The notes beneath the pieces are model-generated. The model had not been told where the DNA came from. It saw only the letters and a program-made list of their open reading frames with translations, and did no database searches. 41,025 nt of DNA, from assembly GCA_025774245.1 (NCBI GenBank), contig JALGWI010000030.1, forward strand, positions 1-41,025, given 5' to 3'. The position numbers and the translations under genes are program-made. Below, one piece after another: positions 1 to 41,025 of this stretch. Every line of letters begins with the position of its first letter. Position 1 is the stretch's first letter. Origin of the DNA: a bacterium. Its GTDB lineage: Bacteria > Joyebacterota > Joyebacteria > Joyebacterales > Joyebacteraceae.

Positions 1-576
1 GACGCGAATCTGGCGGGTGTCGTGAACGTGCTCCCGTCGGATCTTGCATTGGGTGGTCTGCTCGAGTGGAGGGTTACTGACGGCCAGGTGCACGTGGCGG
101 CCGCCAACCCCATGGGGTACGAGGGGCGCGGCGAGTTCTGCCGGATCGTGTATGAGGTGGCGGAAGATCCCTTCGGCGATCAGTGCGGCCTGGATCTCGC
201 TGATGCGCGTGTCGATGAGGAGATGAGCTTCCTCGACATGATCGACGGTGAGATCAACTTCTCGCTGACGGGGATCCCGGACGGCACGATGCCCGAGCAG
301 TACGCTCTGTACCCGGCTGCTCCGAACCCGTTCAACCCGATGACGAAGATCGCGTACGACGTGCCTGCGAGTGGCGGCCACGTTCGTATCGAGATCTACG
401 ACGTGACGGGTCGCGTGGTTCGGACGCTGGTGAACACGGAGAAGTCCGGCGGTCACCACGAGGCAGTGTGGCACGGCCGCACCGACGGTGGTGAGCGCGC
501 CGCCTCCGGCATCTACTTCTGCCGGATGGAGGCTCCGAGCTACATCGTCACGAAGAAGCTCACGATGCTGCAGTAG
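1..576 (+). CDS. C-terminal end of a secreted cohesin-like protein with FlgD-like sorting tail (5' partial)
   Basis: The frame is open from base 1, so the gene starts outside the window; 191 residues are visible. The first ~85 residues look like the second half of a cohesin-like beta-sandwich (VHVAAANPMGYEG, then GEFCRIVYEV). The last ~85 residues are a FlgD-like/type IX sorting domain with the landmarks APNPFNPMTKIAYDVP, IYDVTGRVVRTLV and ASGIYF, ending in KKLTMLQ. In this family the tail directs export across the outer membrane and surface attachment; that role is family knowledge, not shown here. The segment is about 97% identical at base level to 3482-4057, with most differences silent, so the two genes are recent or gene-converting paralogs. 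The N-terminal domains of this copy cannot be seen. Confidence 0.85.
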   Translation, partial: DANLAGVVNVLPSDLALGGLLEWRVTDGQVHVAAANPMGYEGRGEFCRIVYEVAEDPFGDQCGLDLADARVDEEMSFLDMIDGEINFSLTGIPDGTMPEQYALYPAAPNPFNPMTKIAYDVPASGGHVRIEIYDVTGRVVRTLVNTEKSGGHHEAVWHGRTDGGERAASGIYFCRMEAPSYIVTKKLTMLQ

Positions 577-606
577 GAGGACGACGGTCTTCGTTGAATA
601 GCGGAT

Positions 607-646
607 GGCCCGGTGCCCGCGCCCTCGTGGTAAGAGGTGCCGGGCC
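607..646 (+). terminator. Hairpin downstream of the first surface-protein gene
   Basis: An 11-bp stem (607-617 with 636-646, two G-U pairs) with an 18-nt loop lies 30 nt past the stop codon. No T-run follows, so it is either a weak terminator or a 3' processing structure. An analogous hairpin follows the paralogous gene at 4126-4157, which supports a 3'-end role. Confidence 0.35.
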
Positions 647-734
647 TCCGCTGGGTACTCGCAGCGGGATTCCGATGAAGTGTTGAGCTGTCGGACTCGG
701 CAATCCCTGCGACCTGCTGGGGGTGAAACCCGCC

Positions 735-3377
735 ATGGATCGCACAGTCATCCTCAAGACTCTCATCTTCACAGTGGTCGCGCTGTGGCTTCTCGCCGGC
801 GTCACGGCCATGGCAGCGACCGAAGAGGAGAAGCAGCAGGCCATCAACGATGGCCTCGCCTGGCTGATCTCGCAGCAGATCGTCAGCGGCAGCGAGGGTT
901 ACTGGTCGTACGGGAACGACGGTACGCTGGCCGTCACTGCCGCTGTGGCACTGACCTTCATTGGAGAGAACTTCCTGCCGGGCGACGACGTGATCATCGA
1001 CCAGATCAACTACGGTGACGTGGTCGGTCTCGCGGTGAGCTACATCCTCAATCGCGCCACCTTCGAGTCCCGGTTCGGCGTGGAGACGGCGGTCTACTGG
1101 CGCTATGCGGAGGACTACAACAACGACGGTATCGTCGGCAACGACGGTGGGAACGACGAGGGCATCTTCTTCGAGCCGGGGAACCCCTCCAGACGCCTGT
1201 ACACCACCGGGATCTGCACGCCCGTGGTCTATGCCCTTGGTAGGGAACTGGGGTCCTCTGCGGTGATCAACATCGGCTCAGCGGCCGTGAACGGTCGCAC
1301 CTACGCTGCCGTCATGCAGGACATCGTCGACTGGTTCTGCTTCGCCCAGGTGGAGCCGACTCAGGGGAACCAGCGGGGTGGCTGGCGCTACGACGCCAAC
1401 TGGCCCGACTCCGACAACTCGACCGCTCAGTGGGGCGCGTTGCCGCTGCTCTATGCTGACGCGTGGGGTCTGCCCACACCCAACTACGTGTACGACGAAC
1501 TTGAGCTCTGGGTGACCTACATCCAGAACCCCAACGGCGGTTCCGGCTACAGTCACCCGAACGAGGTAGTGAACGTGTCGAAGACGGGCGGTCTCTTGTT
1601 GCAGCTCGCGGCGATCGATGCCGACTTCACCGACCCCCGCGTGCAGAACGCGATCTCCTTCATCGACAGCCGCTGGAACAACGCGGTGAACGGCACCTGG
1701 TATGGCAACCTGAACAACGCGTATGCCATGTGGGCGGTGTACAGAGCCCTCGAGGTCTACCGCCAGATGGACACGTTCGAGTCGATGGGCGCGAACGTCA
1801 GGTATGGGTTCGGGATGCCATCGGCTCCTGGGGGCTTCGAGATCGGCCACGAGGGTGACACCATTCTCTCCGCTCCTGGCGACTGGTACTCGCACTACTG
1901 CGACTACCTGGTGAATCTCCAGAACGGTGACGGCAGCTGGAGCGGGGCCTCGAGCTGGACCGGATCGTTGGCCACCGCGTGGTACGTCAGCATCCTGGAT
2001 GCGGGGTGGAGTCACCCTCCGCCCTGGAACATCGACATCACATCGACCTTCGAAGGAGACTGCCCGTACCACGGTGACACGGTCACGCACGACATGCACT
2101 ACTGGAACGGTATCCCGGGCTATCCGATTCCGGGCGTTCCTCCAGCCGAGGACGTCGAGGTGCTCGTGACGCTCAGCCAGCACATGGACTTCGTCTCCGC
2201 CACCGGTGCCTATACCTATGATCCGGCGGAGCACACGGTAATCTGGGACGTCGGCGAACTGCCCGACGGTGAGGAGCGGTTCGAGATGATCGTCACCGAG
2301 GTGGCCGACACGGTGACTCCGCTGACCGAGATGGTCACGGTGGTCGAGCTGAGCGCGAGTAACGTGCCGGAGGAGGACTGGGACGTCGACGAGTCCCGCG
2401 TGCTGACCTGCCCTCCCTTCTGCTCGATCGTCGAGATCGGCGAGCCGGAGTACGACTGCACCTCAATGAGGGTCCCTGTGGTGCTCTTCAATGTGGATCT
2501 CTACGGCGGTATCTGGGGTGTCGATATCGTCGCGGACTACGATCCAGCCGTCCTGGAGGGCGCAGGCGTCAGTCTCGAGGGTACGGTGCTCGAGGGTCTC
2601 GGCTGGATCTGGATTTCCAACCCGCCGATCCCGGGCGAGTTCCGTGTGGGCCTGGCCGGAGCAACGCCTGTGCCTGTGGACGGCGTTCTCGTTTACCTCA
2701 TCTTCGACGTGCTCGATCACTCGTGCGGGGCGTGCACGGACATGGCGTTCGAGCTTCTCCTGAACGAGGGCGTTCCGTGTGTCACCCCGGAAGTCGCTTC
2801 CGTGGAGTGGTGCGTGCCTCCTGGAGTCGTCGACGGCGAGGTGAAGTACTGGTACTGCTGCGACCCGCCGCTGCCGCGGATCCCGGGGACCGAGGTCTGC
2901 CTCCTCGACGCCGCCGGCGCGCCGATCGATTGCATGGACACGGATCCGACGGGCGCGTTCTCGTTCGAGGTCTGCGCGGACGAGTGCTACACGCTGGTCC
3001 CGAACCGTCCGTGCGGCGAGAGCGCGGGCATCAGCACGCTGGACGCGGCTCTCTGCCTCAGGTACTTCGTGATGCTGGATCCGCTCAACGACTGCGTGAT
3101 CTCGCCGATGCAGATGTGGGACGGGACATACTGCCCGCCCGACTGCGTCTACCCGCAGCAGATCGCGGCCGACGTGACGGGCAACGGCTCGATCCACTCG
3201 TACGATGGCGCGATTATCCTGCGCTACATCGTGGGTCACGATGTGAGCGAGTACCTGGTGGGTTGTTGGACGTTCTACTGCCACGAGCGCTACTTCTGCA
3301 TGGACAACCCGCTCTGCTGCGATCTGCCCGACCCGAGGAGCCTGTCGAGGGGCCGGCCAACCAGAGCGACGCTGTGA
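735..3377 (+). CDS. Secreted toroid-domain protein with DUF11-like, cohesin-like and dockerin-like modules (N-terminal part of a frameshifted gene)
   Basis: The chosen start is the ATG at 735, which follows a GGGGGTG element by about 9 nt; a GTG at 723 is in frame but has poorer spacing. A signal peptide is clear (hydrophobic core IFTVVALWLLAG, cleavage near AMA). Residues ~25-430 form an alpha/alpha toroid of the terpene-cyclase/prenyltransferase-like class, with a QW-like motif (LQNGDGSW) near residue 395; no catalytic DxDD or zinc motif was recognised, so no enzyme activity is claimed. Residues ~440-550 resemble DUF11, ~570-690 a cohesin, and ~700-870 a carboxypeptidase-regulatory-like fold with two dockerin-like segments (TLDAALCLRYFV; DVTGNGSIHSYDGAIILRYI). 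The frame stops at 3377, but homology to the upstream paralog continues in another frame from 3335, so this is most likely one 1,108-codon gene with a lost base. Cysteine-rich for an exported protein. Confidence 0.8.
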   Translation: MDRTVILKTLIFTVVALWLLAGVTAMAATEEEKQQAINDGLAWLISQQIVSGSEGYWSYGNDGTLAVTAAVALTFIGENFLPGDDVIIDQINYGDVVGLAVSYILNRATFESRFGVETAVYWRYAEDYNNDGIVGNDGGNDEGIFFEPGNPSRRLYTTGICTPVVYALGRELGSSAVINIGSAAVNGRTYAAVMQDIVDWFCFAQVEPTQGNQRGGWRYDANWPDSDNSTAQWGALPLLYADAWGLPTPNYVYDELELWVTYIQNPNGGSGYSHPNEVVNVSKTGGLLLQLAAIDADFTDPRVQNAISFIDSRWNNAVNGTWYGNLNNAYAMWAVYRALEVYRQMDTFESMGANVRYGFGMPSAPGGFEIGHEGDTILSAPGDWYSHYCDYLVNLQNGDGSWSGASSWTGSLATAWYVSILDAGWSHPPPWNIDITSTFEGDCPYHGDTVTHDMHYWNGIPGYPIPGVPPAEDVEVLVTLSQHMDFVSATGAYTYDPAEHTVIWDVGELPDGEERFEMIVTEVADTVTPLTEMVTVVELSASNVPEEDWDVDESRVLTCPPFCSIVEIGEPEYDCTSMRVPVVLFNVDLYGGIWGVDIVADYDPAVLEGAGVSLEGTVLEGLGWIWISNPPIPGEFRVGLAGATPVPVDGVLVYLIFDVLDHSCGACTDMAFELLLNEGVPCVTPEVASVEWCVPPGVVDGEVKYWYCCDPPLPRIPGTEVCLLDAAGAPIDCMDTDPTGAFSFEVCADECYTLVPNRPCGESAGISTLDAALCLRYFVMLDPLNDCVISPMQMWDGTYCPPDCVYPQQIAADVTGNGSIHSYDGAIILRYIVGHDVSEYLVGCWTFYCHERYFCMDNPLCCDLPDPRSLSRGRPTRATL

Positions 3378-4057
3378 TCTCGATCGCGTGCGTCGACTGC
3401 GAGCCCGGTTCGACGGTCGAGGTGCCCGTTATGATCGACGGCGCCGACGGGTTCTACGGCCTCGAGTTCAAGGTGCTGCACGACGCGAATCTGGCGGGTG
3501 TCGTGAACGTGATCCCGTCGGATCTTGCATTGGGCGGTCTGCTCGAGTGGAGGGTTACTGACGGCCAGGTGCACGTGGCGGCGGCCAACCCCATGGGGTA
3601 TGAGGGGCGGGGCGAGTTCTGCCGGATCGTGTATGAGGTGGCGGAAGATCCCTTCGGCGATCAGTGCGGCCTGGATCTCGCTGATGCGCGTGTCGATGAG
3701 GAGACGAGCTTCATCGACATGATCGACGGTGAGATCAACTTCTCGCTGACGGGTATCCCGGACGGCACGATGCCCGAGCAGTACGCCCTCTACCCGGCTG
3801 CTCCGAACCCGTTCAACCCGATGACGAAGATCGCGTACGACGTGCCTGCGAGTGGCGGCCACGTTCGTATCGAGATCTACGACGTGACGGGTCGTGTGGT
3901 TCGGACGCTGGTGAACACGGAGAAGTCGGGCGGCCACCACGAGGCAGTGTGGCACGGCCGCACCGACGGCGGTGAGCGCGCCGCGTCCGGCATCTACTTC
4001 TGCCGGATGGAGGCTCCGAGCTACATCGTCACGAAGAAGCTGACGATGCTGCAGTAG
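3335..4057 (+). pseudogene. C-terminal part of the frameshifted toroid/cohesin surface protein (cohesin-like module plus sorting tail)
   Basis: Reading resumes here in a frame one base off from the 735 gene, beginning with EEPVEGPANQSD and continuing into a cohesin-like module (SIACVDCEPGSTVEVPVMI, VHVAAANPMGYEG) and the FlgD-like/type IX sorting tail (PNPFNPMTKIAYDVP, ASGIYF, KKLTMLQ). No promoter or own ribosome site is apparent at the junction. Restoring one C in the CCC run at 3332-3334 reads Asp-Pro-Glu-Glu and joins the frames. Residues from 3482 on are nearly identical to 1-576. If the frameshift is real, the product of the 735 gene would lack its export tail; if it is a sequencing or assembly error, this is simply the end of that protein. 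Confidence 0.75.
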
Positions 4058-4125
4058 GAGCCGCAGCAAGAGCTGCAGTAGGAGCAGTAGTTGGTGCCTG
4101 GCTTCGAGAATGGTCCAGGCGAAGC

Positions 4126-4162
4126 GGTCCGGTCCCGCCCTCGGGCGGGGCCGGGCCTTGCT
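4126..4162 (+). terminator. Strong hairpin terminator after the toroid/cohesin gene
   Basis: A 15-bp stem pairs 4126-4140 with 4143-4157 (two G-U pairs, 2-nt loop), followed by TTGCTT. It sits between this gene and the convergent giant barrel gene that ends at 4227, so it may serve both. Confidence 0.6.
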
Positions 4163-4226
4163 TCATCCGGCTCGGTCGGGATCGGGCCGTCTGTCTGTGG
4201 GATCTCTCGGGGGTGACTCTGCGAGG

Positions 4227-7200
4227 TTAGTACGTCGCCACCATGTCGAGGAACCAGCCGTAGCGGTCCTCATCGAGGTCCGTGAGGTCGTCGTTGAACT
4301 CCGTGAAGTTGTAGCCGATGCCCACCTTGAGGTGTTCGGTGACGCCGCGATAGATCGCGAGCAGGGCGCCGCGGCGGTGGTCCTTGGTCTCGCGCACCCG
4401 CAGCCACCGGTACTCGGCGAGCGCGTCCCAGTCGTGGCGGATGTGCCAGCGCGCGCGCAGGGCGGCGAAGTCCACGCGGGTGTCGATCCAGCCTTCGGTA
4501 TCGAGCTGCATCCTGACTTCCCCGCGCTTGTGGGCGAGCTTCCCGCCGAGCTCCCAGTGGCGTCCGAACGCGCGAATCGCTTCGAGTGAGAGGACGTGCG
4601 AGCGCTCGTCCATTCGGTCTCCCTCGTCCTGCCCTCTGCTCGGGAGATCGTAGAGGTAGCTGTACTTCCCCAGCAGGCTCACCCGGTTGTGGCCGACCGG
4701 CCGGTAAGCGACGGAGAGGCCCGTCTCCGCGAACTCGGCCTCCGCACAGCCTGCCTCCACGTCCTCGGTCCGCGAGAGGCTGAACTTCCCGGTCGCGGTC
4801 AGCGATTCGTGGGCCCGGTAGGAGAGCGCGTTCGTGGTGACCCACTGCCGCGTCTCCTTCGCTCCGTCGTCCCACCGGTACTCGAGCATCGAGCCGACGC
4901 GCGTTCTCCCGCGCTGGTAGCTCAACGAGAGCGTTCCCACGTTCCGCTCGATCCTGCCGGTCGGGGTCTCGATCTCGCCGGTCTGAAGCGACGCTCCGAT
5001 GGTCGCTCGCCCGTTCGGGATGAAGTCCGCGCCGTAGACGTGCATGATGCCCGGGCGGCCGTCCTCGTGAGCGAACTGGTGCTCCGTGAAGACCCGGAGC
5101 TGGTCGCTCACGGTCCCGCGCTCGCCGACCGTGAACACGCCGCGCTCGCCGTGCACTCTGTCAGTCGACAGCACGTAGGTTCCGTACAGCGTGTGCAGGT
5201 TGGAGAGGGCGTAGTCGGCGCCGACGTCGACGGACTTGCCGCGATCGCCCGTGCTCGCCTCGCCACGGATCGTGAGATCGTCGTAGAGAAGCGCCTTGAG
5301 GCCGAGAGTGGCCATGTCGTTCTTCACGTAGTTGTCGGTTCTGTCGAGCGTGAGCTGCGAGGTCCCGTAGACGTTGAAGGTGCTCGTCACGTCGTAGCCG
5401 AGACGCAACGCGCCGAGCGTGCCGCGCGTGTCGTCGCTCCCGGGCCGGGTTCCCGTCTCGTGACGCATCGCTCCTCCGAGGGTCCACCTCTGGAGGAAGC
5501 GGTAGTCGACCTCAAGATCGTACGTGCTGTCGTCGCCGTTCCCCTCCCGCTCGACCACGGCGCCCCGCGCCAGGACCGAGAGTGATTCCCCGAAGAAGGC
5601 CTGGCCGAGGGCGCCGTACTCGGTTACGCGACTGGTCGACTCGGCGAGGCGGGCGACGGAAAACCCGGCGTCCCGCTGCCTCCACCAGGCCCCCAGGGCG
5701 CCCCTCAGGCCGCCGGTCACGTCGGCGAGGTTGAGGCGCGACTCCACGGCGAACGCGTCGCCGGCGACGTCCTCCGCGGGGGAGGGGACGTTCATCTCCC
5801 CGAAGCTCAGGCCGCCGTCGTAGGAAACGAACGCGCTCGGGGTCTGGCGTGCCTCGCTCGTCGCGTACTCGCACTTGATGTAGCTCCCGCGGTCGGTCTC
5901 GAGCGTCAGGTCGGCTCCCACGAGCTGGTAGTCCGCGCCGTCCCTCTCCTCCCGGACGTAGGTGCCGCCCAGGGCCACCCCGCCCGCGACCCAGCCCTTG
6001 GCCCTGCCGCCGTAGGTGGCGTCGCCGAGGTCGAGGTCGTCGGGGACGTACTCGTAGTCGATCAGGAGAAGCACGTCGCTTCCGTCGAGCGGCAGGTCCT
6101 TGATGATCGACGGTCCGTCCCGATCGGCCGTCTGCGTCAGAGGACGCGAGAGGATGACACGTCCCTGCATCTCGTCGATCTCGTAGTCGCGCCCCTGCAC
6201 GAGCGCGACGCTCTCCAGCGTGCGGCCGGTGGCGCGGTCGCGCACCTCCACGGTGATCTTCTCGGAACCCCGGACGACGTCGGTGTCCCTGAGGTAGTAG
6301 AGGCTGCCGCCGGTGGCCCTGAACTCGTTGTGGGCGAACGCGGTCTGCGCTTCGGCTCCGAACGCGGTCGCCTCCACGCGACGGAGCACGCCGTCGGGCT
6401 GGTGGGCGGTCTTCAGACGAAGCATGGCGCCGTAGAGCGTGCGGTTGTACTGGCCGTACTCGGTTCCCGTGAGGCTCGTGTTGTAGTTGCCCCAGAGCGC
6501 GCGGGAGTCGTCCCAGTCGACCCTCGCGTAGAACTTCCCCTGGCTGTCGGTGTCCAGGAACGTCGTGGAGTCGTCCCCGTACGTGAGGTAGAAGCGGTCG
6601 GGATCGAGATGGCGGAAGGCGGCGCGCGGGTCGCGCCGGTCCAGATTGCGGAAGAGCTCTTCGACGTCGTCCTCCCCCGTGTCCATCTGCGCGGTCACGA
6701 GGTACTTCTCGAGGAACCTGCCCCTGAGGTAGAACGCGAGCCGCCCGTCGACGAACGAGCCGCTATCGAAGTAGCCCTCGCTCGACCGCGATTCCAGGCT
6801 GCTCGCGGCATCGCCCTCACCGACGGTGAGGCTGGCGATCCCCACCAGGAACGAGTACCGGTCGCGGACGTCGATCACGAGATCGTCGGCCCAGCCGCCG
6901 CCGTCTCCGTCCGTCATCTCGACGGCGAGCGAGTGACGGCCGGGCGGTAGCATCATCTCGACGGCGAACCGGCCGTCCGGATCGACCGGGACGCGCTCTC
7001 CGGCGATCCGGAGTTCGGAGGCATCGGGGATGCCCGTGCCGTGGACGCGGACGCGGCTCCCGGCGATCGGGATGGAGCGCCGGGCGAGGTTGCTCGTCCC
7101 GTGGACGATCGCGTCGCCGGCGTCTGCCGTCGTGCCTCCACGGGATCCCTCGGTGCTGGCGGCGCCGTCCGTCAGCCGGAGCGTCCTCGGTTTCGTCTCG

Positions 7201-10200
7201 TCCACGCGTCCGTCGCCGTCGTAGACCTTGAGCACGTAGACGAGCTCGTCGCCGGCACGGAGGGGCGTCGCCGCGTCGGTGTCGCCGGACCACTCGGCGC
7301 GGGCTCCGAATCCGATGGCGTCACCGCTGAGCACCTTGAGAGGCGCGGCGAGGCCGGTCTCGCCGCGTCGGCCGATCGAGATCTCCCATCGATCGACGAA
7401 GGCCCCGTAGTTGCTGTACAGGTTGAACCGCACGGGCTCGACGAGCCGCCCCCCGGCGATCTCGGCCGTGCCCGGCGCGGCGACGTCGAGCCGGGGATCC
7501 GAGACGGCCGCGTCTTCTGTCGCCCACACGACGCCGGAGCCCGGGAGCGAGATCCCGTGGGCGGGCCCGTTGCGCTCGATCGAGGACTCGGTCGGGGGCG
7601 AACCGGTATCGGGCTCGGCGTCTGCGCCAGCGTCCACGCCGGCATCGTCGGCGGGTGACTCACCCTGAGGTCTCTTCGCTGCCGACTCCTCGGGGAGCTT
7701 CACCCCAAAGTCGATGCTACTCATGAGTCCGTGCGTGATGCGCAGGACGCGGGGGTTCTCGGTCGTGAACTCGGCGCCCGAAGGCAGCGTGGTCGGGTCC
7801 ACCTTGACGATGGCGTTCCGTCCCCGGTCGAACCGGCCCGCGTCGACGTCGGCGATGTGATAGCGGCCTCTGGAGTCCGTCTCGATCACGAGGCCCGCCG
7901 GCGTGGCGAGTCGGACGCCCGGGATTCCTTCCTCCTCGATCCCGTGGTTCTCGATCGTGATCCGGAGCTCGTGGGCGCCCGCGTGGCCACCCGGGGTGGG
8001 CACCACGTCCCTCGTGACAACGATTATCTGGGCGTTCGACCCCGTCGCACTGGCGCCGCGGAGCTCCGTCCGGAACCGCCCCTTGGGGTCGATCGTGACG
8101 CTCGTGCCCTCGGCGGTGGTCACGGTGAGGCCGGTGGCCTCCGGGCGCCTCAGGCCGGCACGGACGACGACCCGATGGTGCTCCGGCGGATCGTGCTCGC
8201 CGCAGCGTCCAGGGAGGTCGTCCAGGTCGATGCCGCGCGCGAGCGGGACGCTGCCGTCGCCGATCGCCACCGGACCGTTCCCGTAGTCGACGCTCGTGCT
8301 GTTCGGAACGTAGTTGTCCTCGTCGAGCCCGCCCACGACGTGGAGCCCGGTCGCATACGCGGGTTCCTGCCAGCCGTCACCGTCGCGGTCGTGGAATACC
8401 TTCCCGACGATCGTGGTGCTCTCGAGGAGCGGGTCGCTCGTCACGACGACGGTAGCGCTCGCCGTGTTGCCCGCGATCCCGCTTCCGAAATGTGGCGTGG
8501 CGCTGTTGCGATGCTCGCCGGGGAGGACGCCGGCGCCGATGCGGAGGAGGTAGGTGATCTTCACCGGCTCTCCGTCCTCGAAGTCGAGTGGGCCGAAGAC
8601 GAGCGTCCTGTCGCCTGCCGGAGCGAGAGGGACCCGCTCGTCGTCCGGCGTGTTGATCGCGGCGTCGTGGCCGCCTCGGACGAGCGCTCCCGAACCTTCG
8701 ACGAACTTGAAGCCCGAGGGCAGGCGGTCGTGGAGCGTGATTCCCTCGACGGCCCTGTCGAGCGTGTTCGCAGCAACCAGGGTGTATGCGACGATGTCGC
8801 CCACGCTCGCCTGCTTCTTCGCGGCCACGAGCCTCAGAAGGATGGCGTCCGTCGTGGGGGGCTCGATCGGAGGGTCGCCGTCGAGGTAGTCAGGGACGCC
8901 GTCTCCGTCCGCGTCGTCGTTTGTCGGATCCCCGTCCCCGTCGGCGTCCTCGGCGCCGGCCGTGGCGGTCCCGTCTCCGTCGTCGTCATCGTCGCGCCAG
9001 TCGCGCGCCGCGTCGCCGTCGGTGTCCTGGAGCGAGGCGTTCGATCCGGTCGCGTTGCCCGGGGCGGGGGACGTGACGGTGTCGTAGGCGTCGTCGAGCC
9101 CGTCGCCATCGACGTCTGCGCCCGTCGGGAGGGCGTCCGGAGCTCCGTCGTGGTTCGCGTCGTGGCCCTCGGTGGCGTCGGGGACGTTGTCGTCGTCCGA
9201 GTCGAGGTCGCGGCAGTCCGGCGTGGCATCGCCGTCGGTGTCGACGAGGGCGATCGGCGTTCCACCGCTGTCGGTGTCGTAGGCGTCGTCGAGCCCGTCG
9301 CCGTCGGTGTCCGTGCCTTCGGGTTCGATGTAGCCGAGATCGGGCTGTCCCTCGACGTTGTCCACAATGCCGTCACCGTCCGAGTCGATGTCGAGATCGT
9401 CGGGGACACCATCGGCGTCGGTGTCGAGCCTGCCGTTGCCCTCGTCGGCGTCGGTGAGCCCGTCGCTGTCGTCGTCGATGTCGACGGTGTCCGGAATCCC
9501 GTCGCCGTCCGCGTCGTCGGTCGGATCGGCGTCCAGATAGTCCGGCGTCCCGTCGCCATCGGCGTCGTCGTTGGTGGGATCGCCGTCTCCGTCGGCGTCC
9601 TCAGCTCCGGCCGTGAGGATGCCGTCGCCGTCGTCGTCGTCGTCGCGCCAGTCTCGAGGCGTGTCGCCGTCTGTGTTCTGAAGCGGCGCGTTCGAACCGG
9701 TCGGATTGCCCGGCCCGGGCGCGGCAACGGTGTCGTACGCGTCGTCGAGGCCGTCGCCATCGGCGTCGAAGCCGGTCGGTTCGGCATCGGGCAGGCCGTC
9801 GTGATCGGCGTCGTGGCCCTCGATGGAATCCGGGACGTTGTCGTCGTCCGAGTCGGCATCGACGACGTCGGCAGCCGTGTCACCGTCCGTGTCGACGAGG
9901 GCGATCGGCGTTCCACCGTTGTCGGGGTCGTAGGCATCGTCGAGGCCGTCGCCGTCGCCGTCCGAGCCGGAGGGGGCCACGTAGCCTGCGTCGGGCTGCC
10001 CCTCGATGTTGTCGACCACACCGTCGCCATCGGAGTCGATATCGAGAGAGGAGGGGAGGCCGTCGCCGTCGGGATCGGTGGGGCCGGCCGCCTCCGTAGC
10101 GTCGAGGATGCCGTCGTTGTCGTCGTCGATGTCGACGGTGTTAGGGAGACCATCTCCGTCGGCGTCGTCGGTCGGGTCGTCGTCCAGGTAGTCCGGCGTG

Positions 10201-13200
10201 CCGTCGCCGTCGGCATCGTCGTTGGTGGGATCGCCGTCTGCGTCGGCGTCCTCGGCACCCGCCGTGGGGATGCCGTCACCGTCGTCGTCGTCGTCCCGCC
10301 AGTCGCGGGCGGCGTCGGCGTCGGTGTTCTGGATCGGGGCGTTCGAGCCCGTGGCGTTGCCGGGAGCGGGTCCCGCCACAGTATCGTAGGCGTCGTCGAG
10401 CCCATCGCTGTCGGCGTCCGACCCGGTCGGGACCGCGTCGGGCACGCCGTCGTGATCGGCATCGTGTCCTTCGGTGGCGTCGGGGACGTTGTCGCCGTCC
10501 GAGTCGATGTCCAGAAGGTCCGAGACCGCGTCGGTGTCGGTGTGGATCGGAACCAGCGGAGTCCCGCCCTCGTCGGAATCGTACGCTGCGTCGAGGCCGT
10601 CCCCGTCGGCGTCGGTACCAGCCGGAGGGACGTAGGCGCCCTCTGCCTGGGCCTCGACGTTGTCGACGATGCCGTCGCCGTCAGAGTCGATGTCCTGCGC
10701 CGCGGGCACGCCGTCGCCGTCGGTGTCGGCCGGGCCGGCGTTCTCGATCTCATCGACGACGCCGTCGTTGTCGTCGTCGACGTCCGTGACGTCCGGCACG
10801 CCGTCGCCGTCCGTGTCCTCAGTCGAGTCGGGATCGAGATAATCCGGTGTTCCGTCGCCGTCCCCGTCGTCGTTGGTGGGATCGCCGTCCCCGTTGGCGT
10901 CCTCGTCTCCGGCGGTCGGAACACCGTCCCCGTCGTCGTCATCGTCGCGCCAGTCCCGGATCGCGTTGCCGTCGGTGTCCTGAAGCGGAGCGTTCGAACC
11001 GATCGCGTTCCCGGGTCCGGGACCGACCACGGTGTCGTACGCGTCGTCCAGTCCGTCGTCGTCCGTGTCGAGTCCCGCGGGCGTCGCGTCGGCCGCTCCG
11101 TCGTGATTGGCGTCGTGGCCCTCGATGGCGTCGGGGACGTTGTCGTCGTCCGAGTCGGGATCGAGGACGTCCGGGAGGCCGTCGGCGTCCGTGAGGACCG
11201 GCACCAGGAGGGTGCCCCCACTGTGGGGATCGTAGGCGTTGTCGAGCCCGTCCCCGTCTGTGTCGATGCCGCTGGGCGGGACGTAGGTGACTGCCTCCTG
11301 GGCCTCGACGTTGTCGACGATACCGTCCCCGTCGGAGTCGATGTCGGCGCTGTCGGGAATACCGTCACCGTCCGAATCGACGGCTCCTCCTCCCTCCCCG
11401 GCATCGAGGATGCCGTCGTTGTCGTCGTCGATGTCCGTGACGTCCGGCACGCCGTCGCCGTCCGCGTCGCCGGTCGGGGTGCGGTCCAGATAGTCGGGCG
11501 TGCCGTCGCCGTCGCTGTCGTCGTTGGTCGGGTCTCCGTCTCCGTCGGCGTCCTCGGCTCCCGCCGTGGGGATGCCGTCTCCGTCGTCGTCGTCATCGCG
11601 CCAGTCGCGGGTCCCGTTGTCGTCGGTGTCCTGAAGCGGAGCACTGGAGCCGGTCACGTTGCCGGGTCCCGGCCCTTCCACCGTATCGTAGGCGTCGTCG
11701 AGCCCGTCGGCGTCGCTGTCCGTGCCGGTGGGGCCGACGTCGGGCGCGCCGTCGTGGTTCGCGTCGTGTCCCTCGGTGGTGTCGGGTACGTTGTCGTCGT
11801 CCGAGTCGCCGTCGCGGCAATCGAACACGGTGTCGCCGTCGGTATCGACGGGGATCAGGATCGATCCACCGGTGCTGTCGTCGTAGGCGTCGTCGAGCCC
11901 GTCGCCGTCGGTGTCGACGCCCGACGGGGCAACGTAGCCGTCCTCGGTCTGTGCTTCGACGTTGTCGACGATGCCGTCTCCGTCGGCGTCGATGTCGAGC
12001 TCATCGGGGAGCCCGTCTCCGTCGGTGTCGCCCGTTGCCTCGAGGGCATCGAGGATGCCGTCACCATCGTCATCGATGTCGACGTGGTCGGGGATGCCGT
12101 CGGCGTCGGCGTCGGCCGTCGGATCGGGATCGAGATAGTCGGGCGTTCCGTCCCCGTCGCTGTCGTCGTTGGTCGGATCTCCGTCTCCGTCGGCGTCTTC
12201 GTCTCCCGCTGTGGGGATGCCGTCCCCGTCATCGTCGTCGTCGCGCCAATCGCGTGTCGCGTCGCCGTCGGTGTCCTGGAGCGCCGCGTTCGATCCGGTC
12301 TCGTTGCCGGGCGCGGGTCCGGCGACGGTGTCGTAGGCGTCGTCGAGCCCGTCGATGTCGCCGTCGAACCCGATCGAGACGACGTCGGGTACGCCGTCGT
12401 GATCGGCGTCGTGGCCCTCCACGGAGTCCGGGACGTTGTCGTCGTCAGAGTCGGCATCGCGGGCGACGTAGTCCTCCTCAGCCTGTGCTTCGATGTTGTC
12501 GAGGATGCCGTCACCGTCGGAGTCGATGTCGAGACGGTCGGGAAGACCGTCGCCATCTACATCGGAATCGCCGATGTCCTCGACGCTGTCGAGGATCCCG
12601 TCGTTGTCGTCATCAAGATCGTCCTCATCGACGATGCCGTCGCCGTCCGCGTCGTCGGTCGCGGCCCGATCCAGATAGTCGGGGATGCCGTCGCCGTCGC
12701 TGTCGTCGTTCGTGGGGTCACCGTCGCCGTCGGCGTCCTCGTCTCCCGCTGTGGGGATGCCGTCCCCGTCGTCGTCGTCGTCGCGCCAGTCGCGTGTCGC
12801 GTCGCCGTCGGTATCCTGGAGCGCCGCGTTCGATCCGGTCTCGTTACCGGGCGCGGGTCCGGCGACGGTGTCGTAGGCGTCGTCGAGCCCGTCGCCGTCG
12901 CTGTCGGCGCCCAGCGGAACCGTGTCGGGGATCCCGTCGTGGTTCGCGTCGTGCCCCTCGGTGGCGTCGGGCACGTTGTCGTCGTCGGAATCGAGGTCGC
13001 GAAGATCGGGAGCCGTGTCTCCATCGGAGTGGATCGGCGCGATGGGAGTACCGCCGGCGTCAGAGTCGTACGCGTCGTCGAGGCCGTCGCCGTCGCTGTC
13101 GAGGCCGGACGGGGGGACGTAATCCTCCTCCGACTGCCCCTCGATGTTGTCGACGATGCCGTCGCCGTCGGAATCGATGTCGAGATGATCAGGGACCGCG

Positions 13201-13544
13201 TCCCCGTCGATGTCCGCGGCGCCTTCGCCCTCGATCGTGTCGAGAATCCCGTCACCGTCGTCGTCGACGTCCTCGTCGTCCGATACGCCGTCGCCGTCCG
13301 CGTCGGGCGGGAGATCGGGATCGAGATAGTCGGGCGTGCCGTCGCCGTCCATGTCGTCGTTCGTGGGGTCGCCGTCCCCGTCGGCGTCCTCGCCTTCGGC
13401 CGTCGGGACTCCGTCACCGTCGTCGTCGTCGTCGCGCCAGTCGCGGACCCCGTTGTCGTCGGTGTCCTGAAGCGGGGCGTTCGATCCGGTCGCGTTGCCC
13501 TGGCCCGGGCCTGCCACGGTGTCGTACGCGTCGTCGAGTCCGTC
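4227..13544 (-). CDS. Giant outer-membrane protein, C-terminal part: thrombospondin-3-like repeat rod, DUF11/SdrD-like domains and beta-barrel
   Basis: This is the downstream ~3,100 codons of one gene whose beginning lies at 13544-15859 in another frame; a GTG at 13517 is the first possible start in this frame but lies mid-repeat with no ribosome site. From N to C: eight of nine 217-residue super-repeats of Asp-rich DxDGDGxxD calcium-binding motifs (to ~8866); a DUF11-like domain (~8860-8410; [23 protein letters not shown]); SdrD_B/regulatory-like beta domains (~8400-7690; [25 protein letters not shown]); an acidic Ala/Asp/Glu linker (~7680-7560); an Ig-like domain (~7090-6840); then ~870 residues of alternating amphipathic strands, read as an outer-membrane barrel, ending in the aromatic DMVATY typical of such proteins. 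Motifs [12 protein letters not shown] and [15 protein letters not shown] recur, from memory, in DUF11-barrel proteins of other didermic bacteria. Probable role: a calcium-stiffened rod carried by a membrane barrel; function unknown. Confidence 0.8.
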
Positions 13545-14455
13545 GTGGTGTCCGCGTCCGTATTGACGAGCAGGAGGGGAACCCCACCCGCGTCGGCGTC
13601 GTACGCGTCGTCGAGTCCGTCGCCGTCGCTGTCGATACCGGCGGGCGGTACGTAGGCGCCCTCCGCCTGGCCCTCGACGTTGTCGACGATACCGTCGTTG
13701 TCCGAGTCGATGTCGAGGTGATCGAGCACGCCGTCGCCGTCGGAATCGAGTGCTCCGTCGCCCTCCGTCACGTCGGGCACGCCGTCGTTGTCATCGTCAA
13801 CGTCGATCTCATCGAGGATCCCATCACCGTCCGCGTCGAGCGAGACGTCCGGGTCCAGGTAGTTTGGGGTGCCGTCGCCGTCGTCGTCGTCGTTGGTGGG
13901 ATCGCCGTCGCCGTCCGTGTCCTCGGCCCCGGCCGTGGGCACACCGTCGCCGTCGTCGTCCTCGTCGCGCCAGTCGCGGATCCCGTCCCCATCCGTGTCC
14001 TGAAGCGGCGCGTTCGACCCGGTGTCGCCGCCGGGACCGACTCCGTTCTCGTAGGCGTCGTCGAGCCCGTCCGCGTCGGCATCCGACCCCGACGGCACCG
14101 TGTCGGGGAGCCCGTTGTGGTCCGCGTCGTGCCCCTCGGTGGTGTCCGGCACGTTGTCGTCGTCGGCGTCGAGGTCGAGGTGGTCGGGGAGGGTGTCGCC
14201 GTCGGTGTCGGCCAGCTCGATCGGGGTGCCGCCGCTGTCCGGGTCGTACGCGTCGTCGAGCCCGTCGCCGTCGGAGTCGATTCCCGTGGGCGGGACGTAG
14301 GCGCCCTCGATCTGCGCCTCGACGTTGTCGACGATGCCGTCGCCGTCCGAGTCGACGTCGTGGTCGTCCGGGAGTCCGTCGCCGTCGGTGTCGACGGTTC
14401 CGCCGCCCTCCTGGACGTTGGGGATCCCGTCGCCGTCGCTGTCTGCGTTCACGAC
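8866..14455 (-). repeat. Nine-copy 651-nt (217-codon) tandem super-repeat encoding thrombospondin-3-like calcium motifs
   Basis: Each unit contains [12 protein letters not shown], then DxDGDGxPTNDD, DYLD, [12 protein letters not shown](V/I)[18 protein letters not shown] and GHDA(N/D)HDG blocks. Using the bases encoding the RDWRD block as anchor, copies begin at 8993, 9644, 10295, 10946, 11597, 12242, 12782, 13433 and 13966, giving spacings of 651 (four times), 645, 540, 651 and 533. The 540 unit lacks 37 codons in frame; the 533 unit lacks 118 nt and breaks the frame. Copies are diverged enough to be distinguishable, so this is an old array with later internal deletions. Confidence 0.9.
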
Positions 14456-15859
14456 GATGACAACCGACTGTCCGAAGAAGCTCTCGCGGGCGCACCCGTC
14501 GGTGACGACGAGCGTGATCGAGCACGGCGTGTCGCTGGTCGGAACGGGAGCCGTGTACTGCGTGGAGGCGGCGTTCGGATCCGCGAAGTCGCCGCCGCAG
14601 TCGCTGCTCCATTCGTAGCCGTAGCTCGCGTCGCCTCCGCTGACGACGGCGGAGAGCGACACGGTCTCCCCGGAACCGATCCAGGCAGGAATCGTCGCTT
14701 CGATCTCGAGGCGACTGTCGATGCCGGCCAAGAGCACGAAGTTCAGAAACGCCCTCTGAGCGGCGACGTTCTCCGGGTTCGGGTCCTGGTCGAGTTCCTT
14801 TCCTCCCTCGTACATGACCAGGCCCGCGCCCGGATCGCCGAAGCCGCGGCCCCAGGCGACCGCGGCGGCCGGGCCAGGGGAGAGACCTGGGATGTCGGGA
14901 TGGCTCGGGTCGTAGACGGAGACGACGGTCGACGGCCGCCACCCGCCTTCGAACGGAAGGTAGATCCGCTCGGAGCCGTTGTCGGTCGCTTGGTCGAGGG
15001 GAGGAACGAACTGCATGATCGGGTGGGGCCACGTCGTGTCGTCGTACGTGAAGGGCGGATCGGCGTCCGCGTGGTCGTCCTTGTCGACGAGAGCAGCGAC
15101 GGAGAGGAAGTTCATGTCGGGATCGCTGTCGGGATCACCCGGATCGTCGAGTATCTCCATCTCGCTCGGGGAGTGGGAAGACGCCCAGAGGTACATGCCC
15201 TCGTTCACGCGGGTGAGGATCACGCTGTGGTGGTTCCAGTCGGGATGCGTCTCCGGGAGGGCGAAGAAATCGTCGCAGGCGGTCAGGTCCTCCGCCCTCT
15301 CGATCCGGTAGTGGCTGATCGGGATCTCGGCGTTGTCGAAGTAGTCCGCGACGATCTCGGGCCTGTCGTCGTCCAGAACGGCGACGGGACACGACGTGAG
15401 GACCTCGTAGACGGGTACGCCCTCGATGTCCTCCGCGGTGTACTCGCCGACGACACCGGCGCCTTCCCACACCTCGATGGCTGTCTCGATCGGGCCGTCG
15501 ATGAAATCGCCCGGGACGACGAAGGGTCCGCTTGCGAAGTCCCCGAAGTCCGGGGCGCCGCCGTCGACCTTGCCCGGGTCGATCACCCACCACACCGGGA
15601 CGTGATGGTTCAGGATGAGATCGTAGATGAGGCCGTAGGGCTTGAGCCCGTTCTCGGTGGTCTGGGGCTCCTGCCCCATGTCGACCACGTATGAGCCGGC
15701 GGGGACGGTGAGGTATTCCGTGATCCCGTCGTCGACGGCGCGAGATGTGAGGGGGAGGAGCAGGGACGCAATGGCGAGAAGCGGCAGGAGCGCCTCTCCT
15801 GCCCGGCGCACTGCCGTTCTGTGGACCTTGGGACGGGCGCGCCTCAGGGGCGGGATCAT
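13544..15859 (-). CDS. Giant outer-membrane protein, N-terminal part: signal peptide, N-terminal domain, PKD-like domain and first repeats
   Basis: The start is the ATG at 15859, 8 nt after GGGAAGG; the frame stays open upstream to 16108 but that stretch is Arg/Pro-rich and lacks a ribosome site. The signal peptide has the core [14 protein letters not shown] and a likely cut at SRA. Residues ~35-390 form a globular domain with Trp/His/Asp-rich motifs ([38 protein letters not shown]) that I do not recognise; it could bind or act on a ligand. Residues ~390-470 look PKD/Ig-like ([20 protein letters not shown]). The Asp-rich repeat array follows. At ~13544 the frame leaves the repeat consensus and enters Thr/Arg-rich nonsense, while the consensus continues in the frame of the downstream part; the two parts are therefore one gene of ~3,900 residues with a 118-nt deletion in the repeat. 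Confidence 0.75.
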
Positions 15860-16159
15860 GGCAGCCTTCCCGTTGAGCCCGGTTCCCCGGATCCGGGAAC
15901 GGGGCGACGGCACGTCGTTGCGCGTGCGAAACGAGGCACCTTCGTCCGCCGTCTCGGCTCCGGTCGTGGAGCGCATCGCGGTGATCGGGGGCCCGGGTGG
16001 CAGCCGCTCCGGCGGCCGTGGCGGCCGGTGCGAGCCCGCCAGGGTCCAAGCCACCGCACACCCAGTATCAAGAATATCATGCCCGGCGACCGAGAGCGAG
16101 CGGCGCATGAGCGCCTCGGTTCGGCGTCGCGCGCGGCGCCCCGGCTGTGAGGCGGAGTC

Positions 16160-16188
16160 TTTACATCATCCTCGCGCCGTGCTACTCT
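16160..16188 (+). promoter_or_regulatory. Sigma-70-like promoter for transketolase
   Basis: TTTACA at 16160-16165 and TACTCT at 16183-16188 are separated by 17 nt, placing the transcript start near 16195, about 120 nt before the transketolase ATG. Confidence 0.5.
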
Positions 16189-16201
16189 GGCTCGCCGAAT
16201 G

Positions 16202-16223
16202 GGCCCGGCTGCTGGGCCTTTTT
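16202..16223 (+). promoter_or_regulatory. Terminator-like hairpin in the transketolase leader
   Basis: A 6-bp stem (16202-16207 with 16213-16218, one G-U pair, 5-nt loop) is followed at once by five T residues. It lies just after the predicted transcript start, where it could act as an attenuator. The stem is short, so this is tentative. Confidence 0.3.
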
Positions 16224-16313
16224 GAGTGCGCCGCAAACCTGATCGAAGAAGACAGTGGAGCCACTGGGGGCCCGTTCCCCCGTTGTGCAACTACGTACAG
16301 GAGGGCGATCGAC

Positions 16314-18863
16314 ATGCCGCTCATGGATGCGAAGTCCGGAACGATCCGCAAAGGCTACAGCGTGGAGGAGCTCAAGGAGGCCGCGAACCTGATGCGTGGC
16401 TACGACCTCGTGTCTCTCGCCGCGGCCAAGTCAGGGCACTCGGGTGGCACGCTGTCGATCATGGACATCACAGCGGCCCTCTACCTGCACGAGGCGAACC
16501 ACGATCCGAAGGATCCGCTCTGGGCCGACCGGGACAGGATCCTGTGGTCCGCCGGCCACAAGGCTCCGTCGCTCTACCTCGCGCTCGGCATGGCGGGCTA
16601 CTACGACGTCGAAGACGTCATCACGCTCCGCAGGCTCTACTCTCCCTTTCAGGGACACCCGCACTGGACGAAGCTGCCGGGCATCGAGGCGTCGACCGGT
16701 TCGCTCGGTCAGGGACTCTCGATCGCGGTCGGGAGCGCGCTCGCGGCGAGGCTCAACGGCAAGGACTACCGCGTCTACTGCCTGATGGGCGATGGTGAGC
16801 AGCAGGAAGGCCAGATCTGGGAAGCGGTCATGGAGGCCGGGCACTACAAGCTCGACAACGTCTGCGGGATCATCGACAAGAACCGCCTTCAGATCGACGG
16901 CTGGGTCGAGGAGGTCATGAACGTCGACCCGCTCATCGACAAGTACAAGGCCTTCAACTGGAACGTCATCAGGATCGACGGGCACGACATGGGTCAGATC
17001 GTCCAGGCGTTCGAGGAGGCGAGGACCGTCAAGGGCATGCCGACGCTCATCCTCGCGGACACGACGAAGGGGAAGGGCGTCGATTTCATGGAGGACGTCG
17101 CCGGCTGGCACGGGAAGCCGCCGAACGAGGAGCAGATGTGGGAGGGCCTGAAGCAGCTCGGCCTCGACGAGAAGATCCCCGTCAAGAAGCTCTTCAAGCG
17201 CGTCGAGGAGTACCAGAAGAAGGTGACGAAGGAGCTCGAGGCGAAGCAGCCGAAGTTCTCCAAGAACTACTTCTGGAACGAGACGAAGAACATGAAGGCC
17301 GACATGGATCCCACGAGAAAGGGATTCGGTCGAGCCCTCGCGGATCACGGTGACGACAAGCGCGTCTGCTGCCTCGGCGCGGACATCTCCGGCTCGATCA
17401 CCATCAGCCAGTTCTACGAGAACCATCCGGACAGGAAGGACCGGTGGTTCTCGATGGGGATCGCCGAGCAGTCGGGCACCGGCGTGTGCGCCGGCCTCGC
17501 GAAGGAGGGGAAGCTGCCCGTCTTCGGGACCTACGGCGTCTTCGCTTCCGGAAGAAACCTCGACCAGATCCGCACGACGGTCTGCTACGGGAACTTCAAC
17601 GTGATGATCGCCGGTGCGCACGGCGGTGTCTCGGTGGGTCCGGACGGAGCGACGCACCAGGCCCTGGAGGAGCTCTTCCAGATGTGCGGACTCCCGAACA
17701 TGCACGTCGAGGTGCCGTGTGACTCCATCGAGACGAAGCGTGCAACCGAGCACCTGCTCTTCAAGGTGAAGGGTCCGAAGTACGTGCGGTTCGCCCGTGA
17801 GGCCACGCCCGTCGTGACCGACCTCGAGACCCCCTACGTTTACGGGAAGGCCAACGTCATTCGCTTCCGCGGCGCGAAGGCCGATTTCAAGGATGCGTTC
17901 GATCACTACCTCGCCTCGAAGTACAAGAGCGAGGGCGAGGACATCGCGATCATCGCGTGCGGACCCTCGGTGCCGGAAGCCATGCGAGCCGCCTGGATTC
18001 TCAAGGAGGAGTACGACATTGAGACGCGGGTGGTGAACGTCCACTCGGTCAAACCGCTCGACGAGTCCGCGATCGTCAAGGCGGCGTACGAGACGGGCGT
18101 CGTCGTGACCGCCGAGGAGCATCAGGTCGGCGGGTTCGGGAACCAGGTCGCGGCTGCGATCGGTAAGTCGAAGAAGGTGTATGGGACGCCGATGATCATG
18201 GGGATGATCGGTGTTCTTGACCGGTTCGGCGAGTCGGGCGCGCCGTGGGAGCTCGTGAAGGAGTTCGAGGTCTCGGCCGAGCACATCGCGGCGGAGGCGA
18301 AGAGGCTCTACGATCTGAAGGTGAAGGAGCTCACGAAGAAGGCGCCGGCCAAGAAGAAGACAGCGCCGAAGAAGAAGCCGGCCAAGAAGAAGGTGGCCAA
18401 GAAGAAGGTGGCCAAGAAGAAGGTGGCCAAGAAGAAGGTGGCCAAGAAGAAGGTGGCCAAGAAGAAGCCGGCGAAGAAGAAGGTGGCCAAGAAGAAGCCG
18501 GCGAAGAAGAGGGTGGCCAAGAAGAAGCCGGCGAAGAAGAGGGTGGCCAAGAAGAAGCCGGCGAAGAAGAGGGTGGCCAAGAAGAAGGTCGCAAAGAAGA
18601 AGCCGGCGAAGAAGAAGGTCACTAGGAAGAAGCCGGCGAAGAAGAAGGTCACTAGGAAGAAGCCGGCGAAGAAGAAGGTCACTAGGAAGAAGACCGCGCC
18701 GAAGAAGAAGGTCGCGAAGAGGAAGACGGCGAAGAGGAAGGTGGCCAAGAAGAAGGTGGCCAAGAGGAAGACGGCCAAGAGGAAGACGGCGAAGAAGAAG
18801 GTCACCAGGAAGAAGACCACGAAGAAGAAGGCTGCGCGGAAGCCCGCGCGGAAGAAGCGCTAG
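16314..18863 (+). CDS. tkt: Transketolase with long lysine/alanine-rich C-terminal tail
   Basis: The ATG at 16314 follows AGGAGGG by 8 nt; the frame is open further upstream but without a start signal. The 849-residue product has a complete single-chain transketolase (residues 1-~670): the thiamine-diphosphate motif [14 protein letters not shown] near residue 158 with downstream IIDKNRLQ, the substrate/cofactor His motifs [15 protein letters not shown] and GWHGKPP, the catalytic-Glu segment MGIAEQSG near residue 380, and the C-terminal domain ([20 protein letters not shown]). It transfers two-carbon units between sugar phosphates in the non-oxidative pentose phosphate pathway. Residues ~674-849 are an extra tail of [10 protein letters not shown] repeats resembling histone H1-like bacterial proteins; transketolases normally stop at ~620-670 residues. 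It is transcribed alone, from its own promoter to a strong terminator. Confidence 0.95.
18333..18860 (+). repeat. Tandem 15-nt repeats encoding the lysine-rich tail of transketolase
   Basis: AAGAAG-rich codons repeat with a period of mostly 15 nt (one KKKVA or KKKPA unit), becoming KR/KT-rich after ~18690. Runs of identical units at 18370-18460 and related units to 18680 suggest growth by slippage. Base use is A/G only on the coding strand, unlike the rest of the window. Confidence 0.9.
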
Positions 18864-18892
18864 ATCGGTCCGACCAGCTCGCGGAGAAGCAG

Positions 18893-18925
18893 ACGGGCCG
18901 CCCCCTCTTGGGGCGGCCCGTTTAG
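18893..18925 (+). terminator. Intrinsic terminator after transketolase
   Basis: A perfect 12-bp GC-rich stem (18893-18904 with 18910-18921, 5-nt loop) ends in TTTAGTTT, 30 nt past the stop codon. Confidence 0.85.
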
Positions 18926-18974
18926 TTTGTGTGCGGGGGGCGAGCGACGTCCGTACGCGAGGGCCCTCGTCCCG

Positions 18975-20459
18975 TTACCGCGACTTCGCCGCGCACCTCA
19001 TGATGATGTCGATCGCCTTCCGGGCCGCGGGGATCTGTCCCTCCTCCGAGAGCCAGAGTGTCAGCGCAGCGTACTTCCCTGTCTCCGGGTCCCGAGTCCG
19101 CTCGGGAAACGCCGTCTTCCGGACGTCGAGCTTGAGGTCCGCCGGGAAGCACGGCCCGAAGCCGGGGCCGAGGGCGAGCCTGACCGCGTGCGAGCCGATC
19201 GCGAGCGTGGCGAGGCGCTTCCCGCGGTGCCGGAACTCGAGGTCCTTCTCACCGACCACCATCGCGTCGCCGGCAAGTCCGTGCGTGAGGGCGAGGTGCT
19301 CGACGATCGCCCGGAACACGCCGCGGATCGGGAACGTCGGCATTTGGTCGGCGAGTCGTTGTACCGTCGTCGCGATCTGCCGCTCCGTGTCCGGGAGGAG
19401 GTTCCGCATAACGAAGTCGCGGACGTTCTCCCTCGCGAGCTTCCCCGGCGCGTGCTCGGCAAGAAGATCCGTCAGGAGATCGGCGGCGGCATCCTCGTTC
19501 GACCTGACCGTCCGCAGGAGCGCGGAGTCGATCGGCTCATCGCCCGTCCGAGCGCCCCGCGCCCCGAGCTCGTAGACGACGGCGTGGAACGGGTGGATGG
19601 CATCGAACCCGGAGCCGTAGACGATGTCGGCGATGCGTCCCTCGGGGACCATCGCGCTCGCGTCCTTGTGTCCGAGGCGTCCGGCGACACGGCGGACGTC
19701 GCGGGCGAGGATCGCTATCTCCTCATCCGGGCCGTCCGCGAACCCGAGGCAGACGTCGTTGTCGATCGGCCCGACGTCGTAGATCGCAACGGCGGTGATC
19801 GGCCCGCGGGGCGGGTGGACGAGGACGTTCCCCGATGACACGAGCCGCCGGAGCCGTCGGCGCGTCAGCGCTCGGAACTTCCAGCCAATGGCGAGAAGCC
19901 CTCCGGTGCGCTCGTAACACTCGGAGTTCCGGATGAAGGCCTGCACCTGGTCGAACTCGGAAGGCGTCGCGACGCGCCCCTTGAGCGCTCCGCGCGTCCG
20001 CGCCTCTCCCCACATCCAGCGCGTTCGCGCGATCTGCCAGAAGCCGCTCTTCTCGCCGAGGTGGCGGGACGCCGTATTGACGGTCGCTGTCGAGTAGCGG
20101 ACGGTCCTGGGTTCGAGCTTCATTGCTTCGCCGAAGGTCACCTGGTTGATCTGGCTGGAGAGACCCTTGCCCTGGAGGTCCGGGTGAAGGCGGAGACCCT
20201 CGAGCCAGATCTCTCCGGGTGCAAGGACGGAGATCTTCGACATGCCGACGGGCCTGCCGTCAAGACAGGCGGTGAGGAGGATGCCCTCGGGGTCTTCGAG
20301 CCAGCGGTCCCAGATCAGCGGGAGGTAGTCGCCGCCACCCCAGATCTGCTCGGACATCGAGAGGATCGCGTCCCGGTCCTCCGGGCGCGCCCTGCGGACA
20401 ATGAGCCTCTCGCGGGACCGTGCGGTCCCGCGAGGGCGCTTGCGTGTCTGGGGAGCCAT
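18975..20459 (-). CDS. GNAT-family N-acetyltransferase with a large uncharacterised C-terminal region
   Basis: The ATG at 20459 is preferred because the reading frame upstream overlaps the peroxiredoxin gene; the product is 494 residues. Residues ~20-165 are a GNAT domain: LIVRRARPEDRDAI at the first strand, then the acetyl-CoA pyrophosphate-binding motif A (LRLHPDLQGKGLSSQI) and the A(N)xA(S)xxxxEKxGF-like segment NTASRHLGEKSGF. The remaining ~320 residues match nothing I can name; parts (ITAVAIYDVGPIDND, VPEGRIADIVYGSGF) could be a second, degenerate GNAT fold, and the C-terminus has an all-beta to helix pattern. It may acetylate a small molecule or protein; the substrate is unknown. It lies 31 nt downstream of the peroxiredoxin gene, probably in the same transcript. 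Confidence 0.8.
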   Translation of the reverse strand: MAPQTRKRPRGTARSRERLIVRRARPEDRDAILSMSEQIWGGGDYLPLIWDRWLEDPEGILLTACLDGRPVGMSKISVLAPGEIWLEGLRLHPDLQGKGLSSQINQVTFGEAMKLEPRTVRYSTATVNTASRHLGEKSGFWQIARTRWMWGEARTRGALKGRVATPSEFDQVQAFIRNSECYERTGGLLAIGWKFRALTRRRLRRLVSSGNVLVHPPRGPITAVAIYDVGPIDNDVCLGFADGPDEEIAILARDVRRVAGRLGHKDASAMVPEGRIADIVYGSGFDAIHPFHAVVYELGARGARTGDEPIDSALLRTVRSNEDAAADLLTDLLAEHAPGKLARENVRDFVMRNLLPDTERQIATTVQRLADQMPTFPIRGVFRAIVEHLALTHGLAGDAMVVGEKDLEFRHRGKRLATLAIGSHAVRLALGPGFGPCFPADLKLDVRKTAFPERTRDPETGKYAALTLWLSEEGQIPAARKAIDIIMRCAAKSR

Positions 20460-20490
20460 CTCGGGGAGATCCCTGTGTGTGTGCCGACTC

Positions 20491-20952
20491 CTAGGCGAGA
20501 TCGAGTTCGTCGATCGTCGCGATGATCTCCTTGGCATGTCCGGTGATACTCACCTTCGGCCAGACGCGACGGACCTTCCCCTTCTTGTCGATCAGGAAGG
20601 TCGCGCGCTCGGCCATGCCGGTCGGCTTGAGCACGCCGTAGCCCTTGGCGATCTTGCCGCCGTCGTCTGCCAGGAGCGGGAACTCCAACTCGTTGTTCGT
20701 GGCGAAGCGCCCGTGCGACTCGACGCTGTTCGTGCTGACTCCGATGACCTCGGTGTCTCGCTTGGTGAACTCGTCCACGGCGTCCCTGAGGGCACGAACC
20801 TCGCGAGTGCAGCCCGGGGTGTTGTCCTTGACGTAGAAGAAGAGCGCGACGTTCTTCTTCCCCTTGAGCTCGGAAAGCGAGAGCTTCGAGCCTTCCTGCG
20901 TGGGGGCCGAGAACGAGGGCGCCGTGTCTCCCGGCTTCAGATGTGTCGGCAT
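20491..20952 (-). CDS. bcp: Thioredoxin-dependent peroxiredoxin, BCP/PrxQ family, single-cysteine type
   Basis: The ATG at 20952 follows a strong AGGAGGT by 4-6 nt. The 153-residue product has the AhpC/TSA fold start (LKPGDTAPSFSAP) and the peroxidatic site VKDNTPGCTREVRAL. It reduces hydrogen peroxide and organic hydroperoxides in the cytoplasm. The active Cys is the only cysteine in the protein: the resolving Cys that most PrxQ enzymes carry five residues later is Val-Arg-Ala-Leu here, so it must be a 1-Cys enzyme regenerated by an outside thiol. The downstream GNAT gene is 31 nt away. A promoter match lies at 21076-21104 and a 9-bp inverted repeat in the leader. Confidence 0.93.
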   Translation of the reverse strand: MPTHLKPGDTAPSFSAPTQEGSKLSLSELKGKKNVALFFYVKDNTPGCTREVRALRDAVDEFTKRDTEVIGVSTNSVESHGRFATNNELEFPLLADDGGKIAKGYGVLKPTGMAERATFLIDKKGKVRRVWPKVSITGHAKEIIATIDELDLA

Positions 20953-21009
20953 GCCACCTCCTGTTCGAGTACGTCGTCGGACACCGACGGGCGCATTTTG
21001 CCCCTCAGG

Positions 21010-21056
21010 TGACCAGTCCCTGGATCGCGTCCGGCCACAGACTCGCCGACTGGTCA
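21010..21056. promoter_or_regulatory. Inverted repeat in the peroxiredoxin leader
   Basis: TGACCAGTC at 21010-21018 and its exact complement GACTGGTCA at 21048-21056 flank 29 nt. It lies downstream of the predicted promoter, so it could be an operator or form a stem in the 5' leader. No known regulator site was recognised. Confidence 0.3.
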
Positions 21057-21075
21057 GAATTTCCGGAGATTTACG

Positions 21076-21104
21076 ATTCTATCCTACACCGACCCCCGGC
21101 GCAA
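21076..21104 (-). promoter_or_regulatory. Sigma-70-like promoter for the peroxiredoxin-GNAT unit
   Basis: On the minus strand TTGCGC (21099-21104) and TAGAAT (21076-21081) are 17 nt apart. The -10 is good and the -35 weak. The leader would be about 115 nt. Confidence 0.4.
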
Positions 21105-21125
21105 CCCCGACGTGGCAATCGGCGC

Positions 21126-21163
21126 GGAAAGGCCACCGGGCGGGCAGAACCCGCCGGGTGGCC
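21126..21163 (-). terminator. Terminator hairpin after the beta-helix/C39 gene
   Basis: A 14-bp stem with one mismatch (21131-21144 with 21150-21163, 5-nt loop) is followed on the minus strand by TTTCC. It lies about 125 nt past the stop of the gene ending at 21289. Confidence 0.5.
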
Positions 21164-21288
21164 GTCTGTACGAGGATGAGACGCGGGGCGGAGGGGGCCG
21201 GGTGGCACGGGGGCCTTTGAGCCTCCTTATGAGACGTCGCGCGTGGGGTCCGCGCACTGCGACGGCGCGCCCGGGTGTGCCGCGCCAT

Positions 21289-24045
21289 TCAGCGCAGCAG
21301 CACGACCCTGTGAGAGACCGTTTCGTTGCCGAGCGCTGCCGTGCAGAAATAGACCCCCGAAGCCACCCGCCGCCCCGCATCATCTGTTCCGTTCCAGGTC
21401 AGGATCCCCCGGCCGGACGGTGGCCGCCCGTCCAGGAGGGTCCGTACCTTCTGCCCCTTCAGATTGTAGACTGCGACGACCGCGCGCCCGCCTTCCGCGG
21501 GCGTCTGGAACTCGATGGTCGTCAAGTCCCGGAACGGATTCGGACTGGCACGAAGGCGAGCCGCGACTACCGCGTCGCCCTCGTGGATTCCCGTGGAAGT
21601 GCCGCACCCCCCGGACCCGAGAGCCCCAATCGTCTCAAACCAGGGATTATTTCCCGGGAGGCACGGCGAATCGTCGTGGAGCGTCAGCTCCCATGAAGCA
21701 AGATCGCAGAAGAGCGGATCCGCGAAGATGTTCTCGTAGTGGTCGCCGCAGAGGCTGTCCCCGGCGGCGTTGCCGAAGATGCAGGAGCGCGTGATCCTCG
21801 GATCGGCGGTCCCGCTACAGGTCACGGCCGCACCGCCGACGCTCGCTGCGATGATGGAGTTCGCGATCACCGGCGACGCGTCGGCGCACGTCACCTGGTT
21901 GTTCGAGTTCCCGGCGAACGTGCAGTGCGTGATCGTCGGCGCGGCTCCGTCCTTGCAGTGGAGGCCCGATCCCATGAGCGACGAGTTGTCGCGGAACACG
22001 ATGTTGTTCAGGACCGGTGACGACGTCTCGGTGCAGTAGACGGCTCCGCCGAGGAAGGACGACGAGTTTCCGACGATGGCGCAGTTCATGATCGTCGGCG
22101 ACGAGGCGTTCGTGAAGGAGATCGCGCCGCCGAAGCCGCTCGCTGGAATCCCGTTCACGAGGGAGAACCCGTCGACGACGGTCGAGGGAAGCTCACCGCT
22201 CGCGAAGGCGAAGGCGCGTCCCTCGGCCTGGCAGTCGATCACCGTCGACTCGTACCCGACCTCTGAGACGAGGACGATCTGCTTGCCGTGGAAGTCGAGT
22301 TCGCGGTTCAGCGGGCCCGTGTACGTACCGGCCGCGACGAGCACCGTGTCACCATGGCCTGCGATGTAGAGGCCCTCCTGGATGTTCCGGCAGTGGCCGG
22401 CACCCGTGCAATCCACGAGAACGAGCGTCGTCGGATCCGGGACGATGTCGAGCATGGTCTCGCCCGCGCCCGCGAGCGAGTCGACGTAGGACGGGTAGGA
22501 CGACGAGGAGCCGGTGATCCTCCCGGCGGCGAAAGCGCCGATGAGAAGATCGACGTCGAGTCCTCCGGCGATGACCTGCCACGTTGCCGTGCCCGCGGTT
22601 CCCGGAACCCCGATTCCGTCTATGAGCTTCGAGGAGGGCTCTCCGGGGGCGAACGTGAGCCCCGTCGGAAGCGAGACCGTGGCGCGGGTGTTGTTCAGGG
22701 AGCGCGTGCCCCCGAACGGGTGGGGCGCGGTGTGGATGACGGTCGCCGCGATCGTGAACTCCTCCGCGGGCGCGACCTCGACCGGCGCCGAGACGACGAC
22801 CTCGAGCGGCGCCATGAGAAGCCCCCAGCGCTGCCGCCCGCAGTCCCAGAGGTCGTCCACGAAGAACTCCTGATCGAAGTGGACGTCGGGTCCCATGTAG
22901 GGAGGCGTGTACCACGGATCGTGAGCGATGAAGACGTCGAGTTCGTCGTCGTAACCTTTGACGACGCGGTAGTGCCGGGCCTGGTGGGCCTCCGAGAACC
23001 ACATGAGGACCATGATGGGGTAGTCGGAGCTGATGAGGGTCTTGAGATCGTCGTACCGGCTCGGGAAGTCGTCCGCGTGATCCCACTCGTTGTCTACCGA
23101 GGCGTACCCGAGCGGCCGCTCGTTGTAGCCGACGAGTTCCGGATCCTGGATCGCCGCGCTCAGAAGGCTGAAGTGGCCGGCGCGGGCGCAGTCTGTCGAG
23201 ATGGTCCCGCCGATCGCGAGGCGCGTGTTGGCGACGTGCGCGACGTCGTACTGCGGAATGTGGGGACCCCAGTAGTCGAGAACCATCTCGACCGCCGTGG
23301 GTCCGCAGAAGTAGTTCGTCTGCTGGTAGTAGTGCGGCACGTCGGGGATGTCGTAGCTCGTAGGGAACCTGCCGCGCGTCTCGGGCGGCCCGCCGGGGTA
23401 GGTGTTGCCCCAGCGGTCCGGATCGCCGCGGGTCCCCGTCTCGTTCGTCTCCTGTCCCTCGGGCTCGGAGTCGAACGACGAGTGACGACGGGGAACGTGG
23501 CGCGGAAGGTCGTCCGTTCCGCGGTGGACCTCGGCCGGACCGTCGAGCGGCGCGAGGAACTCGGCCGCCCTGCCGTCGATCGTGGCCTCGAGGTGCCAGT
23601 AGAGCCGCCGGTCGTTCATCTCGACCGCGCGGATCTCCTCCGTGGAGCCGGAGCGTCCCAGCTCCTGCGAAAAGAGCCCGGCCGCGTCGATTCGGGACAC
23701 GACCGGGAAATCGCCCGCCGGCAGCTCGCCGTAGGCGTGCCAGGATCCGTCGCGGGGATCGAGCGTGATGAACGCGGGCGGGGTGCTCTCGATGCGGATC
23801 AGATAGTAGGTGGGTTCGAACTCAGGATACGAGTGGACGAGGACCGGCTCGGCGGCGGCCGGCATGGCGGAGGGCGCCCAGGCCGGGAAGGCTCCCGCGG
23901 CCTCGGGGTGCTCCCGCGTGTACGAGCCGACCGTTCGCACGAGCGTGAGGGCCTCGATGGCCACCTCGGACTCGGGGAGGACGTCGGCTGCGGCTCCCGC
24001 CGCGACGCAGAGAAGGACGGAGAGCAGACACAGGGTGCGCTTCAT
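21289..24045 (-). CDS. Secreted papain-like (C39-type) protein with right-handed beta-helix and FlgD-like sorting tail, paralog 1
   Basis: The ATG at 24045 follows GGAGA by 8 nt; the product is 918 residues. A signal peptide is present (LCLLSVLLCVAAGAAA). Residues ~20-190 resemble a propeptide (PVLVHSYPEFEPTYYLIRI). Residues ~235-400 are a Peptidase_C39_2/papain-like domain: YYQQTNYFCGPTAVEMVL with Cys247, HYRVVKGYDDELDVF with His358 and AHDPWY with Asp376, an intact Cys-His-Asp set. A beta-sandwich follows (~410-530), then right-handed beta-helix rungs (~535-800; FGGAISFTNASSPTIMNC, GSGLHCKDGAAPTITHC) rich in cysteine, and the sorting tail (SPNPFRDLTTIEF, NLKGQKVRTLLD, ASGVYF). Likely a surface or extracellular cysteine peptidase or peptide-binding protein; the substrate is unknown. 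It is a tandem paralog of the next gene upstream, 212 nt away. Confidence 0.85.
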   Translation of the reverse strand: MKRTLCLLSVLLCVAAGAAADVLPESEVAIEALTLVRTVGSYTREHPEAAGAFPAWAPSAMPAAAEPVLVHSYPEFEPTYYLIRIESTPPAFITLDPRDGSWHAYGELPAGDFPVVSRIDAAGLFSQELGRSGSTEEIRAVEMNDRRLYWHLEATIDGRAAEFLAPLDGPAEVHRGTDDLPRHVPRRHSSFDSEPEGQETNETGTRGDPDRWGNTYPGGPPETRGRFPTSYDIPDVPHYYQQTNYFCGPTAVEMVLDYWGPHIPQYDVAHVANTRLAIGGTISTDCARAGHFSLLSAAIQDPELVGYNERPLGYASVDNEWDHADDFPSRYDDLKTLISSDYPIMVLMWFSEAHQARHYRVVKGYDDELDVFIAHDPWYTPPYMGPDVHFDQEFFVDDLWDCGRQRWGLLMAPLEVVVSAPVEVAPAEEFTIAATVIHTAPHPFGGTRSLNNTRATVSLPTGLTFAPGEPSSKLIDGIGVPGTAGTATWQVIAGGLDVDLLIGAFAAGRITGSSSSYPSYVDSLAGAGETMLDIVPDPTTLVLVDCTGAGHCRNIQEGLYIAGHGDTVLVAAGTYTGPLNRELDFHGKQIVLVSEVGYESTVIDCQAEGRAFAFASGELPSTVVDGFSLVNGIPASGFGGAISFTNASSPTIMNCAIVGNSSSFLGGAVYCTETSSPVLNNIVFRDNSSLMGSGLHCKDGAAPTITHCTFAGNSNNQVTCADASPVIANSIIAASVGGAAVTCSGTADPRITRSCIFGNAAGDSLCGDHYENIFADPLFCDLASWELTLHDDSPCLPGNNPWFETIGALGSGGCGTSTGIHEGDAVVAARLRASPNPFRDLTTIEFQTPAEGGRAVVAVYNLKGQKVRTLLDGRPPSGRGILTWNGTDDAGRRVASGVYFCTAALGNETVSHRVVLLR

Positions 24046-24198
24046 GATGGTCTCCAGATCGTCTCATTGAGAAGCCGCGGCGCGAGTGTGGACGCAACGC
24101 GCCGTCTACACGGCTCATGAGGGGGGGCTCGTATCAGTATGACACCGGCTCCGGGGGGAAGGTTGCGTTTGCCGGTATCGGGGTGGGGCCTGTACGAA

Positions 24199-24227
24199 GA
24201 GCCCCGCGGCGCGGGGCCGCGGGGCTC
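24199..24227 (-). terminator. Terminator-like hairpin between the two C39/beta-helix genes
   Basis: A perfect 12-bp GC-rich stem (24199-24210 with 24216-24227, 5-nt loop) lies 30 nt past the stop of the gene ending at 24258; on the minus strand it is followed by TCTTCGT, a poor T-tract. It suggests the two paralogs are transcribed separately or with attenuation. Confidence 0.5.
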
Positions 24228-24257
24228 GGATTCGGTGCTCGCCGGATGAGTCGGGCG

Positions 24258-26957
24258 CTATCTCAGCAGGACCGCCTTCTTTGAGACGGTCTCGCCTCCG
24301 CCCTCGAGCGTGAAGAAGTAGACGCCGGAGGCCACCCGGCGGCCGCCGTCGTCCCGCCCGTCCCAGGCCAGCCGCCTCGATCCCCTGGCGACCGGGCCGT
24401 CCAAGAGGGTCTTCACCCGCTGGCCCTTCAGATTGTAGACCGCAAGCGACGCGCGGCCCCCGGGCTCCGGGATGCTGAACTCGATGACCGTGGAGCCGCG
24501 GAACGGGTTGGGGCGCGGCGAGGAGAGCGCCAGGCGCCCGACTTCGCCCTCCTGGATGCCCGTGCCCGTGCCGCAGTCGCCGGACCCGAGGGCGCCGATC
24601 GACTCGAGCCAGACGTTGTTCGCGGGCAGGCACGGCGAATCGTCGTGCAGCGTGAGCTCACCGGCGGCGAGGTCGCAGAAGAGGGGATCGGTGAACAGGT
24701 TCTCCGAGTAATCTCCGCAGAGGCTGTCGCCGCCCGCGTTCCCGAAGGCGCAGCAGTGCGTGATCGTCGGGATCGACGTGCCGCCGCAGGAGACGGGGCC
24801 GGCGTTCAGGCTGAACGCGATGATCGAGTTCGTGATCGTCGGGGAGGAACTGGCGCACGAGATCTGCGTGCCCGAGTTCTCCGCGAAGGTGCAGTGGGAG
24901 ATCGTGGCGTCGGAGTCGGTCTTCAGGTGGAGCCCGGCGCCGAAGGCCGACGTGTTCCCGCGGAAGACCACGTGCGAGAGCGTCGGAGAACAGCTTCCCT
25001 CGCAGTACATCCCGCCGCCGAAGAACCCCGAGGAGTTCCCGACGACGGCGCAGTTTCGGATCGTGGGCGACGAGGCGTTCATGCACCGGATCGCGCCGCC
25101 GAATCCCTCCGCCGGCGATCCGTTCGTGATCGTGAAGCCGTCGATGATCGTCCCGGCGCCCTCGCCACTCATGAAGTCGAAGCCGCGGCCCGCCCCGCCG
25201 CAGTCGATCACCGTCTCGGAGCGTCCGTCCGCGGCCACGAGGAGGATGCCCTTCCCAGCGAAGTCGAGCTCGCGGTTCATGGGACCGGTGTAGGTGCCGG
25301 CGGCAACGACCACCGTGTCGCCCTCGGCGGCCACGTCGAGGCCCTCCTGGATCGTCTCGAAGTGGGCGCCGCCAGCTGCGTCGACGTAGATGACGCCGGG
25401 CGGGTTCTCCATGTTGATCGCTACGGTGGCGCTCCCCGGTCCTCCGATCCAGTCGGAGTACGATCCGGAGCTGCCAGAGGACTCGCTCACGAACCCGCGC
25501 GCCTCCACCGTGATCGCGAGCGGGACCGGCGCCGAGACGGCGACGACCTGCCACGAGGCCTCTCCCGAGTCACTGCCCGACCACCACCAGCCGGCGAAGT
25601 ACCTGTCGGCCGTCTCACCCGGCGCGAGCTCGAACCCGAGCGGGGGCGTGAGGGTCATCTGCGGCGTGGCGGCCTGCACCTGGCTCTCGAACGGATGCGG
25701 GGCGCGATACGTGGCGGTCGCCGAAACGGTGAACTCCGCGCCCTCGTCGACCTCGCTCGGGGCCGTGACGCTCACGTCCCACGGAGCGATGAAGAGCCCC
25801 CAGTGTCCGGAGTAGACCCAGAGGTCGTCCACGAGGAACGCCTGGTTGAAGTGCACGTCGGGACCGCTGTACGCACCCGCGTACCACGGGTCGTGCACGA
25901 TGAAGACGTCGGTGTTGTCGTCGTAGCCCTTGACGACGCGGAAATGACCGGTGCCGTGCGACTCGTCGAACCAGGTGAGGATGAAGACCGGGTCGTCCGT
26001 GCTGATCATCTCCTTCAGGTCGTTGTACCGGTCGGCGTAGTCCGCGCTCCAGTAGTGCTCGACGCCGGTGTACCCGAGCTGGCGCTCGTCGTACCCGTGG
26101 AGGCTCGTGTCCAGGATGGCCGTGCTGAACCAGCTGAAGTGGGACGCACGGGTGCACTCGATCGTGTAGGTGCCGTAGGACGACTGCGTGTCCGCGACGT
26201 ACCCGATGTCCGTCTGGTTCACGTGCGGTCCCCAGTAGTCGTAGATCATCTCGAGCGCGGCCGGGCCGCAGTGGTAGCTCGTCTCCTGATAGTAGTGGGG
26301 GACGCCCTCGATGTCGTAACTCGTCGGGAACCTTCCGCGGGGTGCCGTCTCGACGTCCCGCGGCGTCAGCAGGTCGGGCAGGCCGCCTCCCCGCGCGCCC
26401 GACGGCAGGTCGATCGGCGACGCGTCTCCTGCCTCGGTGCGAAGGTCGTCCGGATCGGAGAGGTTCAGGAAGAGCTCCCGGGGCTCGCCGTCTCGGGAGT
26501 CGTCGAGATGCCAGTAGAGGTGCTTGTTCGGGAGGGTGACGACACGAAGGTCGCTCGCCTCGCACGGCCTCCCGAGGATACCGGCGAACGTTGCGGCAGC
26601 GCTCGCGCGCGATACGAGAGGGATCCCCCTGGCCGACGTCTCTCCGTAAGCGTGCCATGCTCCGCTTTCGGCATCGAGGGTCACGAAGGTCGGGGGATCG
26701 GTCTCGAGCGTGACGTGGTAGTAGACGGACTCGAGCTCGGGGTACGAGTGGACGAGAACTGGATCTCCGTCGACGGGCAGGCGTGACGCCCAGGCCGCCA
26801 TCGCGCCACCGGCCTCGGGGTGCTCGGTGCTGTAGCCGCCGACCCGGTGGGCCAGCTCGACGGCCGTCGCGACGGCCTCGCCGCGCGAGATGTCGGCCGC
26901 TCCGACGACGCACGGGATCAGGAGCAGAATGGCAACGGCGCACGCGACCCGGTTCAT
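24258..26957 (-). CDS. Secreted papain-like (C39-type) protein with right-handed beta-helix and FlgD-like sorting tail, paralog 2
   Basis: The ATG at 26957 follows AGGAGGT by 7 nt; the product is 899 residues. The order of domains is the same as in the neighbouring paralog: signal peptide (VACAVAILLLIPCVVGAA), propeptide-like region (PVLVHSYPELESVYYHVTL), C39_2/papain-like domain with Cys230 (YHCGPAALEMIYDYWG), His338 (GHFRVVKGYDD) and Asp356 (VHDPWY), beta-sandwich, beta-helix rungs (FGGAIRCMNASSPTIRNC, GAGLHLKTDSDATISHC) and the tail (RPNPFRGSTVIEF, NLKGQRVKTLLD, ASGVYF, KKAVLLR). The catalytic set is intact. The two copies have diverged in the linker between propeptide and protease but keep the beta-helix and the sorting tail closely similar. 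A good -10 (TATAGT) lies upstream. Confidence 0.85.
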   Translation of the reverse strand: MNRVACAVAILLLIPCVVGAADISRGEAVATAVELAHRVGGYSTEHPEAGGAMAAWASRLPVDGDPVLVHSYPELESVYYHVTLETDPPTFVTLDAESGAWHAYGETSARGIPLVSRASAAATFAGILGRPCEASDLRVVTLPNKHLYWHLDDSRDGEPRELFLNLSDPDDLRTEAGDASPIDLPSGARGGGLPDLLTPRDVETAPRGRFPTSYDIEGVPHYYQETSYHCGPAALEMIYDYWGPHVNQTDIGYVADTQSSYGTYTIECTRASHFSWFSTAILDTSLHGYDERQLGYTGVEHYWSADYADRYNDLKEMISTDDPVFILTWFDESHGTGHFRVVKGYDDNTDVFIVHDPWYAGAYSGPDVHFNQAFLVDDLWVYSGHWGLFIAPWDVSVTAPSEVDEGAEFTVSATATYRAPHPFESQVQAATPQMTLTPPLGFELAPGETADRYFAGWWWSGSDSGEASWQVVAVSAPVPLAITVEARGFVSESSGSSGSYSDWIGGPGSATVAINMENPPGVIYVDAAGGAHFETIQEGLDVAAEGDTVVVAAGTYTGPMNRELDFAGKGILLVAADGRSETVIDCGGAGRGFDFMSGEGAGTIIDGFTITNGSPAEGFGGAIRCMNASSPTIRNCAVVGNSSGFFGGGMYCEGSCSPTLSHVVFRGNTSAFGAGLHLKTDSDATISHCTFAENSGTQISCASSSPTITNSIIAFSLNAGPVSCGGTSIPTITHCCAFGNAGGDSLCGDYSENLFTDPLFCDLAAGELTLHDDSPCLPANNVWLESIGALGSGDCGTGTGIQEGEVGRLALSSPRPNPFRGSTVIEFSIPEPGGRASLAVYNLKGQRVKTLLDGPVARGSRRLAWDGRDDGGRRVASGVYFFTLEGGGETVSKKAVLLR

Positions 26958-27045
26958 GGCGACCTCCTCGGATGTTCCACGGGACAGAACTGCCGGGGTC
27001 GGGGGGCTCCGCGCAGAGCCGGCGCCCCGGGATGAATTTCCCTCT

Positions 27046-27075
27046 ACTATACCACCTTCCGCCCGATTGCCCCAA
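27046..27075 (-). promoter_or_regulatory. Promoter candidate for C39/beta-helix paralog 2
   Basis: On the minus strand TTGGGG (27070-27075) and TATAGT (27046-27051) are 18 nt apart, about 85 nt before the start codon. Confidence 0.45.
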
Positions 27076-27198
27076 CCGAAGAATCTGTCAGGGAAGAGCG
27101 CGCCGGCCCGCCGGCTCGTGGTATGCTCGCTGGCGTCCGCTCCCGGGCCCCGTTCCCGGGAGCCCGTTCAGCCTCCATCCGCCCTCAGCGGAGGAATC

Positions 27199-28332
27199 GT
27201 GCCTCGCACCGGAATCGCCAACCTCCCGCTCCACGGCGGCCGCGCCCCGCGCTGGCTCTTCGAGCGCATGCGGAAGCTCGCCCGCGAGATAGTGATCGCC
27301 GTCGTCGAAGACGCGGGACCCCACGAGATGCTCGCGAGGCTGTCGGATCCCTTCTGGTTCCAGGCGCTGGGTTGCGTCCTCGGGTTCGACTGGCACTCGA
27401 GCGGCGTCACGACGACCGTCTGCGGAGCCATCAAGGAGGGAACGAAGGACCTGGGCGGCGAGCTCGGGCTCTTCGTGTGCGGCGGGAAGGGGAGGGTCTC
27501 GCGGCGGACGCCCGACGAGATCCGGGACCGAGGCGACGAGATCGAAACCGATCCCGAGACGCTCGTCTACGCGAGCCGGCTCTCGGCGAAGGTGGATTCG
27601 AGCGCGGTCCAGGACGGGTTCCAGATCTACCACCACGCGTTCTTCTTCACGACCGACGGGACGTGGTGCGTCGTGCAGCAGGGCATGAACGAATCCTCGG
27701 GATCGGCCCGGCGGTACCACTGGCTTTCCGACTCGCTCGACGACTTCGTCAACGAGCCGCACGCGGCGATCTGCTGCGACGAGAGGCAGCTCGCCCTGAA
27801 TCTCGTGGCGGGGGAGAGCGCGCCGGCGCGGGGCAGGATCGCGGAGCTGGCGCGCGAGCGGCCGATCTCGATCATCCAGGAGCTCCACAATGCCCGGTCG
27901 CTGACGTTGCCCGGCCGGCACCACGTCAGCGCGTCCGACATCGATCCGAAGAGGCTCGCGAAGACCTTCCTGTCGACGTACGAGCGGCAGCCGCAGGGTT
28001 TCGAGGAACTCCTCGGCATGCCGGGCGTGGGGCCCAAGAGCCTGCGCGCGCTCGCGCTCCTCTCGGAGGTGCTCTACGGAGAGGCCCCGAGCTTCCGCGA
28101 CCCCGCGCGCTACAGCTACGCGCACGGGGGGAAGGATGGCTACCCGTTCCCCGTCGACCGGGAGACGTACGACCGGTCGATCGCATTCCTGAAGAACGCC
28201 CTCAGGCTCGCGAGGCTCGGGAGGACCGACAAGCTCGACGCGCTACGAAGGCTGGGCGGGTTCGAGCGCGCATCCGCGGGCGCGGCGGACGCCGCGGGCG
28301 AGCCTGCGCTCGAGCCGCCTCATGGAGGCTAG
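27199..28332 (+). CDS. DUF763 family protein with helix-hairpin-helix motif
   Basis: The GTG at 27199 follows GGAGG by 5 nt; upstream in-frame sequence lacks a start signal. The 377-residue product begins with the DUF763 signature TGIANLPLHGGRAPRWLFERM and continues DPFWFQALGCVLGFDWHSSG, VVQQGMNESS and ARRYHW, the conserved blocks I recall for this mainly archaeal, patchily bacterial family of unknown function. Near residue 275 is FEELLGMPGVGPKSLRALAL, a helix-hairpin-helix of the sort used by DNA glycosylases and nucleases to grip DNA backbone. The invariant His, Asp, Trp, Gln and Cys residues suggest an enzyme. The 3' end overlaps the 3' end of the endonuclease IV gene on the other strand by 90 nt. 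A DNA-repair or nucleic-acid role is inferred from the motif and neighbour only. Confidence 0.88.
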   Translation: MPRTGIANLPLHGGRAPRWLFERMRKLAREIVIAVVEDAGPHEMLARLSDPFWFQALGCVLGFDWHSSGVTTTVCGAIKEGTKDLGGELGLFVCGGKGRVSRRTPDEIRDRGDEIETDPETLVYASRLSAKVDSSAVQDGFQIYHHAFFFTTDGTWCVVQQGMNESSGSARRYHWLSDSLDDFVNEPHAAICCDERQLALNLVAGESAPARGRIAELARERPISIIQELHNARSLTLPGRHHVSASDIDPKRLAKTFLSTYERQPQGFEELLGMPGVGPKSLRALALLSEVLYGEAPSFRDPARYSYAHGGKDGYPFPVDRETYDRSIAFLKNALRLARLGRTDKLDALRRLGGFERASAGAADAAGEPALEPPHGG

Positions 28333-29139
28333 CCTCTTCCGGTCGAACTTCGGCGTGTCCCCGGGGATCTCAAAGACGAAGGGGAGGTGGGAGAAGGCGG
28401 GGGCCCGGATGAGGTTCCGGAGGCCCGGGCGGCCCATGCGGCCCTCGGTCCAGAGGGCGTGCACGTCGCGGTGGGAACCGCGCTCGGCGAGGGAGTCGTT
28501 GCCGTGGATCCCGGCCAGGCGTGTGAGGCCGATCTCGGCGTCGAACTCGTCGATCATCGCCGCGAGGAGACCTTCCTTTCTGAGATCGTAGCCGAGGGCC
28601 CAGAGGTGGGCCGTGTCGAGGAGGATCGCCACGCGCTCCACGGGGAACGGCTCGACCATCCTCCCGAGCTCGCCGAAGCTCACCGCGATCTCGGTACCCT
28701 TCCCGGATCCGTTCTCGATCAGGAGGCGGGTGTCGTCGGGCGCCCGGTCGAGCACCCAGGCGATCGTCTCGATCGCCCGTTCGATGCCGACGGCAGGCCC
28801 TCGGCCCATGTGGTTCCCGGCGTGGACGACCACGAGGCCGGCGCGGAGCTCGTGGGCCCGCGTGAGGGCGTCGACGAGGGCGCGGCGCGAGAGGCCCTTG
28901 AGTTTGCGCTCGCTCGTGGCGAGGTTGATGAGGTAGGGTGTGTGCACCATGACGGGGCCGATGTCGGCCTCTTCCGCGACGCGGACGAAGCCGTCCCGAT
29001 CGCCCCCGTCGAGCCGCCCGATCGACCACCCGACGGGATTGCCGGAGAAGATCTGGATCGCCTGGCACCCGATCTCGCGGGCGTATTCGGCCGTGGCCGT
29101 GAGGTTTCTTTGTTTTGGCACGTGGATTCCGAAGCGCAT
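28243..29139 (-). CDS. nfo: Endonuclease IV (AP endonuclease)
   Basis: The ATG at 29139 follows GGGAGG by about 6 nt; the product is 298 residues. It is a TIM-barrel enzyme that cuts DNA 5' to abasic sites in base-excision repair, using three zinc ions. All zinc-ligand segments of the family are present: VMVHTPYLINLA, VVVHAGNHMG, LLIENGSGKG, LLDTAHLWALGYD, AGIHGNDS, GSHRDVHAL and FVFEIPGD. Slightly longer than the 285 residues of the E. coli enzyme, owing to an Arg-rich tail that lies in the overlap with the DUF763 gene. A perfect extended -10 promoter lies just upstream, back to back with the promoter of the C25 gene. Confidence 0.93.
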   Translation of the reverse strand: MRFGIHVPKQRNLTATAEYAREIGCQAIQIFSGNPVGWSIGRLDGGDRDGFVRVAEEADIGPVMVHTPYLINLATSERKLKGLSRRALVDALTRAHELRAGLVVVHAGNHMGRGPAVGIERAIETIAWVLDRAPDDTRLLIENGSGKGTEIAVSFGELGRMVEPFPVERVAILLDTAHLWALGYDLRKEGLLAAMIDEFDAEIGLTRLAGIHGNDSLAERGSHRDVHALWTEGRMGRPGLRNLIRAPAFSHLPFVFEIPGDTPKFDRKRLASMRRLERRLARGVRRARGCALEPAQPS

Positions 29140-29159
29140 GGGGCCTCCCTCGTGCGCGG

Positions 29160-29168
29160 ATTATAGCA
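29160..29168 (-). promoter_or_regulatory. Extended -10 promoter for nfo
   Basis: The minus strand reads TGCTATAAT, a perfect extended -10. No good -35 is seen. The predicted transcript starts ~14 nt before the ATG, leaving just the ribosome site. Confidence 0.55.
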
Positions 29169-29184
29169 CAGAGGGGCTTTTCGA

Positions 29185-29213
29185 TTGCATGAACGCTTGC
29201 TAAGTGGTATACT
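29185..29213 (+). promoter_or_regulatory. Sigma-70 promoter for the C25 peptidase gene
   Basis: TTGCAT (29185-29190) and TATACT (29208-29213) are exactly 17 nt apart. This is the best promoter match in the window. It gives a leader of about 200 nt. Confidence 0.65.
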
Positions 29214-29219
29214 TTACTG

Positions 29220-29418
29220 GAGATAACGGCCGGGCACCCCGTCTCGCCGGATAACGGGGAGGAACGTATATGAACGTCCGACCGGGATAGAACCCGGTCC
29301 GGAATGCATTTGAATGGTGCATCATCACCGGGGTCGATGGACCCCATCGTGTCCGACGGGGGGGGGGCCGCCCGATGACCGGGCGGGACCGAGACCGGCG
29401 GAGGAGGGAGAGAGTGGT
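29220..29418 (+). promoter_or_regulatory. Structured leader of the C25 peptidase gene
   Basis: The 200-nt leader contains a possible six-codon leader peptide (29270-29290), a 7-bp hairpin across its stop codon (29280-29286 with 29293-29299), a 5-bp hairpin (29304-29308 with 29318-29322), and two overlapping 6-bp hairpins that cannot form together (29330-29335 with 29340-29345; 29335-29340 with 29344-29349). A run of ten G (29358-29367) and a 6-bp hairpin (29369-29374 with 29380-29385) come before the ribosome site. No known riboswitch class was recognised. Confidence 0.45.
29270..29290 (+). CDS. Possible leader peptide MNVRPG upstream of the C25 gene
   Basis: An ATG with six codons and a TAG stop follows GGGGAGGA by 6 nt, as good a ribosome site as any in the window. 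Its last codons and stop lie in the left arm and loop of a 7-bp hairpin. It could be a translated regulatory leader, or a chance ATG after a chance purine run. Confidence 0.35.
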   Translation: MNVRPG

Positions 29419-32400
29419 ATGAGCAGAGCGGTGCGGAGGGAACTGGCACTGACGGTCTTTGCGACCCTCGGTGTTCTCCTGATCGCAGGAAGCTCAGTTG
29501 CGGGCGTCGTGACGCAGCACTACGAGTTCGGCGCGCCCGTGATCAAGCCTGTCGGCGACTACCACAGAGTCACTGTGCCCGGCGCCTGGAGCTACGGCGA
29601 CCCCGGCCAGCCCGTCCTTCCCATGGCGGGCGCGCGGATCCTGCTGCCGCCGGGTGAGATCATAACTGACGTGACAATCATCCCCGGTGAGAAGATGGTG
29701 GCGGGCGGCGGTTTCCTCGTCCAGCCGGGGCAGAGGCAGTACCCGCTCTCGTACGATGGCCCGGTCGAGGTCGTGGAGGCGGCGTACTCGTCCAGGGGTG
29801 CCTACCCCGGGACGCTCCACGGTGAGCCGGTCGTCGGCCGCTTCCGCGGGTACACGGTCGCCAACATCTCGCTCCACCCCGTCGAGTACGTGGCTGGCAC
29901 CGGGACGATCTCCTACTACACGAGCATGGACGTTCAGATCACGACGGCGTCCAGCACGGAGGAGTTCAGGGCGACTGCGACCACGATCCGGCACGACGAC
30001 GCCACGATCGCGCGCCTCGAGCGGATGATCGACAATCCGACCGACCGCGTTGCCTACACGGGCGTCGAGAGGGTTCGCGAGGTGAGTCGCGCCCTCGATC
30101 CGTCGCTCGACTACAAGTACCTGATCATCACCACCACCTCGTGGGACGACTACCTCGACGACCTCGTCACCTTCCAGACGAACCGTGGCCTCAAGGCCGG
30201 CGTCTTCCTGAAGTCGTGGATCAACGCCAACTACACCGGCGTCGACGAGCAGGACAGGATCCGGAACTTCGTCATCGACGCCTACAACACGTGGGACAGC
30301 GACTACGTTCTCCTGGTCGGCGATGCGATGGACGCCAACGGCATTCCTCACCGGGGCCTCTACGCGGCAGCCTACGGGACGCCTGACAATGACATCCCCG
30401 CCGATCACTACTACGTCGCCCTCGACGGCAACTGGAACAACGACGGCGACGGCAACTGGGGTGAGAACGGCGAGGAGGACTGGTACGCGGAGCTCGGCGT
30501 CGGGCGTTGCTGCAACAGCAGCGCGGCGCAGGTCCAGAACTTCGTGACGAAGACGCTCCTGTACCAGGACGCCCCGATCGTCGCTGACTGCGACGAGGCG
30601 CTCATGGTCGGCGAGCTGCTGTGGTCGAGCCCGCTCACTTACGGCGGCGACTACAAGGACCAGATCAAGAACGGAGGGACCTTCGACGGCTACACGACCG
30701 TCGGGTTCCCGATGTTCGGGATGAACGTCGGCACGCTCTACGACCGCAACAGCACGTGGTCGAAGACGACGCTCATCAACATGATGGAGAGCGGTCTCAA
30801 CATCGTGAACCATCTGGGTCACTGCAACGTGCAGTACTCGATGAAGATGACCAACTCCGACATCCCCTCGTTTGACAACGACGGGACCAATCACCTCCAC
30901 AACTTCGTCTACAGCCAGGGCTGCTACAACGGTTCGATGGACAACCGGAACGACAGCAACAGCTACGGCGGCGATTGCTTCGCCGAGGTGTTCGCGTGTG
31001 ACGATGACGGCGCGGTCGCGACCGTGATGAACTCGCGGTACGGCTGGGGCGATCCGGGCGGCACGAACGGCTCGTCGCAGTACTTCGATCGGGAGTTCTT
31101 CGACGCCATGTTCGGCGAGGGGATCTGGCCGATCGGCGACGCGAACGCCGACTCCAAGGTCGACGTCCTCTGGGCCATCGCCTACGGCGCGAACAAGTGG
31201 TGCTTCTATGAGTTGAACATCTTCGGTGACCCGGCGATGCACCTCTGGACCGGCGTGCCCACAGCGGTGATCGCGACGTACCCGTCCGGGATCATCGTCG
31301 GTCAGCCCGACATGGACGTGACGGTCGCGACCGGCGGGAGGGGCCCCGTGGTGGGCGCCACGGTCACGATCTATACCGACGACTACGCGGTGTACGACAC
31401 GGCCGTGACGGACGCCAGCGGAACGGCGACGGTCCACCCGGACGCGCAGGCGCCGGGAACGCTGCACGTCAAGGTCGTGGCGCACGACCACCTGACGTAC
31501 GACGGCACGACGGAGATCGCCCCGGCCGACGGACCGTACGTCGTGCTCTCGGGGTACACCGTCGACGACGACCGGACGGCTCCGAGCAACGGGAACGAGG
31601 ACGGCCTCGTCGACGCCGGCGAGACCATCGAGCTCGAGGTGATGCTCGAGAACGTCGGCACGGAGCCGGCGATCGACGTCTCGGCGACGCTCACCTCGAC
31701 GAGCGAGCACGTGACGCTGGTCGAGAACTTCCAGGCTTACGGCGACATCGCGGCCGCGAGCTTCGGGACGAGCGCCGGCAGCTACTGCTTCGAGCTGTCC
31801 TCCGATGCTGTGGACGGAGATGTCCTGCCGTTCACGCTCACGATCACGGACTCCGCGGGACGTGAGGTCTGGGAATCGAACTTCAGCATCATGACTCACG
31901 CTCCCGTCCTCGCCTTCGCCGACGTCGTCGCTGACGACTCGGGCGGCGGTGGCAACGGAAACGGCTGCCTCGAGGCCGGCGAGTCGATCGACCTCTCGGT
32001 CTCGCTCGACAACCTCGGAAGCGGCACCGCCACATCGGTGGACGTTACGATCTCGACGGGCGACCCGTACGTCACGCTCTACGGGGAGACGGCCGGCGCC
32101 GCCTTCATCAACCCCGACGGCACGGCGACGCTGAATCCGGCGTTCTCGATCGGCCTGTCTCCTGCGACGCCGGGCTTCCACGAGATCGTCTTCGATCTCG
32201 ACGTCGCGGCCGACTGGGGCTACGGGACGTCGATGCAGTTCTCGATCATGACGGCCGGTCCGGAGTTCGCGGACGACGTGGAGAGCGGTCAGGGCGAGTG
32301 GACCCACAGCTACGTGACCCCCGGGTTCACCGACCAGTGGCACATCGAGACCTACCGCAACCACTCGCCGACGCACAGCTGGAAGTTCGGCGGGGCGGGA

Positions 32401-33117
32401 AGCGCCGACTACGCGAGCTCGGCCGACGGCGCGCTCCTCATGCGACCCATGTGCGTGGGCGCGGACGGCGAGCTCACGTTCTGGCACCGCATGAACGCTG
32501 AGGAGGAGAGTGCGACCTCCGCGTGGGACTGCGGAGTGCTCCAGATTACGACCGACGGCGGGATTACGTGGGACGTTCTCTTCACGGACGCGGGGTACAG
32601 CCACGCCAAGAACTACAACACGGCCAACCCGCTGCCCGAGGGCACGCCCTGCTGGTCCGGCGTCTTCAACTGGCGGGAGGAGACCTGCGATCTCTCGGCC
32701 TACGAGGGCGAGACGATCCAGATCCGGTTCCGCTTCGCCTCCGACGGTTTCGTGACCGAGGAGGGGTGGTACGTCGACGACATCGGACTGACGTTCACGA
32801 CGACCGGAACGGGTGTCTCTGAGGATCCGACGATGCCGACGAGCTACGCTCTCAGGCAGAACGCTCCGAACCCGTTCAATCCCGTAACGACCATCCAGTA
32901 CCAGCTTCCCGTGGCCGGGCACGTCAAGATCGACGTGTACAACATCGCGGGCAGGCACGTGCGAACGCTCGTCGATGACGAGCAGGAGCCCGGATACCGG
33001 AACACCGTCTGGGACGGCACCAACCAGGGCGGGCAGAAGGTTGCGAGCGGTGTCTACATGTACAGGATGCAGGCTGGCGGCCAGGTGTCCGATAAGAGGA
33101 TGGTGCTCCTGAAGTAA
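29419..33117 (+). CDS. Secreted gingipain-type cysteine peptidase (family C25) with Ig/CARDB-like, MAM-like and sorting domains
   Basis: The ATG at 29419 follows GGAGGGAG by 9 nt; the product is 1,232 residues. After a signal peptide (LALTVFATLGVLLIAGSSVAG) comes a C25 propeptide-like region (~35-225), then the caspase-like C25 catalytic domain (~230-615). His468 in NIVNHLGHCNVQYS and Cys502 in VYSQGCYNGSMD match the gingipain His-Cys dyad. Next are a gingipain-type Ig-like domain (~615-700), two CARDB-like beta domains (NGNEDGLVDAGETIELEV; GNGNGCLEAGESIDLSV), a MAM/jelly-roll domain (~955-1130; WHRMNAEEE, GWYVDDIGLTF), and the FlgD-like/type IX tail (APNPFNPVTTIQYQLP, VYNIAGRHVRTLV, ASGVYMY, KRMVLLK). 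Expected to be exported to the surface and autoprocessed, degrading protein; specificity cannot be read from the sequence. Monocistronic. Confidence 0.93.
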   Translation: MSRAVRRELALTVFATLGVLLIAGSSVAGVVTQHYEFGAPVIKPVGDYHRVTVPGAWSYGDPGQPVLPMAGARILLPPGEIITDVTIIPGEKMVAGGGFLVQPGQRQYPLSYDGPVEVVEAAYSSRGAYPGTLHGEPVVGRFRGYTVANISLHPVEYVAGTGTISYYTSMDVQITTASSTEEFRATATTIRHDDATIARLERMIDNPTDRVAYTGVERVREVSRALDPSLDYKYLIITTTSWDDYLDDLVTFQTNRGLKAGVFLKSWINANYTGVDEQDRIRNFVIDAYNTWDSDYVLLVGDAMDANGIPHRGLYAAAYGTPDNDIPADHYYVALDGNWNNDGDGNWGENGEEDWYAELGVGRCCNSSAAQVQNFVTKTLLYQDAPIVADCDEALMVGELLWSSPLTYGGDYKDQIKNGGTFDGYTTVGFPMFGMNVGTLYDRNSTWSKTTLINMMESGLNIVNHLGHCNVQYSMKMTNSDIPSFDNDGTNHLHNFVYSQGCYNGSMDNRNDSNSYGGDCFAEVFACDDDGAVATVMNSRYGWGDPGGTNGSSQYFDREFFDAMFGEGIWPIGDANADSKVDVLWAIAYGANKWCFYELNIFGDPAMHLWTGVPTAVIATYPSGIIVGQPDMDVTVATGGRGPVVGATVTIYTDDYAVYDTAVTDASGTATVHPDAQAPGTLHVKVVAHDHLTYDGTTEIAPADGPYVVLSGYTVDDDRTAPSNGNEDGLVDAGETIELEVMLENVGTEPAIDVSATLTSTSEHVTLVENFQAYGDIAAASFGTSAGSYCFELSSDAVDGDVLPFTLTITDSAGREVWESNFSIMTHAPVLAFADVVADDSGGGGNGNGCLEAGESIDLSVSLDNLGSGTATSVDVTISTGDPYVTLYGETAGAAFINPDGTATLNPAFSIGLSPATPGFHEIVFDLDVAADWGYGTSMQFSIMTAGPEFADDVESGQGEWTHSYVTPGFTDQWHIETYRNHSPTHSWKFGGAGSADYASSADGALLMRPMCVGADGELTFWHRMNAEEESATSAWDCGVLQITTDGGITWDVLFTDAGYSHAKNYNTANPLPEGTPCWSGVFNWREETCDLSAYEGETIQIRFRFASDGFVTEEGWYVDDIGLTFTTTGTGVSEDPTMPTSYALRQNAPNPFNPVTTIQYQLPVAGHVKIDVYNIAGRHVRTLVDDEQEPGYRNTVWDGTNQGGQKVASGVYMYRMQAGGQVSDKRMVLLK

Positions 33118-33130
33118 AGTTCTTCTTGCT

Positions 33131-33181
33131 GCCGGGGTGGGGAGTCGTATGTTGGTAACGACTTGCCGCCCCGGCTTTTTG
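33131..33181 (+). terminator. Intrinsic terminator after the C25 gene
   Basis: A long stem pairs 33131-33148 with 33158-33175 (small internal mismatch, 9-nt loop) and is followed by five T residues. Confidence 0.9.
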
Positions 33182-33234
33182 TGTGCCCGGCGCGGCCCTG
33201 CGCGCGCCCACAGCGTCCCGATCGAGGGAAGACC

Positions 33235-34137
33235 GTGATCGTCAGAGCTCAGAGCCTCTCGTACCCGAAGCACATCTCCGAGGATGTCGATCTCCTGGCG
33301 ATGGCGCTGGGGTCTGCCGCCCGCCTCTACCTCTTCCTCGATTACGGCGGGACGCTCGTCCCGGGGGCGGCCGAGCGGGGGACGAGCCCTGGCTTGGACG
33401 TCCTCGACATGCTCGAGCAGCTCTGCGAGGTGGAGAGTTGCTCCGTCTTCATTGTGAGCGGCCGGACCGTCAGGGAACTCCAGTCCGCGATGGACCACAT
33501 CCCGAATCTCGGTTTCGTCGGGCAGGGGGGCTTCGAGATCAGAAGGCCTGACGGACCGACGGTTCACCCGGTCGATCCCGGGACCGCCGATACCCTGCTC
33601 CACCACCTGGAGCTCGAAGCCCACCGTTGCCTCGGTCCGTGCCCGCAGATCGAGATCGAGAACAGGGGCTTCGCGATCACGCTTCACCTCAACTGCGATG
33701 ACCGGGCCGCCGAGAGGTCCGCGACGCAGCACTTCGTCGGGCTCGTGCGTGAGCTCGACGTGAACCGCCAGCTCGAGGTCCTTTACGGTGATGGGGTCGT
33801 CGAGGCGCGCGTGGCGGGATGGCACAAGGGCGACGCCATCACCCACATCTTGGCGGACGCGGACCCGAACGAGACCCTCGCGATCTACATCGGGGACGAC
33901 GTGACCGACGAGGATGCCTTCGAGGCCCTGTCGCTCTGGTCGGGTGATGGCGAGGAGGACAAGCCGTGGTTCGTGCCGGAGTCCGACGAGGAGGACGACG
34001 AGGTGATTCCGCGGGCGCTCCCGATCCTCGTCGCCCCGGAGCCCCGACCGACGACGGCCTCCCTCTTCGTCAGGGGTACGGGAGAGGTCCACGAGTTCCT
34101 GGGATCGCTCGTGGCGATCGCGACGACGCTGCTCTAG
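33235..34137 (+). CDS. otsB: Trehalose-6-phosphate phosphatase-like HAD protein with atypical motif I
   Basis: The GTG at 33235 follows GAGGGA by 6-8 nt; the longer frame from 33163 begins inside the preceding terminator. The 300-residue product has the OtsB-type HAD layout: motif I LFLDYGGTLVP (Asp36), motif II IVSGRTVREL, a cap region, motif III Lys198 in AGWHKGDAI, and motif IV YIGDDVTDEDAF (Asp221, Asp222). OtsB removes phosphate from trehalose 6-phosphate. In the family, motif I reads D-x-D-G-T; here the second Asp, the general acid/base, is Gly38 (GAT TAC GGC GGG). The nucleophile and Mg ligands remain. The protein may be slow, use another acid, act on a different substrate or serve as a binding protein. 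No trehalose-6-phosphate synthase is in the window. An acidic insert (GDGEEDKPWFVPESDEEDD) precedes the end. Confidence 0.85.
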   Translation: MIVRAQSLSYPKHISEDVDLLAMALGSAARLYLFLDYGGTLVPGAAERGTSPGLDVLDMLEQLCEVESCSVFIVSGRTVRELQSAMDHIPNLGFVGQGGFEIRRPDGPTVHPVDPGTADTLLHHLELEAHRCLGPCPQIEIENRGFAITLHLNCDDRAAERSATQHFVGLVRELDVNRQLEVLYGDGVVEARVAGWHKGDAITHILADADPNETLAIYIGDDVTDEDAFEALSLWSGDGEEDKPWFVPESDEEDDEVIPRALPILVAPEPRPTTASLFVRGTGEVHEFLGSLVAIATTLL

Positions 34138-34146
34138 AAACGCGAA

Positions 34147-34171
34147 AGGCCCGGTGATCGACACCGGGCCT
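34147..34171. terminator. Bidirectional terminator hairpin between otsB-like and UspA genes
   Basis: A perfect 10-bp stem (34147-34156 with 34162-34171, 5-nt loop) sits between two convergent genes. Plus-strand flank is TCTCGCT and minus-strand flank TTTCGC, so it may serve both. Confidence 0.6.
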
Positions 34172-34231
34172 CTCGCTATCTCGTTCCACCGCTCGGCGGC
34201 TCTTCCGCTCCGCCTGGCGGATCCTCGATCC

Positions 34232-34657
34232 CTACTTTTTCCTCACGAGCAGCACCGAGCAGTGCGCGTTCGTGGCGATCGCGGTGCTGATGCTTCCCAC
34301 CCGCCGCACCGTGTCGGCGCTCTTTCCCCTCACGCCGACGACGATGAGTCCTGTTCCGAGCTCCTCGGCGAGCCCGATGATGGCGTCGGACGGATGGCCC
34401 TCCTTGAGGAGCCTCGTCTCCGCCACGATGCCGGCCTGTTCCGCCACGCGGGCGGCGTGGGCGAGGATCTTCTCGGCGTCCTCTCTGACGGCGGCCCGAA
34501 GCGGGCCCGCGAGGTCCGTCACGTAGTGCTCGGGGATGTAGAAGACGTGACAGATCGTCATCTTGGACGCGTGGGCGACGGCGATCTCCGATGCCGCATC
34601 GACGGCCCGATCCGAGTTGTGGGAGCCGTCGACGGCAACGAGGATGTTCTTGAACAT
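34232..34657 (-). CDS. Universal stress protein, ATP-binding UspA type
   Basis: The ATG at 34657 follows AGGAGA by 8-9 nt; the product is 141 residues, a single Usp domain. The start MFKNILVAVDGS and the ATP-binding signature G-2x-G-9x-G-S (VGVRGKSADTVRRVGS) are intact, so it should bind ATP as a homodimer. It lies 21 nt after the MscS gene and is the last gene of the probable operon starting at nadE. UspA proteins act in the cytoplasm in stress survival; a link to osmotic or energy stress is suggested by the neighbour only. Confidence 0.92.
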   Translation of the reverse strand: MFKNILVAVDGSHNSDRAVDAASEIAVAHASKMTICHVFYIPEHYVTDLAGPLRAAVREDAEKILAHAARVAEQAGIVAETRLLKEGHPSDAIIGLAEELGTGLIVVGVRGKSADTVRRVGSISTAIATNAHCSVLLVRKK

Positions 34658-34678
34658 CGTCTGGGTCTCCTTCCAACC

Positions 34679-35623
34679 CTACGTGCGCGAATCCGGATCC
34701 GCCGCGTCACCGCGCGAGGCACGATCCGTCGGCCCGGTCAGCTCAACCTGGAGCCGGCCGTCCATCGGCGAGCCATCGCCGAGGTAGACGGTCGTGTGCG
34801 GGAACGGGATCTCGACACCCTTCTCATCGAACGCCTTCTTGATCCTGCGCCTGAAGTCGCGCGCGATCGTCCACTGCTTGCCGGGCTGCGTCGTGAACAT
34901 CACCCGGATGACGACGGCCGAGTCGGCGAGGTCGTCGACACCGAGGACCTCGAGCGGCAAGTTAATGAAACGACCGAGCTCCTTGTCGTTCTCGAGCTCG
35001 GCCCCGACCTCCTTCAGGATTTCGATCACCGCGTCGACGTCCTCCTTGTAGGCCACGCCGATGTCGAGCACGGCGCGCGACCACTTCTTCGTCATGTTGG
35101 TCACGACGTCGATGGTGCCGTTCGGGATGATGTGGACCTGACCGTGGAGGTCCCGGAGCGTCGTCGCGCGAAGTGTGATTTTCTCGACGAGGCCGGCGAC
35201 TCCGGCCACACGGATGACGTCACCCACGTTGTAGTGGTTCTCGCCGAGGACGAAGATACCTGCGATGAGGTCCTTGACCAGCGTCTGGGCGCCGAAGCCG
35301 ACCGCCAGACCCGCGATGCCGACGCCGGCGAGGATCGGTCCGATCTCGATCCCGGCCTCCTTCAGGACCATCAGAACCGCGACGCCCCAGATGATCACGC
35401 GGGCCGCGTTCCTGATGATCTTCCCGAACGTCGCGACCTCCTTCTCGCGCTCGCTCATGAAGGTGGGATCGTCGTCCTCGAAGTGTTTCTCGAGGCGCCT
35501 GGTGATGCTCGCCGCCGCGCGCGTGGCGACGATGGCCGCCACGATCGTGATGAGGATCCGGACGCCGCTCGTTCTCAGCCACTCGCCGACCACGTCAGTA
35601 TCGAACACCTGTGACCAATCCAA
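34679..35623 (-). CDS. MscS-family small-conductance mechanosensitive channel
   Basis: The start is a TTG at 35623, supported by AGGAG 8 nt before it and by lack of any better start; the product is 314 residues. Three membrane segments are visible: ~20-40 (ILITIVAAIVAT), ~70-90 (VIIWGVAVLMVLKEAG) and the pore helix ~95-125 (GIAGLAVGFGAQTLVKD), whose Gly/Ala pattern is characteristic. The beta domain (NVGDVIRVAG, HIIPNGTI) and the C-terminal alpha/beta domain follow. It is an inner-membrane safety valve that opens on membrane tension during osmotic downshock. It sits 21 nt from both the upstream aminopeptidase and the downstream UspA gene, so co-expression is likely. Confidence 0.93.
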   Translation of the reverse strand: MDWSQVFDTDVVGEWLRTSGVRILITIVAAIVATRAAASITRRLEKHFEDDDPTFMSEREKEVATFGKIIRNAARVIIWGVAVLMVLKEAGIEIGPILAGVGIAGLAVGFGAQTLVKDLIAGIFVLGENHYNVGDVIRVAGVAGLVEKITLRATTLRDLHGQVHIIPNGTIDVVTNMTKKWSRAVLDIGVAYKEDVDAVIEILKEVGAELENDKELGRFINLPLEVLGVDDLADSAVVIRVMFTTQPGKQWTIARDFRRRIKKAFDEKGVEIPFPHTTVYLGDGSPMDGRLQVELTGPTDRASRGDAADPDSRT

Positions 35624-35644
35624 AGCCGAGACTCCTTGATGTGG

Positions 35645-36751
35645 CTACTTGACGGTGAACTTCCCGTCCTTGTAGATGATCTTCCCGTCGGCGTAGATCT
35701 TGCCGCCGTCCCTCATGTCGGTCACGATGTCCCAGTGGACGCCCGACTCGTTGACGCCGCCGGACTCCGGGATCGACGCGCCGAGAGCCATGTGGATCGT
35801 GCCGCCGATCTTCTCGTCGAAGAGCGTGTTCCGGGTGAACTTCTGGATGGCGTAGTTCGTGCCGATCGCGATCTCGCCGACGCGGCTTGCGCCCGGGTCG
35901 CTGTCGATCATCGCGTTCAGGAACTCCTCGCCCTTCGTCGCGGTGGCCTTGGTGACCTTGCCCTTCTTGAACGTGAGCGTCACGCCCTGGGCCTCCTTGC
36001 CCATGTAGTACGCCGGGTAGGAGAATGCGATCTTCCCCTCGACCGAGTCCTCGACCGGGCCGGTGAAGATCTCCCCGTCGGGCATGTTCGCCTTGCCGTC
36101 GCAGTTGATCCACTCCCTGCCGGCTACGCTCATCGAGATGTCGGTTCCCTTGGTGACGAACCGCACCTTCTTCGCCTTGTTGAGGAGCCGGCAGATCTTG
36201 GCCTGCTTCCTGTGAACGCCCTTCCAGGCCGCGATCGGGTCGGCCTTGTGCAGGAGGCAGGCCGTGAGGACGAACTCCTCGTACTCGTCGAGCGACATCT
36301 CGGCGTCCTGGGCAGCGGCGTTCGTGGGGAACTGGGTCCCCGCCCAGAGGAGCTCCCCTGCGGCCTCGCGCTCCATGAACCGCTTGAAGAGCTTCTGCGT
36401 CGAGGCGCTCCTCGTCGCCTGCTTCTTTGAGTCGACGTTCGCCAGAGACTTCGTGTTCTCGTCGGCCCAAATCGAGATTACCCTGTCGATCTTCTCGACC
36501 TCGAACTCGGAGACCGGGTTGATGTACTTCAGCTGGTGGGTCTTGCCGGTCTTGTAGAAGATCTCCGTGAGGCTCGGGAAGTGAATCCTGGTGAACGGAT
36601 AAGCCCCCACGTTGAGGCACTCACGATAGACCTCCGCGATCAGCGGCTCCGCCATCGGACTGCCGTTGATCGCGACCAGGTGTCCCTTCTCGACACCGAC
36701 CGAGTAGTTGACCAGGACCTTTGCCAGCTTCGCGTATCTCGGATCCTTCAC
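35645..36751 (-). CDS. M29-family aminopeptidase (thermophilic aminopeptidase/AmpS type), paralog 1
   Basis: The GTG at 36751 follows AGGAGG by 7 nt; the product is 368 residues. The M29 metal-ligand and core motifs are present: DGEIFTGPVEDSVEG, VGEIAIGTNYAIQ, KIGGTIHMALG and GVHWDIVTDMR. These enzymes release N-terminal residues from peptides in the cytoplasm using two metal ions. It is a close tandem paralog of the gene upstream (same length of 368 residues, 87 nt apart) and is followed by mscS after 21 nt. Confidence 0.92.
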   Translation of the reverse strand: MKDPRYAKLAKVLVNYSVGVEKGHLVAINGSPMAEPLIAEVYRECLNVGAYPFTRIHFPSLTEIFYKTGKTHQLKYINPVSEFEVEKIDRVISIWADENTKSLANVDSKKQATRSASTQKLFKRFMEREAAGELLWAGTQFPTNAAAQDAEMSLDEYEEFVLTACLLHKADPIAAWKGVHRKQAKICRLLNKAKKVRFVTKGTDISMSVAGREWINCDGKANMPDGEIFTGPVEDSVEGKIAFSYPAYYMGKEAQGVTLTFKKGKVTKATATKGEEFLNAMIDSDPGASRVGEIAIGTNYAIQKFTRNTLFDEKIGGTIHMALGASIPESGGVNESGVHWDIVTDMRDGGKIYADGKIIYKDGKFTVK

Positions 36752-36838
36752 GACGTGCCTCCTAGGTGTTCGCCTTCGCGTCGGGCACGCGGTCGATGCC
36801 GCCGGCGTGTGGCGGCACCGAGCGCCGGTGCGCGATCG

Positions 36839-37945
36839 TTACTTGAGCGTGAACTGCCCGTCCTTGTAGATGACCTTCCCGTCGGCGTACATGGTCCCGC
36901 CGTCCCGCATGTCGTTGACCATGTCCCAGTGGATACTCGACTTGTTCCGACCTCCCGTGTCCGGGTAGGAGGCGCCCAGGGCCAGGTGGATCGTGCCGCC
37001 GATCTTCTCGTCGAAGAGTGTGTTCTTCGTGAACTTCTGGATCGCGTAGTTCGTGCCGACCGCCATCTCCCCGACGAACCTGGCTCCCTCGTCGGCGTCG
37101 AGGCTCGCGTCGAGGAACTCCTTGCCCTTGCCGGCGCTCGCCTTGACGACCTTCCCCTTCTTGAACGTCAGCTTGACGCCGTGGACCTCGCGCCCCCGGT
37201 AGCAGGCCGGGAACGAGAACGAGATCGTCCCTTCCACGGAGTCCTCGATGGGGCTCGTGAAGATCTCGCCCGACGGCATGTTCTTCTTGCCGTCGCTGTT
37301 GATCCACTTCCGTCCCCCGATCTTCATCGTGAGGTCGGTTCCCTCCGACACGATCCGGAGCGTCTTGCGCCTGTTCATGTGGTTCACGAGCTTCGCCTGC
37401 TTCCGGTGGATGCCGCGCCACGCCGCGACCGGGTCCGCCTTGTGCACGAGGCAGGCCCGAAGGACGAAGTCCTCGTATTCCTCGAGCGACATCTCGGCGT
37501 CCTGGGCGGCCGAGTTGCAGGGGAACTGGGTCAGGGACCACATGAGCTCGCCCGCGGCGGCGCGGTCCATGAACCGCGCGAAGAGCCCCTTCTGCGCCTT
37601 GTTCGCGTACATCTGCTTCTCGGGATCGACGTTGGCCATGAACTTGGTGTTGTCGTTGCCGCGAATCGACAGCACTTTGTCGACCTTCTCGACGGCGAAC
37701 TCCTCGATCTCGCTCACGTGCGTGAGCTGGTGCTTCCTGGCGGTCTTGAAGAAGATCTCCGCCACGGTGGGGGAGGCGACGCGCACGAACGGGTGGGCGC
37801 CGGCGCGGAGCGCCTCGCCGTAGACGGCCGCGATCAGGGGCTCGGCTACGGCCGCGCCGTTGATGCGGAACAGATCGTTCTTCTGCATGTCGAGGCAGTA
37901 GTGGACAAGCACTTCGGCGAGCTTCTCGTATCTGATGTCTCTCAC
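36839..37945 (-). CDS. M29-family aminopeptidase, paralog 2
   Basis: The GTG at 37945 follows GGAGAG by 8 nt. A longer in-frame start at 38041 exists, but the GTG gives 368 residues, exactly the length of the downstream paralog, with aligned N-termini (RDIRYEKLAEVLVHY here, KDPRYAKLAKVLVNY there). The M29 motifs are intact: SGEIFTSPIEDSVEG, VGEMAVGTNYAIQ, KIGGTIHLALG and SIHWDMVNDMR. The two copies are similar along their full length but clearly diverged, so this is an old duplication with probable division of substrate range. It follows nadE by 99 nt. Confidence 0.92.
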   Translation of the reverse strand: MRDIRYEKLAEVLVHYCLDMQKNDLFRINGAAVAEPLIAAVYGEALRAGAHPFVRVASPTVAEIFFKTARKHQLTHVSEIEEFAVEKVDKVLSIRGNDNTKFMANVDPEKQMYANKAQKGLFARFMDRAAAGELMWSLTQFPCNSAAQDAEMSLEEYEDFVLRACLVHKADPVAAWRGIHRKQAKLVNHMNRRKTLRIVSEGTDLTMKIGGRKWINSDGKKNMPSGEIFTSPIEDSVEGTISFSFPACYRGREVHGVKLTFKKGKVVKASAGKGKEFLDASLDADEGARFVGEMAVGTNYAIQKFTKNTLFDEKIGGTIHLALGASYPDTGGRNKSSIHWDMVNDMRDGGTMYADGKVIYKDGQFTLK

Positions 37946-38044
37946 GGGCTCTCTCTCCGTTCGTTCGGCGTTGGCTCGATCCGTTCGGGGTCCGTCGGGC
38001 TCCCCCAAGCTCCCTGCCCACGAGGCCTCCTCGAGGCCCATGCG

Positions 38045-39691
38045 TCAGGACTGGTATCGCGCGGCGATCGGCATGCGCCTTCCCCTGCCGAACGCCTTGC
38101 TCGTCACCTTGAGTCCCGGGGCCGCCTGCCGCCTCTTGTACTCGTTTCCGTCGACCGCCCGGATGACCCACCTCACGACCTCTTCGGGGAGGCCGTCCTC
38201 GATGATCGCCGAGGCTGCGAGGCCGTCGTCGACGTAGAGGTCGAGGATCCTGTCGAGGGTCTCGTAGGGCGGAAGCGAGTCCTGGTCCTTCTGGTTGGGC
38301 TTGAGCTCCGCAGACGGCGGCTTGTCGATGATCGCCTGCGGTATGACCTCGTCGCCCAGGTTGATGTAGCGGGCGACCTCGTAGACCATCGTCTTCGGCA
38401 CGTCGGAGATCACCCCGAGTCCGCCGCTCATGTCCCCGTAGAGCGTGCAGTAGCCGACCGCGATCTCGCTCTTGTTGCCGGTCGAGAGGAGCAGGTGCCC
38501 GTACTCGTTCGAGATCGCCATGAGGATGTTGCCGCGGATCCGGGCCTGGATGTTCTCCTCCGTGATGCCGATCCCGCTTCCCTCGAGGTGCGGCGTCAGC
38601 GTGTTCAGGTAGGATTCGTAGACCTCCGAGATCGGCACGATCTCGAACCGGACTCCAAGCTTCTCTGCGAGCAGGCGGGAGTCCTCGATGCTTCCCGGCG
38701 AAGAGTACGGCGACGGCATCGTCACGCCGAAGACGTTCTCAGGCCCGAGTGCGCGCGCGGCGAGGGCGCACACGACGGCGGAGTCGATTCCTCCGGAGAG
38801 CCCGAGCACCACCTTCTCGAAACCGCACTTCCGGACGTAGTCCCGAAGCCCCATGACGAGCGCGTCGTGGACCGACGCGACCGGATCGTCGGCGATGAAC
38901 CCGGGCCGCTTCCCGGCGTCGTCGAGGTCGACGATTCCGACGCCCTCCTCGAACGCCGGGAGATACGCGAGAAGCTCACCCGTCGGCGCGACGCAGAGGC
39001 TCCGTCCATCGAAGATGAGCTCGTCGTTCCCGCCGACCTGGTTGACCGCGACGAACGGAACGCCGTGCCGCGCGGCGTGGCCGGCGAAGAGGCGGTAGCG
39101 GATCTCGTCCTTCCCGACGTAGTACGGGGAGGCCGAGATGTTGATGAGGACCGTCGCGCCCTGCTCGGCCTGCGATTCGATCGGGTCGGTCTCGTAGACG
39201 CAGCGGGACCAGAGCGAGGGATCGTTCCAGGCGTCCTCGCAGATCGAGAGCCCGAGCACGTGGCCTTCGAACGGGACGACGGTCGTCTCCGGTGCGGCGT
39301 CGAAGTAGCGCGCCTCGTCGAAGACGTCGTAGGTAGGAAGGAGCACCTTGTGATGGGCCGCGAGGATCTCGCCCGCCTTGAGGAGCACGGCGGAGTTCCA
39401 GAGCCCCTTTCCGACGGCGGGACTTCTCCTGAGCACCGTGCCGACGAGGATGCCGACCTCGGGGTTCTTCTGTGAGATGTCGGCGGTCGCGGCCAGCGCC
39501 TGCTCGATCCTGTCGATGAACCACTCCCGCTCGAGCAGGTCCTGCGGCGGGTAGCCGGAGAGGAACATCTCCGGGAAGGCGACCAGGTCGGGGCGCTCGT
39601 CGCGGACGGAAACGAGCGTCTCCTCGATCTTCCCGAGGTTCCGGTCGAAGTCTCCGACGGTCGGATTGAGCTGGGCGAGGGCGATTCTCAT
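38045..39691 (-). CDS. nadE: Glutamine-dependent NAD+ synthetase
   Basis: The ATG at 39691 follows GGAG by 8 nt; the product is 548 residues. It makes NAD from nicotinic-acid adenine dinucleotide, ATP and glutamine-derived ammonia. The N-terminal nitrilase-type glutaminase (1-~265) has the Glu-Lys-Cys triad: FPEMFLSGYPPQD, HHKVLLPTYDVFDE and LSICEDAW. The C-terminal synthetase (~270-548) has the PP-loop LGLSGGIDSAVV and STGNKSEIAVGYCTLYGDMS. It is the first gene of the minus-strand cluster with two aminopeptidases, mscS and uspA. Confidence 0.97.
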   Translation of the reverse strand: MRIALAQLNPTVGDFDRNLGKIEETLVSVRDERPDLVAFPEMFLSGYPPQDLLEREWFIDRIEQALAATADISQKNPEVGILVGTVLRRSPAVGKGLWNSAVLLKAGEILAAHHKVLLPTYDVFDEARYFDAAPETTVVPFEGHVLGLSICEDAWNDPSLWSRCVYETDPIESQAEQGATVLINISASPYYVGKDEIRYRLFAGHAARHGVPFVAVNQVGGNDELIFDGRSLCVAPTGELLAYLPAFEEGVGIVDLDDAGKRPGFIADDPVASVHDALVMGLRDYVRKCGFEKVVLGLSGGIDSAVVCALAARALGPENVFGVTMPSPYSSPGSIEDSRLLAEKLGVRFEIVPISEVYESYLNTLTPHLEGSGIGITEENIQARIRGNILMAISNEYGHLLLSTGNKSEIAVGYCTLYGDMSGGLGVISDVPKTMVYEVARYINLGDEVIPQAIIDKPPSAELKPNQKDQDSLPPYETLDRILDLYVDDGLAASAIIEDGLPEEVVRWVIRAVDGNEYKRRQAAPGLKVTSKAFGRGRRMPIAARYQS

Positions 39692-39986
39692 CCGGGAGCT
39701 CCGGTGAGCGGCCGTTCATAGTGGGGCCTCAGAGGCCCATGCCCCTTCCCGGGGCTCCCACGGGCGGGGAACCCCGGCGGGGCCGACCGTCCATGATAGC
39801 GCCTGCGTGCGGGGCGTTCCAGAGGGAACTGAGCCGCCGTGCGACAGGGCGGGAGGTTCCGGATGGCGGGGGTCGGCGGGGCCGTCGGACGGGCGCTCGG
39901 GAGGGCTCGCGAGTTGCTCATTTCACCTCCCGTGGCATGAATCTTGCGGTCTCGTTCGCATCCGACTGCCATTCGAGGAGGGTGCA
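39692..39986. promoter_or_regulatory. Divergent promoter region between nadE and the GGDEF gene
   Basis: These 295 bases hold no supported gene. They contain a sigma-54-like site for the plus-strand GGDEF gene and GC-rich inverted segments near 39725-39775. On the minus strand TATCAT (rc of 39792-39797) could be a -10 for nadE, but no matching -35 was found. Confidence 0.4.
39933..39947 (+). promoter_or_regulatory. Sigma-54-type promoter for the GGDEF gene
   Basis: TGGCA (39933-39937) and TTGC (39944-39947) have the GG and GC dinucleotides exactly 10 nt apart, as required at -24/-12. The transcript would start near 39959, 28 nt before the ATG. No enhancer-binding regulator is in the window. 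Confidence 0.5.
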
Positions 39987-41025
39987 ATGGATTCCCGTAC
40001 GGATATCGTGGGGGGGGTCTGCCGAGGACCCCGCCGGAGCGTCTTCAGGGAGCTCCTCTTCACCATGCTCGCCTTCGGGACGATCATGGGTGTGACGTTC
40101 CCGCCATTCGCGGCCGTGGCACTCCAGACGAGCGAGGCCCTGACCTTCGGCTTCTTCGCCATCTGCGTGACGGCCGGACTCGTTCTCGGTGGCGCGAACT
40201 TCATCCTGTTCAAGGTGGTGGTCTCCCGGCAGATCTCCCGGATCGTGCGGGGGATGAAGCAGATCAACGAGGCCGTGGAGGTCGCGAGCGACGGCGAGGG
40301 CGCGTGCGGAAGCGACTGCAAGCTTGACGTCACCAGCAACGATCTCATTGGCGACCTTGCCGTCTCGTTCAACAACATGACCGAAGCGATCGGCCGCAGA
40401 ATCACGGTGGAGAGCACCGCTCGGAAGCTCCTGGCCGAGCTCTCCACGAGTCTCGAGATCGACGTCGTCTCGCGCGACATCATCGAGGCCCTCTCGGAGA
40501 TCTGCGAGGCGAAAGCCGCGGTGCTCTACGGCGACACCGGGAAGAAGCTCGAGCTCCTGGACAGCTTCGGCGTCGACAGCACGCAGGAGCTGCCGGAGCG
40601 GATCGACGCCTCGCAGGGGCTGGCTCACCGCGCGCTCACAACGGGCGAGGTGCTCTCCGTCTCGCCGTCGCGTGACGGCTTCGAGTGGATGCAACTCTCG
40701 ACGCCGCTCGGGGCATTCCGGCCTGAGTCGATCCTGATGGTGCCGCTCATGGCCGAGCAGCGCCCCGTCGGACTCGCGACGGTGGCGTCGAGCCTCGACT
40801 CGCTCTCGGATGAGCAGCGTCTCCTGCTCGACGCGATCCGGACACAGGCCGCCCCGTATCTGCACACCGCGATCCTCCACCGGAAGCTCAGGGATCTCGC
40901 GGCGGTCGACGACCTGACGAGGCTCCTGAACCGCCGGTTCGGCCTGAGGCGCCTGAACGAGGAGTTCTCGCGCTCGGTGCGGCACGGCGTCCCGCTGAGC
41001 GTGCTGATGCTGGACATCGACCACT
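39987..41025 (+). CDS. Membrane GAF-GGDEF protein, probable diguanylate cyclase (3' partial)
   Basis: The ATG at 39987 follows AGGAGGG by 4-6 nt; 346 residues are visible before the window ends. Two membrane helices (~20-45, FTMLAFGTIMGVTFPPFAAV; ~52-76, FGFFAICVTAGLVLGG) are followed by a HAMP-like linker (~77-140; SRQISRIVRGMKQINEAVE, LAVSFNNMTEAI), a GAF domain (~145-300; EICEAKAAVLYGD, SILMVPLMAEQRPVG) and the start of a GGDEF domain (AVDDLTRLLNRRFGLRRL, VLMLDIDH). The GGDEF signature itself lies beyond the edge, so activity cannot be judged. If complete it would make cyclic di-GMP in response to a membrane or small-ligand signal. Codons 8-11 contain a run of eight G. A sigma-54 site lies upstream. 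Confidence 0.88.
   Translation, partial: MDSRTDIVGGVCRGPRRSVFRELLFTMLAFGTIMGVTFPPFAAVALQTSEALTFGFFAICVTAGLVLGGANFILFKVVVSRQISRIVRGMKQINEAVEVASDGEGACGSDCKLDVTSNDLIGDLAVSFNNMTEAIGRRITVESTARKLLAELSTSLEIDVVSRDIIEALSEICEAKAAVLYGDTGKKLELLDSFGVDSTQELPERIDASQGLAHRALTTGEVLSVSPSRDGFEWMQLSTPLGAFRPESILMVPLMAEQRPVGLATVASSLDSLSDEQRLLLDAIRTQAAPYLHTAILHRKLRDLAAVDDLTRLLNRRFGLRRLNEEFSRSVRHGVPLSVLMLDIDH

Follow-up and report, generated by a model that had tools for sequence, protein, structure and literature searches.

A polybasic, histone H1-like C-terminal tail on the transketolase of a bacterial phylum

The window considered here, a stretch of 41,025 nucleotides, is contig C20 of a 3.23 Mb genome that is distributed over 128 contigs and is 97% complete. 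It carries a transketolase gene whose reading frame (16314–18863) is open throughout, with a single stop at its end, and which encodes a protein of 849 aa, in which an intact transketolase portion (aa 1–670) is joined in frame to a tail of 179 aa. The elements of the gene, all on the forward strand, are the following.

16299..16304, +, AGGAGG, Shine-Dalgarno-like by sequence, 9 nt upstream of the ATG at 16314
16314..18863, +, whole gene, transketolase with polybasic C-terminal tail, 849 aa (ORF, domain searches)
16377..17249, +, Transketolase_N, thiamine diphosphate-binding, aa 22–312 (Pfam), with the GDG...N motif at aa 159–190
17313..17807, +, Transket_pyr, aa 334–498 (Pfam), with the GIAEQ motif around E385
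17919..18287, +, Transketolase_C, aa 536–658 (Pfam)
18324..18860, +, polybasic tail, aa 671–849, with 91 K, 14 R and 1 D/E, net charge +104
18347..18815, +, 15-bp tandem array coding for most of the tail, consensus GGCCAAGAAGAAGGT (repeat analysis)
18891..18923, +, terminator-like hairpin of 14 pairs, 27 nt past the stop

An Rfam search of the window returned no match. The giant aspartate-rich repeat protein encoded at 4227–16108 on the reverse strand looks by eye like a calcium-binding TSP3-type protein; it occupies two reading frames, and a frameshift is apparent near 13.5–13.8 kb. Convergent with the transketolase lies a gene for a GNAT acetyltransferase (18975–20537, reverse strand) that is distantly like NAT16; it adjoins the tailed transketolase in nearly all loci with enough flanking sequence, the exception being G013 (L051), and is not seen next to the tailless L050 and L052. 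A functional link between the tail and this acetyltransferase was considered and is kept as a lead, since no NCBIfam model matches the protein and its likeness is to NAT16.

The transketolase portion has the features of an ordinary single-chain enzyme. The 849-aa protein passes the Pfam cut-offs for all three domains and scores 661.6 bits with the NCBIfam transketolase equivalog NF004559 (cut-off 488), with whose members it also shares the GDG...N and GIAEQ motifs. Residues G159, D160, G161, N190 and E385 are invariant in an alignment of 20 transketolase orthologs, and the core is homologous to solved structures of both the human TKT type (PDB 6rjb) and the split-chain type (6yak/6yaj). Judged by these conserved motifs, the tailed enzyme is probably competent for ketol transfer. 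The AlphaFold2 model of the tailed protein, built from a 20-row alignment, was poor over its whole length (mean pLDDT 45, pTM 0.36).

The tail, from approximately aa 671 to 849, consists of K and R to 59%, contains one acidic residue and is presumably disordered. Its underlying array (18347–18815) comprises 30.9 copies of a degenerate 15-bp unit with 76% matches, although the exact copy number is uncertain because tandem repeats of this kind are prone to misassembly. The original prediction of one intact gene joining a transketolase to an H1-like tail is thus borne out by the single open frame and the complete set of domains, and the tail of some 176 residues that it described is real, with a size of 175–179 aa that varies with the choice of boundary. 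The terminator of the original prediction corresponds to the 14-pair hairpin 27 nt after the stop. The description of the array as made of purine-only codons does not hold, as its codons for V, A, P and T contain pyrimidines.

In its general build the tail is a K/A/P-rich, tandemly repeated basic C-terminal extension of the type known from AlgP and PhaF of Pseudomonas, which likewise carry a long H1-like tail made of degenerate short tandem units behind a different N-terminal part. Contiguous KPAA repeats were looked for in the tail units and are not present; in AlgP such units follow a helical N-domain, whereas here other units follow an enzyme of central metabolism. The histone H1-like HC2 profile (PF07382) matches aa 675–779 with an E-value of 3.3e-8 and, for the whole protein, 34.3 bits, below its cut-off of 40, and reaches 43.5 bits in the genome search when summed over neighbouring stretches. 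The likeness to HC2 is one of composition: HC2 is a free small basic protein, but the tail is fused to transketolase in 18/18 genomes.

The distribution of the tail was followed in a sample of 20 genomes of this uncultured phylum, all of one family. A transketolase ortholog was found in 18 of them, the window genome included, and the 17 others share 77–87% identity with it; the two genomes that gave no full match are incomplete, one of them (G015) having only a fragment at a contig end. All 18 orthologs, which come from separate assemblies, carry a basic tail at the same place, beginning after the same AKRLYDLKV-type segment, with lengths of 31–179 aa, the tail of G012 being cut off by a contig end. 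In every relative the junction is free of stops and frameshifts, and the tail never occurs as a gene of its own downstream; either outcome would have spoken against the original prediction. The presence of a tail in each of the 18 makes it a real and selected feature. An artefact of assembly or binning that fused a transketolase to an H1-like gene might be suspected in a metagenome-assembled genome with tandem repeats; the recurrence of the tail at the same junction region in 18 separate assemblies, together with the position of the H1-like gene on a different contig (C9), makes this explanation barely credible.

Outside of the phylum the tail is absent from the orthologs examined. The nearest ones, labelled Zixibacteria or from other phyla (59–74% identity), end within 2–11 residues of the AKRLYDLKV-type segment, no tail was found on reading the sequence of the ortholog of G122, from another phylum, and none is present in the long open frames of more distant transketolases in G304 and G263, also of other phyla. 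In a maximum-likelihood phylogeny built from the enzyme cores, all tailed transketolases form one clade with 100/99 support, the neighbours of which are tailless. Split chains, a classical enzyme and DXS, the three transketolase-like paralogs encoded in the same genome, end in the ordinary way and have no tail.

Few proteins of this lineage bear a lysine-rich extension. In a proteome sample taken from the sister genome G001, consisting of 787 kb or a quarter of that genome with 558 genes called by a simple ORF procedure, the last 30 residues are strongly basic in three genes, and the transketolase, whose last 30 residues are lysine-based with a net charge of +19, is the only one of the 558 with a lysine-rich C-terminal tail. 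The other two are an R-rich protein and a protein with an RGG-type tail, which by eye has a KhpB/Jag-like start (G001:C18:275122-275874, forward strand, within L131). DNA gyrase B bears the other lysine-rich extension of the C18 sample, at its N-terminus (L131:2349-4661, reverse strand). A K/P/A-rich basic extension of this kind, of approximately 60–150 aa, was found on gyrase B in 18/19 genomes of the phylum (L212–L230); that of G003 is arginine/lysine-rich, and in G008 (L215) the frame is apparently shifted just before the catalytic part. The HC2 profile matches in 14/20 genomes, and in most of these the match comes from a small H1-like gene of its own, whose product starts with MAVKK or similar; in the window genome this frame encodes 143 residues beginning with MAVKK (L082, G000:C9:4299-4724, reverse strand), and counterparts exist in most of the phylum.

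Further extensions are patchy. Lysine-rich ones were seen on Fpg (G011) and on a Rho_N/DUF4912 protein (G006), and the gamma subunit of 2-oxoacid:ferredoxin oxidoreductase (KorC) has a basic C-terminal tail which is long in G018, G019 and G009 and absent in G001, G002, G003 and G011. FlpD/MvhD subunits have a basic extension in parts of the phylum as well, and in G018 a FlpD/MvhD with a GAKKA-repeat N-terminus is encoded on the same contig as the tailed KorC (loci L158–L160, L083, L087). At L085 and L103, from two genera, a FlpD front continues in frame as a KorC end (...ISAAEAPMRKALPSSVPERF...) followed by a basic tail; these are short contigs, and the joined frame is possibly an assembly chimera. 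The KorC tail has thus come and gone, while the transketolase tail has not, and the original premise that such tails are confined to nucleic-acid-binding proteins has to be relaxed to include these redox subunits.

The way in which the transketolase tails diverge is informative about what is being kept. Their median identity is 26%, as compared to 80% for the cores, and between genera they are nearly unalignable. Across the 18 orthologs the tails nonetheless remain at 37–59% K+R with net charges of +15 to +104, while the cores range from -17 to +6. Pooled tail codons comprise 526 AAG, 56 AGR and 14 GAR, several of the last lying at the G007 and G009 junctions; the core counts are 162 AGR vs 796 GAR. 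The steps from AAG to AGG (arginine) and to GAG (glutamate) are the same kind of single A-to-G change and equally easy. Pairwise dN/dS between close relatives is mostly 0.14–0.53 in the tail and 0.04–0.13 in the core. These codon and dN/dS figures are descriptive, because the counts are non-independent events and close pairs share history. From the low identity, the codon bias and the dN/dS, it follows that length and order drift through gain and loss of repeats with the charge being held; it is charge and composition that selection keeps in the tail, rather than sequence or length.

This pattern also bears on whether the tail might be a neutral product of slippage, arising where a GC-rich genome lets AAG-rich arrays grow and possibly started from the H1-like gene. 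The 15-bp tandem array, the nearly sixfold variation in length and a dN/dS that is higher in the tail than in the core (up to 0.88, in a single pair that differs by only 4 changes) are in line with such an origin. A neutral array is nevertheless quite improbable, as the tail is found in 18/18 genomes and such tails are rare elsewhere in the sampled proteome, acidic codons are nearly absent despite being one A-to-G step away, and the KorC tail, in contrast, came and went. Slippage, which had been offered originally as one origin of the tail, consequently accounts for its length in 15-bp units but not for the persistence of its charge.

The tail could instead serve the enzyme itself, by drawing in its anionic substrates, by aiding assembly or by recruiting an acidic partner enzyme. 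The substrates of transketolase are sugar phosphates, and the patchy extensions of the KorC and FlpD subunits would be compatible with a role at this level. However, the three paralogs encoded alongside it and the orthologs found in other phyla do without a tail, and a length range of 31–179 aa suits a precise active-site role poorly, which leaves such a function rather improbable.

The best reading of the tail is that of a polyanion tether. In the model proposed here, the phylum's ancestor would have had a competent single-chain transketolase that acquired a C-terminal tail, polybasic and presumably disordered, following which selection would have maintained the charge and composition of the tail. 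The tail would act as a non-specific electrostatic anchor of the enzyme on nucleic acid, be it nucleoid DNA or RNA and ribosomes, in the manner proposed for the K/P/A-rich tails of AlgP, PhaF and Streptomyces TopA, with a benefit that may consist, for example, in supplying pentose phosphates near the site of nucleotide consumption or in a second role in the nucleoid. We put the probability of such a non-specific nucleic-acid tether at approximately 55%. It is preferred because of the published links of such tails and because of the company of gyrase B and the H1-like protein. DNA-binding proteins of prokaryotes show an enrichment of low-complexity regions rich in lysine (PMC6821194); the tail of AlgP/PhaF both binds DNA and sets the position of polyphosphate or PHA granules, the AlgP tail being required for granule spacing and KPAA peptides binding DNA (PMC9239181); and the lysine repeats of Streptomyces TopA stabilise it on DNA (PMC7398561). 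It has to be noted that redox subunits without a known nucleic-acid role bear similar extensions, which counts against the tether.

Composition alone does not tell DNA, RNA, polyphosphate and membrane apart as the partner of the tail. A different polyanion, such as polyphosphate granules or anionic membrane lipid, on which transketolase would be stored or placed, is an unlikely partner, even though polyphosphate granules are where AlgP, whose tail is very similar, is located (PMC9239181) and no sequence specificity needs preserving in the transketolase tail. Gyrase B, which bears the second basic extension seen phylum-wide, is a DNA enzyme, and an amphipathic membrane anchor is absent, because the tails of the 18 orthologs contain only 0–3 large hydrophobic residues.

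With respect to known systems, the nucleic-acid tether would have a counterpart in the actinobacterial topoisomerase I (TopA), which is also an enzyme with degenerate C-terminal lysine repeats of variable length; TopA, however, acts on DNA, which transketolase does not. The enzyme and the type of tail are each known separately, and their combination was not met in the literature searched: no report of an H1-like tail fixed phylum-wide on transketolase was found there, in sources mostly outside subscription journals. Somewhat more tentatively than the tether itself, the phylum may have fixed a nucleic-acid anchor on one transketolase, alongside an extended gyrase, such that pentose-phosphate chemistry would take place on the nucleoid or RNA, or the enzyme would double as a nucleoid protein. 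What is at hand is an H1-like tail kept by selection, phylum-wide, on an enzyme of central carbon metabolism. With this system it can be tested whether bacteria physically tie the metabolism of sugar phosphates to their nucleoid or to RNA, for which the natural series of tail lengths, from 31 to 179 aa, is available.
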